Of a DNA stretch of 50,074 nucleotides, positions 1 to 50,074 are shown in pieces. A program made the translations under genes and the position numbers. Source of the DNA: Vulcanimicrobiota bacterium (GTDB taxonomy: Bacteria; Vulcanimicrobiota; Vulcanimicrobiia; Vulcanimicrobiales; Vulcanimicrobiaceae); NCBI GenBank assembly GCA_019240755.1, contig JAFAXS010000024.1, positions 1 to 50,074 of the forward strand. Direction: 5' to 3'. The notes beneath the pieces were generated by a model. That model searched no databases, was not told the origin of the DNA, and saw only the letters and a program-made list of their open reading frames with translations. Positions within the stretch are counted from its first letter, which is position 1. Every line of letters starts with the position of its first letter.

Positions 1-82
1 GCGTCACCACGTCCATGATGACGCCGCCTTTCAACATCTGAGCAAGCCCGCGCTTAACGGTTATCGTTCCTGTGCTTTCCAT
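1..82 (-). CDS. pdxS: PdxS, pyridoxal 5'-phosphate synthase lyase subunit (N-terminus only)
   Basis: The gene runs off the left edge; only about 27 codons are visible, read leftward from an ATG at 82. The peptide begins MESTGTITVKRGLAQMLKGG and continues VIMDV, which matches the strongly conserved start of PdxS. PdxS is the cytosolic lyase that combines ribose 5-phosphate, glyceraldehyde 3-phosphate and ammonia (from PdxT) into PLP in the DXP-independent route. The active-site lysines lie beyond the window edge and cannot be checked. It follows the proline-rich gene at 125-595 on the same strand after a 42-nt gap and may be co-transcribed with it. PLP is the cofactor of GcvP, encoded farther along the window. 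Confidence 0.9.
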   Translation of the reverse strand, partial: MESTGTITVKRGLAQMLKGGVIMDVVT

Positions 83-124
83 AGCTTTATCTTATCAGCC
101 CGACCCGTCCCGGACCTGGAAAGG

Positions 125-595
125 TTACGGCCGGGGCGACTCCACGACGGCGGGCGGCGTCTGCGACGACGTCGCTGACGGAGATGGCGTCTGCGGACCT
201 TCCGGACCGGCCGACGGCGCAAAGGTCGGCAACGGTTTCTGACGCCAGATCGGCACGTTCGGTATCGGCGTCGCGGTTGGTTTCGGCGTCGCAGGCCTGG
301 GCGACGGGGTGGGCGCGAGCGTCGGCAGCGGCTGCGGCGGAACGCGCGGATCGGGGAAGCGCGGATCGCCCGCGGCAGAGAGCGCCTGCGAGCGCTTCCA
401 ATCCGGGCCGTACGGACGTGCCGAGGCATCCGGCGATGGGCTCACCGAGATCGGCCCCACCGACTCCAGAGATTGCTGCGTCGCCTGCCCGATCACGCGA
501 TCGCCCATCCGTTCGCCGATGGCGACGGCGGCGAGCAAGACGAGCGCACCGATCGCAAGCACCAGCGTGGGAAACCGCAGTTGCGGCTGCATCAC
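125..595 (-). CDS. Single-pass membrane-anchored proline-rich protein, unknown function
   Basis: This 156-residue protein has one clear hydrophobic segment near the N-terminus (about residues 10-26, rich in Leu/Ala/Val) preceded by a short charged tail, so it is probably a type II anchored protein or has an uncleaved signal. Nearly all of the rest (about residues 50-156) is low-complexity Pro/Ser/Thr/Ala sequence with repeated PTP, PSP and PRP steps, typical of a disordered linker outside the membrane. No catalytic motif is visible. The start lies 7 nt after the stop of the glycoside hydrolase gene, and pdxS begins 42 nt later, suggesting one transcript. Codon third positions are GC-rich in this frame, which supports it over the overlapping antisense frames. 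Confidence 0.7.
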   Translation of the reverse strand: MMQPQLRFPTLVLAIGALVLLAAVAIGERMGDRVIGQATQQSLESVGPISVSPSPDASARPYGPDWKRSQALSAAGDPRFPDPRVPPQPLPTLAPTPSPRPATPKPTATPIPNVPIWRQKPLPTFAPSAGPEGPQTPSPSATSSQTPPAVVESPRP

Positions 596-602
596 CCTGC
601 CA

Positions 603-3047
603 TCATACGCGCGCGAGCGGACGCAGCACGTCGAGTTTTGCCGCCCGGGCGCGACGATCGCTCGGCTTACCGATCAGGTGGACCTCGCGCAGGTCGCCCG
701 GCCCCATGTCCACTCGCGCGGTGTGCCCCCTGAACTCCAAGAGCACGTTGCGAGGGCGATCCAGATGGTTACCCACGAAGATACGTACGGCGCCCGTCTC
801 GTCTTCAAATGCGATGGCGCCGACCTCGGCCGGCGACGTCGTCACCTCGTCGCTCACGTCGCGCCCAGCATAGATGCACGTAAAGGGCTCTTCCGCCGAA
901 AGCTCGGGCATGTCACCGTAAATCACGTCGTTGCGCAGATCGATGACGTACGTGCAGCGGCGGCCGCCCCAGTGAACGCGCGCCGCTGCGATCCACTGCC
1001 AGTCCTTCGGACGCAGCGGCGCCAAATGGGGGCGGCCGCTCGTGCGATATCCGTTCAAGCCGCCGATGGTCTCCGCGACGGCCCACAGATATTTTGCTCC
1101 CGTCCACGGCGACAGGTACATGCCGCGATTGCTAAGCGAGCCGCCGTCGAACCACTCGGCAAACTCACCGGGCACAGTGTTGCGGGGGCTGCCGCCTTCC
1201 ATGGCGGCATAGGAAACGTCGAGAAAATGCACGGCTTCATCGGTCATGCCATTGCGCGCGAGGGCAACCGCATACCACAGGGTCAAGTCCGGCCAAACTC
1301 CGCCGAGCAATCCGAATCCGTAGGATGGGAAGTACCATGCATCCGCGGTCGAGATCGTGCGAATTCCGACGGGCGTGATGAAGTCGGCCTCCGACAGCCG
1401 CTTCAAGATCGCGCGGCGCTCCGTTTCTTCGGCGATGTTGAAGAGCACCGGGAAGATCTCGTCGGCCGTGAAGTTGTCTTGGTAGTTGCCGTCCTGATCG
1501 TAGTTGAGCACGAAGGCAACCGTATCGTCGTTGTAGAGGTAGTCCATCATCGCCTCGCGCATTCGGCGGGACTCCTCGCCGTAACGCTCCCAGTGCTCGG
1601 TGTCGCCGACGATCGCGCAGAGCATCGCGGCCGCCTCCAGCGCGAACACCGCCTCGGCGTTGATCTCAGTTACGGCGCCGTCGAGCGTGTAGTAGGGAAT
1701 GATGTTCCGCCATGACGATATTCCGTATAAATCCACGCCTTTCGCTCGGCAGTAGATCAGCCCGCGGTCGTCGCGCTGCGAGAGCAGATAATCGGTAAGC
1801 TTGACGATCATCGCGAGGTGCTCGCGCACCCACGCGTCGTCGAGTGTGGCGTTGTAGTGATGCAGCATCGCGATAAGGTGCAGCGGCGAGTCGTCGTTGA
1901 TGTTCAGGTCGTAGTGCGTCTTATAGCCGCTGACGCCACGCACGTACTCGACCATGAGGCCGTTCTCTTCGATCGCGTCGTTGAACACGGCGAGCGCGCG
2001 CCGGCTGAACTCCGGCCAAAAGTAATCGAAGCCGTGGACCATCCACGACGTGTCGCGCGACACCAGAATATCCGAGGGCGGTGAGTTCGTCGCGCCCCAG
2101 CCGTGCGGATACTCCTTGACGATCCGCAGCATGTTGGCTTTGGACCACGCGACCCCGCGGCTGATCGCCGGCGACGGCGTGAGAAAGCGCGCGTCGGCCA
2201 GCCGCGCCGTGAAGTAACGTTGCGTATCGTGCAGCACGCGCTGATCGTGCAACAGCGCCTCTAGCACGGGGCGGCTGCGCTCTGTGCCTTCCTTGTGATA
2301 GACGACCGCGAGGCGCAGCGACTCGCGGGCGCCCGGCGCCACCGAGATGCGGTACTTGAAGGCGCCGAAAATTCGGCGGCTCACCAGCTCGGCTTGCTGC
2401 GGCGTGACGTCGCCGAACGTTTGCGCCTCGCTTTCCTTGGAAAGCGTCCCATGGCGCATCGCTTCCAACAGCACTTGCTCGCGCAGCGACAGCTCGACCG
2501 CGGCGGGAGCGCGCGAGCCGCCCCACCAGCGCTCGCCGCCGGTTTCGAGATTCTTCGAGCAGATGAAGCGCCCGTCGTTCCAGGCACGCACCTGGTGCTC
2601 GGGCTCGCCGTAAAATCGCTGACCAACGAGCATCGCCCAGGGATAGAGGGACACCTCGGAGTCGGCGGCACCGGGATTGAAAAGCGTGACGTCAATCACG
2701 AAGCACACGGCGCGATCGAACGACGACCCGTGCGGCACGTAAAAGGCCTCCGTGACGTGAACGCGATGTTCCAGCGTAAACTCCGAGATTTGCGCGTACG
2801 GTAGGAAGGTGAGGTCCCGCTCGATCTCGTGTGGGAAGAACGTGCGGTCGCCTATGCGATAGGCGATGTGGTGCGTGCCGAAGATGATCTGATCGGTGTC
2901 GGCGTCCCAAAGTCCGCGCACGCCGCCCTTGGCGGTAGATTGCGCGTACGTTTTGTAATTGCCCAAGAGCAATCCGTACGGCGTCTCCGACTCGTGCAAG
3001 ACGTACGCGCAAAACTCGTTTCGTTGCGCATCATAACTCGAACCCAT
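603..3047 (-). CDS. (alpha/alpha)6-barrel glycoside hydrolase, amylo-alpha-1,6-glucosidase / GH63-like
   Basis: The 814-residue product reads as a beta-sandwich N-terminal domain (to about residue 270) followed by a six-hairpin barrel. Typical of the barrel are the segments SRDTSWMVHGFDYFWPEFSR, the tract around DDSPLHLIAMLHHY and GGVWPDLTLWYAVALARNGM, with conserved Trp, Asp and Glu patches as in glycogen-debranching, GH63 and related clan-G enzymes. No signal peptide is visible, so it probably acts in the cytoplasm on storage or osmoprotectant glucans; the substrate is inference. It starts at the ATG at 3047 with an AAGGA just upstream, divergent from ispE. GH94-like phosphorylases share the fold and are an alternative. 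Confidence 0.72.
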   Translation of the reverse strand: MGSSYDAQRNEFCAYVLHESETPYGLLLGNYKTYAQSTAKGGVRGLWDADTDQIIFGTHHIAYRIGDRTFFPHEIERDLTFLPYAQISEFTLEHRVHVTEAFYVPHGSSFDRAVCFVIDVTLFNPGAADSEVSLYPWAMLVGQRFYGEPEHQVRAWNDGRFICSKNLETGGERWWGGSRAPAAVELSLREQVLLEAMRHGTLSKESEAQTFGDVTPQQAELVSRRIFGAFKYRISVAPGARESLRLAVVYHKEGTERSRPVLEALLHDQRVLHDTQRYFTARLADARFLTPSPAISRGVAWSKANMLRIVKEYPHGWGATNSPPSDILVSRDTSWMVHGFDYFWPEFSRRALAVFNDAIEENGLMVEYVRGVSGYKTHYDLNINDDSPLHLIAMLHHYNATLDDAWVREHLAMIVKLTDYLLSQRDDRGLIYCRAKGVDLYGISSWRNIIPYYTLDGAVTEINAEAVFALEAAAMLCAIVGDTEHWERYGEESRRMREAMMDYLYNDDTVAFVLNYDQDGNYQDNFTADEIFPVLFNIAEETERRAILKRLSEADFITPVGIRTISTADAWYFPSYGFGLLGGVWPDLTLWYAVALARNGMTDEAVHFLDVSYAAMEGGSPRNTVPGEFAEWFDGGSLSNRGMYLSPWTGAKYLWAVAETIGGLNGYRTSGRPHLAPLRPKDWQWIAAARVHWGGRRCTYVIDLRNDVIYGDMPELSAEEPFTCIYAGRDVSDEVTTSPAEVGAIAFEDETGAVRIFVGNHLDRPRNVLLEFRGHTARVDMGPGDLREVHLIGKPSDRRARAAKLDVLRPLARV

Positions 3048-3128
3048 TCCTTATAATGCCGTTGGGCCTTACTGCGGCGGCTAGCGCACAGGCGCCTTCC
3101 GCCACAGCGGCTAACGCATGAATCTCCG

Positions 3129-4013
3129 ATGCCAACGCTCGTGCTTGCGTCGCCGGCTAAGATCAATCTCACGCTGGAGGTCTTGGCGCGCCGCGCCGAC
3201 GGCTACCACGGCGTTCGAACGCTCATCGCCCCGCTGGATCTGTGCGACGAAATCCGGATCGAACCGAGTTCCCGCTTCGTCTTTAGCTGCAACGTTGCGG
3301 AGCTGCAAAGCCACGATAATCTCGCCGTCGCGGCCCTGCGGGCGCTTGGCGACCTTCCGCCCGTCGCGCTCCATCTCGAGAAACGGATTCCGGTGCAAGC
3401 CGGCCTCGGCGGCGGCTCCAGCAATGCGGCGGCGATCTTGCGCGCGGCGATGGACGGCGCGTTGGGGGCGCCGCAACGGCGGGACTGGCTGCGCGTCGCG
3501 CGCTCGCTGGGCTCCGACGTTCCGTTCTTTCTGGCGGGCACGGCGGCGCTGGTCGAAGGAACGGGCGAACGCGTGACGCCGGCGGGCGCGTTACCCGGCT
3601 GGCACGCCTTGGTGATAAAGCCGCCGGTCGCGGTCTCCACCGCCGACGCCTACCGCGAGCTCGACGGCGCGGATCGTCCAAGCCGTACGCGCAAGGGCTG
3701 CGTCTCGATTGCCGCGCTGGAGGCGTTGCAGCGGGGCGAGTTCGAGCGCGTCGAGGCGCTGTTGCAGAACGATTTTCAAGAACCGATCGCGCAGCGTCAT
3801 CCCGAAATTCGGATGACCTTGGAGGCGCTTCGCGAGGCCGGCGCGCGCAACGCTCTGCTGGCTGGTTCGGGCGCCTGCGTCTTTGCTTTGGCCGCGACCC
3901 GGGAAGAGCTCGACGCGCTCGCATCGAGAGTGCGACTCGCCGACAACTATCTGCGGTTTTCGGCGCGATTCGCGAAAACGCCGCAGTGGAGAGAGCCGTG
4001 CTCGACGCCGTAG
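3129..4013 (+). CDS. ispE: IspE, 4-diphosphocytidyl-2-C-methyl-D-erythritol kinase
   Basis: This 294-residue GHMP-family kinase phosphorylates CDP-methylerythritol in the MEP route to isoprenoids. The opening SPAKINLTLEVLARRADGYH is the IspE signature, and the GHMP ATP loop VQAGLGGGSSNAAAIL lies at about residues 92-107. A C-terminal LAGSGACVFAL segment matches the third GHMP motif. Length agrees with the family. A TATAAT hexamer at 3052-3057 could be its -10 box, but no good -35 accompanies it. The 3' end overlaps the next gene by 28 nt, so the two are translationally linked. The next gene is a MobA-like nucleotidyltransferase, not a clear IspD. Confidence 0.95.
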   Translation: MPTLVLASPAKINLTLEVLARRADGYHGVRTLIAPLDLCDEIRIEPSSRFVFSCNVAELQSHDNLAVAALRALGDLPPVALHLEKRIPVQAGLGGGSSNAAAILRAAMDGALGAPQRRDWLRVARSLGSDVPFFLAGTAALVEGTGERVTPAGALPGWHALVIKPPVAVSTADAYRELDGADRPSRTRKGCVSIAALEALQRGEFERVEALLQNDFQEPIAQRHPEIRMTLEALREAGARNALLAGSGACVFALAATREELDALASRVRLADNYLRFSARFAKTPQWREPCSTP

Positions 4014-4747
4014 TGCTCGCGGGCGGCCCGCTCGATGCGGTTGCGCGCCTACAACCGGGTGCGCCGAACAAGGCGTTCGTCGAGATCGCCGGGGTCGCGT
4101 TGGTGGGGCGCGTGGTGAGGGCGCTACGCGCGTCGCCGCGGGTTCGCCGCATCATCGTGGTCGCGCCGCTGAGCGAGGCTGCCCATTCGGCGCTTTCGGA
4201 CGCGGACGAGGTTCGCCCCGACGGCGTGCATATCACGGAAAGCTTGCGCAACGGCCTGCGCGGGCTCGACGGCTCGAGCGACGCGCTCGTTGCAGCCTCC
4301 GATCTGCCGGTGCTCACCTCCGCGGCCGTGGATGACTTCGCTGACCGCGTCGGAGCGCTGGACGCGGACATCGCGTACGGATGCGTCGAGAAGCACGTGC
4401 ACCTGCGACGCTATCCCGACGTACCGCACACGTGGGCGCATCTGCGCGACGGCACATTCTGCGGTGGCGGACTCTTCGGGATGAAGCCGCGCGTGCTGCC
4501 GATGCTGGAGCGCTTCATCGAGCAACTCGGGGCGGCGCGCAAACACCCGTTTCGGCTCGCCTCGCTCTTTGGGTGGGATATGCTGTTACGCTACGCGCTG
4601 CGCCGCTTGACGATCGCGCAGGCCGAGGCGCGCGCCAAAGAGCTGCTCGGCGCGCCCGCGCGCGCCGCGATTTCGCCGTATCCGGAGACTGCCGTCAACG
4701 TCGATCGCGTGTCCGACGTCGAACTGGCCCGCAAACTCTTACGGTGA
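3986..4747 (+). CDS. MobA-like NTP transferase domain protein
   Basis: This 253-residue protein opens with LDAVVLAGGPLDAVARLQP, a variant of the GT-A / nucleotidyltransferase LAGG loop, followed by PNKAFVEIAGVALVGRVV, where the lysine normally contacts the nucleotide. ASDLPVL at about residue 104 supplies the metal-binding aspartate. It therefore likely transfers a nucleotidyl group to a phosphorylated or cofactor substrate, as MobA, IspD and CofC-like enzymes do. The 28-nt overlap with ispE hints at a role near isoprenoid precursors, but the sequence does not look like a normal IspD. The stop overlaps the convergent ubiX stop by 9 nt. Confidence 0.72.
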   Translation: MERAVLDAVVLAGGPLDAVARLQPGAPNKAFVEIAGVALVGRVVRALRASPRVRRIIVVAPLSEAAHSALSDADEVRPDGVHITESLRNGLRGLDGSSDALVAASDLPVLTSAAVDDFADRVGALDADIAYGCVEKHVHLRRYPDVPHTWAHLRDGTFCGGGLFGMKPRVLPMLERFIEQLGAARKHPFRLASLFGWDMLLRYALRRLTIAQAEARAKELLGAPARAAISPYPETAVNVDRVSDVELARKLLR

Positions 4748-5302
4748 ACGCCAGCGCTTGAAGAGCTCGTTGGCGATGCCGAACTGATCGAGCGCCTTGC
4801 CGACGGTGTGGGCAACGATCTCGTCGATGCTTTGCGGATTCGCGTACATTGCCGGAAGCGGCGGCATGATCACGGCGCCGATCTCCGCGAGCAACGTGAG
4901 GGTGCGGAGGTGTCCGAGGTGCAGCGGCGTCTCGCGAACCACGAGAACGAGGCGGCGCTTCTCCTTTAGGCAGACGTCGGCCGCACGTACCAGCAAGTTC
5001 GAGTTCATTGAGTATGCGATCGCCCCGGCGCTCTTCATCGAACAAGGAATCACGAGCATGCCGTCGGTCAGGAACGATCCGCTCGAGATCGCCGCCGCGA
5101 GATCGTCGTCGCGATGCGCGACGTCGGCCAGGCCTTCAAAGTCTTCAGCGGCCATGTCGGTCTCCAGTTCGATCGTTCGCCGAGCCGCCGAGGTCAGCAC
5201 CAAGTGCGTCTCGATGCCGCCGACCGAGCGAAGCGCTTGCAACGCCATGTAGCCGTACACGCTGCCGCTGGCTCCGCTAATTCCGACGATGATGCGCCGC
5301 AC
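4739..5302 (-). CDS. ubiX: UbiX-family flavin prenyltransferase
   Basis: A GTG start at 5302 gives a 187-residue protein beginning VRRIIVGISGASGSVYGYMA, the FMN-binding opening of UbiX/Pad1. CSMKSAGAIAYSMNSNLLVRAADV and VVRETPLHLGHLRTL are the other family signatures; the latter contains the conserved Arg and His near the prenyl phosphate. The enzyme makes prenylated FMN, the cofactor of UbiD decarboxylases. No ubiD is present in this window. The upstream extension of the open frame is a shadow of the divergent nuclease gene, so the internal GTG is preferred because it gives the family's usual length. Confidence 0.93.
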   Translation of the reverse strand: MRRIIVGISGASGSVYGYMALQALRSVGGIETHLVLTSAARRTIELETDMAAEDFEGLADVAHRDDDLAAAISSGSFLTDGMLVIPCSMKSAGAIAYSMNSNLLVRAADVCLKEKRRLVLVVRETPLHLGHLRTLTLLAEIGAVIMPPLPAMYANPQSIDEIVAHTVGKALDQFGIANELFKRWRSP

Positions 5303-5360
5303 CGCACAGCCGTTATACGTTGCTTGCAGGGGCGCCTGGTGGAACCTGTAACTTGAGATC

Positions 5361-6659
5361 GTGTTGCCCGATCGCGCCCAAGTAAGCACCTTTCTGGAAG
5401 ACGCCGCCGAGTGGCATCGCAGCCGCGCAAACGAGCCGCTTCTGCGCCTAATTCGTTCGCCATGGTCCGGAGTGGAACACGACGTCGCCGCCGCATACGC
5501 GGCGCTCGGACGGCGTGGCGGCGCGATTCTGGAGATGGTCGAGCGCGGCCAACCACCTGTGCCGCCGCCGCAGCGCGAGCAGCTGCTGCGGTTCGCGCGA
5601 AACGCGCGCCGAGTGCTCGAGGTTCCGAACGGATTGGATGAAACCGCGCTGCGCCGCTCGATCGCGGAGATCTTCGAAGTTGCGGAGAAATCCGGCACGA
5701 CGCCGCCGGCAGAGGCGCTGTCGGGTGCGAGCCTCGAGCTGGCCGAAGCGTGCGAACCGGAGCCGGCCGGCCCGATCGCGCCGTGGCGCCATCATTTCAG
5801 CGCGTCGTCGCTCAACACGTTTGGCGAGTGCGCGCGCAAGTGGTTCTACAAGTACGCGTGCGCGGCGGTCGAGGATCCCGGATCGTCGGCCAGCGCCTAC
5901 GGCAAGGCGCTGCACGTCGCATTGGAGGATTTTCACGGGGAATTTCCGCGTCCGCGGCGCGCCGACGAGGCCGCGATGCGCCGGCGCATCCGCGAGTACG
6001 TTACCTGGGCCTTCGCGGCGTCCCGCGACGGCTTCGCAACCGCAGTTGAATACAAGCTGCAGCTTCGCCGCGCGCAGCGAACCGCCCAGCGCTACGTGGA
6101 TTGGCTGATGGTCGAGGCGAAGGAGGCGCCGTTCGTCGTGCTCGGTCGCGAGGTCGCCGCCAGTCTCGAAATGGCCGGCCGTCCCTTCGTCGGCTACATC
6201 GATCGGATCGACCGCGACGACGTTTCGGGCGGCATTCGCGTCGTAGACTACAAGACCGGGAACATCGCCATGAGCGCGTCGGAATATTGCGAGAAGGTGC
6301 GGCGCTTCCGCGACTTTCAGCTGCCCTTCTATTACTGGGCACGCACGGCGGAAGGCGATCGCGTCACCAAGCTCGTCCTCATTCCACTGAAGGACGCGCT
6401 GCTCGACGTGCGGCCTATCGTATTGCAAGTCCTTCCTCGCTCCTCTGCGTCGAACAACTGGGGCGATGCGTGTGGAACGATCGGCGTAGACGAGCTCGAG
6501 CGTTCGCGAACGCGGATGATCGAGCTCAGCGATCGCCTCGCGTCGGGGACGATCGCGCAGTTCGAGCCGACGAAGGACAGCGACGCGTGCACGTACTGTG
6601 CCTATGCGGCCGCCTGTGCACGGCGGCCGGCGCCGGAACGGCGCCGCTTCGGATACTGA
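5361..6659 (+). CDS. PD-(D/E)XK nuclease with iron-sulfur cysteines (RecB/AddB-type nuclease)
   Basis: This 432-residue protein carries a C-terminal Cas4/RecB-like nuclease domain. GYIDRIDRDDVS (about residues 278-289) and VVDYKTGNI (about 294-302) give the catalytic Asp...DxK core. Cysteines at about 157 and in CTYCAYAAAC (410, 413, 419) form the four-cysteine arrangement that binds a 4Fe-4S cluster in AddB and Cas4. The first 130 residues are helical and unassigned. GTG at 5361 is the first start after an in-frame TAA at 5349. The next gene is a UvrD-type helicase joined by a CTGA junction, so the pair probably processes double-strand breaks as a reduced AddAB-like machine. Confidence 0.85.
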   Translation: MLPDRAQVSTFLEDAAEWHRSRANEPLLRLIRSPWSGVEHDVAAAYAALGRRGGAILEMVERGQPPVPPPQREQLLRFARNARRVLEVPNGLDETALRRSIAEIFEVAEKSGTTPPAEALSGASLELAEACEPEPAGPIAPWRHHFSASSLNTFGECARKWFYKYACAAVEDPGSSASAYGKALHVALEDFHGEFPRPRRADEAAMRRRIREYVTWAFAASRDGFATAVEYKLQLRRAQRTAQRYVDWLMVEAKEAPFVVLGREVAASLEMAGRPFVGYIDRIDRDDVSGGIRVVDYKTGNIAMSASEYCEKVRRFRDFQLPFYYWARTAEGDRVTKLVLIPLKDALLDVRPIVLQVLPRSSASNNWGDACGTIGVDELERSRTRMIELSDRLASGTIAQFEPTKDSDACTYCAYAAACARRPAPERRRFGY

Positions 6660-8713
6660 TCGCGCTCGACCTCACCGAAGAGCAGCGGCGCGCAGTTGAC
6701 GCGCCGTGGGATCGCTGCGTCGCGATCCTGGGGCCGCCGAGCAGCGGCAAGACCTTTTCGCTTCGCCGCCGCGCCGAGCGAGCGCGCGCACAGCTCGGCG
6801 ACGACGGCGTGCTGGAGCTCGAGGCCGAGCGAGGCGTTGACGCGTTTGCCTTTTCGCTTTTAACGTCGCAACGCGCCGGGTTGCGCCTATTGGACGACGC
6901 GCACGCCGAGATGCTCTTCGAGCGCGCCTGTTCGCCGCTGCTGGCGCTCGAGTGGCTCGGCTTCGGCGACGAGTTCGATTTCGAGGTCGCCGGCTTGCGC
7001 ATGCCCGGCCGTTTCATCGCCGCCGCCTTTCGATTGATTCGCCGCCTGCGCGACGCCGCCGTCACGCCGGCGGAGTTTCTGTCGGACGCGCTGCGCGGCG
7101 CGACCGAGTTCTACGCGAAACCGCCGAACTTCGCCGATCCGGCACTGCTCGTCGCTACGAAGTCGCAGTATCACGATTCGCTCGACGTCACGACGGACGA
7201 GCTGCTGCGTCAGCGCCGGCTCGAGATCGATCTCGCCAAAATCCTACACAAGCTCTTCGAGGCGTACGTATCGCTCGTGGAGACGAGCGGCATGATGACA
7301 GGGCGGGATGCCGTGATCGCGGCGACGCAGATGCTGGGCGAACGCGCACAGGCAGCGGCGGAAGTGCGCGAGGCGCACCGCGTCGCGCTCGTTGACGAGG
7401 CGCAAGATCTCACGCGGGCACAGCTTGCCTTTCTCACCGCGGTCTTCGGCGAGCAACTGTGCGGAGTTACGCTCTGCGGCGATCCGGCGTCGGCGATCTC
7501 GACGGTTCGCATGGCCGCTCCCGAGGCGGCGTTCGCGCGCGCGACGGAACGCATCGAGCTGCTCCACCGCCGGCGCAGCGCGCGCGTCGAGATCGAGCGC
7601 GGGTCCACAGTTCGGGATGAGTGTGCGACGATCGTCGCGGCGGTGCGAGCGTGGATCGACCGCGGCGTCGCGCCGCATGCAATCGCGGTACTGTTTCGTT
7701 CCGTAGAGGCGGTCGAACGGTACGAGAACGCGCTGCTCGATGCCGGCATTCCGGCGCTGGTCACGGGCGACGTCAATCTTTTTAGAGATCGTCGCGTCCT
7801 GAACGCGCTCGCACTGCTGTGGAACGTCCACGATCCGTTCCGCCACGATTGGCTGCTGCGAACGCTCGGCGGACCCGCCTTCGGACTCTCCGACGCATCG
7901 CTCGCCGCGCTCTGTGCGGAGCCGGCCGATCCGCAGCGCGCGCTCTTCCCGTTTGAAGAGGAACCCCCGTCGACCGCGCCCACGCCACGGTGGAGTTCTA
8001 AGCGCGATTTGCGCTTGGGCTACAACGTGCTGTACGGAGAGTGCGACGATGCGCTTCCCGCTGAGGCATTGCGCCGCGTCCGGCGCTTTCGCGCGCTGCG
8101 CCTCGAGTGGCTCGAGGCGCTCGCGACGCAGTCGTTTGAGGCGCTCGTGCGCCGCGTTTGGCGCGACGGACTTGCCCGCGACGGCGAAGCCGGGTCGGCG
8201 CGGGCGCAAGCGCAACAAGCGATGCTGCGCCGGCTCCTGCAACGGCTGGCCGGTGCGCGCGAGTCGCAGCGGGCCTCGCTGGGCGACGTGCTCGAATATG
8301 CCGAGCGGTGCGCCGCCGGCGAGATCGCGCCCGCTGCGAGAACGGATGACCAACCGGAGGGCTTCGTCAGGATTCGCAGCGTCGAGGCGGCGCTGGGACG
8401 CGAATATTCCTGCGTGGTGGTCGCCGACGTCCGTCCCGGCGCCTTTCCACTCTGGTACGCCGCCGATGCCTTCCTCTTCAGCCGCCAACTGGGAATGATC
8501 CCGAAAGACAACGTCGGCGACGCGCATGCCTCGCGCACGGCGAAGTTCAGCTACTACATGTTTCGAATGAAGGCGGCGCAGCAGTACTACGAACGCGAGC
8601 GGCGAGCGTTCCGCTACGCGTTGAGCCGCGCGAAGCAGCACGTTCTCGTCACGGCGTCGGGAACCCCGACGCGCGGCATCTCCGCCCCCGAATTTCTCGA
8701 GGAGCTGCGGTAG
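6656..8713 (+). CDS. UvrD/AddA-like superfamily 1 DNA helicase
   Basis: The 685-residue product has Walker A GPPSSGKT (about residue 26), the Walker B box VDEAQDL (about 246), motif III CGDPASAI and the C-terminal motif VI YALSRAKQHVLVTASG (about 654). IRSVEAALGREYSCVVVADV occupies the place of motif V. It should translocate on single-stranded DNA and unwind duplexes with the upstream nuclease. The frame is open far upstream, but that part is a shadow of the nuclease gene; homology starts at LTEEQRRAVDAPWDRCVAIL. The best start is CTG at 6656, sharing CTGA with the upstream stop. An upstream GTG would need about a 70-nt overlap. It lacks its own nuclease domain, unlike AddA. Confidence 0.87.
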   Translation: MIALDLTEEQRRAVDAPWDRCVAILGPPSSGKTFSLRRRAERARAQLGDDGVLELEAERGVDAFAFSLLTSQRAGLRLLDDAHAEMLFERACSPLLALEWLGFGDEFDFEVAGLRMPGRFIAAAFRLIRRLRDAAVTPAEFLSDALRGATEFYAKPPNFADPALLVATKSQYHDSLDVTTDELLRQRRLEIDLAKILHKLFEAYVSLVETSGMMTGRDAVIAATQMLGERAQAAAEVREAHRVALVDEAQDLTRAQLAFLTAVFGEQLCGVTLCGDPASAISTVRMAAPEAAFARATERIELLHRRRSARVEIERGSTVRDECATIVAAVRAWIDRGVAPHAIAVLFRSVEAVERYENALLDAGIPALVTGDVNLFRDRRVLNALALLWNVHDPFRHDWLLRTLGGPAFGLSDASLAALCAEPADPQRALFPFEEEPPSTAPTPRWSSKRDLRLGYNVLYGECDDALPAEALRRVRRFRALRLEWLEALATQSFEALVRRVWRDGLARDGEAGSARAQAQQAMLRRLLQRLAGARESQRASLGDVLEYAERCAAGEIAPAARTDDQPEGFVRIRSVEAALGREYSCVVVADVRPGAFPLWYAADAFLFSRQLGMIPKDNVGDAHASRTAKFSYYMFRMKAAQQYYERERRAFRYALSRAKQHVLVTASGTPTRGISAPEFLEELR

Positions 8714-8723
8714 CCGTAACCTC

Positions 8724-9683
8724 ATGCGTCTGCAACCTATCTCGAGCGCGGCGTACGCGCGCGAGGTTCTCCCCCTCACCGCCCCACTGTGGGCGGGCCG
8801 CCGCACGGAGCGCGAATACGTCGCCCAGACGACGGAGCTCGCGCGCACCGCGTACGGGCGGCGCAGTTACGCAACGATGGGGCTGTACGATGGTAAGCGG
8901 CTCGTCGCGTCGCACAAGTGGTACGAGCGAACCTTGCAGCACGAATCGCAGACGCTGCGCGCCGTGGGCTTCGGTGCAGTCTTTACGCCCGAAGATCTTC
9001 GCGGGCGCGGATATGCCAGCCTCATGCTGGCATCCGTTCTCGATCTCGCTCGCGATCGCGGGTTCGACGTCGCGTATCTCTTCTCCGACATACGGCCACA
9101 GTTCTACGCCGATCTCGGCTTTCGGATGCTGCCGTCGCGCGGGCTGCGTCTGCGCGCCGACGCGCTGCCCGGCGAACGCCTACAACTTTCGACGCTCGCG
9201 CCGGAGCAGTGGCGTACGATCCGCAAGTGTCACGAGAACGTACGGCGACGCGCGCACGCATCGTTCGAGCGCAGCCCCGCGACGTGGGAATGGATCGCGA
9301 CACGTCTGCGTCAGGACTCCGAAACCCCGTCGGGCCAGCCGATGAATCTCGCCGTCAAGCGGCGCGGCGAAATCGTCGCCTACGTCTTCGGCGTCCGCGC
9401 GCCCGAGCGCGACGCCTTCATCTTTGACGAGTTCGGCTGGACCGACCGAGCGAGTCCCACCACCGTCGCCGCGCTGCTGCGAGCAGCGGCGGGCGACTTA
9501 CGGCGCGTGATGGGCTGGCTTCCTCCGCCGTGTGCGCGCGCCGTTCTGCCGCGAGGAACCGTGCTCCGCCGCAATCGAGCGATCTTGATGATGGCGCCCT
9601 TGAGCGGCTCGGGCAGACGCATCATCGAAACGCTCGCGCGTCCCGCATCCGGCGATTTCTGCTGGCCGACGGATCACATTTGA
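8724..9683 (+). CDS. Eis-like GNAT N-acetyltransferase
   Basis: This 319-residue protein contains the acetyl-CoA loop in GAVFTPEDLRGRGYASLMLA (about residues 86-105), with the RGRGYA form of the R/QxxGxG/A motif. FYADLGFRML follows at about 130, as in GNAT domains. A second half (about 150-300) resembles the second GNAT module of Eis-type enzymes, which acetylate amines on small molecules or peptides; the substrate here is unknown. The gene starts 10 nt after the helicase stop and probably shares its transcript. No membrane segment is visible. Confidence 0.75.
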   Translation: MRLQPISSAAYAREVLPLTAPLWAGRRTEREYVAQTTELARTAYGRRSYATMGLYDGKRLVASHKWYERTLQHESQTLRAVGFGAVFTPEDLRGRGYASLMLASVLDLARDRGFDVAYLFSDIRPQFYADLGFRMLPSRGLRLRADALPGERLQLSTLAPEQWRTIRKCHENVRRRAHASFERSPATWEWIATRLRQDSETPSGQPMNLAVKRRGEIVAYVFGVRAPERDAFIFDEFGWTDRASPTTVAALLRAAAGDLRRVMGWLPPPCARAVLPRGTVLRRNRAILMMAPLSGSGRRIIETLARPASGDFCWPTDHI

Positions 9684-9738
9684 GGTTTCTTTATGTTTTA
9701 GACTTTCTTTACATCCGCTGAGTAGAGTCACCAGCACT

Positions 9739-10875
9739 ATGCTGAACTTTCGCTTTGTATTTCCCGCTGCCGCCGGTGCGCTGCTCTTTGCGAGCGGCTG
9801 CAACGCCGGCATGACCACGACGCCGCAGATGCCGCAGACCGCGGCTGCAACCGCGGCGCAGCCCGAAGAGTCTGCCGGCATCACTCCGAATTTTTCGGTG
9901 CTCAAGCAACTCAAGCACCTCGTCGTAATCGGCTCGACCGTCGATCCGGTCAACGGCGCGCAGAATCCCTATGGGCTGACGGTCGCGCCCATCACCGCCG
10001 GCAAATTGAGTGCCGGGGATTTGGTGATCTGCAACTTCAACGGCAAGTCCAACGTGCAAGGAACGGGACATGACATCGTCGCGCTCCATCCGGTGGAGGG
10101 CGCAAAACCGGCGCACGTCTCGCAGAACAAGGCGCTGATTGGCTGCGATGCGTTGGCGCTCGCGCCCGACGATACGATCTGGGCCTCGGCCATGGTCGCC
10201 AACGACAATCCCGTGCTCGATTCCAATGGCAAGCTGATAACGAACATCTCCGGCAAGCCCTTCAATCAGCCCTGGGGCCAGGCGTTCGCTGCGCCGAAAT
10301 CCGGACCGCCCGCGTTTTACGAAACGAATGCCGGCGACGGCAGCGTCGTTCGCGTCAATCTTGGGTCAACGTTCACTTACGACGTGATCGCGACCGGTTT
10401 CCCCGTGAACCACGGCAAGCCGGGAACCGCCCTCGCGCCCTCCGGTCTCGCATACGACGCGAAGCTCGATACGCTCTACTTCGCGGACGGCGACAACAAC
10501 ACAGTCGTCGCGCTCAAGGACGTCTCGAGGATTCCCGCCGGCGGCGTCAAGGCGAAAGACCACGGCATGAAGTTCACCGGTCCGTCCGCGAGCGACGCGC
10601 GTGTCGTCGTCGCCGGCGCGCCGCTCAACGGCCCGATCAGCACGGCGTTGCTGCCGAACGGCAATTTGGTGGTCGGCAACACGCTCGATCCGGCCGGCAA
10701 GAACCTCATCCTGGAGATCGCGACGAAGGACGACAAGGTGATCGAAATTCGCAACGTCGACAAGGGCGCGGCGGGCGCGATCTTCGGCATGACGGTCACC
10801 GGCACGTCAGCCGCCGATGCGAAGGTCTACTTCAACGACGACAACGCCAATCAAGTCGAGATGCTCGAGCGGTAG
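9739..10875 (+). CDS. Lipoprotein with NHL/six-bladed-propeller-like repeats
   Basis: The 378-residue protein has a signal peptide ending in the lipobox FASGC (Cys21), so it should be lipid-anchored outside the cytoplasm. The mature part has repeated blade-like segments such as PYGLTVAP, LALAPDDTIWAS, PSGLAYDAKLDTLYFADGDN and STALLPNGNLVVGNT, each with the Gly-Asp/Asn turns of NHL or SMP-30-like propellers. The ligand is not evident. An AT-rich 55-bp stretch upstream (9684-9738) could hold the promoter, and the gene seems monocistronic. Its stop faces that of dinB across 7 nt. Confidence 0.7.
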   Translation: MLNFRFVFPAAAGALLFASGCNAGMTTTPQMPQTAAATAAQPEESAGITPNFSVLKQLKHLVVIGSTVDPVNGAQNPYGLTVAPITAGKLSAGDLVICNFNGKSNVQGTGHDIVALHPVEGAKPAHVSQNKALIGCDALALAPDDTIWASAMVANDNPVLDSNGKLITNISGKPFNQPWGQAFAAPKSGPPAFYETNAGDGSVVRVNLGSTFTYDVIATGFPVNHGKPGTALAPSGLAYDAKLDTLYFADGDNNTVVALKDVSRIPAGGVKAKDHGMKFTGPSASDARVVVAGAPLNGPISTALLPNGNLVVGNTLDPAGKNLILEIATKDDKVIEIRNVDKGAAGAIFGMTVTGTSAADAKVYFNDDNANQVEMLER

Positions 10876-10882
10876 AGTCTCT

Positions 10883-11935
10883 TTAAAAGAGCGTGGTCTG
10901 CAGTGGGTCGCCCAACGAAAGCGAGGCGACCCGCGTGCCGAGCAGCCGCACCGGCGCGCCGTCGAGCGCCGCTCGCCGCAGGCAGTGCACGGCGGCGCGA
11001 AAGATTCGGCGCGCTTCGCGCGTCGGTTCGCTCAAATGCGTCTGACGGCCGACGATGGAGAAGTCGGCCCGCTTGATCTTCACCCCGACGGTCTGCGCGA
11101 CCATCCGTTCTTCTTCGAGCGACGCTGCGAGCTCACGGGCCTGACCGCGCAACACGTCGATCAAGCGGCGCTCCTCGCGTTCGTCGAACTCGAACGTCTC
11201 TTCCGTGGAGATCGATTTGGTGTCGCGCGATTCGTCGACCGGGCGCGGGTCGATGCCCTCTGCCAGCTCGCGCGCCTGCCGCCACCACGAGCCGAAAATT
11301 TCGCGCGCGCGCCCCGGATCGAGCGCTGCGACGTCGCCGATCGTGACCACACCGAATACTCCCAGTCGCGCCTGCATTTTCGGACCGATTCCCCACAGCC
11401 GGCCTGCCGGTAACGGCGCGAGAAAGGCCGCCTCTTCACCCGGCGCGACCGCCAGAAGGCCGTCGGGCTTGCACGAGTCCGACGCGATCTTCGCGATCAT
11501 CTTGCCGGTGGCGACGCCGGCACTCACCGTCAGCGCGGTCGCGTCGAACAGGTCGCGGCGCAGCTGCGCCGCGGCGCTGCGCGCGTCGTCAAACACGAGC
11601 TCGCCCAAATCAACGAACGCCTCGTCGAGCGAGAGGCCTTCGACGGGGCGGCCGCGGCTTCGCAAGATCTCGAAGATCTCGCGGGAGATCGTACGATACT
11701 TCTGCATCTCTGGGGGCACCACGACGAGCTGCGGGCACGCAGCGCGCGCCTTGTACAGCGGCAGCGCGGAACGCACGCCGAACGAACGCGCTTCGTAGGA
11801 TGCCGTGAGGACTACCGCGCGCCTGCTGTTGCCGGCAACCGCGACGGGTTTGCCGCGCAACGCAGGATTATCGCGAATCGCGACGTTTGCGTAAAACGCG
11901 TCGATGTCGAAGTGAGCGACGTACCGTTCAGCCAG
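10883..11935 (-). CDS. dinB: DNA polymerase IV (DinB, Y-family)
   Basis: The protein (about 350 residues from the start chosen) shows YVAHFDIDAFYANV (catalytic Asp), SLDEAFVDL (catalytic Asp-Glu), the helix-hairpin-helix around LWGIGPKMQARL, and a C-terminal QTTLF that fits a beta-clamp-binding motif. It performs translesion synthesis. The frame extends to 12130, but that portion is a shadow of the CGNR gene. No ATG, GTG or TTG lies between there and the conserved N-terminus; CTG at 11935, 8 nt inside the upstream gene's end, is the closest plausible start. Co-transcription with the CGNR regulator is likely. Confidence 0.92.
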   Translation of the reverse strand: MAERYVAHFDIDAFYANVAIRDNPALRGKPVAVAGNSRRAVVLTASYEARSFGVRSALPLYKARAACPQLVVVPPEMQKYRTISREIFEILRSRGRPVEGLSLDEAFVDLGELVFDDARSAAAQLRRDLFDATALTVSAGVATGKMIAKIASDSCKPDGLLAVAPGEEAAFLAPLPAGRLWGIGPKMQARLGVFGVVTIGDVAALDPGRAREIFGSWWRQARELAEGIDPRPVDESRDTKSISTEETFEFDEREERRLIDVLRGQARELAASLEEERMVAQTVGVKIKRADFSIVGRQTHLSEPTREARRIFRAAVHCLRRAALDGAPVRLLGTRVASLSLGDPLQTTLF

Positions 11936-12470
11936 GAGAGAGACGTTCGCGTTGCCGGCGGCGTTGCGCTTTCGCCTGATTGCCGCAGGAGGCCATGCTG
12001 CACCAAGCGCGCGACGCGTTCTTCGTTCGGTCGTAGTACGCGAAGCGGCAGCTCGACTTGCGGCACGCGCGCAGGCGCGTCCACGTGCCCTGCAGCTGCG
12101 ACTCGTAGACGGTCGCCAAGAGTGAGGCAATGGGGCCCTTGTCCTCGGGCGCGAGCTCCAGGCCGCGGTCGGGACTCACGGCGAGACTGAGCCGCGTGCT
12201 CGCGAGGAATGGATTCAAGCGTTCCCAGGCGCTCGCGGCGTCGCCCTCGCCATTGTTGACGAAGAGCAGATCGCGCAGCGCCTCCCGGAAGTCGCGCAGG
12301 AGCCGGACGTGGGTGCAATCTTTCGGCGGCGCGAGCCCATGGCTCAGGCACCAGCCGCGCGCCTGCTCGAGCGTATCGAGCTCGTCGGGGCCGTTGGGCA
12401 GCTCGACGGTGTTGACGAACCGGCGCACAAGCTCAAGGCCGCCGGGCGCCAGATCGGCGACCGCGCTCAT
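11928..12470 (-). CDS. CGNR zinc-finger protein (ABATE domain regulator)
   Basis: This 180-residue protein has the ABATE-like N-terminal region (FVNTVELPNGPDELDTLEQA) and a C-terminal zinc finger with CRKSSCRFAYYDRTKNASRA, then WCSMASCGNQAKAQRRRQR, including the defining CGN(R/Q) step. The four cysteines are at about residues 136, 141, 155 and 160. Such proteins are thought to be stress-linked transcriptional regulators. The gene begins at ATG 12470 and faces a 45-codon ORF across a 109-bp region with a perfect sigma70 promoter and an inverted repeat, so it may repress that promoter; this is inference. Confidence 0.85.
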   Translation of the reverse strand: MSAVADLAPGGLELVRRFVNTVELPNGPDELDTLEQARGWCLSHGLAPPKDCTHVRLLRDFREALRDLLFVNNGEGDAASAWERLNPFLASTRLSLAVSPDRGLELAPEDKGPIASLLATVYESQLQGTWTRLRACRKSSCRFAYYDRTKNASRAWCSMASCGNQAKAQRRRQRERLSPG

Positions 12471-12511
12471 TTGGCGTGCCTACCTTTCGGCACCGTCACC
12501 GCCAAAAACCC

Positions 12512-12540
12512 TTGACAAGTTACTGTCACCACCATATAAT
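12512..12540 (+). promoter_or_regulatory. Perfect consensus sigma70 promoter
   Basis: TTGACA (12512-12517) and TATAAT (12535-12540) are separated by exactly 17 bp, an unmutated consensus. It points at the 45-codon ORF at 12580; the predicted start of transcription near 12547 would leave a leader of roughly 33 nt. Confidence 0.85.
12513..12528. promoter_or_regulatory. Inverted repeat over the -35 box, possible CGNR operator
   Basis: TGACA, six bases, TGTCA form a perfect 5-bp inverted repeat that includes most of the -35 hexamer. A protein bound here would block the promoter. The divergent CGNR gene is the natural candidate for the repressor. Confidence 0.45.
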
Positions 12541-12579
12541 GATTGAAGGTTACTAATCCGTCAAGAGGTTCACGCTAAA

Positions 12580-12717
12580 ATGTTCCGCGATCCCATTCGC
12601 ACCGCACCCTTGGTCGCCGACATCGGCGACATCGACTTGAGGCTCAAGATCAACCGGGCCGACTCGGCGCTCTTCTTGGAGTCCAATCTTCGTCTTCCAC
12701 ACTTGCGAGTAATCTAG
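12580..12717 (+). CDS. 45-residue small protein of unknown function
   Basis: ATG at 12580 opens a 45-codon frame (starts MFRDPIRTAPLVADIGDIDL, ends LPHLRVI) closed by TAG. AGAGG lies about 12 nt upstream, and a perfect sigma70 promoter ends 40 nt upstream. The peptide is soluble-looking, with alternating acidic and basic residues and no cysteine or membrane segment. Nothing in it is recognised. Strong promoter, ribosome site and placement opposite a CGNR regulator are the case for its being expressed; short length keeps confidence moderate. Confidence 0.5.
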   Translation: MFRDPIRTAPLVADIGDIDLRLKINRADSALFLESNLRLPHLRVI

Positions 12718-12738
12718 CAGCGTTTGCGCTTGGCGAGC

Positions 12739-12810
12739 GGGTATGTCACCCGAGCGATTAACCTGAGTGCTTCGACTTCGCTCAGCATGACCCGCGAGGG
12801 TGACATACCC
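12739..12810. repeat. 72-bp palindromic element with 13-bp perfect terminal inverted repeats
   Basis: GGGTATGTCACCC (12739-12751) and its exact reverse complement (12798-12810) flank a 46-bp core. The core holds CTGAGTGCTTCGACTTCGCT, which resembles widespread REP-like palindromes. The right half lies inside the nfo reading frame and supplies its last codons and stop. It could be a REPIN or tiny MITE. Confidence 0.6.
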
Positions 12811-13648
12811 CGAGCCCCTTTTGGATCGCCAAGACGGTCTGCATATTGCGCAGATCGTCGGCGTCCGAGCCCGGCGTCTCGAGAATCGCCGTCTTCTCGC
12901 GCAGCTGCGGGTGTGCGAGCAGCGCGCGAAAGCCTTCGAAGCCGATGTTTCCCTCGCCGATGTGCCAATGACGGTCCCGGTTCGCGCCCAAGGCCACCTG
13001 CGTGTCGTTGAAATGAAACATCGCGACGCGCGCGACGCCGATCTCCCGCTCTACGTTTTCGACGAAGCGTTCCACGCCGGCAGCCGAGTCGATCGCATAG
13101 CCCGTCGCCCACGCGTGGGCCGTGTCGAGGCAGACGCCGAGCTGCGGATGGTCGAGGCTTCGAACGAAGCCGCCCAGCTCTTCGAGCGTCCCGCCCGCCA
13201 AGTTGCCCGAACCCGCTGAGTTCTCCAGCACGAGCAGCACGTTCGCGGGAATTTCTCGCAGCACGCTTTCGAGCGCGCCGCAAATTGCCTTAAAGCCTTC
13301 GCGCCGGTCCCGCGCTCCGTACGAACCCAGGTGCGTGTTGACGATCCCGATGTCGCCGGTCGCCGCCACTTCCAAGTCGTGGTGCAGCAAACGCACCGAG
13401 CCCGCTGCGATCTTCGGATCCGCGCTGGCAAGATTCACGAGGTACGACGTGTGAATCGCGCACTGCTCGATGTTAGCGTCGCGACGAAGATGCGCGAACG
13501 TCTGCACGGCCGCGACGTCCGGAGCGCTGCGCCGGTAGCTCCGTGGATTCGTGGAGAATACTTGCATCGCGCGGCAGCCGGCGTTCTTCGCGTGTTCGAC
13601 GGCCTTATGGTAGCCGCCGGCGACGTGGACGTGGAGCCCGATGCGCAC
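12782..13648 (-). CDS. nfo: Endonuclease IV (Nfo), AP endonuclease
   Basis: This 288-residue TIM-barrel enzyme begins MRIGLHVHVAGGYHKAVEHA and carries the AP endonuclease 2 family signatures NTHLGSYG, LVLENSAGSGN, GVCLDTAHAWATGY and MFHFNDTQVALGANRDRHWH, which provide the His, Glu and Asp ligands of the three zinc ions. It nicks 5' to abasic sites in base-excision repair. The last residues (about VCHPRGSC) come from the inserted palindromic element, so the natural C-terminus was probably replaced; the zinc ligands are intact. The scpB stop lies 3 nt upstream of the start, suggesting co-transcription with the scp genes. Confidence 0.95.
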   Translation of the reverse strand: MRIGLHVHVAGGYHKAVEHAKNAGCRAMQVFSTNPRSYRRSAPDVAAVQTFAHLRRDANIEQCAIHTSYLVNLASADPKIAAGSVRLLHHDLEVAATGDIGIVNTHLGSYGARDRREGFKAICGALESVLREIPANVLLVLENSAGSGNLAGGTLEELGGFVRSLDHPQLGVCLDTAHAWATGYAIDSAAGVERFVENVEREIGVARVAMFHFNDTQVALGANRDRHWHIGEGNIGFEGFRALLAHPQLREKTAILETPGSDADDLRNMQTVLAIQKGLGVCHPRGSC

Positions 13649-13651
13649 GCT

Positions 13652-14218
13652 TTACGACGCCTTGGCGTCGCGCAGCTCAAACTCCAGCGGTTGACCCGGC
13701 TCCAGCTCCGGTTCGGGCAGATCCTGCAGCGACCGTAATCCAAACGACTCCAAGAAGAATGGCGTCGTCTTGTACTGCATCGGTCGTCCGACCACATCTT
13801 TGCGCCCGGCTTCGGCGATGAAGCCACGGTCCTGCAAGGTATTGACCACGCTATCGGAGTTCACGCCGCGGATCGATTCGATCTCGCCGCGCGTCACCGG
13901 CTGCAAGTGCGCGACGATTGCAAGCGCCTCCATCGCCGGCGTCGAGAGCGTCGTCTTCGGAGGGAGCAGATACGCTTCGACCACGTCGCGGACCACAGGC
14001 GACGTCGCGAAGCGGTAGCCGCCCGCGACTTCGCGCAACACGATCCCGCGGTCGCCGTACTCGCTTTCGACGCGCTGCAACGCGGCCGCCACTTCCACTT
14101 CCTCGGCTCGTAAGAGCTTCGCCAGTTGCGGAATCGAGAGCGCCTCGCTCGCGACGAAGAGCAGCGCTTCCAGCGGCCGCTGCAATCGCCGGGCGGTCTG
14201 CTCGATCTCCGCCGTCAT
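13652..14218 (-). CDS. scpB: ScpB, segregation and condensation protein B
   Basis: The 188-residue protein has paired winged-helix domains: LEALLFVASEALSIPQLAKL at the N-terminus, TLSTPAMEALAIVAHLQPVT and GVNSDSVVNTLQDRGFIAEA in the second. VGRPMQYKTTPFFLESFGL is the ScpB C-terminal signature. ScpB dimers bind the ScpA linker and regulate SMC-driven chromosome condensation. Its ATG overlaps the scpA stop as ATGA, indicating coupled translation. Confidence 0.95.
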   Translation of the reverse strand: MTAEIEQTARRLQRPLEALLFVASEALSIPQLAKLLRAEEVEVAAALQRVESEYGDRGIVLREVAGGYRFATSPVVRDVVEAYLLPPKTTLSTPAMEALAIVAHLQPVTRGEIESIRGVNSDSVVNTLQDRGFIAEAGRKDVVGRPMQYKTTPFFLESFGLRSLQDLPEPELEPGQPLEFELRDAKAS

Positions 14219-14937
14219 GCCGCCGTGCGCCGAAAGAGGCGAATGTCCGCGAGCGGCTCGACCTGCTCGAAGCGCACGCGCCGGCGCGCGATCAACTCCA
14301 GGATTGCGAGAAAGGTGACGATCACCGCTTCCCGCGTCATTCCCAACTCCCGGCAGAGATCGGAGAAGAGTATGTCGCCGCTCTCCTTCAGCCGCCGCAC
14401 GATGTAATCCATTGACGCGAGCAACGACATTCGCTCTCGCGCGATGGTTCGCTTCTGCGGGCGCGCCGCGGTCAGCATCGCTAGGAAGGCGCGCGTGAGC
14501 TTCTCGGGATGGATGTCGAAGCGCTGAATCACCTCGCCCGTCGGGTCGCCCGAGTCGCGGTAAAAGAAGGAGCCCGCTTCGGCCTGGCGCTCGCGTAGCT
14601 CGTCGCCGAATTCGCGATACTTCGAATAGGCGATCAGCCGCCGGCGGAGTCGCTCCTCGACCTCCTCCGGCGTTTCGCCGGGCTCTTCCGCGAACTCCGA
14701 GGGCACCGCGGGCAGCAGCGCCTTACTCTTCAAGAAGACCAGCGTCGCGGCGATCACCAGATACTCCGCGGCGATCTCCACCTCGATCGCGCTCATCATC
14801 CGAACGTAGTCGAGATACTGTTGCGCGACCGCGGCCAGCGGCACCGTCGCGACGTCCAACTCCTGCTCTCTGATCAGATGCAGCAGTAGATCGAGCGGTC
14901 CGTCAAACGCCTCGAGGCGTACGCGGAAATCGTTCAG
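14215..14937 (-). CDS. scpA: ScpA, segregation and condensation protein A (kleisin)
   Basis: The 240-residue product contains VRLEAFDGPLDLLLHLIREQ (the SMC-neck-binding N-terminus), AAEYLVIAATLVFLKSKALL, and the C-terminal winged helix around ILFSDLCRELGMTREAVIVT. This is the kleisin bridging SMC heads. The open frame extends upstream only as a shadow of the NUDIX gene, with no ATG, GTG or TTG near the conserved start. CTG at 14937 shares CTGA with the NUDIX stop and gives normal length; it is the chosen start. Confidence 0.93.
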   Translation of the reverse strand: MNDFRVRLEAFDGPLDLLLHLIREQELDVATVPLAAVAQQYLDYVRMMSAIEVEIAAEYLVIAATLVFLKSKALLPAVPSEFAEEPGETPEEVEERLRRRLIAYSKYREFGDELRERQAEAGSFFYRDSGDPTGEVIQRFDIHPEKLTRAFLAMLTAARPQKRTIARERMSLLASMDYIVRRLKESGDILFSDLCRELGMTREAVIVTFLAILELIARRRVRFEQVEPLADIRLFRRTAA

Positions 14938-15416
14938 GAAGTGAGGCTTTCCGCCATCGCCGCCGCGACCGCCGGCTCCCCGAACGCCGCGGGATTCGCG
15001 TCCAGAAACTCCAGCGCCAAGTCGACCAGTCGCTTCTCGTTCACGTACTTGAGCGTCTTGCGAGCCCCGGCGATGTCGAACCAGCGAGCGTCGTCCACTT
15101 CGTGATCGTGATTGGCCGGATCGCCCGAGAGGTACCGCATCAGAAAGAACGTCACGGACTTGCGATGCTTCGCCTTGCCGACGTAAAACCAGTACGCGAT
15201 CTCGTTCAAACGGCCGATGATCTCGCCCCAGCAGCCGGTCTCTTCGCGAACCTCGCGAATGGCCGCCTGCTCGGTGGACTCGCGCGGTTCGACGTGCCCC
15301 TTCGGCAGCGTCCATACCGAGCGCGGCGTGCCGCGCCCAATCAACAGGGCATCGTAGGTCGAATCACGGCGGCGCAGCAGCAATCCGCCCGCCGACACCT
15401 CGTATTTGATCCGCAT
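14934..15416 (-). CDS. NUDIX hydrolase
   Basis: This 160-residue protein has a complete Nudix box, GHVEPRESTEQAAIREVREE followed by TGC, at about residues 40-62, including the REVREE metal-binding core. It hydrolyses a nucleoside diphosphate linked to another moiety; Ap4A or oxidised nucleotides are usual substrates for proteins of this form, but specificity cannot be read here. It is first in a minus-strand operon leading to scpA, scpB and nfo. Confidence 0.9.
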   Translation of the reverse strand: MRIKYEVSAGGLLLRRRDSTYDALLIGRGTPRSVWTLPKGHVEPRESTEQAAIREVREETGCWGEIIGRLNEIAYWFYVGKAKHRKSVTFFLMRYLSGDPANHDHEVDDARWFDIAGARKTLKYVNEKRLVDLALEFLDANPAAFGEPAVAAAMAESLTS

Positions 15417-15468
15417 GACGCTCCACTAGGGATGGCAAGGGGGCCGCTTGCGTGCCCCCATTTATCTC

Positions 15469-15474
15469 ATTATA
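15469..15474 (-). promoter_or_regulatory. Possible -10 box for the NUDIX-scpA-scpB-nfo operon
   Basis: TATAAT reads leftward 53 bp before the NUDIX start. No convincing -35 lies 16-18 bp upstream, so support is limited. Confidence 0.35.
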
Positions 15475-15486
15475 ACGTCGCGTCCC

Positions 15487-15520
15487 AAGAAGGGGCTGCG
15501 ACAAGGTAGCCCCTTCTTTT
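15487..15520. terminator. Strong 11-bp hairpin with T-run, terminator-like
   Basis: AAGAAGGGGCT (15487-15497) pairs perfectly with AGCCCCTTCTT (15508-15518) across a 10-nt loop. The T-run is on the plus strand, but the hairpin lies just past the stop of the minus-strand PstS-like gene, so it may stop transcription leftward with weaker U support. Confidence 0.6.
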
Positions 15521-15537
15521 CGGACGCCTTCAGAGCG

Positions 15538-16983
15538 TTACTGCAGGCAGGCCGGCTGGCTGCCTCCATTGCCGTTCAGCGCGTTGAGCACGGCGGTTCG
15601 GACGGTGCTCGCGAGCGAGACGTATTCCAGGGGCTGTATGATGGCGTTGGCCTTCTTTCCCTCGAGATACTTGACCAGCGCTTGTTTGTCCGAAGTGTGA
15701 ATGCCGTGATTCTGCCCGTAGAACAATAGGTAGCTAATGGCCACGATCGGATACGAGCCGTGCTGTGGATTCACGAAGTTCTTCGGATCGATGTAGAGCT
15801 GGCACCACGGGGCGCTGGAGCCGAGCGGCACCTCGTCGCTCCCTCCGCCGTACGTGATCGCGCTCGACGTAACGTTCTTGAAGGCAGAAATAACGTATTT
15901 CTTGTTTGTCGGATCCGTGAAGACCGGTGCCCCGCCCGCCGCATAGCCGTTTTGCAGCAGAGCCTGTCCTACCGCGGGGGTCGCCGCTTTTGCGTAGGCG
16001 CCCTCGAGGTAGCCCGTGCTGTACGCCGTCGATTCGACGGCATTCAGGATTCCGGGCGCTCCGTTTTCGCCGATGAAGTTCGGATTCGGATGCGACGACG
16101 AACCGGGGCCTGGCCACACATTATTCACCCCGTACGTCCACGCCGCGGTGCGGCCTCCGCCTTGATATGGCGGCTTGTTGTACGGCTTCTTCCACGCGAC
16201 GTTGCACGCAGTATTGAGATGATTGACGAAGTTAAATGTCGTTCCGCTGCTGTCAGACCGGAAGTAGTACGTGATCTTTTGCGACGTACCGCCGGTGACC
16301 GACGCGCCGTTGTCCGCCGTCACCGCCGTATCGTTCCAATCGCTAACGGTTCCGTTGCTAATGGCGCAGTACGTCCACGCGGAGAGCTTGACGGGTGAAA
16401 CTGAGAAGTCGCCGGAGCGATATGGGAAGACGATCGGTCCGCCGATTTCCGGAAATTCGAACGGTTCGCCCCACGTCTGGCTTCCCGACTCGCGATTCGT
16501 CTTGTACGTGTTGTATTCCGACGACTTTAGCGCTACGGAAGTACCGACGAAGTCGAGGGGATCTTGACGTCCGCCGAAACCCGTCGGCGTTTGACCGAGC
16601 TGCGCGCAGGCGACGGTCGCTGTGCCGTTGTTTTGAATGAACTCCGCGCGGCCGAAGCCGCTGCCCGTGATGCAGTAATAGATCGTGCCTTTCGTCGGCG
16701 CGGAATAGAAGAGCGACCCAGGCGCGGGGCCGGCTTGCGTCTGATTGTACGTGCCGACCGGTTGGCTCGCGAGATTGTAGGCGTATGCCGGAAAATCGGC
16801 GCCGCCGGCGTGAAGATCTTGCGGGCCGTTGTCATTGTGGCGAATGCGACTGTGGTTCGAAGCCACCGGCGCGTTGGGCAAAGGGGCCACCGCTGAGGGT
16901 CCTGAAGCACTTGTTCCGTTGCAAGCGCTGAATAACAGCGCGGGCGCGGCGGCCAAGGCCGCGGTGACGAGGCTCTGTTTCAT
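15538..16983 (-). CDS. PstS-like periplasmic/lipid-anchored substrate-binding protein
   Basis: A 481-residue protein starts at ATG 16983, with an AAGGA about 8 nt upstream. The signal peptide ends in LLFSAC (Cys20), a lipobox. The mature protein has PstS hallmarks in order: GADFPAYAYN, GSGFGRAEFIQNNGTATVAC, an AISNGTVSDWND-like hinge, RSDSSGTTFNFVNHL (the phosphate-contacting Ser-Gly-Thr-Thr), and STGYLEGAYAKA. It is longer than PstS (about 340-400) because of insertions. There are no pstC, pstA or pstB genes nearby, so it may be a surface phosphate scavenger or a PstS-fold protein with another ligand. Confidence 0.8.
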   Translation of the reverse strand: MKQSLVTAALAAAPALLFSACNGTSASGPSAVAPLPNAPVASNHSRIRHNDNGPQDLHAGGADFPAYAYNLASQPVGTYNQTQAGPAPGSLFYSAPTKGTIYYCITGSGFGRAEFIQNNGTATVACAQLGQTPTGFGGRQDPLDFVGTSVALKSSEYNTYKTNRESGSQTWGEPFEFPEIGGPIVFPYRSGDFSVSPVKLSAWTYCAISNGTVSDWNDTAVTADNGASVTGGTSQKITYYFRSDSSGTTFNFVNHLNTACNVAWKKPYNKPPYQGGGRTAAWTYGVNNVWPGPGSSSHPNPNFIGENGAPGILNAVESTAYSTGYLEGAYAKAATPAVGQALLQNGYAAGGAPVFTDPTNKKYVISAFKNVTSSAITYGGGSDEVPLGSSAPWCQLYIDPKNFVNPQHGSYPIVAISYLLFYGQNHGIHTSDKQALVKYLEGKKANAIIQPLEYVSLASTVRTAVLNALNGNGGSQPACLQ

Positions 16984-17118
16984 GTGAGTATCCTTCATTG
17001 AGAGTGAAGAGCATGAAGTGGGTATGCCGGCCTGGCCTTGGCCCGACCGGAAATCGAAGTGATCGCGAGCGCGATCGCAAGCGGAATGCTTTTTGCGCAT
17101 CCCCTCGGCGCCGGCACA

Positions 17119-18474
17119 TCAGTTGCACGCCTCGGCCAAAACCGGCCCGGAAACGGCGTCATCCCGTAGGCGCGCGGAAATTCCGATCGCAATGTCGTGG
17201 GCCATCGTGCGCAGTTCCGGAACTGCGGTCGCTTCGAAGCGGCACCCGCGGACAATCGCACCGACCAGCCACAGCCCAGGAACCGGTGCTCCATCGGAGC
17301 CGACCGCACAGAGTTGGGCATCGACCTGAAGCCCGACGCCCTGTTCGTCGAGTGCCACGATGCCCTCGTCCAGCATGGTCCGTATCACGGCGTTCTGTGC
17401 CAGCATCGAACCGCGGCCGACACCCGTACAGTTGACGATCCAATCCGCATGGAGCCGCACCTTCGTCCCATTTTTCAATGAGAGCGTGGCTTCGCCATTA
17501 CGAAACGAGCGAAGGCGGCCCGCATACGTCTGCAATCGTCCGGTGGCCGCATAGACTTCCCGGGCTTCGTTAACTGCGACGGGCGCGCGGTGTCGCCGCC
17601 GATCCCATGGCGAACGCAAGTGACGATCGAAGCGCCGTTGCTCGGCAACAGGCAACCGCCGCCACAGCGCTTCAGATTCGGCACGAAGCGCATCGATAAC
17701 CGAGCGCCAGTCGAATCCGCGCCGTTGCGCGGTGTCCACGTGACGCCGCAAACTACGCAGCAGTGAGCGAGCATCATGCGCGTCGAGCGCCACGATGAGG
17801 TCATACGGAAGCACGTCGGCATGCACTTCCGGATAGTGCCCCTTCCGCGAAACCACCGTAATGCGGCCGCGATGGCGCGAGGCATGCAGCGCGCCGATGA
17901 CGTCGAGCGCCGTAAGACCCGACCCCAAGATAAGAACGTGACCGCCGACGACACCGAAGTTGTAGCGCCATGGATTTCCGATATAGCCAGGGTGAAGACG
18001 TAGTTCGAGTGGCAGAAACTCTTCGTTCGGCGACGGATTGCCCGTCGCAAGTACGACGTGCGTTGCGTAAAACGTCGGTTCGCCGCGGACTTGAACGGAG
18101 AACCCGTCGCCGATGCGCCGGATCCGCGCGGCCGCCTCGTGCACGTGCATGAATCTGCCGCGCGCAAAGAGCGGCCGCGCCACCTCCCCAACGTAGTGGC
18201 CGTACAGCCGCCGCGAAACGAAATCGTCTGGACAGGCACGACCGTTCAGCCACCGAGTAAAGTGGTCGGGGTCCTCAATATATAGGCTCATCGCGCGTGC
18301 CCGGGTGTTTAAGAGATGTTCGGGATGGCGCGTGCCGTAGGCAGCGCCGCGGCCGAGTTCGTCGGGCTCGAAAAGCGCCAGGGAAAGTTCCGGCGGTCCG
18401 TATTTGGCGAGATTCGCCGCGACGGCACACCCGCTGAAACCCCCGCCGATTACCGCCACGTCGACGCGAATCAC
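17119..18474 (-). CDS. FAD/NAD(P)-binding protein (HpyO-like)
   Basis: A GTG at 18474 begins VIRVDVAVIGGGFSGCAVAA, the dinucleotide-binding GxGxxG fold. GRGAAYGTRHPEHLLNTRAR is the signature of the NAD_binding_9 / HpyO group, and HVLILGSGLTALDVIGALHA at about residue 175 is the second nucleotide-binding fold. The product is 451 residues long. It is a flavin oxidoreductase or monooxygenase-like protein of unknown substrate. Its start shares one base with the stop of the cysteine dioxygenase gene (TAGTG), so the two are translated together and may act on the same sulfur compound. Confidence 0.82.
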   Translation of the reverse strand: MIRVDVAVIGGGFSGCAVAANLAKYGPPELSLALFEPDELGRGAAYGTRHPEHLLNTRARAMSLYIEDPDHFTRWLNGRACPDDFVSRRLYGHYVGEVARPLFARGRFMHVHEAAARIRRIGDGFSVQVRGEPTFYATHVVLATGNPSPNEEFLPLELRLHPGYIGNPWRYNFGVVGGHVLILGSGLTALDVIGALHASRHRGRITVVSRKGHYPEVHADVLPYDLIVALDAHDARSLLRSLRRHVDTAQRRGFDWRSVIDALRAESEALWRRLPVAEQRRFDRHLRSPWDRRRHRAPVAVNEAREVYAATGRLQTYAGRLRSFRNGEATLSLKNGTKVRLHADWIVNCTGVGRGSMLAQNAVIRTMLDEGIVALDEQGVGLQVDAQLCAVGSDGAPVPGLWLVGAIVRGCRFEATAVPELRTMAHDIAIGISARLRDDAVSGPVLAEACN

Positions 18475-19025
18475 TACAGGTGCGCACCCGAGTAAACGGA
18501 GAGAACGTCGTCGTAGGTCCCGATCGCCGTTTCGCACCGGCGGCTCAGCGCGTCGTACACCAAATATCGGCGCAGCGGGCCGGAATAAACGTGCAACGAC
18601 ACCGCAGGGACCCCCGGCATCGAGGAGACTCGGTGAAGATCAAAACGGCCGGATCGCGCATCGACACCGCCCGCAGCCAGCAGTCGCGCGCCGGCCTCTT
18701 GAACGTGCGCGTACCCGGGGACGTCGCCCGGGTCCAGGCGGACGTAGTCTTCGACCTCTAACTGCCCGGCCAAAACCAGCATCCAGCAGTGCTGATCGCC
18801 GTGATCGTGAATCGGCGAGGCCGCGCCGGCAGCCCAATTGAGCAGCAGCATCTCGAAGTTCTCGTCGGAATGGACGCAGGTGCGAGTGTACGTGTCGGAA
18901 CGCGAGATCAGCCGGGGCCCGCCGCCCCACCCGTTCGCGGCGCGGCCCAGGAATTGACCGATTTCGTGCGCAGTCCGCGCCAAAGGCGGCTTGGCACGAA
19001 GTTCTTCCACGAGTTGTCGAAACAC
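18474..19025 (-). CDS. Cysteine dioxygenase type I family protein
   Basis: This 183-residue cupin shows SPIHDHGDQHCWMLVLAG, giving the first two iron His ligands (HxH), and SLHVYSGPLRRYLVYD with the third His. YTRTCVHSDENFEMLLL carries the Arg that binds the cysteine carboxylate in the family. It should oxidise cysteine (or a related thiol) to the sulfinate. Two GTG codons compete: AGAGG abuts the one at 19031 with no spacer but lies 5 nt before the one at 19025, so the second is chosen. Upstream lies the gcvPB terminator and a third copy of its stem sequence. Confidence 0.87.
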   Translation of the reverse strand: MFRQLVEELRAKPPLARTAHEIGQFLGRAANGWGGGPRLISRSDTYTRTCVHSDENFEMLLLNWAAGAASPIHDHGDQHCWMLVLAGQLEVEDYVRLDPGDVPGYAHVQEAGARLLAAGGVDARSGRFDLHRVSSMPGVPAVSLHVYSGPLRRYLVYDALSRRCETAIGTYDDVLSVYSGAHL

Positions 19026-19068
19026 CGGCACCTCTTAATAAAAAAATAAACCAGGGTCAATAACTAAA

Positions 19069-19081
19069 GTCACCTTTTCCC
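19069..19081 (-). repeat. Third copy of the terminator arm, alternative pairing partner
   Basis: GTCACCTTTTCCC on plus (GGGAAAAGGTGAC on minus) repeats one arm of the adjacent terminator. In the minus-strand RNA this copy can pair with the middle arm and compete with the terminator stem. Confidence 0.55.
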
Positions 19082-19112
19082 GAATCCACAGAGACTCCTC
19101 CCAACGTCAATA

Positions 19113-19148
19113 AAAAGGAAAAGGTGACCGCAGTCACCTTTTCCTTTT
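19113..19148 (-). terminator. Rho-independent terminator of the gcv operon
   Basis: A perfect 16-bp stem (19113-19128 with 19133-19148, arm AAAAGGAAAAGGTGAC) with a 4-nt loop is followed on the minus strand by a T-rich tail. It begins 20 nt after the gcvPB stop. Confidence 0.85.
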
Positions 19149-19168
19149 CGCTTCTCTCACGCGTGGCC

Positions 19169-20641
19169 CTACGGCGGAGGCCTCCACCGTAAATCCGGGC
19201 GGCGGGCGGCCGTCGTTTCGTCCACCCTGCCGACCGGCGTGCTGACGGGCGCCTGGAGCAGCGCGTCGGGATTCTCTTTTGCCGTCGCGACGATCGCTCG
19301 AAGCGCCTCGATGAACGCGTCGAGCGTCTCCTTCGACTCGGTCTCCGTCGGCTCGATCATCAGGCACTCCGGAACGAGCAGCGGAAAATACATGGTCGGC
19401 GCCATGAAGCCGTGGTCCAGCAGTGCTTTGGCAAGATCGAGCGCACGCACGCCGTGCTCGCGTTTGAGTCGTTGGGCCGATGCAACGAACTCGTGGCGGC
19501 AGCGCTCCGGGTAGGGCGTCGCTAAAAACTCCGCGATCTTGACGCGCAGATAGTTGGCGTTGAGCACCGCCAACTGGGAGACGCGCTTCAGGCCGTCGCT
19601 GCCGTTCGCGTAGAGATAGGCCAGCGCGCGAACCGCGTGCGCGAAGTTCGACCAGAACGAGCGCATTGGTCCGATCGATTTCGGGCGATCGAAATCGAGC
19701 GCGTAGCGGCCGTGCGCGTCGCGCGTGACGACGGGTACCGGCAGATACTCGACCAGATGCGGCGCAACGCCGAGCGGACCGTGACCGGCTCCGCCGCCGC
19801 CGTGCGGAATCGTAAACGTCTTGTGCGTATTGAGATGCATGAGATCGAATCCCATGTCGCCCGGCCGCGCGTACCCCATGATCGCGTTAGCGTTGGCGCC
19901 GTCGTAATACATCAGCCCACCCGCATCGTGCACCGCCGACGCGATTTCGGCGATGTCGTCTTCGAAGAGTCCGAGCGTGTTGGGATTGGTCATCATGCAG
20001 ACGGCCGTCCCGGGCCCGAGCACGCGCCGCAGTTCGGCGGGGCTTACGCGTCCGCGCGCATCGCTGCGCAGCGTGAGCACCTTGAAGCCGCACATGGTCG
20101 CGGACGCCGGATTCGTGCCGTGCGCGGTATCGGGGACGATGACCGTGTCCCGCTGCGCCTCGCCGCATTCCTTGAAATGCTTCTTCGCGATCAGCAGCGC
20201 GCCCAGTTCGGCGTGCGCGCCCGCCGATGGGTTGAGGGAAAATGCCGCCATGCCGAAGAGCGAGCTCAGCGACCGTTCCAGCTCGTACATCGCCTCGAGC
20301 GCGCCCTGCGCGAGCTCGTCGGGCGTGTAGGGATGGAGATCCGCAAACTCCGGCCGCGCGACGATGGCGTCGTTAATGCGCGGATTGTACTTCATCGTAC
20401 ACGAGCCGAGCGGATAGAACCCTAGGTCGATGCCGAACGTGCGGTGCGACAGCTGCGTATAGTGACGCACGACGTCGAGCTCGCTGTTATCCGGCAGGGG
20501 CAGGCCGCTGCGCAACGCCGCGGCGGGCAGATACGATTCGAGGGGCTTGGCGTGCTCCAGGTAGTCGGTGGCGCGACCTGCTTGACCGAGCTCGAAGATC
20601 AGTGGAATGCCGTTGGCCGAGTTAGACGGCGGCGGTTGCAC
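19169..20641 (-). CDS. gcvPB: GcvPB, glycine dehydrogenase (decarboxylating) subunit 2
   Basis: The 490-residue PLP subunit of the P protein shows LGFYPLGSCTMKYNPRIND, PSAGAHAELGALLIAKKHF, PDTAHGTNPASATMCGF and HLNTHKTFTIPHGGGGAG, the last containing the PLP-binding lysine (about residue 268). With GcvPA it decarboxylates glycine and passes the aminomethyl group to lipoylated GcvH. It overlaps gcvPA by 20 nt. The last 25 residues are Pro/Arg-rich and lie beyond the conserved domain. Confidence 0.96.
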   Translation of the reverse strand: MQPPPSNSANGIPLIFELGQAGRATDYLEHAKPLESYLPAAALRSGLPLPDNSELDVVRHYTQLSHRTFGIDLGFYPLGSCTMKYNPRINDAIVARPEFADLHPYTPDELAQGALEAMYELERSLSSLFGMAAFSLNPSAGAHAELGALLIAKKHFKECGEAQRDTVIVPDTAHGTNPASATMCGFKVLTLRSDARGRVSPAELRRVLGPGTAVCMMTNPNTLGLFEDDIAEIASAVHDAGGLMYYDGANANAIMGYARPGDMGFDLMHLNTHKTFTIPHGGGGAGHGPLGVAPHLVEYLPVPVVTRDAHGRYALDFDRPKSIGPMRSFWSNFAHAVRALAYLYANGSDGLKRVSQLAVLNANYLRVKIAEFLATPYPERCRHEFVASAQRLKREHGVRALDLAKALLDHGFMAPTMYFPLLVPECLMIEPTETESKETLDAFIEALRAIVATAKENPDALLQAPVSTPVGRVDETTAARRPDLRWRPPP

Positions 20642-21983
20642 GCAGCACCTCCTGGAGCGCCGCTGCGAGCGCCGCGATGTCGCCGGACGTCGTCATCTCC
20701 GTAGCCGTCATCAAGATGCACGTCGCGAGCTCGGGATAGAAGCGGCCGACCTCAACGCCGCCCAAGATTCCTCGGGTCTGCAGCTCGCGCAACACCTCGC
20801 CGGCCGGGCGGCCAACGTCTACGGCCAGCTCGTTGAAGAACGGCGCGTTGTGCTTTAGCCGCACGCCGGGCACGTTTGCAACGGCGCTCGCGAGCTCGCG
20901 CGAGCGCGCGAGATTGAGCGCGGCCGCGTTGCGCAGGCCGCTGGCTCCCATCAACGCCAGATAGATCGTGGCAATCAGCGCGCAGTGCGCCTGATTCGTG
21001 CAGATGTTCGACGTCGCTCGCTCGCGCCGAATGTGCTGTTCGCGCGCCTGCAGCGTGAGCACGTAGGCCGTCCTGCCGGCGGCGTCCGTCGTCTTGCCGA
21101 CCAAGCGCCCCGGAATGCGGCGCATGTGCTCCTGCGCCGCGGCGATGAATCCGACGTACGGACCGCCGTACGCAGCCGCGACGCCGAAGCTCTGCGCTTC
21201 GCCCGCGACGATCTGCGCGCCCCAGGCGGCGGGCGGCGCGAGCGCCGCCAACGAGAGCGCCTCGGCCACAACCGCGATCGGAATCGTTTCGCTCGCGCGG
21301 ATCGCGTCGAGAGCGCGCGGCGCGAGCGTATCAACGTTGCCGAAGAAGTTCGGCGACTGCAGCGCGACCGCCGCATAGTCTTTGCCGGCGACGGCTTCGG
21401 CCAATTGTTCGAGGCCGGTGGTACCGTCGGGCGTGAACCCTATCTCGTCGACCGCGACGTCGAGACCGTCGCAGTACGTCTTGAGCACCGCGCGGTAGTT
21501 GGGATGTACGGCGCGCGAAACCAAGATACGCTTGCGCCCCGTAGCACCCAGCGCCATAATCGCCGCCTCGGCCAGCGCGGTGGCGCCGTCATAGACCGAC
21601 GCATCCGCGATGTCCATGCCGGTCAGCAAGCAGATATAGGTCTGCCACTCGTAGATGGCCTGAAGATATCCTTGTGAGACTTCGGCTTGGTACGGCGTGT
21701 AGGCGGTCAAGAACTCGCCGCGCATCGCGAGCGCCGCAATCGCCGCGGGAGCATAGTGGCGATACGCGCCCGCCCCCAAGAAGGAACGGTAAGCGACGCC
21801 GCCGTTCTTGCGCGCGAGCTCGTCGAAGCGACGGTCGATCAGATACTGCGGCAGCGCCGGAACCATCTCGATCTTGCCGCGGAGCGCCACCGCCTCCGGG
21901 ACGCTCAATAGCTCGTCGAGCGATGTAGCTCCGACGGCTTCGAGCATCTCCGCGATATCGCGCTCGGTATGCGGAGTGTACAT
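20622..21983 (-). CDS. gcvPA: GcvPA, glycine dehydrogenase (decarboxylating) subunit 1
   Basis: From ATG 21983 the 453-residue protein begins MYTPHTERDIAEMLEAVG and contains FLGAGAYRHYAPAAI, FLTAYTPYQAEVSQGYLQAI and TSNICTNQAHCALIATIYLA, all diagnostic for the N-terminal half of the P protein. It forms the alpha2beta2 enzyme with GcvPB. The open frame continues upstream but only into gcvH; the chosen start follows the gcvH stop by 2 nt. The two-subunit form is typical of many Gram-positive and deep-branching bacteria. Confidence 0.96.
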   Translation of the reverse strand: MYTPHTERDIAEMLEAVGATSLDELLSVPEAVALRGKIEMVPALPQYLIDRRFDELARKNGGVAYRSFLGAGAYRHYAPAAIAALAMRGEFLTAYTPYQAEVSQGYLQAIYEWQTYICLLTGMDIADASVYDGATALAEAAIMALGATGRKRILVSRAVHPNYRAVLKTYCDGLDVAVDEIGFTPDGTTGLEQLAEAVAGKDYAAVALQSPNFFGNVDTLAPRALDAIRASETIPIAVVAEALSLAALAPPAAWGAQIVAGEAQSFGVAAAYGGPYVGFIAAAQEHMRRIPGRLVGKTTDAAGRTAYVLTLQAREQHIRRERATSNICTNQAHCALIATIYLALMGASGLRNAAALNLARSRELASAVANVPGVRLKHNAPFFNELAVDVGRPAGEVLRELQTRGILGGVEVGRFYPELATCILMTATEMTTSGDIAALAAALQEVLRATAAV

Positions 21984-21985
21984 GC

Positions 21986-22366
21986 CTACTCCGTTGCGAT
22001 CTTCTCGTATTCGTCGGCGGAAAGCAGCGAGCTCGCCTCGCCGGCGCCGGTGAGACGCAGCTTGAAGAGCCAACCCGCGCCGTAGGGATCGCGATTGACT
22101 GCCGACGGATCGTTCTCCAGCGCGCCGTTGGTTTCAAGCACTTCACCCGACATCGGCGTGTACAGATCGGAGACTGCCTTCACCGACTCGATCACGCCGA
22201 CGTTCGAGAACTGCGCGATCGTCGAGCCGACCTTCGGCAGCTCGACGTAGACGATGTCGCCGAGCGAATTTTGCGCGTAATCGGTGACGCCGATCGTCGC
22301 GCGATCGCCGTCTACGCTCACCCATTCGTGCTCTTTGCTGAAGAGAAGGCCCTGCGGCTGCGCCAC
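21986..22366 (-). CDS. gcvH: GcvH, glycine cleavage H protein
   Basis: This 126-residue lipoyl carrier begins at ATG 22366 with LFSKEHEWVSVDGDRATIGV. The lipoylated lysine is in VIESVKAVSDLYTP (about residue 63). It shuttles the aminomethyl group between GcvP, GcvT and the lipoamide dehydrogenase. Length and motif spacing are normal. It sits between gcvT and gcvPA on the minus strand. Confidence 0.97.
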   Translation of the reverse strand: MAQPQGLLFSKEHEWVSVDGDRATIGVTDYAQNSLGDIVYVELPKVGSTIAQFSNVGVIESVKAVSDLYTPMSGEVLETNGALENDPSAVNRDPYGAGWLFKLRLTGAGEASSLLSADEYEKIATE

Positions 22367-22387
22367 CTCGTGTAAATTCCTTTCGAC

Positions 22388-23476
22388 TTACTTTTCCCGC
22401 TTGTAAAACGGCAGCGGCACAACGTTCGCTGCGTGGGCCGTTCCGCGTATCTCTACCTCGACGACGGTCCCGAGAGTTGCAGCACTGCGCTCGACGAGCG
22501 CCGTCGCGATGTGCTTGTTTCCGACCGACGGCGCAATTGACCCGCTGCGCACTTCGCCGACGGCCGCTCCGTCGCGCGTCACGCGGTAACCTTCGCGCGC
22601 CGGCGCGCGGTCCTGCATCATGAGTCCCACGATGCGGGAAAAGTCGTCGCGCTCGATCTGCTCCGCGAGCGCCGCTTTGCCGATGAACGTGGGCTTGCTC
22701 ATCTTCAGGGCCCACGACTGGCCGGCTTGCACCGGCGTGATCTCCTCCGTGAGCTCGTGGCCGTAGAGCGGCATCCCGGCCTCCAGCCGCAGCACGTCGC
22801 GAGCTCCCAAACCGCAGGGCTCGAGCCCGGCCTCTGCCCCGTCGCGCAGCAGCGAGCGCCAGAGCTCCGGAGCGGCGTCGCCGGCGACGAAGAGCTCGAA
22901 GCCATCTTCGCCGGTGTAGCCCGTTCGCGCGATGATCGCGGGCACGCCATCGACGTTCCCTTCGGTGCAGAAATAGTAGCGGAGCGCCGCGACGTCCACG
23001 TCAACGTGGGGCTGCAATATGGCGACCGAGCGCGGCCCTTGGATGGCGATCAGCGCGGCGCGGCCGTGGTCGTTGCGCAACGCGACGCCGTCGGGCGGCA
23101 GATGCGCGTTGAGATGCTGCCACATCTTCGTTGCGTTCGAGGCGTTGACGACCAACAGCCACCGTTGCCCGACGCGATAGAAGATCGTGTCGTCGTGCGC
23201 GCCGCCGTCGTCGTTGCAGAAGATGTTATAGCGCGCCTGCCAGGGCTTCATCGTGGCCACGGCATTGATCGTCAGCGTATCCGCCCACTGCGCCACGCTA
23301 TCGCCGGTCAGCCAAAACTGTCCCATGTGCGACAGATCGAAGAGTCCGGCGCGGTGTCGCACGGCATCGTGCTCTTTGAGGATGCTCGAGTACTGCACCG
23401 GCATTTGGAAACCGCCAAAGGGAACCAATCGCGCGCCGGCGCGTACGTGCTCGTCGTAGAGGGCGGTGATGCTCAG
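22388..23476 (-). CDS. gcvT: GcvT, aminomethyltransferase
   Basis: The 362-residue T protein moves the methylene group from GcvH to tetrahydrofolate. It shows LYDEHVRAGARLVPFGGFQM, GLFDLSHMGQFWLTG and IARTGYTGEDGFELFV, then GLGARDVLRLEAGMPLYGHE. No ATG, GTG or TTG precedes the conserved start within a plausible distance; CTG at 23476 overlaps the upstream thioesterase stop as CTGA and gives the usual N-terminus. The gene is the first gcv gene of the operon. No glycine riboswitch can lie upstream because that DNA codes for the thioesterase. Confidence 0.95.
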   Translation of the reverse strand: MSITALYDEHVRAGARLVPFGGFQMPVQYSSILKEHDAVRHRAGLFDLSHMGQFWLTGDSVAQWADTLTINAVATMKPWQARYNIFCNDDGGAHDDTIFYRVGQRWLLVVNASNATKMWQHLNAHLPPDGVALRNDHGRAALIAIQGPRSVAILQPHVDVDVAALRYYFCTEGNVDGVPAIIARTGYTGEDGFELFVAGDAAPELWRSLLRDGAEAGLEPCGLGARDVLRLEAGMPLYGHELTEEITPVQAGQSWALKMSKPTFIGKAALAEQIERDDFSRIVGLMMQDRAPAREGYRVTRDGAAVGEVRSGSIAPSVGNKHIATALVERSAATLGTVVEVEIRGTAHAANVVPLPFYKREK

Positions 23477-23913
23477 GTCGACGCTTTCGGGGGTTTTTCG
23501 TCCGGGTAGCTGTTGAGAAAGTCGAGCGTCGCGTGCGCGACGATCTTCTCGCCGCTGCGCACGTACACTTCGCCATAGACGATCCGGCGGCCGGCGCGCA
23601 GCACTTTGGCTTCCGCGACGAGATCGTGCGGCGGCCCGGCCGGCGCGAGAAAGTTGCACTGCAGCGCGACCGTGGTGGTGTCTTGCTCCCTTCCAAAAAT
23701 AGAAGCCAGCGCCACGTAAAAGACCGTGTCGCAGAGGCTTACGATCGCGCCGCCATGCACCGCGCCCGTTCCGTTCGTGATCTCGGGGCGATACGGCATG
23801 CGCATCACGGCTCTGCCCCGCTCGACCTCTTCCAGTTTCAAGTCGAGCAGCGCAACGAAGTTGCTCTTCTCCTTCTCCCACGCGTGCGGCGCACGCGAAA
23901 AATCAATGGCCAT
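23473..23913 (-). CDS. PaaI-family hotdog thioesterase
   Basis: From ATG 23913 this 146-residue protein contains NGTGAVHGGAIVSLCDTVFY, where the HGG turn and Asp are the hotdog-fold active site of PaaI/acyl-CoA thioesterases, and VALQCNFLAPA from the central helix-strand region. It hydrolyses an acyl-CoA, probably aromatic or medium chain. It lies between speE and gcvT in one transcript (20-nt gap, then CTGA overlap). Confidence 0.85.
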   Translation of the reverse strand: MAIDFSRAPHAWEKEKSNFVALLDLKLEEVERGRAVMRMPYRPEITNGTGAVHGGAIVSLCDTVFYVALASIFGREQDTTTVALQCNFLAPAGPPHDLVAEAKVLRAGRRIVYGEVYVRSGEKIVAHATLDFLNSYPDEKPPKAST

Positions 23914-23933
23914 CGCTTCGCTTCTTCGGGAGG

Positions 23934-24821
23934 TTAAAAGGTATCCCCGCCCGCGTCCAGCATGCGGCGGAGGTAGAGCGGCAGCGAAAAGAGCCGCCGA
24001 TGCGTGATGGCGTCGTAGAAGAAGCTCTCTCCGGAGAGCCGGCTGCAATACTCCGCGATGCGGGCCCTGTCGAGGCGCGCAACATCGACGCGGTCGCTGC
24101 AGGCCAAGAAGGCCCACTCCGTGTCGAACGCCGGCACGTGCGTGCTGAACGATGCGACGTGCCGATAGTGCCGGCGCAGCGTCCGCGCCATCTTGCAATG
24201 CAGCGACGCGTTGTGCACGGCCGCCGTGCTCGCCTGGAGCACGTAGACGCCGCCGTCGAGCACGTGCGACTTTATCAACGCGAAGACGTCGTCGTTGAAG
24301 AGAGGATTGCTCGGCGAATCCTCGAGCGGCTCGGTGAGATCCGAGACGATCGTGCCGTAACGCTCGTCGTGCGAGCGCAGGTACTCGAGCGCGTCTCCGA
24401 CGACCACGTTTGCGCGCGCGTCGTCGAAGGCGCCGGCGGACCATTCGGCCAGGTACTTTCGCGCGAGCTCGACGACGAGGCCGTCAATGTCCACCATCGT
24501 GCAGCGGCGCACGTCGGGACAGCGCAGCGCCTCGCGCAGCGTCGCACCCTCGCCGCCTCCGACGATCAGCACATCGCTGCGGTCCTCCGCCGCCGCGAGT
24601 GCCGGATGGACCAAAGCCTCGTGATAGATGCGTTCGTCGGCTTGGGAGCTCTGCGTATCGCCGTCGAGCACGAGCATCTTGCCGAACACGGGCGAGCGCA
24701 GCACGGCGACCTGCTGATACTCCGAGCGCGTCGCAACGAACAACTCTTCGATCGCATGATGGTGCTGCTCGGAAGGCGCGAACTCTTCGACGTACCACTG
24801 CCAGCGCTCGGTTTTCGGCAT
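23934..24821 (-). CDS. speE: Spermidine-synthase-family aminopropyltransferase
   Basis: The 295-residue Rossmann-fold enzyme has VLIVGGGEGATLREALR (nucleoside-binding loop), VDIDGLVVELARKYL, VVVGDALEYL and SDLTEPLEDSP, which provides the catalytic Asp region. It transfers aminopropyl from decarboxylated SAM to a diamine. A speD gene lies about 1 kb upstream on the same strand, supporting polyamine synthesis. The C-terminal region resembles the thermospermine/spermidine synthase-like subgroup, so the exact product is uncertain. It leads the operon that continues into the thioesterase and gcv genes. Confidence 0.88.
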   Translation of the reverse strand: MPKTERWQWYVEEFAPSEQHHHAIEELFVATRSEYQQVAVLRSPVFGKMLVLDGDTQSSQADERIYHEALVHPALAAAEDRSDVLIVGGGEGATLREALRCPDVRRCTMVDIDGLVVELARKYLAEWSAGAFDDARANVVVGDALEYLRSHDERYGTIVSDLTEPLEDSPSNPLFNDDVFALIKSHVLDGGVYVLQASTAAVHNASLHCKMARTLRRHYRHVASFSTHVPAFDTEWAFLACSDRVDVARLDRARIAEYCSRLSGESFFYDAITHRRLFSLPLYLRRMLDAGGDTF

Positions 24822-24843
24822 GTCGGCCGTACATTAGCGGCTC

Positions 24844-24874
24844 AAAAGAAGAACCCCGCCGGTCAGCGGGGCTC
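24844..24874 (-). terminator. Rho-independent terminator after the repeat lipoprotein gene
   Basis: On the minus strand GAGCCCCGC pairs with GCGGGGTTC (one G-U) around a 6-nt loop and is followed by TTCTTTT. It separates the lipoprotein gene from speE. Confidence 0.85.
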
Positions 24875-24896
24875 TTGCAATTTCCGCGCTCCTAAC

Positions 24897-25688
24897 TTAG
24901 AAGCAGTTCACGCCGAAGTACAGCGGCGTCTGCGGCGGTAGCTGGAAGTTCGGCGGGGCGTTATATTGAGTGATCGTGACGGTCTTGCCCTTGACCTTCG
25001 CGTGGACCGGCAGCGGTTTCCACTGCGGCTTGCCGTGCGAGAACGTCAGGACGGCGGCAGCGCACGACTTTCCGGGGATGCCCTTACCGTCGGAGATCAC
25101 GTATTGCAGCACCGGAACCTTGCTGGCCTTCGGAATGATGACGTACTTGCTCTGATTGATGGCCGTGGCGTAGATGAACGTCTTTCCGCGGGCGACGTAG
25201 GCCGGGAACTTCTTGCCTTTGTAGGTCAAGATGTCTTTGTTGTTCGTCGCGTCGGCGATGTATACGATCGCCTTGGCTTTGAGGTTGTTTTCGCCGATCG
25301 ACCCGCTGACCGTGATATCGTCGTGCTTGCCGAGCGCGAAGTTGGCGCCGAGCTTCGTCAACGTTATCTTCGTGCACGTGCCCTCGAAGATCCACTCGTA
25401 TTGCGGCGGGCTCGTGGCGCAAGTAACGACTTTGCCGTCGATCGAGTCGTTACCGGTGCTGGTCAGATCGCTGCCGTCGCGCGATGCGGCGTTGTTCGGC
25501 GCCACGGAGGTATCGGGCGCCGCTGCAGTGTCGGGCGCGGCCGCGGTATCGGGCGCCGCACCGGCGTTCTGCGATTCCGGCGCCGCGATCGGGGACGACG
25601 ACGGCACCATCCCGTTTCCGGAGCAGGCCGCAAGTGCGATGGTGCACACGACGCTCGTAACGGCGGCACCTATCATAGGTAAACGCAT
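24897..25688 (-). CDS. Secreted lipoprotein with hexapeptide repeats, unknown function
   Basis: The 263-residue protein has a signal peptide ending in LALAACSG (lipobox, Cys22). A low-complexity linker follows, with three APDTAA-like repeats at residues 45-62. The C-terminal domain (about 85-263) is rich in beta-forming residues with three or four spaced Cys (CATSPPQYEWIFEGTC, KSCAAAV, VNCF) that may form disulfides outside the cell. It is not a family I recognise. It is monocistronic, lying between speD and a clear terminator. Confidence 0.7.
   Translation of the reverse strand: MRLPMIGAAVTSVVCTIALAACSGNGMVPSSSPIAAPESQNAGAAPDTAAAPDTAAAPDTSVAPNNAASRDGSDLTSTGNDSIDGKVVTCATSPPQYEWIFEGTCTKITLTKLGANFALGKHDDITVSGSIGENNLKAKAIVYIADATNNKDILTYKGKKFPAYVARGKTFIYATAINQSKYVIIPKASKVPVLQYVISDGKGIPGKSCAAAVLTFSHGKPQWKPLPVHAKVKGKTVTITQYNAPPNFQLPPQTPLYFGVNCF
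25503..25556 (-). repeat. Three tandem 18-bp units coding APDTAA-type hexapeptides
   Basis: Three in-frame 18-bp units encode APDTAA, APDTAA and APDTSV in the lipoprotein linker. Third bases differ between units, so the repeat is old or kept at protein level. Confidence 0.75.
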
Positions 25689-25831
25689 GGTCTGTTCTTT
25701 TTCACCTCGACTCGAGAAAAGCAGTGACGTTTTTGCACTGACAGAATTGGAGACCGAAGCGCATAGCGCCTGCCGAAATTGCGGATTTTAAAGGTGATTA
25801 TTGCTGATGATAACGGTTAAGTTTCCGCTTG

Positions 25832-26248
25832 CTAAGCGCTGCGTACGAGAGCGCGCGCGTCGTGGTTGCGACTTAACACGTGCGTATACTCGCCGTCGCT
25901 CTTCTCGATTCCGCGCTTGAGCTCGGTCGCCAAGACGCTCTTGGCGTGCAATGTTTCCGCCGCGTACTGACAAGCAAGCCAGGGATCGGTATGGTCGCCG
26001 CACGTGTAAAAATCCATGGCGGCGTAGCCCTTTTCGGGCCAGGTGTGGATGGAGATGTGGGACTCGGCCAGGATGACCGTTCCGGAGACGCCCTGAGGCT
26101 CAAAGCGGTGAAATGCGCTCTCCATAATGGTAGCGCGAGCCGCTTTCGCGGCCGAGATCATCATGGCGGCGATGCCATTGATATCGGAAAGCAAGGATGG
26201 CTGACAGCCGGAAAGCTCGCACACGATGTGCCTGCCGAGTGCCTTCAA
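25832..26248 (-). CDS. speD: S-adenosylmethionine decarboxylase proenzyme (prokaryotic class 1B)
   Basis: The 138-residue proenzyme contains VSGTVILAESHISIHTWPEK, in which cleavage before the Ser of ESHIS makes the pyruvoyl group, and GYAAMDFYTCGDHTDPW. It decarboxylates SAM to provide aminopropyl donors for the SpeE homologue. The open frame continues to 26533, but the upstream part is not SpeD-like. TTG at 26248, preceded by AAGGAG 12 nt away, gives a normal-length protein beginning LKALGRHIVCELSGC and is chosen as start. Confidence 0.93.
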   Translation of the reverse strand: MKALGRHIVCELSGCQPSLLSDINGIAAMMISAAKAARATIMESAFHRFEPQGVSGTVILAESHISIHTWPEKGYAAMDFYTCGDHTDPWLACQYAAETLHAKSVLATELKRGIEKSDGEYTHVLSRNHDARALVRSA

Positions 26249-26640
26249 TTTGTTCCAGGTCTCCTTGACCCTTGAGGAATCCCACCTCCGGACTTCGTCG
26301 GCTGGGCTGCCCCGCAGCCTCCTCCCCCGACCTATCGGCGAACTCTTGCCGGCGCTTTTGAGCGGTGCGCGAGCGACTCGCCGCGTTGGCGCGTAAGGGC
26401 GCGCCTCCCTCAAACCGTGGTTCCCCTTGTACCCCAAAGAAGAACCGGCGCCAATCATAACCCCTTGCTCCCCTGCTGTAAAGACCTTGCCCACAGCTTG
26501 CCCACAGCTTGGCCGCCAGAGGCCGAACCGCATAGTGGAAGCAACTAATCCTCACGGCCGCGGCTTAGCCGCTCTCAATAGTGAAGCTACTACTGTACTA
26601 TCTTGAAATATCGGGCCCGAACGGGTACGCTTTAACGTAG
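26249..26640 (-). other. 390-nt gene-free region with structured leader of speD
   Basis: There is no convincing gene between speD and sufB. On the minus strand the RNA upstream of speD can form GC-rich hairpins, for example 26388-26405 (GGCGCG/CGCGCC, 6-nt loop) and 26305-26319 (GGCTGC/GCAGCC, 3-nt loop). An 11-bp unit, CTTGCCCACAG, is tandemly duplicated at 26486-26507. The long GC-rich leader is a candidate regulatory RNA for polyamine control. The right end holds the sufB promoter region, with TTGAAA at about 26612 as a possible -35. Confidence 0.45.
26486..26507. repeat. Tandem 11-bp duplication (CTTGCCCACAG x2)
   Basis: Two exact copies lie head to tail, followed by a degenerate third (CTTGGCCGCCAG). 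They sit in the speD leader. Confidence 0.7.
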
Positions 26641-26641
26641 A

Positions 26642-28069
26642 ATGGCACTGAATCTGCAGCAAGCGCCCGTCAAGCCGGCCGAGCTCATCGAAGACTACCG
26701 GCACGGCTTCCACGATCCCGAGAACTACGTCTTTAAGTCGGACAAGGGGCTGACCCGCGAGATCGTCGAGCGCATCAGCGCGATGAAAGACGAGCCCGCG
26801 TGGATGCGCGAGTTCCGCCTGAAAGCGTACGAGATCTTCACCGGGAAGCCGATGCCGACGTGGGGCGACACGAAATTGCTGAGCGAGATCGACTTCGCCG
26901 ACATTCATTACTTCGTGAAATCCACGGACCAGACGCAGCGCTCGTGGGACGACGTGCCGGAAGACATCAAGCGCACGTTCGATCGTCTCGGCATTCCCGA
27001 GGCCGAACGCAAATTCTTGGCGGGCGTCTCGGCGCAGTACGAGTCTGAAGTCGTATATCACAACACGAGCAAGGCGCTCGAAGAGCAGGGCGTCTTGTTC
27101 TGCGACATGGACACCGCGGTGAAGAAATATCCGGAGATCGTCCGCAAGTATTTCGCGACGGTAATCCCACCGGGCGACAACAAGTTCGCGGCGTTGAACT
27201 CTGCCGTGTGGTCGGGCGGGTCGTTTATCTACGTGCCGCCGGGCGTCGAAGTGAAGATGCCGCTGCAGGCCTATTTCCGAATCAACGCCGAGAACATGGG
27301 CCAGTTCGAGCGCACGCTGATCATCGCCGACAAGGGCGCGAAGGTGCACTACATCGAGGGCTGCACCGCGCCGAAGTTCTCGACGTCGTCGTTGCACTCT
27401 GCCGTTGTGGAGCTGGTCGCGCTCGACGGCGCCTCAATACGGTATACGACGATCCAGAACTGGTACCGCAACATCTTCAACCTCGTCACCAAGCGCGCCA
27501 TGGCCTACGCCGGCGCGACGGTGGAGTGGGTCGACGGCAACATCGGCTCGCGGCTGACGATGAAGTATCCGTCCATCTACCTGATGGGCGAGGGCGCGCG
27601 TGGAGAGATTCTGTCCATGGCGTTCGCCGGCGAAGAGCAGCATCAGGACGCGGGCGCGAAAGTGATTCACGTTGCGCCGCGGACGACGTCGGTCGTGACC
27701 AACAAGAGCGTTAGCGCGCACGGCGGCAAGACGACATATCGCGGCTTGGTCGAGATCCATCCCGGCGCGGTCGGCGCCAAGACGCGGGTCCGTTGCGACG
27801 CGCTGATCATGGACGAGCAGTCGTCGAGCGACACGAAGCCGACGATGAAGATCCACGAGCAGCGCTCGACCGTCGAGCACGAGGCCAGCGTCAGCAAGAT
27901 CGGCGAAGAGCAGCTCTTCTACGCGATGTCACGCGGGTTGTCTGAGGCGGATGCCACGGCGATGATCGTCAACGGCTTCTTCGATTTCTTCGTCAAGGAA
28001 CTGCCGATGGAGTACGCGGTCGAGCTGAACCGCCTCGTCAAGATGGAGATGGAAGGCGCGGTAGGCTAA
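26642..28069 (+). CDS. sufB: SufB, Fe-S cluster assembly scaffold
   Basis: The 475-residue protein matches SufB throughout: [60 protein letters not shown] and a C-terminal [20 protein letters not shown]. Cys in EGCTAP is the conserved site near the cluster. SufB forms SufBC2D with the SufC ATPase to build 4Fe-4S clusters. No sufC or sufD follows; the next gene is on the opposite strand, so the rest of the operon must be elsewhere. It is divergent from speD. Confidence 0.96.
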
Positions 28070-28130
28070 GACCGCATAGCCGCGTGCCCCTTTGCCGGCC
28101 GTGGCGCAAGAGCAGAGAAAGTCTAAGAGG

Positions 28131-29132
28131 CTACGCGATCAAGTGGACGTCGCCGAACTCGTGGCGGTAATAGCCGCGGTCGGCGGCGTTCGCGTACGCA
28201 TCGTCCAGAAGCTCCGAATCGGCAAAAGCGCGCAGCATCGAGAGATGTGTGGAACTCGAGTCGTGGAAGCCGGAAAGCAGGGCATCGACGGCCTTGAGCT
28301 CGTGGCGGTCGTCAATGAAAAGATCCGTCCAGCCCGCAGCGGGGACCACGCCGTCGTTCGTCGCCGCGCTTTCCAGCGCGCGAACGACGGTCGTGCCGAC
28401 CGCGACCACGCGCCTCGCTTCCCGGCGCGCCGCGTTCACCGCTTCCGCAGCCGCGCGACCGACGATGAAGCGCTCCGTGCCGGGGAGTTCCGGAGCTTCG
28501 AAGCTGGCCACCCCGCAATGCAGCGTAACGGTCGCGATTTGGACGCCGCGCCTTTTCAGCAGGGTGACGACCCCCTTCGTGAAGGGGCGCGCGGCCGACG
28601 GCATTTCGGACGAACCGATCTCGCGAGCGAACAGCGTTTGATACGCCGAGAGCGGAAAGCGCGCAGCGACGTACCCGTAAGCGATCGGCTTTCCGTAATC
28701 TGCGAGGTATGCGTACATCGGCACGCGCAGCTCAAAGGCCACGTACCACAGGCGCGCGCGGTGCGAGTCCACCGGCGCGATCATCACGGCCGTGCCGCGG
28801 TTGCGAAGCGCGAGCGTTTCGCCCGCGACGACCGGATCGCGTGGTTCGACGATCCACAACCGCTCGTCTATTTTGGTGCTGACGTGCAAGGCAACGGTAG
28901 TTGCGTCATGGCGCCGTGCGACGATCGCGGCCGGTAGCGTCGCCGAGTCGTTCACTACGAGCAGGTCGCCGGGCTGCAACACCTGCGGCAAGTCGTCAAA
29001 ATGCATATGTGAGTGCGACCGCGAGCGGCGATCCGTGACGAGCATCCGCACGCCGTCGCGGGGAACGCCGCGATATTCCGGCGGCTCCGTCGCCTCGATC
29101 AAACCGCGCGCGAATGCCGGCGCAACCGTCAT
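28131..29132 (-). CDS. QueA-like SAM:tRNA ribosyltransferase-isomerase family protein (divergent)
   Basis: The 333-residue product aligns in outline with QueA: LPQVLQPGDLLVVNDSATLP matches the PGDLLVfNdTRVIPAR region, VTLHCGVASFEA matches VTLHVGLGTF, VAVGTTVVRALESAA and DLFIDDRHELKAVDALL match the C-terminal signatures. QueA proper adds the ribosyl of SAM to preQ1 in tRNA. The segment usually reading PTAGLHFT here reads PSAARPFT, placing this protein in a divergent subgroup whose substrate may differ. It overlaps the SDR gene as ATGA and so falls under the SoxR promoter. No tgt or queG is nearby. Confidence 0.78.
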   Translation of the reverse strand: MTVAPAFARGLIEATEPPEYRGVPRDGVRMLVTDRRSRSHSHMHFDDLPQVLQPGDLLVVNDSATLPAAIVARRHDATTVALHVSTKIDERLWIVEPRDPVVAGETLALRNRGTAVMIAPVDSHRARLWYVAFELRVPMYAYLADYGKPIAYGYVAARFPLSAYQTLFAREIGSSEMPSAARPFTKGVVTLLKRRGVQIATVTLHCGVASFEAPELPGTERFIVGRAAAEAVNAARREARRVVAVGTTVVRALESAATNDGVVPAAGWTDLFIDDRHELKAVDALLSGFHDSSSTHLSMLRAFADSELLDDAYANAADRGYYRHEFGDVHLIA

Positions 29133-29863
29133 GCCGGCGTGAGCTCCGCGGCGCGTGCGCGTTCCAATTGCTGCTTCATCTCGGCGATCGCGCGAAGCAA
29201 GGCTCGCGCAGAATCTGTCGGGTCGCGCAGCTCGGACGGATCGGCGTCGGGGATCGCGTCGCGATGCATTGCCGTGTCCATGTCGCCGGGATCGAAGAGC
29301 AAAACTCGCGTTGACGTTCCCTGGAGCTCAGCCGCCAGCACGCGCGAGACGAGCTCGAGCGCGGCCTTCGTCGCACCGTATCCACCCCACGCCGGATACG
29401 CCTCGACGCCCGCGTCCGACGTCACGTTTACGACCGTGCTGATCTCCGACCGGTGCATCAGCTCGAGCGCGTGTGCGATGAGATGAATCGGCGCGAAGAC
29501 ATTCACGTCGAATAGCGACGAGAGCGTTTTGCGGTCGAGATCAGCGACCGCGCGCAACGGCGTCGCGCCGAGGGTGGATGCGTTGTTAATTAAAAGGTCG
29601 AGGCGCCCGACGCGCTGCGCCGCCGCGATCAGCGCGTGCGCATGGTCGCGATCGGCGACGTCGCCCGGGATTGCGATGAGCCGCGGACCAACGGCCGGGG
29701 CTTCGCTGCGGATCGAGCGCGCTGCCCGATCGAGCGCGACGGGGTCGCGGCCGTCGGCGATGACCGTCAACCCCTTCGCCAATAACTCGCGCGTCAGGGC
29801 GTACCCGAGGCCGCGCGAGCCGCCGGTCACGATCGCGACGTGTCCCTCTTGAAACCATTTCAT
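29129..29863 (-). CDS. Short-chain dehydrogenase/reductase (SDR)
   Basis: The 244-residue protein has the classical SDR set: VAIVTGGSRGLGYALTREL (TGxxxGxG), LLINNAST (NNA), VVNVTSDAG (catalytic Ser) and YGATKAALELV (YxxxK). It reduces or oxidises a carbonyl/alcohol with NAD(P). It begins at ATG 29863, only 9 nt past a -10 hexamer in a SoxR-type promoter, so its mRNA would be almost leaderless. Induction by redox-cycling compounds suggests quinone or aldehyde detoxification. Confidence 0.9.
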   Translation of the reverse strand: MKWFQEGHVAIVTGGSRGLGYALTRELLAKGLTVIADGRDPVALDRAARSIRSEAPAVGPRLIAIPGDVADRDHAHALIAAAQRVGRLDLLINNASTLGATPLRAVADLDRKTLSSLFDVNVFAPIHLIAHALELMHRSEISTVVNVTSDAGVEAYPAWGGYGATKAALELVSRVLAAELQGTSTRVLLFDPGDMDTAMHRDAIPDADPSELRDPTDSARALLRAIAEMKQQLERARAAELTPA

Positions 29864-29872
29864 AGTGGAACG

Positions 29873-29903
29873 AGTCTACAACCTCAAGTATAGTTGAGGT
29901 CAA
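29873..29903 (-). promoter_or_regulatory. SoxR-controlled promoter of the SDR-queA-like operon (19-bp spacer)
   Basis: Reading leftward, TTGACC (29903-29898) and TAGACT (29878-29873) are 19 bp apart. The spacer contains the SoxR box. MerR-family activators act on exactly such overlong spacers. Confidence 0.82.
29881..29900. promoter_or_regulatory. SoxR box
   Basis: ACCTCAA (29881-29887) and TTGAGGT (29894-29900) are inverted around GTATAG. This matches the known SoxR operator form CCTCAAGTT-AACTTGAGG. It lies 9 bp before soxR. Confidence 0.9.
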
Positions 29904-29908
29904 GCGCA

Positions 29909-30346
29909 ATGGAATATCTTACGGTCGGCGAGGTCGCCCAACGCAGCGGGCTGCCCGTTTCAACGATTCACTTTTGGGAGTCGAAAGGCCTAATCCGTAG
30001 CCTTCGAAGTGATGGCAATCAGCGGCGCTTTGCACGTCCGGAGCTGCGGCGCATCGCGGTCATTAAGATCGGCCAGCGCGCGGGCATTCCGTTGTCGGAG
30101 ATCCGCGACGTGCTCGACACGCTGCCCGCCGACCGCGCGGTCTCGGCGAAGAGTTGGGCCGCGCTGTCGCGGCGTTGGAAAGGCAGTCTCGACGACCGGA
30201 TCGCGCGGCTGACCGCGCTGCGCGATCAGCTTGGGCAGTGCATCGGCTGCGGCTGTCTCTCTTTGAACAAATGCTGGCTTCGCAACGCAAACGACAAACT
30301 CGCTACCGAAGGGCCCGGCCCACGCCTCCTTAACTTCGACGAGTAG
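29909..30346 (+). CDS. soxR: SoxR, redox-sensing MerR-family transcriptional activator
   Basis: The 145-residue protein starts at ATG 29909 with MEYLTVGEVAQRSGLPVSTI (MerR helix-turn-helix) and carries the 2Fe-2S motif CIGCGCLSLNKC (Cys at about 115, 118, 120 and 126), which is CxxCxCxxxxxC. Oxidation of the cluster activates target promoters. A SoxR box directly upstream suggests autoregulation and control of the divergent SDR gene. ATG at 29894, giving five more residues, overlaps the operator and is less likely. Confidence 0.96.
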   Translation: MEYLTVGEVAQRSGLPVSTIHFWESKGLIRSLRSDGNQRRFARPELRRIAVIKIGQRAGIPLSEIRDVLDTLPADRAVSAKSWAALSRRWKGSLDDRIARLTALRDQLGQCIGCGCLSLNKCWLRNANDKLATEGPGPRLLNFDE

Positions 30347-30355
30347 GCTAAGGCT

Positions 30356-30754
30356 TCACGCACGTACGGCGGCATCGAACGCCGCCTGCGCGCCTTTGAC
30401 TTCTTCCATGTGATCGTGCGCCCACTGAGTGAGCGACGCGAGGGGACCGCAGAGCGTTCGGCCGAGCCGCGTGAGCTGGTACTCGACGCGGGGGGGAATC
30501 TCCGGATAGATCGTTCGCTTCACCAAGCCGTCGCGCTCGAGATCGCGCAGCGTTTGCGTCAGCATCTTCTGCGAGATGCCGCCGATCATGCGGCGCAACT
30601 CGTTGAAGCGGCGATGCTCGGCTTGCGAGAGTATGCCGATGATGAGCGTCGTCCACTTGTCGGCGATCCGGTCGAGGATCAACCGCGAGGGGCACTGCGC
30701 CTGGTTGTAGACGTCGGCATCGACCGGGAGCGGCGGCAGCTGCATGGTTTCCAT
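30356..30754 (-). CDS. HxlR-family transcriptional regulator
   Basis: The 132-residue winged-helix protein has QCPSRLILDRIADKWTTLII at about residue 20, with the single N-terminal Cys used as a thiol redox switch in YodB- and HypR-type HxlR proteins. FNELRRMIGGISQKMLTQTL and the DGLVKRTIYPEIPPRVEYQL wing complete the fold. It is divergent from yceI with an inverted repeat between them, which it probably binds. It converges on soxR (9-nt gap). Confidence 0.92.
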   Translation of the reverse strand: METMQLPPLPVDADVYNQAQCPSRLILDRIADKWTTLIIGILSQAEHRRFNELRRMIGGISQKMLTQTLRDLERDGLVKRTIYPEIPPRVEYQLTRLGRTLCGPLASLTQWAHDHMEEVKGAQAAFDAAVRA

Positions 30755-30798
30755 GAGGTTCCTAGGCTACTTTCGAGTGCGTACTTGAAGGGTGAATG

Positions 30799-30819
30799 CT
30801 AGTATGTAAAAGTTACTAG
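30799..30819. promoter_or_regulatory. Inverted repeat, likely HxlR operator of yceI
   Basis: CTAGTA (30799-30804) and TACTAG (30814-30819) are perfect inverted arms separated by 9 bp. HxlR sites commonly use TACT/AGTA arms. It lies 55 bp before yceI. Confidence 0.6.
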
Positions 30820-30873
30820 TAGAAGATTATCACACTATGGCGCCAAGCGCAACTAAAGGAGAATAGGAAACCC

Positions 30874-31419
30874 ATGACCAGCCACGTTCAAGAGAAGGCC
30901 GTCTACGCGCTCGATCCGGCGCACACGACGGTCGAGTTCGTCGTCCGTCACCTGATGATCACCCGAGTCCGAGGCCGCTTCACCGCCTTCACCGGGGAAG
31001 TCGAGCTTGCGCCCGACAGCGACCTGCCGCTCGCCGTGGCCGCTCACATCGAGGCCGGCTCGATCGATACCCGTGAGGAGCAGCGCGACGCGCACCTGCG
31101 TTCGGCCGACTTTTTCGACGTCGAGAAGTATCCGGAGTTGGCATTCGAGAGCACGCGCATCGCCGGCGGCCCCGATGCGTTTACGATCGAAGGCAAGCTA
31201 ACGATCCGCGGCGTCACGCGCGACGTTTCGCTCGCGGGCAGCTTCGAGGGGCGCACGAGGGATCCGTGGGGCGGCGTGCGCGTCGGATACAGCGCGCACA
31301 CCACGATCAATCGCAAGGATTACGGGCTCACCTGGAACGCGGCGCTCGAGACCGGCGGGGTCGTCGTCGGCGACGAAGTTCGCATCGAGCTCAACGTCGA
31401 GGCGGTCTTACAAGCGTAA
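30874..31419 (+). CDS. yceI: YceI family lipid-binding-like protein
   Basis: The 181-residue beta-barrel protein shows YALDPAHTTVEFVVRHLMIT, the characteristic DPxHS/T opening, TREEQRDAHLRSADFFDVEK and LTIRGVTRDVSLAG. YceI proteins bind polyisoprenoid-type lipids such as quinones. There is no signal peptide, so this copy is cytoplasmic. A clean AAAGGAG lies at 30855-30861 ahead of ATG 30874. The adjacent HxlR regulator and its operator imply thiol- or quinone-responsive expression. Confidence 0.93.
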   Translation: MTSHVQEKAVYALDPAHTTVEFVVRHLMITRVRGRFTAFTGEVELAPDSDLPLAVAAHIEAGSIDTREEQRDAHLRSADFFDVEKYPELAFESTRIAGGPDAFTIEGKLTIRGVTRDVSLAGSFEGRTRDPWGGVRVGYSAHTTINRKDYGLTWNAALETGGVVVGDEVRIELNVEAVLQA

Positions 31420-31421
31420 CC

Positions 31422-32000
31422 TCACTCCGGCAGCTCTTTAAATGACTGCTTGACGCGATACTCGCTGGCCGGATAGCGCGAGCGGAGAGCGGCCCACTGG
31501 GTCAATAGCTCGTCGCTATCCGGATCGCGACGGTATCGCGCGACGCCGAGATAGTATTGCGCTTCCGGCGCCGCGTACGTCGTGGAAAAGCGGCGCAGCA
31601 CGTCGCCATAGATCGCTTCCGCCTGATCGAAGCGCTTGAGCCGCAAGTAGGCCATGCCATAACCGCACAGCGTTCGCGCCATGAACTCCGGCGGCGGCAA
31701 GAAGCCGTCCCAGCGATAGAGCTCGAATCCGTCATGATTCAGTATCCGGATGTCCGGCGTCCAGATGTGATGAATGTCGCGCAGAAACTTGTTGTTTTCA
31801 GATTTCGAATTGTCGAACTGAACGGGGACGCCGTGGGAGAGAATAGTCTCGACGACGGGTGTCTGTGAATACGTCACGGTATCCAGCGCTTGGCATCCCC
31901 CTCAACCGGGGTTGAACACGTCGAGAAAAACGAATTTGCGGTCGGACTTCGCCTGCTCGAGCGCCGCGTTGTAATCGGAAACCCAGGGAATGGTCGGCAT
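31422..32000 (-). CDS. Thioredoxin-fold protein with in-frame UGA at the first CxxC position (candidate selenoprotein)
   Basis: From ATG 32000 (AAAGGAGG 8 nt upstream) the frame reads MPTIPWVSDYNAALEQAKSD, then FVFLDVFNPG, then UGA (31904-31902, codon 33), then GGCQALDTVTYSQTP and on to a stop at 31422. Both halves are in one frame and together make a complete thioredoxin fold: beta strand FVFLDVF, active site xGGC with UGA in the first Cys place, cis-Pro loop WTPDIRIL, then a TPR-like helical tail. Cys homologues of this family usually have NPxCxxCQ here. A hairpin meeting bacterial SECIS criteria follows the UGA. The product would be 192 residues with Sec33-Cys36. A nonsense mutation or base error is the alternative. 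Confidence 0.7.
31866..31885 (-). promoter_or_regulatory. SECIS-like stem-loop downstream of the in-frame UGA
   Basis: In the minus-strand RNA, UGGAUAC pairs with GUAUUCA (7 bp, one G-U) around loop CGUGAC. The stem begins 16 nt after UGA, so the loop is 23 nt away, with a G in the first two loop bases. These values fall within the published bacterial SECIS consensus as I recall it. Confidence 0.55.
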
Positions 32001-32109
32001 CGATCGCGCCTCCTTTGCGGAAGGTCGCTCGATTCGGCAAATACACGGCCTCTCCCGGGACAAACGCGAGAAGGCGCACTGCGCCGCGGCCCCCAATCAC
32101 GCTGAGGCC

Positions 32110-32574
32110 ATGGAATCACCGCCCAGCGCTTGGAAGATCATCATGTTGCTTGCCGACAGCGCACAAGCCGTTGAGGGAAAGCTCTACATCTTGGGCGGTG
32201 GGTGGTCCGCGACGGGACCCATGCCGACGCCATCCGCGATCGCGATCAAATTCGAAGTTCCCTGGGAGGCCGCGAATCGCAAGCACCACCTGCGCATCGA
32301 GCTGCTCGACAGCGACGGCCGTCCGGTGCTGCTTCCCGGGCCCGAAGCGCCGCAGCCGATGCTCATACAGGCAGATCTCGAGGTAGGCCGCCCTCCGGGA
32401 ATGACGCCGGGTACGCCGCTGGACTCGCCGCTTGCAATCAACATCGGACCGTTGCCGCTGCAGCCCGGACGGTACGAGTGGCGCTGCACGGTGGTGGAAG
32501 CGAACGTCAGTCAGTCGTGCGCGTTTTCGTTTCGGGAGCCGCCGGTAACGGTGCGTCTCCCCCCGATGCAGTGA
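32110..32574 (+). CDS. DUF6941-like protein of unknown function
   Basis: The 154-residue protein begins MESPPSAWKIIMLLADSAQA and continues VEGKLYILGGGWS, a pattern I associate with DUF6941 (small beta-rich bacterial proteins). The rest is beta-sandwich-like, ending in PGRYEWRCTVVEANVSQSCA. No catalytic residues are evident. The frame is open further upstream, antisense to the thioredoxin gene, but ATG 32110 gives the family-like start. Its stop overlaps the Rieske gene as GTGA, so the two are translationally coupled. Confidence 0.68.
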   Translation: MESPPSAWKIIMLLADSAQAVEGKLYILGGGWSATGPMPTPSAIAIKFEVPWEAANRKHHLRIELLDSDGRPVLLPGPEAPQPMLIQADLEVGRPPGMTPGTPLDSPLAINIGPLPLQPGRYEWRCTVVEANVSQSCAFSFREPPVTVRLPPMQ

Positions 32575-32879
32575 CCGCGAAACATCGAGTCGCCAAGCTT
32601 TCCGATATCGCGCCGGGCACGACGCGGCAAGTCGTCGCCGACTCACTGCACGTGCTGCTGTGCAACGTGGACGGGAAGATCTACGCGATCGAAGACGTTT
32701 GCACGCACGATGGCGGTCCGCTGGAGCAAGGAACGCTCGAGGGCGAATGCATCGTTTGCCCGCGCCATGGAGCGACGTTCGACGTGAAGACCGGCGACGT
32801 GGTTACGCTACCGGCGGTCGTTCCGCTCCTCACCTTCGAGGTGACGGTCGAAGGCGACGACGTTTACGTCGAGGCCTGA
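32571..32879 (+). CDS. Rieske-type 2Fe-2S ferredoxin (non-heme, BphF/NirD-like)
   Basis: From GTG 32571 the 102-residue protein shows CTHDGGPLEQG and CPRHGATFDVKTGD, the two CxH halves of the Rieske cluster site (about residues 44-46 and 63-66). YAIEDVCTHDGGPL is typical of soluble ferredoxins serving dioxygenases. It carries electrons to an unidentified oxygenase or other acceptor. No oxygenase gene is nearby. It is joined to the DUF6941-like gene by GTGA. Confidence 0.92.
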   Translation: MTAKHRVAKLSDIAPGTTRQVVADSLHVLLCNVDGKIYAIEDVCTHDGGPLEQGTLEGECIVCPRHGATFDVKTGDVVTLPAVVPLLTFEVTVEGDDVYVEA

Positions 32880-32888
32880 CGGCGCGAA

Positions 32889-32984
32889 TTACTCTTCTTC
32901 GGAGAGCGCGCGAATTCTACGAATTAAGTTCTGAACGGCGAACGCCACGCCGACCGCCGCCAACCCTAAGCGCAACCACTTCAT
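32889..32984 (-). CDS. 31-residue hydrophobic small protein
   Basis: ATG at 32984 with AAAGGA 7-12 nt upstream opens a 31-codon frame beginning MKWLRLGLAAVGVAFAVQNL and ending RALSEEE. The N-terminal part is a short hydrophobic helix (about residues 4-17), followed by a basic and then acidic tail, as in small single-pass membrane proteins. It lies 20 bp downstream of tRNA-Thr and may be expressed from the same transcript. Nothing further is recognised. Confidence 0.5.
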   Translation of the reverse strand: MKWLRLGLAAVGVAFAVQNLIRRIRALSEEE

Positions 32985-33004
32985 CGTTGTTCCTTTGAAG
33001 TCAA

Positions 33005-33076
33005 AGCCGACGATCGGATTTGAACCGATAACCTATCGCTTACGAAGCGATTGCTCTACCGTTGAGCTACGTCGGC
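33005..33076 (-). tRNA. tRNA-Thr (anticodon CGU)
   Basis: The 72-nt cloverleaf has acceptor GCCGACG/CGTCGGC with discriminator U, D-stem GCTC/GAGC, anticodon stem ATCGC/GCGAT with loop TTCGTAA (anticodon CGT, codon ACG), and T-arm ATCGG/CCGAT with TTCGAAT. The CCA end is not encoded. Confidence 0.97.
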
Positions 33077-33112
33077 ACCGCGGTCCGCTTCCACGGCGTG
33101 CGCAGCGGCCCT

Positions 33113-33409
33113 TCAAGCATCGTCGTGGAAAGTCCGACGGTCGCCCGAGTCGTCGAGGTCCACGTCGTCGAGCATATAGTAGACGATTTTGCGATCGTCA
33201 AAGCCGATCTTAGCAAGCTGCCGCCCATCGATCTCGACGACTTCGTGGATTCGGCCCGTTTGGCCGGCATACGAGTAGTTGATCTCCGAATAGTTCGGAT
33301 CGTCCGGCTTCGGCCGCGGCGTCGCTTTGACGCCGCGCAAGGGCGTGCGGTGACGATGCATGCGGGCCAGGTTCGCGCCGGCACGTTCCGAAGCATCGCG
33401 CATGATCAT
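33113..33409 (-). CDS. 98-residue hypothetical protein
   Basis: The product begins MIMRDASERAGANLARMHRH and has an acidic/aromatic C-terminal half (INYSYAGQTGRIHEVVEIDG, then IGFDDRKIVYYMLDDVDLDD). Third codon positions are strongly GC-rich and composition is protein-like, which supports real coding. The family is not recognised; an SH3-like small barrel is possible. ATG 33409 or 33403 is the start, and these overlap the ATG of the divergent carbonic-anhydrase-like gene within the palindrome ATGATCAT. It ends 37 nt before tRNA-Thr on the same strand. Confidence 0.6.
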   Translation of the reverse strand: MIMRDASERAGANLARMHRHRTPLRGVKATPRPKPDDPNYSEINYSYAGQTGRIHEVVEIDGRQLAKIGFDDRKIVYYMLDDVDLDDSGDRRTFHDDA

Positions 33410-33965
33410 CGAATATCGCGGAAAGCAGCCGAAGATCGCGCCGACGGCATTCATCGCCCCGACGGCCGTGCTCATCGGCGACGTCGAAGTGGGCCCTGAG
33501 TCGAGCGTCTGGTTCGGCGCCGTGCTGCGCGGCGACAACGGGCCGATCCGCATCGGAGCCCGCACGTCGGTCCAAGACAACGCCGTCGTGCACGTGAGCG
33601 AGCGCGGCGAGACGATCGTCGGCGACGACGTCACGGTCGGACATTGCGCCGTCATGGAAGATTGCACGATCGAACCGAAGGCGCTGATCGGCAGCAACGC
33701 GACGCTGCTCAACGGCTGCCGCATCGGCGAAGGCGCGCTGATCGCCGCGGGCAGCGTGGTGGGAGAGCGCAGCGCAATCCCCGCCCGGGTCGTCGCCGCC
33801 GGCGCGCCCGCTACGGTAAAGAAAGCGCTCGAAGGCGAGGCGGCCGCGTGGATCGACGTCTCGTCCGACGTCTACGTGACGCTCTCGCGGGCGTACCTCG
33901 AACAGACCATCGGCGTGCCTACGCCGGATGGAGCGACGTCCAAATCAGAATCCCGTTCAACGTGA
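33402..33965 (+). CDS. Gamma-carbonic-anhydrase-like left-handed beta-helix protein
   Basis: From ATG 33402 the 187-residue protein is a hexapeptide-repeat trimeric fold (IGDVEVG, IRIGARTSVQDNAVVHV, IVGDDVTVGHCAVMEDCTIE, ALIGSNATLLNG). Two His ligand positions are present (VVHVSE and VGH), but the second His of GHxxxxH is Glu (GHCAVMED). It may bind metal differently or be non-catalytic. Related YrdA/PaaY proteins are often unassigned. Its 3' end overlaps mntH convergently by 47 nt. Confidence 0.85.
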   Translation: MIIEYRGKQPKIAPTAFIAPTAVLIGDVEVGPESSVWFGAVLRGDNGPIRIGARTSVQDNAVVHVSERGETIVGDDVTVGHCAVMEDCTIEPKALIGSNATLLNGCRIGEGALIAAGSVVGERSAIPARVVAAGAPATVKKALEGEAAAWIDVSSDVYVTLSRAYLEQTIGVPTPDGATSKSESRST

Positions 33966-35151
33966 GGATTGCGAGGGCCGCGGCGATCGCCAGCAGCGTC
34001 ACCGCGCGGCGGTTAACCAACGTTCCCATAGTCTCCCGGCGCGACGTCAGCCAGACCAAGGCAACGATCGGCACCGGTAAGACGAAGCTCAGCGCAACCT
34101 GACTGACGATCAGGGTCTGCGTCACATTCAGGCCGATGGCCGCCACGATCATCGCCGGCAGCATCGTGATCAATCGGCGCACCCAGATCGGCACCGTGAA
34201 GCCGACGAAGCTCTGCATGATGACTTGTCCCGCCATCGTTCCGACGACGGAGCTCGAAATTCCCGAGGCCATCAACGAGACGAGAAAAACCAGCGCGGCC
34301 AAGTTGCCGAGCAGCGGCTCGAGCGTGCGGTACGCGGTGCTGATGTCGGCAACGGCGGCATGACCCGTCGAATGAAAGACGGCCGCCGACATAAACATCA
34401 TCGCCAGGTTCACCAGCCCCGCGATGCTGAGCGCGACAATCACGTCGAGGTACGAGAAGCGCACGATCCGCCTGACCTCGAGGCTCGATTCGGCGACGAC
34501 GCGGTCTTGCGTGAGCGCGGAGTGAAGGTAGATCGCGTGGGGCATCACGGTCGCGCCGACAATGCCGACGGCGAGTAAGACGCTCGGCGAACCGCCGAGC
34601 CACGGCACGACCGAATGGTAGAAAACTTGGCCCCAGTTCGGCCGCGCCAACACCGTTTCGACGACGTAGCAGATCGCGATCACGCCGACGAGCGAGCCGA
34701 TCGCGCTCTCCATCGTGCGGAAGCCAAATCGATGCAGCGCCAAAATGATGTAGGTAAGGATGCCGGTGATGACCGCGCCGACGAGCATCGGAATGTGAAA
34801 GAGCAGGTAGAGCGCAATAATCGCGCCGAGAAATTCCGCCAGATCCGTCGCCATCGCGCCGAACTCGCTGACGATCCACATCGCGTACGCCACCGGCCGA
34901 GGCGCGTGCTCGCGAGAGAGCTCCGCTAGATTCTTCCCCGTCGCGATGCCGAGCTTCGCCGACAGCCCTTGAAAGAGCATCGCCGTTAGGTTTGCCAACA
35001 CCACGACCCAGAGCAGGCGATAACCGTACGCCGCGCCGCCCTGGATGTTGGTCGCAAAGTTTCCCGGATCCATGTAGGCGACCGATGCAACGAATGCCGG
35101 GCCCGTAAACGGCAAGAGCGCGCGCCATCCTCGGCGGCGCCCCGCTAACAC
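33919..35151 (-). CDS. mntH: Nramp-family Mn2+/Fe2+ transporter MntH
   Basis: The 410-residue integral membrane protein has the transport signatures MDPGNFATNIQGG (DPGN metal site, TM1) and VMPHAIYLHSAL (MPH, TM6), with about 11 predicted membrane segments. It imports manganese with protons. Starts at GTG 35151, giving VLAGRRRGWRALLPFTGPAF; the frame extends up into mntR but only as shadow. It lies 49 nt after the mntR stop on the same strand, so regulator and transporter form an operon. Confidence 0.94.
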   Translation of the reverse strand: MLAGRRRGWRALLPFTGPAFVASVAYMDPGNFATNIQGGAAYGYRLLWVVVLANLTAMLFQGLSAKLGIATGKNLAELSREHAPRPVAYAMWIVSEFGAMATDLAEFLGAIIALYLLFHIPMLVGAVITGILTYIILALHRFGFRTMESAIGSLVGVIAICYVVETVLARPNWGQVFYHSVVPWLGGSPSVLLAVGIVGATVMPHAIYLHSALTQDRVVAESSLEVRRIVRFSYLDVIVALSIAGLVNLAMMFMSAAVFHSTGHAAVADISTAYRTLEPLLGNLAALVFLVSLMASGISSSVVGTMAGQVIMQSFVGFTVPIWVRRLITMLPAMIVAAIGLNVTQTLIVSQVALSFVLPVPIVALVWLTSRRETMGTLVNRRAVTLLAIAAALAILTLNGILIWTSLHPA

Positions 35152-35200
35152 GTCCCGCGCTGCGGCGACGACTCGCGGGCTGCTGACGCCGATGCCGTAG

Positions 35201-35896
35201 CTATCGCTCAACGCGCACGAGCTCCGCGAGCTTCGGTGAGAGCACGAAGGCGCGCTTGCCGACCCGAACGCGCACCCCGCCGCCATCGTTCCGTTCCACT
35301 CTGATGGTGCTGCCCGGCAAAATTCCGTCGCGGGCGAGCGATGCCACCGCACGATCGTCGCGATCGTCGAGGCTGAGCACGCGCGCCTTCTCGCCGGCGC
35401 TAACTCCGGCCAGCGACGGCAGGGGCTTCACTCGCGTAGGCGCGTCGCCGTAGGGAATCGGATGCCCGTGCGGATCGCGTCGCGGATGTCCGAGCATCGC
35501 CGCGATCCGGAGCGCGACGTCGTCGGAGATCACGTGCTCGATACGCTCGGCCTCCGAATGGACGCGCTCGAGCGGAACGCGCAGCGACTCGTGGAGAAAG
35601 GTTTCGAGAATGCGGTGGCGGCGCACCATCGCTACGGCGAGCTTGCGCCCGCGCGCAGTGAGCTGTATCGGCGCAGACGACGAGGCTTGGGCTTCGATCA
35701 AGCCTTGCGACTCCAGCAGGCGCTTCGCCTTGCTCACCGAGACGCGGCTGACGCTAAGGTAGCGTGCCACCTGCGCGCCGCGAACGGGCGCCCCGCCGCC
35801 GAGCTGGTAGATCGCCTTCACGTAGTCCTCGCGCGCCCGAATTGCCGAGCGGTCGGTCCCGACGGTAAGCAGTTCGCGCGATGCAGCGTTAGCCAT
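35201..35896 (-). CDS. mntR: DtxR/MntR-family metal-dependent regulator
   Basis: The 231-residue protein has EDYVKAIYQLGGGAPVRGAQ and ARYLSVSRVSVSKAKRLLES (winged helix), LHESLRVPLERVHSEAERIE with HVISDDVALRIAAMLGHPRR (metal-binding and dimer domain, Glu/His ligands), and a C-terminal FeoA/SH3-like domain (LPGSTIRVERNDGGGVRVRV). With metal bound it should repress itself and mntH. Two palindromic sites overlap or abut its start codon. The three-domain form is closer to IdeR/MntR of GC-rich bacteria than to short Bacillus MntR. Confidence 0.92.
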   Translation of the reverse strand: MANAASRELLTVGTDRSAIRAREDYVKAIYQLGGGAPVRGAQVARYLSVSRVSVSKAKRLLESQGLIEAQASSSAPIQLTARGRKLAVAMVRRHRILETFLHESLRVPLERVHSEAERIEHVISDDVALRIAAMLGHPRRDPHGHPIPYGDAPTRVKPLPSLAGVSAGEKARVLSLDDRDDRAVASLARDGILPGSTIRVERNDGGGVRVRVGKRAFVLSPKLAELVRVER

Positions 35897-35918
35897 GGTT
35901 AACGTAAACCATGGTTAA
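35889..35918. promoter_or_regulatory. Paired MntR-like operators covering the mntR start
   Basis: TTAGCCATGGTTAA (35889-35902) and TAAACCATGGTTAA (35905-35918) are near-perfect palindromes, centred 16 bp apart. The first includes the mntR ATG (35896-35894). Confidence 0.7.
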
Positions 35919-35952
35919 CTATGAAGCGGCTGAGGCCTTCTAGGCCGCTACG

Positions 35953-37320
35953 CTACGCGGACGGGAAGTGCGATTCGTCGCCGTGGGGTAAGAAGAGCGT
36001 GAACTCGCGTTGGAACCGCAGCTTTACGGTACCCGTCGGTCCGTTGCGGTGCTTGGCGATAATGAATTCGGTAAGATCGGGCTCGTTGGTCTCGGGATTG
36101 TAGTAACCGTCGCGATAGAGAAACGCCACGACGTCGGCTTCTTGCTCCAACGAACCGCTGTCTCTCAAGTCTGCAAGCATCGGGCGTTTCTCGCTGCGGA
36201 TCTCGACGCCGCGGTTGAGCTGCGCGAGCGCAACGATCGGCACGTTGAGATCTTTCGCGGTCATCTTGAGCGACCGGCATATCTCGGAGAGCTCCTCGTT
36301 ACGATTGGTGTTGCGCGCCAATACGCCGGGGCGAACGAGCTGCAGGTAATCGATGAAGATGGCGCCGAGCCCGCCCATGGACTTCAGGCGGCGGCAGCGA
36401 CTGCGCACGTCGCTGACGGTGAGCGCCCCGAGGTCGTCGAGGTAGAGCGGCAGTTCGTTGAGCAGCCCCATCGCGCGGGAAATTTCTTCCCACTGATGCT
36501 GCTTGATGTTGCCGCGGCGCATGTCGTTCATGGAGATGCGCGCCTCGGCGCAGATGAGGCGCTGTATCAGCTCGTTGTTCGACATCTCGAGCGAGAAGAA
36601 CGCGATCGGCTCCGATTCCAGGCGCGCCGCAGCCACCGCCATGTTCAGCGCGAACGAACTCTTGCCCATGCCCGGCCGCGCGGCGATGATCACGAAGTTC
36701 CCGGGTTGGAAGCCCGTGGTCATCGCATCAATGTCGCGGAAGCCCGACGTCAGCCCGGTGCGGTCGCCTCGCATGTGGAACAGCCGGTCGATGTGATCGA
36801 ACGCGTCTTTCATCAGCCGGCTCACAGGCATGAACTCCGTGATGCCGCGGCGCTCCCCGATCGTATAGATCAGCTGCTCGGCACGGTCGAGCGACGCCGC
36901 GACGTCTTCTTCTCCTTCGTACCCGAGGCGACTCACTTCGGTGCCCGCGTGAATCAGCGATCGCAGCACGGACTTCTCGCGTACGATGGTCGCGTAGTAG
37001 CGTGCCGACGCCGCGCTCTGCACCGTATCCATCAGTCCGCCGATGTAGGGCAGGCCGCCGACGCGCTCGAGCACGCCGCGCCGCCGCAACTCTTCCGCGA
37101 CCGTGATCTTGTCGAGCGGCTCGCCGCGTTCGTAGAGCTCGAGCAAGACGGAGTAAATTGCCTCGTGAACGTGCGCGTAGAAATCGCTCGGCCGGACGAT
37201 TTCGCCCACGGCCGCGAGCATCTCGCGATCCACGAGAATCGAACCGATCACGGCCATCTCCGCTTCGAGGTTGTTCGGCGGAATGCGATCGATCGTGGCC
37301 GGCAGCGGTTGTGCGCTCAT
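35953..37320 (-). CDS. dnaB: Replicative DNA helicase DnaB
   Basis: The 455-residue hexameric helicase has PPNNLEAEMAVIGSILVDRE at the N-terminal domain, Walker A ARPGMGKSSFALNMA (about residue 218), FFSLEMSN, the DnaB motif IFIDYLQLV (Walker B), and LADLRDSGSLEQEADVVAFL (arginine finger region). It unwinds DNA ahead of the replisome. No intein is present and length is normal. The lon gene lies upstream with a 103-nt gap that contains a 19-bp palindromic hairpin. Confidence 0.97.
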   Translation of the reverse strand: MSAQPLPATIDRIPPNNLEAEMAVIGSILVDREMLAAVGEIVRPSDFYAHVHEAIYSVLLELYERGEPLDKITVAEELRRRGVLERVGGLPYIGGLMDTVQSAASARYYATIVREKSVLRSLIHAGTEVSRLGYEGEEDVAASLDRAEQLIYTIGERRGITEFMPVSRLMKDAFDHIDRLFHMRGDRTGLTSGFRDIDAMTTGFQPGNFVIIAARPGMGKSSFALNMAVAAARLESEPIAFFSLEMSNNELIQRLICAEARISMNDMRRGNIKQHQWEEISRAMGLLNELPLYLDDLGALTVSDVRSRCRRLKSMGGLGAIFIDYLQLVRPGVLARNTNRNEELSEICRSLKMTAKDLNVPIVALAQLNRGVEIRSEKRPMLADLRDSGSLEQEADVVAFLYRDGYYNPETNEPDLTEFIIAKHRNGPTGTVKLRFQREFTLFLPHGDESHFPSA

Positions 37321-37399
37321 GCGCGTGCTGCCATGCGGCGCAGCCGCGGTGGACGCCTTGTGAACGGGCTGTGCATAGCTTCGAATTTACGGGGATAGT

Positions 37400-37418
37400 G
37401 TGCCACACGTGGTGGCAC
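37400..37418. repeat. 19-bp hairpin between lon and dnaB
   Basis: GTGCCAC (37400, 37402-37406 region) and GTGGCAC (37412-37418) pair as a 7-bp stem with a 5-nt loop. There is no T-run, so it may be an operator rather than a terminator. Confidence 0.4.
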
Positions 37419-37423
37419 TCTGT

Positions 37424-39346
37424 TCAGCGGCGGCGCCGCTTGTTGGGCAGACTTCGCAGGACGTGCTCGACGCTGTTCACCGCAACGACCTCCAGGCCCG
37501 CAAGCTTTGCGTCAACTTCGCGAACGTTCTCCTTCGGCAGCATGACGCGGCGCATGCCGGCCTGCCGCGCGGCGTAGAGCTTTTCCACGACGCCGCCCAC
37601 CGCGCGAATCTTTCCCTGTATCGAAAGCTCGCCCGTGACCGCGAGGTCTTGCGGCAACGGCGTCTTCGTCACCGACGAGTAGAGCGCCAGGAAGATCGCC
37701 AGTCCGGCCGACGGGCCGTCGATATTTCCGCCGCCGACGACGTTGATGTGCAGATCGAGATCGGCGACGTCCTTTCCGGTGATGGCTCGCAGCACGCTCG
37801 TCGCGTTGAACACGGAGTCCTTGGCCATCGTGCCCGCCGTATCGTTGAAGCGGATCGTTCCCTTACCGCTTTGCGCCGCCGGAAAGGCGACCGCTTCGAT
37901 CTCGATGATGCTGCCTAGGTGGTGCAGCACGCCCAAGCCGAAGCTCTTGCCGATTTCGCGCGTCGCGCGTCCTTTCACCAACGTGTGCGGCACGAGGCGG
38001 CTCGCGCGCACCACGGCGTGCACGTCGTCTTCGACGATCGTCGGATTCTTCGCGACTTCGGCCTGACGGCCAGGATAGAGCCGGTAGAGCGCCTGGCCGT
38101 ACGCGTCGGCGAGAACCTGCACAGCTTTGCGACCTTCGATCGTGTACGAAGCGATCAGCTGCGCCACGCCGCGCGCCGCTTTAGCCCCAAGCCGCTTCGT
38201 CGCGCCGCTGACGATGGAGACGATTTGATGCGCGGTAAGGGGCGCGAAGAAAATCTCCGCGCACCGCGAGCGAATTGCCGGATCGATGTCGTCGGGTTCG
38301 CGCGTCGTCGCGCCGATCAAGATAAAATCGGCCGGCGCGCCTTCGCGAAAGAGCCGCTTGATGTACTCGGGCACGTTCGGCGCGCTGTCGTCGTAGTACG
38401 ACGATTCGAACGTCACGCGTTTGTCTTCCAGCACTTTGAGCAAACGCGATTGGAGCGACGCATCCATCTCGCCGATCTCGTCGATGAAGAGCACGCCCCC
38501 GTGCGCGCGCGTCACCATTCCCAGCTTCGGCTCGGGGACGCCGGCATCGGCAAACTCGCGGCGGCTGCCCTGATAGATCGGATCGTGAACGCTACCTAGG
38601 AGCGGATTGATCGTTTCGCGCGGATCCCAGCGCAGCGTCGTTCCGCTCGCCTCGACGAAGGGCGCGTCCTTCGCAAACGGCGTGTAGGGTCGCGACTTCG
38701 CAACTTCGAGCACGAGCCGCGCCACCGTCGTCTTTCCGACGCCGGGAGGCCCATAGAGAATCGTGTGTTGCGGATACGGCGAGCTGATCTTGGCGAGCAG
38801 CGCGCGCACCGCGCCCTCCTGCCCGATGACGTCGCGCAGCGTCTGAGGGCGCAGTTGCTGCAGGGCCGAAGCGGCGAGCCGGCGCTGCGACAACGCCTGC
38901 AGCTCTTCGAGTTTGGCTTGCGACGCCGGCGTCTCGGGACCGCTCGTCTCGCGTAGCGCCTCGAGCTTGAGGTCCTTGACGTACTCCTGATGGCGCTCGG
39001 TCATTTTCTCGTTGACGCGGCGCTCGATCGCATCTTGTGCGCTGCGCTGCGCCATCACGTCGGCCATCGTCTCCTCGATTTCGGCCAGCACTTTGCGCTG
39101 CTGCGCGCGCGTCGTGACGCGCTCCAGCGTGGGGTCCTCGAGCACGAGCCGCTGCAGCGCGCAGAGCCGGTCGGGAAGATTTTGCGAGCGCATCATCTTC
39201 AGCGCGTTGACCTTGCCGGCGCGCAGCACGAGTTTGTCTTGGCCCAGGACCGACGCGAGCATCTCGTAGAGCGCGCTGACGTACCGGCTCAGCTCGTCTT
39301 GCGCGCCGAACTTGCGGCGGAATCGCGTCGTGTACGGTTGCTGCAT
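37424..39346 (-). CDS. Lon-family ATP-dependent protease (LonC/LonB-like)
   Basis: The 640-residue protein lacks the classical Lon N-terminal domain. It has a helical N-terminal region (to about 165), an AAA+ domain with Walker A LYGPPGVGKTTVARLV and Walker B GVLFIDEIGEMD, and a C-terminal protease domain with GGGNIDGPSAGLAIFLA (catalytic Ser) and IQGKIRAVGGVVEKLYAARQ (catalytic Lys). SRCAEIFFAPL gives the sensor/arginine finger region. No membrane segment is visible, favouring a soluble LonC-type enzyme. It may degrade damaged proteins and lies between dnaB and rplI. Confidence 0.9.
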   Translation of the reverse strand: MQQPYTTRFRRKFGAQDELSRYVSALYEMLASVLGQDKLVLRAGKVNALKMMRSQNLPDRLCALQRLVLEDPTLERVTTRAQQRKVLAEIEETMADVMAQRSAQDAIERRVNEKMTERHQEYVKDLKLEALRETSGPETPASQAKLEELQALSQRRLAASALQQLRPQTLRDVIGQEGAVRALLAKISSPYPQHTILYGPPGVGKTTVARLVLEVAKSRPYTPFAKDAPFVEASGTTLRWDPRETINPLLGSVHDPIYQGSRREFADAGVPEPKLGMVTRAHGGVLFIDEIGEMDASLQSRLLKVLEDKRVTFESSYYDDSAPNVPEYIKRLFREGAPADFILIGATTREPDDIDPAIRSRCAEIFFAPLTAHQIVSIVSGATKRLGAKAARGVAQLIASYTIEGRKAVQVLADAYGQALYRLYPGRQAEVAKNPTIVEDDVHAVVRASRLVPHTLVKGRATREIGKSFGLGVLHHLGSIIEIEAVAFPAAQSGKGTIRFNDTAGTMAKDSVFNATSVLRAITGKDVADLDLHINVVGGGNIDGPSAGLAIFLALYSSVTKTPLPQDLAVTGELSIQGKIRAVGGVVEKLYAARQAGMRRVMLPKENVREVDAKLAGLEVVAVNSVEHVLRSLPNKRRRR

Positions 39347-39373
39347 CCGGTCTGTCGACGTAGTTTATCCTAA

Positions 39374-39386
39374 AGCGAAGTCGAAG
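39374..39386. repeat. Short REP-core match (AGCGAAGTCGAAG)
   Basis: This 13-mer equals the reverse complement of 12770-12782 in the core of the nfo-associated element. It lies between lon and rplI. Confidence 0.5.
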
Positions 39387-39388
39387 GG

Positions 39389-39835
39389 CTAGGCGGCTTG
39401 CACCTGCACCGTCGCCTTGGCGACGAGGTTGCGGTGCAGCCGGATCTCGACGGGATACGAGCCCAGCGCCTTGATTTGCGCCGGCAGCTCGATCTTGTGC
39501 TTGTCAATCTCGACGGAAAGTTCGCTCGCGATTGCGGCGGCGATGTCGGAGTTCGTCACGGCGCCGAACAGCTTGCCGTTGCCGCCCGCCTTGGCCTTGA
39601 CCGCGATCTTCGCCGTTTCGAGCCGCGACGCCAGTACTTGGGCGTCGGCCATTTCCTGCGCCTCGCGGCGGTCGCGCGCCTTCGCTTGGGCGTCGAGCTT
39701 GGCCATCGCGCCTTTGTCCGCCTCGCCCGCTAGCTTCCGCGGAAGCAGGTAGTTTCGCGCGTAGCCGTCGGCGACCTCAACGAGGTCGCCTCGTTTCCCG
39801 AGCGACTTAACGTCGGCAAGAAGAACCAGGCGCAC
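39389..39835 (-). CDS. rplI: Ribosomal protein bL9
   Basis: The 148-residue protein starts MRLVLLADVKSLGKRGDLVE and contains GYARNYLLPRKLAGEAD, the bL9 signature, followed by the long connecting helix and the C-terminal domain (GKLFGAVTNSDIAAAI). It binds 23S rRNA near the L1 stalk. It follows rpsR by 3 nt. Confidence 0.98.
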   Translation of the reverse strand: MRLVLLADVKSLGKRGDLVEVADGYARNYLLPRKLAGEADKGAMAKLDAQAKARDRREAQEMADAQVLASRLETAKIAVKAKAGGNGKLFGAVTNSDIAAAIASELSVEIDKHKIELPAQIKALGSYPVEIRLHRNLVAKATVQVQAA

Positions 39836-39838
39836 GGC

Positions 39839-40084
39839 TTACTCGGAGACGAACGGCAGGAACGCGATGAGGCGCGCGCGTTTTACCGCGGTCGTCAACA
39901 TGCGCTGGTGCTTTGCGCAGTTCCCCGAAATGCGCCGGGGAACGATCTTCCCGCGCTCCGAGACGTACTTCTTGAGACGCGGGACGTCGCGGTAGCTCAC
40001 CGCGATCGCGCGGTCGATGCAGAAGTTGCACGGCTTGCGCTTGGTGCGCCGCTCTTTGACGGCGCGCTTGACTTTAGTTGCCAT
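39839..40084 (-). CDS. rpsR: Ribosomal protein bS18
   Basis: This 81-residue basic protein includes [40 protein letters not shown] and IAFLPFVSE. The CxxC and CxxH set indicates the zinc-binding form of bS18. It starts at ATG 40084. The usual upstream rpsF-ssb partners are absent; the next gene is divergent. Confidence 0.98.
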
Positions 40085-40276
40085 GGTGTCCTTTCGACTA
40101 GGTGGTTGACGGCCCGGCCGACTCCGGCGCGGACCCTAGCCAGGTGATACGAAACTCGCACCACCACCGGCCCGTAGAAAACTGCGGTGGCCGGATTGCA
40201 GCGACTCATTTCGGGAGGACGCCCGGCCACGCCCTTCTGCAGGCTCTTTCGATTCGCCGTGCAAAACGCTGCGGCG

Positions 40277-41155
40277 ATGGATCGGTGGCCGCGATACGGC
40301 ACGGGAATCGGGCTCGGCGTGATCCACGTTGGAGCCCTGGCGGCATTGATTCCAGCCTTCTTTCACCCCTCGGCCCTCATCGCCGCGGCGATCGCGTCGT
40401 ACTGCACCGGCGCGCTCGGCGTGACGCTCTGCTACCATCGCGTGCTGACGCATCGCAGCCTGCGCCTGCGCAAGCCGCTCGAGTATCTCTTTGCGATCTT
40501 CGGCACGCTGGCGCTGCAAGGCGATCCGATTCGCTGGGTCGCCATTCACCGCAAGCATCACGCGCACGCCGACGACGAAGGCGACCCGCACAGCATTCGG
40601 CGCGGCTTCAAGTGGGCGCATATGGACTGGCTCTATCGCAACAATATCGCAATGCCGACGCAGGCCGAAATTCTGCGGTACGCACCCGACCTCTACGCCG
40701 ATCGGTTTTACCGCGCGCTACAGTATCTGAGCGTGCCGCTGCAGTTGTCGCTGGCCGTGGCGTTTTTCTCCATTGGCGGATGGTCGTGGGTGATCTGGGG
40801 AATCTTCGTTCGGCTGGTGGCAAGCTATCACTCCACGTGGCTCGTCAACAGCGCGTCGCACATGCTGGGCTACCGAACGTATCGCACCGGCGATCGCTCG
40901 ACGAACTGCTGGTGGGTCGCCATGGTCTCGTTCGGCGAGGGCTGGCATAACAATCATCACGCGTTCCCGTTTTCGGCGCGCCACGGGCTGCGCTGGTTCG
41001 AGATCGACATGACGTGGTGGCACGTGAAAGTGCTCGCGTTCTTGCGCCTCGCAGACCGGATCAGAATCCCCAGCGAGGCCATGCGAAGAAGGCTGGCGCA
41101 CCCGGCCGTTCGCCCGCTCGCTAGTGTCTCAGACGGATGGGCCGGAGGTCCGTAG
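40277..41155 (+). CDS. Acyl-CoA/acyl-lipid delta-9 type desaturase
   Basis: The 292-residue membrane diiron enzyme carries the three histidine boxes HRVLTH (about residue 55), HRKHH (about 92) and HNNHH (about 230), with paired hydrophobic segments between them. It introduces a cis double bond in an acyl chain with oxygen and a reductant. ATG 40277 gives the usual short N-terminus; an in-frame GTG at 40187 is possible. The region 40085-40276 upstream is a divergent spacer with rpsR and shows nothing else. A FFSIGGWSWVIW segment is a membrane helix. Confidence 0.9.
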   Translation: MDRWPRYGTGIGLGVIHVGALAALIPAFFHPSALIAAAIASYCTGALGVTLCYHRVLTHRSLRLRKPLEYLFAIFGTLALQGDPIRWVAIHRKHHAHADDEGDPHSIRRGFKWAHMDWLYRNNIAMPTQAEILRYAPDLYADRFYRALQYLSVPLQLSLAVAFFSIGGWSWVIWGIFVRLVASYHSTWLVNSASHMLGYRTYRTGDRSTNCWWVAMVSFGEGWHNNHHAFPFSARHGLRWFEIDMTWWHVKVLAFLRLADRIRIPSEAMRRRLAHPAVRPLASVSDGWAGGP

Positions 41156-41176
41156 CCAAGGGCGCGTGCGGAACGC

Positions 41177-41182
41177 TATAAT
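41177..41182 (+). promoter_or_regulatory. -10 box for the pqq operon
   Basis: TATAAT lies 39 bp before the pqqA ATG. No good -35 is seen 16-18 bp upstream, so an activator or weak promoter is possible. Confidence 0.45.
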
Positions 41183-41221
41183 ACCGTATAGGAGCCACCG
41201 TACTTTTTGATGGGAGCAGTT

Positions 41222-41329
41222 ATGAAGCAGCCGCATTTACGCTGGGAGCGCCCCGATTTCCAAGAGCATCCGCTGGGCGCCGAGGTGACGGCTTATCTTA
41301 CCAGGCCGATCCATACGCCGAAGTTGTAA
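41222..41329 (+). CDS. pqqA: PqqA, PQQ precursor peptide
   Basis: The 35-residue peptide begins MKQPHLRWERPDFQEHPLGA and continues EVTAYLTRP. Glu21 and Tyr25 form the invariant ExxxY pair that PqqE crosslinks and that becomes the PQQ skeleton. The N-terminal leader with WxxPxF resembles other PqqA leaders and is bound by PqqD. A GGGAG lies about 8 nt upstream. TAA at 41327 is in frame with the pqqC frame that follows. Confidence 0.92.
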   Translation: MKQPHLRWERPDFQEHPLGAEVTAYLTRPIHTPKL

Positions 41330-41335
41330 CGCGCG

Positions 41336-42025
41336 ACGCCCAGCCCCGATTTCGTCGAACGTCTCTTCGCTGTCGGCGCGGAGCGCTATCACGATAAACA
41401 TCCCTTCCATCAAAGGCTCGTTGCCGGCGACCTCGACCGTGCGGCCGTTCAGGCATGGGTTGCGAATCGCTATTACTACCAGAAACAGATTCCGGTAAAG
41501 GACGCGGCGATACTCGCGAATCTGCCTACGCCTTCGCACCGCCGCGCTTGGATGGGCCGCATCGTCGAACACGATGGAGCGCCGGGGAGTGACCGCGGCG
41601 CAACCGAGGCATGGCTTTCACTCGCGCACGCCGTCGGCCTCGCCGCTGATCACGTGCGCTCCGAACACAGCGTCGCTCCTGGAACGAGATTTGCCGTGGA
41701 CGCGTACGTGACGTTCGCGCGTACCAAGCCCTGGATCGAGGCGGTCGCTTCATCGCTCACCGAACTCTTTGGGCCGCCGGTGATGCAGCAACGCGTGGCA
41801 GCGATCCTTGAAAAATATCCCTGGATCGACCCCGGCGGCTTAGCCTATTTCGAGCGTCGCATCCCACGCGCCAAGCGCGACGCCGAACTGGCGCTGGAAT
41901 GGGTTCTGCACGAGGCCGCAACGCCGGAGGTCGAGCAGCGCTGCATCGCCGCGCTTCGCTTTAAGTGCGACGTGCTGTGGTCGATTTTGGATGCCACGGC
42001 GCTGGCCTGCGGGCTCGTCAAATGA
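41336..42025 (+). CDS. pqqC: PqqC, pyrroloquinoline-quinone synthase (start codon unclear)
   Basis: PqqC performs the last eight-electron oxidation and ring closure of PQQ. Family motifs are HDKHPFHQRLVAGD, WVANRYYYQKQIPVKDAAIL, RIVEHDGAPGSDRG, PGTRFAVDAYVTFARTKPW and FKCDVLWSILDA. Homology begins at about SPDFVERLF, directly after the pqqA stop, but no ATG, GTG or TTG exists in frame before codon 75 (ATG 41552), and that start would lose active-site residues. ACG at 41336 is given as a tentative non-canonical start; readthrough of the pqqA TAA or a base error are alternatives. The product is about 229 residues. It overlaps pqqD as ATGA. Confidence 0.88.
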   Translation, partial: TPSPDFVERLFAVGAERYHDKHPFHQRLVAGDLDRAAVQAWVANRYYYQKQIPVKDAAILANLPTPSHRRAWMGRIVEHDGAPGSDRGATEAWLSLAHAVGLAADHVRSEHSVAPGTRFAVDAYVTFARTKPWIEAVASSLTELFGPPVMQQRVAAILEKYPWIDPGGLAYFERRIPRAKRDAELALEWVLHEAATPEVEQRCIAALRFKCDVLWSILDATALACGLVK

Positions 42026-42291
42026 ATGTCGATACGCGGCCACAATACGCCAAGGGCGTTAAACTTCGTCACGAAGGTGATGGCAGCGCGATGTTGCTCG
42101 TGCCGGAAGGCGCGCTCGAGCTCAACCAGGCGGCTGCCGCCGCGCTCGACCTCGTCGACGGCAGCCGCAGCCTCGACGATATCGTCGCGGCTATCGTTGC
42201 GCGCTTCGAAGTATCGCGCGAGCGGGCGCAGTTGGACGTCACCGATTTGCTGGAGCGTTTGAACGCCAGAGGCTTCATCATCCTGCGATGA
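42022..42291 (+). CDS. pqqD: PqqD, PqqA-binding chaperone
   Basis: This 89-residue protein starts at ATG 42022, overlapping the pqqC stop. It has VKLRHEGDGSAMLLVPEGAL, ELNQAAAAALDLVDGSRSLD and RFEVSRERAQLDVTDLLERL, the RiPP recognition element fold (three strands and three helices). It presents PqqA to PqqE. Length is that of typical PqqD. The longer open frame upstream belongs to the shadow of pqqC. Confidence 0.95.
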   Translation: MNVDTRPQYAKGVKLRHEGDGSAMLLVPEGALELNQAAAAALDLVDGSRSLDDIVAAIVARFEVSRERAQLDVTDLLERLNARGFIILR

Positions 42292-43355
42292 ATCCGCCGC
42301 GACCGCTGTCATTGTTGTGTGAGCTCACATATCGCTGCAACCTGCAGTGTGCTTATTGCTACAATCCCGTGGCGCTCGACGAATACCGCGACGAGCTCTC
42401 CACGGAGCAATGGAGCACCGTACTGCAACAGGCGGCGGATCTGGGCGTCGTTCAAGCGCATTTTTCCGGCGGCGAACCAACGCTGCGACGCGATCTTCCC
42501 TCGATCGTTGCGGCGGCATCCCGGAGCGGGTTATACACAAATCTAATCACGCAAGGCACGTTCCTCGGCGACGCGTTGCTCGATCGATTAATCGAAAGTG
42601 GACTCAACCATATCCAGATCAGCATTCAAGCGCCGCAAGCCGAAATGGCCGACCATATCGCCGGCGCTGCCGTTCACGATCGCAAGCTGACGGCGATCGA
42701 GCGCGTGCGCGACCGCAACGTCGCGCTTACCGTCAACTGTGTCCTGCATCGCTTTAATCACGACGCGATCGAAGGGGTGATCGCACTCGCCGAGACGCTG
42801 CGCATCACACGTCTCGAGCTCGCGAACACGCAGTTCTACGGCTGGGCCTACCGAAATCGCGGCGCCCTCATCCCGACGCGGCGACAAGTTGAACATGGCG
42901 AACGAATCGTCGCGGCGGCTCGCGAGCGGCTGCGCGGGAGGATGGAGATCTCCTACGTTTTCCCCGACTATTTCGACGAGTTTCCGAAACCGTGCATGAA
43001 CGGGTGGGGCCGCCAATTCATCACGGTGGCGCCGAACGGGTACGTCTTTCCGTGCCCGGCCGCAGCGACGATTACGACGTTGCAGTTCGAGAATGTCCGC
43101 GGTCGCGGGCTGGCAGAGATTTGGCGCGATTCCGACTCCTTTTCGCGCTACCGCGGCACGGCGTGGATGTCGGAGCCGTGCCGATCGTGCCCCCGGCGTG
43201 AGCTCGATTGGGGCGGGTGCCGTTGTCAGGCATTCCTGCTCACCGGCAACGCGGGAGCAACCGATCCGGTCTGTTCGCTGAGCCCCGATCATGCAAGCAT
43301 CGTCGCCTTACGCGACCCGCAGGGAAAAGACGAACCGATTCCCCGCCGCGCATGA
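42288..43355 (+). CDS. pqqE: PqqE, radical SAM PqqA crosslinking enzyme
   Basis: The 355-residue enzyme has the radical SAM motif ELTYRCNLQCAYC (Cys17, 21, 24) near the N-terminus and a SPASM domain with auxiliary-cluster Cys in KPCMNGWGRQFITVAPNGYV, FPCPAA, EPCRSCPRR, GGCRCQAF and VCSL. It forms the carbon-carbon bond between Glu and Tyr of PqqA. It overlaps both neighbours as ATGA. Length is slightly under the usual 370-380. Confidence 0.97.
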   Translation: MNPPRPLSLLCELTYRCNLQCAYCYNPVALDEYRDELSTEQWSTVLQQAADLGVVQAHFSGGEPTLRRDLPSIVAAASRSGLYTNLITQGTFLGDALLDRLIESGLNHIQISIQAPQAEMADHIAGAAVHDRKLTAIERVRDRNVALTVNCVLHRFNHDAIEGVIALAETLRITRLELANTQFYGWAYRNRGALIPTRRQVEHGERIVAAARERLRGRMEISYVFPDYFDEFPKPCMNGWGRQFITVAPNGYVFPCPAAATITTLQFENVRGRGLAEIWRDSDSFSRYRGTAWMSEPCRSCPRRELDWGGCRCQAFLLTGNAGATDPVCSLSPDHASIVALRDPQGKDEPIPRRA

Positions 43356-44257
43356 TCGTCCGGGTTTTGGGGTCGGCCGCCGGCGGCGGCGTCCCGCAAT
43401 GGAATTGCGCGTGCGTGAATTGTGTGGCGGCACGAGGCGGCCGCGCGCCGCGCCGAACGCAGTCGAGCGTCGCGCTGAGTACCGACGGAAAACGATGGCT
43501 GCTGTTGAACTGCTCGCCCGACATCGCGCACCAAATCGAAGCGTTTGCACCGTTGCAAGCGCCTCGACTTCGCGGGACGCCGATTGCGGGCATGCTCTTC
43601 ACGGACGCCAACGTCGATCATCTCGGTGGCTTGTCGGTACTGCGCCAACACGGTACCCATCATTTTCTTTTGCGGTCGAGCGCGCTCGTTCGCGCCATCG
43701 CTCTCGCTCAACCAAGCTTCGCACCGTTTGGCCGGCCACCGCACCGTTGGTTGGAGTGTCCGCTCGATGCGACGAGCGAACCGCACGATCCCGACGATCT
43801 CGTCGGGAATCGCCTTATCGTTCGCACCATTCCGGTCGTGGGAACGACTCCGGGCTACAATGGCCGTCGCAGCGCGCGAGGAGCGGTCGTCGCATATGAA
43901 ATTTTCGAGCGCGGAACGGATCGACGCCTTCTCTTCGCACCCGTTTTCGCCGCCGTCGATGACGTGCTGCGCGCCGCAATCGAGCGCGCCGAGTTGGCTT
44001 TCCTCGATGGTTCGTTTTACAGCGACGACGAACTCATCACGCTCGGATTGGCGGCAAAATCTACGCGACTGCTCGGCCATAGCGCGGTGGGCGGCCCCGA
44101 CGGGACATTGGAACGCTTGCGCGGCGTTCGGGCCCGCACGATCTTTACACATCTCAATAACTCGAACCCGATGCTGGATCCATCCTCGGTCGAATACGCA
44201 TCGGTACGGGAGCGCGGCGTTGAAATCGCCTATGACGGCATGGAAATCGCATTGTAG
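43352..44257 (+). CDS. pqqB: PqqB, metal-dependent hydroxylase of the PQQ pathway
   Basis: The 301-residue metallo-beta-lactamase-fold protein begins MIVRVLGSAAGGGVPQWNCA and continues CVNC (zinc-binding Cys). TDANVDHLGG holds the metal-ligand Asp/His and FTHLNNSNPML the conserved HxNN-type segment. PqqB hydroxylates the tyrosine-derived intermediate. The start overlaps the pqqE stop as ATGA; the upstream frame is shadow. Its position after pqqE differs from the common ABCDE order. Confidence 0.95.
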   Translation: MIVRVLGSAAGGGVPQWNCACVNCVAARGGRAPRRTQSSVALSTDGKRWLLLNCSPDIAHQIEAFAPLQAPRLRGTPIAGMLFTDANVDHLGGLSVLRQHGTHHFLLRSSALVRAIALAQPSFAPFGRPPHRWLECPLDATSEPHDPDDLVGNRLIVRTIPVVGTTPGYNGRRSARGAVVAYEIFERGTDRRLLFAPVFAAVDDVLRAAIERAELAFLDGSFYSDDELITLGLAAKSTRLLGHSAVGGPDGTLERLRGVRARTIFTHLNNSNPMLDPSSVEYASVRERGVEIAYDGMEIAL

Positions 44258-44273
44258 GCAGTAGAGGTAGAGC

Positions 44274-45506
44274 GTGACCGCGCTGTTCGAGCGGCCCGTC
44301 GCAACCTTGCTCATCGCGCTCGCGACTTGGACGCAGTTTCGCTTAGGGTCTGGAAATAACGTCGTCGTTCCGGGCGAACTTCGCGCATCGTGGCGCACCG
44401 AGACCGGCGGTCAGATTTCGGCGAGTCCGACGGTTGGCGACGGCGTGATGTTCGTGGGCAACAACAGCGGATGGCTCTATGCGCTGGATCTCGACAGCGG
44501 TCAAACGCTGTGGAAGACGCACGTGGTGAATCCCTTGATGAGTGCGCCGCTCTTGTACAACGACGTCGTCATCGTCGGAGAAGGCGATCCCACGAGCCGC
44601 ACCTCATCGCCGTCCCAGCCGGTTATGGTCGGAGAAGGTCCGAGTGCGTTGCTCGCCGTCGATCGCGCGAGTGGACGAATTCGCTGGCAGACAGCCGTTG
44701 CGGGTTCGGCGATGCCGACTCCGGCGATCATCAACGGCGTGCTGGTGCATCACGACGGCGCAGGATGGATCAATGCGCTGGATCCCATGACGGGGACGAA
44801 GCGCTATGCGCGCTGGATCGGCTCGATGGCTTCGATGTCGGCGATTCTGCCGGTCGGCGGGGGCGATTTCGTTACCGCCGGCGTCGGCACGAACGACGTT
44901 TGGCGCTTGCGCGCGGACGATGGCGCGCTGGTTTGGCGCAGCTCTTTTTCCCGCGGCGCTTCGGGCATCGGGGATTGTCCGCAAGTCACTGACGGCCGCA
45001 AGGTCTTCTGCGATTACGTTTCCCCCGTCTATCCCGATGCTTCAACGGTCGTCGGTCACGTGACCGTCGAGCGCGTCTACGCGCTCGATCTCGCGAGCGG
45101 CGCACCGGTGTGGGATATCGCGCTCGAAGCGGGAGAACTGCCGATCCGCAACGAGGCCGCGATTCCCATGCTCGCGGGCGGCCTACTCTATCTCGGCAGT
45201 TCCGTCGCTCCATGGATGCACGCGATCGACGCAACGACCGGTATGCTCGCGTGGGAACACCAAACCCGCGGTGCCGTCAAAGGCGGCATCGTCGCCGTCG
45301 GCGCAACGATCTATTTCGGCGATCTCGGCGGTTACTTGTGGGCGCTCGATGCTAAAACCGGCAGAGTGATCGGCGATAAGTCGATGCACACGCCGTTCAA
45401 CGTCGGCTCACCGATCGTCGTCGGTCAAACGCTGATTATCGGCAGCGACTCGGGCGCGGTTATCGCAATACCTCTGGAAGAGATTCGCAAGGCACACGAT
45501 TCCTAA
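44274..45506 (+). CDS. Secreted PQQ-repeat beta-propeller protein
   Basis: From GTG 44274 the 410-residue protein has an N-terminal hydrophobic segment (about residues 8-20) that looks like a signal peptide or anchor. At least seven propeller units follow with the PQQ-enzyme consensus AxDxxxGxxxW: ALDLDSGQTLWKT, AVDRASGRIRWQT, ALDPMTGTKRYA, RLRADDGALVWRS, ALDLASGAPVWDI, AIDATTGMLAWEHQ and ALDAKTGRVIG. It lacks any cytochrome c domain. It lies 16 nt after pqqB and is probably in the operon, so it may be a small PQQ dehydrogenase, a PQQ carrier or a BamB-like protein. Confidence 0.82.
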   Translation: MTALFERPVATLLIALATWTQFRLGSGNNVVVPGELRASWRTETGGQISASPTVGDGVMFVGNNSGWLYALDLDSGQTLWKTHVVNPLMSAPLLYNDVVIVGEGDPTSRTSSPSQPVMVGEGPSALLAVDRASGRIRWQTAVAGSAMPTPAIINGVLVHHDGAGWINALDPMTGTKRYARWIGSMASMSAILPVGGGDFVTAGVGTNDVWRLRADDGALVWRSSFSRGASGIGDCPQVTDGRKVFCDYVSPVYPDASTVVGHVTVERVYALDLASGAPVWDIALEAGELPIRNEAAIPMLAGGLLYLGSSVAPWMHAIDATTGMLAWEHQTRGAVKGGIVAVGATIYFGDLGGYLWALDAKTGRVIGDKSMHTPFNVGSPIVVGQTLIIGSDSGAVIAIPLEEIRKAHDS

Positions 45507-45552
45507 GCGCTAAGCACACCACCATTTTGGGTGCGATGCGAACGCCGAGCGC

Positions 45553-47004
45553 CTAAAACAGACTCCACAAATATTGGTTGTAGACCTCGTGGTGATACTG
45601 CACCTCTTGCGGCTTCACGAAGGTGCCCAGTAGGCGCGGGCAGCGATCGGCGCTAGCCTGTTTGAGATCGGCGTAGCGCCGGCGCACGTCGTCGCCGAGC
45701 AGCTTGCCCGTCCACTCGGAGGTGCGGAATGCCGACAGCGCGTCGTAGATATTGTCGGGCAGAAAGCGTTCCGCTTGACGCAGGTTCTTCAGGTTGCTCG
45801 TCGTTCCGTCGAGACCCGTCTTGAATACGGCGAGCATCACCATGTATGGGTTTGCGTCGGGCGCAACGGAGCGCACCTCGACGCGCATGCTGCGCTGGTT
45901 GCCGATCGGCACGCGAATCATCGCGCCGCGATCAATCGGCGACGCTTTCAATTGATTCGGAGCCTCGAAGTGCGGGTCGAGGCGGCGATAGGCGTTGACG
46001 CTCGAGTTCAGCATGAGGCAAAGATCCATGCCGTGCGTCAGAATGCGATCGACGAACTTCCAACCGAAGGCGCTCAGCTGCTCGTCGCCCTTCGGATCCC
46101 AGAATAGATTTCGTCCGTTCTTGCTGACCGAGACGTTGGTGTGCATGCCGCTGCCATTGACGCCCACCACCGGCTTCGGGAGGAAGCTTGCGGTCATCCC
46201 CAGCTTCGTGGCGACTTGCCGGCAGATCAGCTTGTAGAGCTGGATTTGGTCCGCCGCGGCGACGACCTCGCCGTAATTGTAGTTGATCTCGAACTGCGAG
46301 GGCGCGACCTCCGGATGATCCTTTTCATTTTGGAAGCCCATCGCGCGCTGCACCTCGGCCACCGTGTCGATAAAGTTGCGCAGCGGGTCGCCCGGAAGCG
46401 AGTGATAGTAGCCGCCCGTGTTGACGTACTCGAACTTGGCGGTCTCGTGAAAGCGCCGCTCGGCGTCGAGGCCCTGGAAGAGGAAGCCTTCGATTTCGTT
46501 GGCGGCGTTGAGCGCGTAGCCTTCCTTCGCGTAGCAGTCGTTGGCGTATTTCTTGAGCGAGCCGCGAATGTCGCCCGCGAACGGCTTGCCGTCGCGGTCG
46601 AGCACGTCGCCGAAGACGAGCACTTTGCCGGCGCCGAAGATGTCGGCCGGCGCCCAATAAAACGCGCTCCAGTCGAGCGATAGACGCAAATCGCTCTCGC
46701 GCTGCGGAGTAAAGCCGCGAATGGACGATCCATCGAACGTGAGGTTATCGTGCGAGCGTAACAAGAACTTCTTGTCGTAATCCAGCATGTGGAGGCGCCC
46801 CTCGAGATCGCTGAAGAGCACCGTCAAGGCCTTGATGCGCGGCTCGGCCGCAAGGTAGTTCAAACGTTCTTCTTGCAGCGCGCGCAGCGGAACGCGCTCT
46901 TGGCGCTGCGCCTTCGCGCGAAGATTCATCTCCTCGAGCTCCGAGTACGGGAGCGTCAGGAAGTCGCGAAGTTCGGTGCCGGCCGGCAGGATCGTTGAGC
47001 TCAT
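45553..47004 (-). CDS. glnA: Type I glutamine synthetase family protein
   Basis: The 483-residue protein shows LTFDGSSIRGFTPQRESDLR, SQFEINYNYGEVVAAADQIQ, VNGSGMHTNVSVSKNGRNLF, PNQLKASPIDRGAMIRVPIG and RSMRVEVRSVAPDANPYMVM, covering the beta-grasp, metal and ATP sites. It makes glutamine from glutamate and ammonia. The adenylylation Tyr loop (NLY-type) is absent near the C-terminus, so control by adenylylation is unlikely. It has about 60 extra N-terminal residues (helical, charged) before the beta-grasp. It converges on the quinoprotein gene. Confidence 0.94.
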   Translation of the reverse strand: MSSTILPAGTELRDFLTLPYSELEEMNLRAKAQRQERVPLRALQEERLNYLAAEPRIKALTVLFSDLEGRLHMLDYDKKFLLRSHDNLTFDGSSIRGFTPQRESDLRLSLDWSAFYWAPADIFGAGKVLVFGDVLDRDGKPFAGDIRGSLKKYANDCYAKEGYALNAANEIEGFLFQGLDAERRFHETAKFEYVNTGGYYHSLPGDPLRNFIDTVAEVQRAMGFQNEKDHPEVAPSQFEINYNYGEVVAAADQIQLYKLICRQVATKLGMTASFLPKPVVGVNGSGMHTNVSVSKNGRNLFWDPKGDEQLSAFGWKFVDRILTHGMDLCLMLNSSVNAYRRLDPHFEAPNQLKASPIDRGAMIRVPIGNQRSMRVEVRSVAPDANPYMVMLAVFKTGLDGTTSNLKNLRQAERFLPDNIYDALSAFRTSEWTGKLLGDDVRRRYADLKQASADRCPRLLGTFVKPQEVQYHHEVYNQYLWSLF

Positions 47005-47065
47005 CGTCGATCGTCCTCCTCACAGAGCAGTTCTTCGACGCTTACACAACTCGACGAGCGCGCCT

Positions 47066-48577
47066 TTAGCCCAACGGTAAAAGCGCTTGTACGAGACGGC
47101 CGCCGTCAGGCGTCCCCAAACCCGTGCACGGATCCCAGCCGGCGGCGGCCGAGTACGCGCCGTTGCTGCCGGACGTGATGTCGTGCAACGGACCGGGATT
47201 GTTAGGATAACCGGGCAGCGCATAAATTTTTGCGTTGAGAAAGCCGAGGTTGGTGCCGCGCTTTTGATTCATCAGCGCAATCAGCGCCGCCCACAACGGG
47301 GCAACGGCGCTCGTTCCGCCCGCGACCAGCGCCGAGCCGTCCACGCGAAGTTGATAGCCGCTGTTGGGATCCGCGTCGCCGGAAACGTCGGGAACGCCGC
47401 GTCCGCCCGGCGTATTCGCAGGCGGAGCGGGCACGTTCGCGCCGGACTGCCATGAAGGCAGCGCAAAAATCGAACTGACGCCGCCGCCCGAATCGCTCCA
47501 CGCGACTTCGGATCCGATCGTTCCGCCTGAAGCCAAGAGCGTCGTGCCGCCGCACCCGAGCACGTAGGGGCTCGACGCGGGAAAGTCGGCGTGCGAGGCG
47601 CCGTCGCTCACGCCGTCGCTCGAGCCGCCGTCGCCCGACGCGGCGCACACCGTGACCGCGAGCGCCTCTGCCGCCGCGATCGCGCCGTTGAGCGCGTCGC
47701 GTCCTTGCTGCGTCCAATTCGACTCCGCCGCGCCCCAGCTGATCGAGACGATCGAGGGCGCATTCTTCGCGTCGTGAATGGCCGTCGTAACCGCGTCAAC
47801 GAAGCCCTGGTCGGTGTTGGGCGCAAAATAAATAGCAATGCGGGCTCCCGGGGCAACGGCGCCGACGATTTCGGCATCGAGCATCACCTCGACGTCGGCA
47901 TTTTGGTCTTGGCCCGGCGAGTTCGACGCGCCGTCAACCGAAACGACCGTTACGGTCTGCGCGGCGATGCCGAGCCCGGAAAGATACGTCGCGAAGTCTG
48001 ATTGGCTGAACCCGCCGCCGAGCTCGATGATGCCGACACATTGACCGCTGCCGTCGAGGCCGCCGGGAAAATCGTACAGCTGCGCGATTTGCGGCGGCGT
48101 GAACGACACCGCCGCCTGCGCTGCGATTCGCACGCGCGGCGCGGCTTGCGGACGGTCGTCCAAGCCGAGCACGGCTTCCACGACGCCGCTGAGATCGGAC
48201 GGCAGCGTGATGCCGCCCTCTCGTCCGCGATAGATGACGTCGCCGGCCTGACAGCGCTTTAAGCTGACGCCGAAGGCGACGTTCAACTGCGCCACGCTTC
48301 CTTCGAGCGTCACGCTGCGGCGGCCGATGCTGCTCTCCACGACGCGGAGGCCGTGCTCTCGCGCAAACGCTGCGACTTTGCTCACGTCCGCGTCGTCGGC
48401 ACCGTAGCGATCCGCAAAGGCTTGGCGTGAAAGCCCAACCTCCGTCGGCGGTTGCGGGGCCTTGGAGCGCAGAATCAGGGTAACGCTCGCGGACTCGCTC
48501 GGGTCCGCGTCGCCGAGCACCCGCGTCCCGGGCAAATGCGCGCGTTCGCTTCCGGGTACGACCCATCGTTGTGCCAC
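47066..48577 (-). CDS. Sedolisin (S53) serine-carboxyl peptidase, kumamolisin-like
   Basis: The 503-residue proenzyme starts at GTG 48577 after a strong AGGAGG 5-8 nt upstream. The prodomain runs to about residue 165 (LILRSKAPQPPTEVGLSRQA). The catalytic domain has DVEVMLDAEIVGAVAPGARI (Glu and Asp of the triad), a VSISWGAAE oxyanion region, and GGTSAVAPLWAALIALMNQK (nucleophile Ser in GTS). A C-terminal calcium site is given by LHDITSGSNGAYSAAAGWDP. Such enzymes work in acid and are usually exported, but no clear signal peptide precedes the prodomain. Confidence 0.93.
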   Translation of the reverse strand: MAQRWVVPGSERAHLPGTRVLGDADPSESASVTLILRSKAPQPPTEVGLSRQAFADRYGADDADVSKVAAFAREHGLRVVESSIGRRSVTLEGSVAQLNVAFGVSLKRCQAGDVIYRGREGGITLPSDLSGVVEAVLGLDDRPQAAPRVRIAAQAAVSFTPPQIAQLYDFPGGLDGSGQCVGIIELGGGFSQSDFATYLSGLGIAAQTVTVVSVDGASNSPGQDQNADVEVMLDAEIVGAVAPGARIAIYFAPNTDQGFVDAVTTAIHDAKNAPSIVSISWGAAESNWTQQGRDALNGAIAAAEALAVTVCAASGDGGSSDGVSDGASHADFPASSPYVLGCGGTTLLASGGTIGSEVAWSDSGGGVSSIFALPSWQSGANVPAPPANTPGGRGVPDVSGDADPNSGYQLRVDGSALVAGGTSAVAPLWAALIALMNQKRGTNLGFLNAKIYALPGYPNNPGPLHDITSGSNGAYSAAAGWDPCTGLGTPDGGRLVQALLPLG

Positions 48578-48707
48578 GCTTCCTCCTCAATGAGTTGCGG
48601 TTGTCACCACCTAATCGAGCACCGCATGAAAACAGTTGCAGGACGTCGATCCCGAACCGTTTCTGTAGGCCTGTGATTTTCGAGCGCTCCGGCGCGAATC
48701 ACGGGAT

Positions 48708-49214
48708 GTGAGCGTCCAAACCGACTCGGCGGCATTCACGGAGGCGCTGCGCCGGCACGCGGCAATCCTGCACAAGGTCGCGCGCGCGTACTGCCCTTCG
48801 CGGGCAGATCGCCCTGATCTGATTCAAGAGATGACGATCGCGCTTTGGAAGTCGTACTCGCGCTACGATCCTTCCCGGACGTTCTCAAGCTGGATGTACC
48901 GGATCGCGCTCAACGTCGCCATCTCGTTCTTTCGTCGCGAAGGCCGCCACGACTGGCGCTTTGCCGAGCTCGATGAGGCGGCCGGCGTCGCCGATGCGGG
49001 CGCCGTGGATCCGCGCGTTGCGACGCTGCTCGAATGCATTGACGAACTCGATCCGCTGGACAAGGCACTGATGCTCTTGCAACTGGACGGCTATAGCCAG
49101 GCCGAGATCGCCGACACCGTTGGGATCACAGCAACGAACACGGCGACGAAACTGTCGCGCATACGCGCGCGCCTACGCATAATGATGGGAGAGAAAACCG
49201 ATGGAACGCGATGA
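48708..49214 (+). CDS. ECF-subfamily RNA polymerase sigma factor
   Basis: The 168-residue protein has sigma region 2 (DLIQEMTIALWKSYSRYDPS, FSSWMYRIALNVAISFFRRE) and region 4 (LDPLDKALMLLQLDGYSQAE, IADTVGITATNTATKLSRIR). It starts at GTG 48708, divergent from the sedolisin gene across 130 bp. The next gene overlaps by 14 nt and encodes a small membrane protein that may act as its anti-sigma factor. Confidence 0.92.
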   Translation: MSVQTDSAAFTEALRRHAAILHKVARAYCPSRADRPDLIQEMTIALWKSYSRYDPSRTFSSWMYRIALNVAISFFRREGRHDWRFAELDEAAGVADAGAVDPRVATLLECIDELDPLDKALMLLQLDGYSQAEIADTVGITATNTATKLSRIRARLRIMMGEKTDGTR

Positions 49215-49863
49215 TTTGCGCGAAGCGTGGGCTTCGCTTCAACCCGACGCCGCGACGCAAGCCGCCGTCGAACGCGCGCTGGCGCGCCATTCGCTGCGGC
49301 GAGGAATGCAGACTGCGCTGGACGGCGAACGGCGCCGGACGCTACTCGAGATTGCGGGCAACTACGTCGTCGTGATCGCGCTCGGCTCCTTCGCGGCGGA
49401 CCACGCGCACCGGCCGGCCGACGTGGTGAGCGCCGGAATACTCGGCGTCGCGCTGATCGCGCTCAACGTCGCGCTGATCGGCCTCGCCGTTGCGCTGAAG
49501 GGCATTGACTACGAAACGCCCCTGCTTCCGTTACAGGCTTCGATCGAAACGATTCGCGCGCGCCGCGCGAAACTCACCGCGACCGTCCTGGCGCTGGCGC
49601 CGCTGGCGTGGGCGCCGTTGCTCGTCGTGCTCGTCTCGCTGGCGGGTGGAGACGCGATCGCTCTGCTGGGACCCGCCTACATTGCGGCAAACGCCGCGTT
49701 CGGCGCCGGCGTCGCGATCGCGGCGTGGTTGCTGGCGCGCCGCTATCGCGGCCGAGTTCGCTCCCCGTGGTTGAGCTGGGCGAGCAACGCGCTCTCGGGC
49801 CAGGCCTACCGCGAAGCGCTCGAACGGCTGGCTTCGCTCGAGCGCTTCAGAGAAGTTGCTTGA
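49201..49863 (+). CDS. Four-TM membrane protein, probable anti-sigma partner
   Basis: The 220-residue protein has a short soluble N-terminus (MERDDLREAWASLQPDAATQ) rich in charge, then hydrophobic segments at about residues 50-64, 77-100, 123-147 and 153-177, and a cytoplasmic tail. Overlap with the sigma gene indicates coupled translation. The N-terminal helix could bind the sigma factor, but there is no HxxxCxxC zinc motif. The role is inferred from context. Confidence 0.65.
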   Translation: MERDDLREAWASLQPDAATQAAVERALARHSLRRGMQTALDGERRRTLLEIAGNYVVVIALGSFAADHAHRPADVVSAGILGVALIALNVALIGLAVALKGIDYETPLLPLQASIETIRARRAKLTATVLALAPLAWAPLLVVLVSLAGGDAIALLGPAYIAANAAFGAGVAIAAWLLARRYRGRVRSPWLSWASNALSGQAYREALERLASLERFREVA

Positions 49864-49927
49864 CTCCGGCCCCGGAAGAGTCCGCGCGGCCGCCAACAAT
49901 CTCAGGGTCACGACCGTCTTTTTGTAC

Positions 49928-50074
49928 GTGGATGCCGAAGCGATCGAGCAGGCACGGGGCGGCGGCGACGCGCTCGAGGCGCTAATCGCGCAGGCGTGGC
50001 CCGACGCGTACCGGGTAGCGCACGTCATCTTGCGCGATCGAGACCTCGCCCAAGACGCGGCCCAGGAGGCCTGC
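49928..50074 (+). CDS. ECF sigma factor, N-terminal part (cut by window edge)
   Basis: From GTG 49928 the visible 49 residues include ALIAQAWPDAYRVAHVILRD and RDLAQDAAQEAC, the region-2 pattern with the conserved DAAQEA of ECF sigma factors. The rest lies past the right edge. It follows the membrane gene by 64 nt, so two sigma genes lie in tandem around one membrane protein. Confidence 0.75.
   Translation, partial: MDAEAIEQARGGGDALEALIAQAWPDAYRVAHVILRDRDLAQDAAQEAC

Follow-up and report, generated by a model that had tools for sequence, protein, structure and literature searches.

Does the UGA codon that stands where a thioredoxin-like protein would carry its first active-site cysteine end translation, or is it decoded as selenocysteine (Sec)? 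This question is raised by a locus in the window, the whole stretch of 50,074 nucleotides that we analysed, which belongs to an Eremiobacterota MAG of 2.59 Mb (96% complete). Based on comparison with homologues, we conclude that the gene almost certainly encodes a selenoprotein in which the UGA is read as Sec at a redox active site. The locus has the following features:

31422..32000, minus strand: predicted selenoprotein gene, encoding 192 residues with Sec as residue 33; 37 homologues in the phylum
31902..31904, minus strand: in-frame UGA, predicted to encode Sec (U33) and opening the UGGC redox motif; UGA in 57 homologues, TGC in 3
31893..31895, minus strand: codon of C36, the resolving cysteine of UxxC, which is invariant in the homologue alignment
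31755..31760, minus strand: codons of T81-P82, the invariant TP of the cis-Pro loop in the homologue alignment
32009..32016, minus strand: Shine-Dalgarno sequence AAAGGAGG, 8 nt upstream of the ATG

On the minus strand, the frame runs from 32000 to 31422 and comprises 193 codons. Its sole internal UGA is codon 33 (31904-31902), which occupies the first position of the thioredoxin CxxC in the context PG-U-GGC, and its terminal stop is also a UGA (31424-31422); all of this is as described in the original prediction, as is the Shine-Dalgarno sequence (32016-32009) before the ATG at 32000. Among the 148 UGA codons in the window with open flanks, codon 33 comes first by the combined coding score of its two sides (15.0) and third by its margin over the other frames. 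Neither of the two codons ranked higher by margin was retained: the one at 47022 (minus strand) lies in an upstream stretch with a negative coding score and precedes an ordinary gene start, and the one at 240 (plus strand) is unconvincing on inspection by eye. With the latter judged in this way, the window holds no second UGA with convincing coding flanks. We also observed a putative divergent ORF of 194 amino acids (31990-32574, plus strand), which begins within the selenoprotein gene and shares the latter's first 11 nt, and a tRNA-Thr (CGU; 33005-33076, minus strand), which is the sole RNA family match in the window.

The gene is present in 37 of the 149 genomes sampled from the phylum, with protein identities to the window protein down to 34%, and all 37 copies have UGA at codon 33. 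Random stops, for which the relatives were checked, are absent; UGA falls at this single codon throughout, and the second "stops" of a few in-phylum homologues are located at the natural C-terminus. Ten relatives on named Eremiobacterota contigs all have PG/PH-UGA-GGC. As foreseen in the original prediction, a gene caller would report the gene as fragments, and one such fragment ORF (31422-31877) exists. Fragments are also what a pseudogene would show, i.e. a Cys gene whose UGA arose by nonsense mutation or by a sequencing error. We find this explanation hardly credible, since the occurrence of the UGA in 37 genomes excludes a sequencing error, the conserved flanks are intact in these genomes, and the same UGA is found in other phyla.

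The predicted pairing of UGA with Cys at codon 33 was found in other phyla, where we identified 20 versions with UGA and three with Cys (CNGC, CGGC, and CKGC), giving totals of 57 Sec versus 3 Cys versions among the genomes sampled. A sample of 387 genomes contained Sec versions in G180, G172, and G209, all from other phyla, and a Cys version in G190. The small phylum of G190 has a second Cys version (CGGC), the phylum of G172 one more Sec version, and the phylum of G209 (395 genomes) 17 Sec versions, including that of G209 itself, together with one Cys version (CKGC). A tree with an uncertain root and several uncertain deep joins requires two state changes to accommodate the three Cys rows. 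Family membership is sharply delimited: full-length members score >130 bits, while other thioredoxin proteins score <73 bits and match over the first half only.

These homologues also bear on the possibility that the UGA is a true stop, with a separate downstream protein made from the internal GTG at 31877. The fragment ORF would provide for such a protein; however, the thioredoxin fold would then be cut at its catalytic residue. Moreover, W6, D27, F29, and P31 upstream of the UGA are conserved together with C36 and T81-P82 downstream, the Cys versions are one uninterrupted protein, and the GTG sits within the frozen hairpin described below. We therefore regard reinitiation as very improbable and retain the reading of one continuous selenoprotein. 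Around the gene, we found no conserved operon partner, the neighbours being common to close relatives only; larger neighbour clusters were rejected as partners because they consist mostly of ORFs overlapping the gene itself in other frames. A plasmid search for the gene returned a single weak match (28%).

Decoding as Sec calls on selA, selB, selD, and tRNA-Sec, and the check for this machinery in the host genome was positive throughout. selA (522.9 bits), selB (304.5 bits; neighbours in frame), and selD (388.6 bits) all score above their curated cut-offs, and tRNA-Sec (70.5 bits) has the anticodon UCA. With this full Sec pathway in the genome, a general recoding of UGA to another residue, e.g. 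Trp, has next to nothing to recommend it: we found no support for it, the same gene terminates at UGA (31424-31422), and the aligned residue is Cys, in no case Trp. In the phylum, selA is above the cut-off in 121 of the 149 sampled genomes, i.e. in 35 of the 37 genomes with the gene versus 86 of the 112 without it (Fisher p = 0.010); this association is modest because selA is common in the phylum and related genomes are non-independent. The two genomes with the gene in which selA was undetected are G048 (63% complete) and G024 (96% complete, 370 contigs), and the incompleteness of MAGs bears on both.

Three observations on the Sec machinery stand apart from the question of the UGA. First, the selA match and the gene are both absent from all eight genomes of one genus in the same family (G109-G116), which suggests a loss of Sec use in this lineage. 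Second, tRNA-Sec in G000 gives two identical matches (L141 and L142; C64:51056-51145 and C171:16642-16731), which have 137 nt in common at contig ends and diverge directly after the tRNA 3' end; they represent two copies of the gene or else a single gene located at a branch in the assembly, and the tRNA-Sec is possibly an integration site for a mobile element. Third, an "inner" TGA of selA in G134 was dismissed as the natural stop of that gene.

A bacterial SECIS element is a hairpin that directly follows the UGA on its 3' side and has G within the first two bases of its apical loop, and the gene has such a hairpin:

31866..31885, minus strand: predicted SECIS hairpin, which in the window begins 17 nt 3' of the UGA; comparative and synonymous-site evidence
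31884-31867, minus strand: conserved core of the predicted SECIS, GGAUAC-CGUGAC-GUAUUC, with the loop at 31878-31873 and an invariant GU

The original prediction described a stem of 7 bp with a 6-nt loop. This stem is present in the window (31885-31879 with 31872-31866, one G-U pair, loop CGUGAC), but its outermost U-A pair is not conserved, leaving a conserved core of 6 bp. Accordingly, the in-phylum hairpin, GGAUAC-CGUGAC-GUAUCC, starts 18 nt after the UGA, one pair later than in the window. The six pairs are kept in all 39 sequences compared, which have the loop pattern NGUNNC, in which the GU (positions 2-3) is invariant. At one pair, 36 sequences have A-U and 3 have G-C, a double change seen at this pair only; another pair is A-U or G-U. 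The helix scores higher than shuffled and slid controls both on pairing and on covariation, but few of its pairs vary.

Synonymous sites point to the same element. In 33 in-phylum genes, synonymous codons are frozen only at +4 to +11 (and -1) relative to the UGA and are variable elsewhere; codons +4 to +11 are those that contain the hairpin. The mean excess codon homozygosity is 0.91 in the frozen codons versus 0.17 in 96 other columns (p = 3e-6), where the control is the other columns of the same genes and related genomes are non-independent. The hairpin is absent from the Cys versions. Folding was less telling than conservation: single-sequence folding of the window hairpin is not significant (z = -0.63; 43 of 200 shuffles fold equally well), and a longer stretch of the window prefers another fold. 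It is the comparative evidence that makes the hairpin more than chance. A larger hairpin (GGAUGC with GUAUCC), which single-sequence folding favours, is broken where its third base changes (e.g. in L038 and L039), and we rejected it in favour of the inner hairpin. As a separate observation, codon -1 is frozen even though it lies outside the hairpin; where it encodes Gly, it is GGU in 25 of 25 in-phylum cases, perhaps reflecting a context effect on UGA readthrough.

In the phylum of G209, 15 genes have a different hairpin, CUCGGC-UGGAU-GCCGAG, which is equally frozen and located at the same position in the gene (rows L105, L123-L133, L135, L138, and L139; the hairpin list of this phylum has 16 rows for 15 genes since L105 and L122 represent the same gene). 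From these alignments, we suggest that this lineage has replaced its SECIS or that the element has shifted.

What protein would be made by readthrough? The original prediction described well-formed thioredoxin sequence on both sides of the UGA and a cis-Pro loop, and both were borne out by the profile match, the invariant UxxC and TP, and the modelled fold. The readthrough protein matches Thioredoxin_7 (PF13899) with 35.9 bits (gathering cut-off 27), and the family has features of the PF13899 type, namely the invariant UxxC (C36), the TP of the cis-Pro loop, and the thioredoxin fold; PF13098 is matched by 31 of 32 members. In the AlphaFold model (pLDDT 90.7, pTM 0.87), residue 33 starts the active-site helix of the thioredoxin fold, and four helices follow. 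The prediction of a thioredoxin-like protein was thus right for approximately residues 1-109, but it lacked the TPR-like helices at approximately residues 103-180. By sequence and fold, the first half best matches DsbD gamma and similar disulfide isomerases, and the second half YbgF, BamD, and consensus TPR proteins, with the YbgF TPR domain matching at an rmsd of 1.3 A over 75 columns. Against the TPR models (PF13174/PF13432), the C-terminal half reaches 24.9 bits for TPR_6 (gathering cut-off 26.3, E 2.9e-5). The 192 residues contain no membrane domain, and inspection of the members by eye shows no apparent signal peptide, suggesting that the selenoprotein is probably cytosolic.

Altogether, the Sec machinery, the UGA in 37 of 37 in-phylum copies, the Cys at the same codon elsewhere, and the hairpin with its compensatory change uphold the original reading. 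We consider it highly likely that the gene encodes a selenoprotein made via SelB and SECIS, which would be a soluble, probably cytosolic thiol-disulfide oxidoreductase with a thioredoxin-like and a TPR-like part. For the Sec identity, the SECIS, and the fold, support comes from comparing sequences and from modelling; we infer the direction of the reaction (disulfide reduction or exchange in the cytosol), the nature of the substrate, and the role of the TPR-like part. In the mechanism that we propose, SelB with Sec-tRNA(UCA) would bind the hairpin just 3' of the UGA, and Sec would be inserted at residue 33 in place of termination. In the product, a small TPR-like domain would come after a domain that resembles DsbD gamma and Thioredoxin_7 and has U33-G-G-C36 as its active site. 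In the most likely reaction, the U33 selenolate would attack a substrate disulfide or another oxidised thiol, C36 would resolve the mixed selenosulfide, and the Se-S bond would be recycled by cellular reductants; the TPR-like part may bind or recruit a partner protein.

How new is this family? The original prediction proposed a new selenoprotein, and here caution is needed because a UxxC selenoprotein with a DsbD-gamma-like domain is already in catalogues. This "thiol:disulfide interchange protein" (Trx-like 2) is listed with PF13098, UxxC, and WP_011366075.1 (PMC13188914), is assigned to cd02953 (PMC2398784), and was reported in Geobacter and Syntrophus (PMC1794560). It shares with the family described here the DsbD-gamma-like thioredoxin domain, the UxxC motif (PMC13188914, PMC9312934), a bacterial SECIS, and Cys homologues, and the PF13098 matches likewise fit the possibility that we see the catalogued family in further phyla. 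This would affect novelty and is compatible with the selenoprotein reading. However, its catalogue entries name the thioredoxin domain only and no TPR-like C-terminus, and the NCBIfam selenoprotein models all score far below cut-off (best 29 of 275 bits). On balance, identity with the catalogued family seems unlikely, but it is a serious contender.

Comparison with other known systems gave partial likenesses only. The gamma domain of DsbD (PDB 1uc7, 2fwe, 1vrs) has the same fold, with CxxC in place of UxxC; however, in DsbD this domain is periplasmic and part of a membrane protein, while the selenoprotein has neither a membrane part nor an apparent signal peptide, and the DsbD profile matches over the gamma domain only, with 27.6 bits against a cut-off of 330. 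E. coli YbbN/CnoX (PDB 3qou) is likewise a soluble thioredoxin fold followed by TPR repeats, but its TPR part is larger and its identity to the selenoprotein is low; the full-length Foldseek match (E 3.6e-4, 11% identity, rmsd 11 A) is structural only. In the VPGUxxT thioredoxin-like (seleno)protein (NF041383), Sec also opens the redox motif of a thioredoxin-like fold, but that motif is UxxT, the match covers the thioredoxin part only, and the models NF041382 and NF041383 give 14.4 and 29.4 bits against cut-offs of 350 and 275. No model in NCBIfam 20 accepts the window protein or three distant members.

The literature is in line with these searches: a review of prokaryotic selenoproteins with 119 entries has no thioredoxin-TPR family among them (PMC13188914), none of the papers searched mentions "selenoprotein" together with "Eremiobacterota", and in these papers we found no report of the "thiol:disulfide interchange protein" in Eremiobacterota. 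The thioredoxin-TPR architecture therefore matches no NCBIfam or published family that we found, the nearest catalogued family having been compared by description only. We tentatively propose, at slightly less than even chances, an uncatalogued family of soluble thioredoxin-TPR "seleno-chaperedoxins" in several phyla, mostly with Sec and exceptionally with Cys (57 versus 3 in the sampled genomes), that uses at least two SECIS hairpins at the same site. The gene provides a well-defined selenoprotein family that is open to testing, in a phylum that has received little study. Standard gene calling keeps the family hidden by fragmenting the gene, and it could help to keep the Sec pathway in the phylum. 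Because the family is rich in Sec and has two SECIS hairpins at one site, it is a useful natural set of variants for studying the conditions under which Sec is retained in preference to Cys and the way in which recognition by SelB changes.

Finally, a different thioredoxin-like ORF in another phylum (L107; G157:C77:48993-49307) has a UGA at the first active-site position (RPG-U-KWC); its product is probably secreted and is possibly a further selenoprotein.
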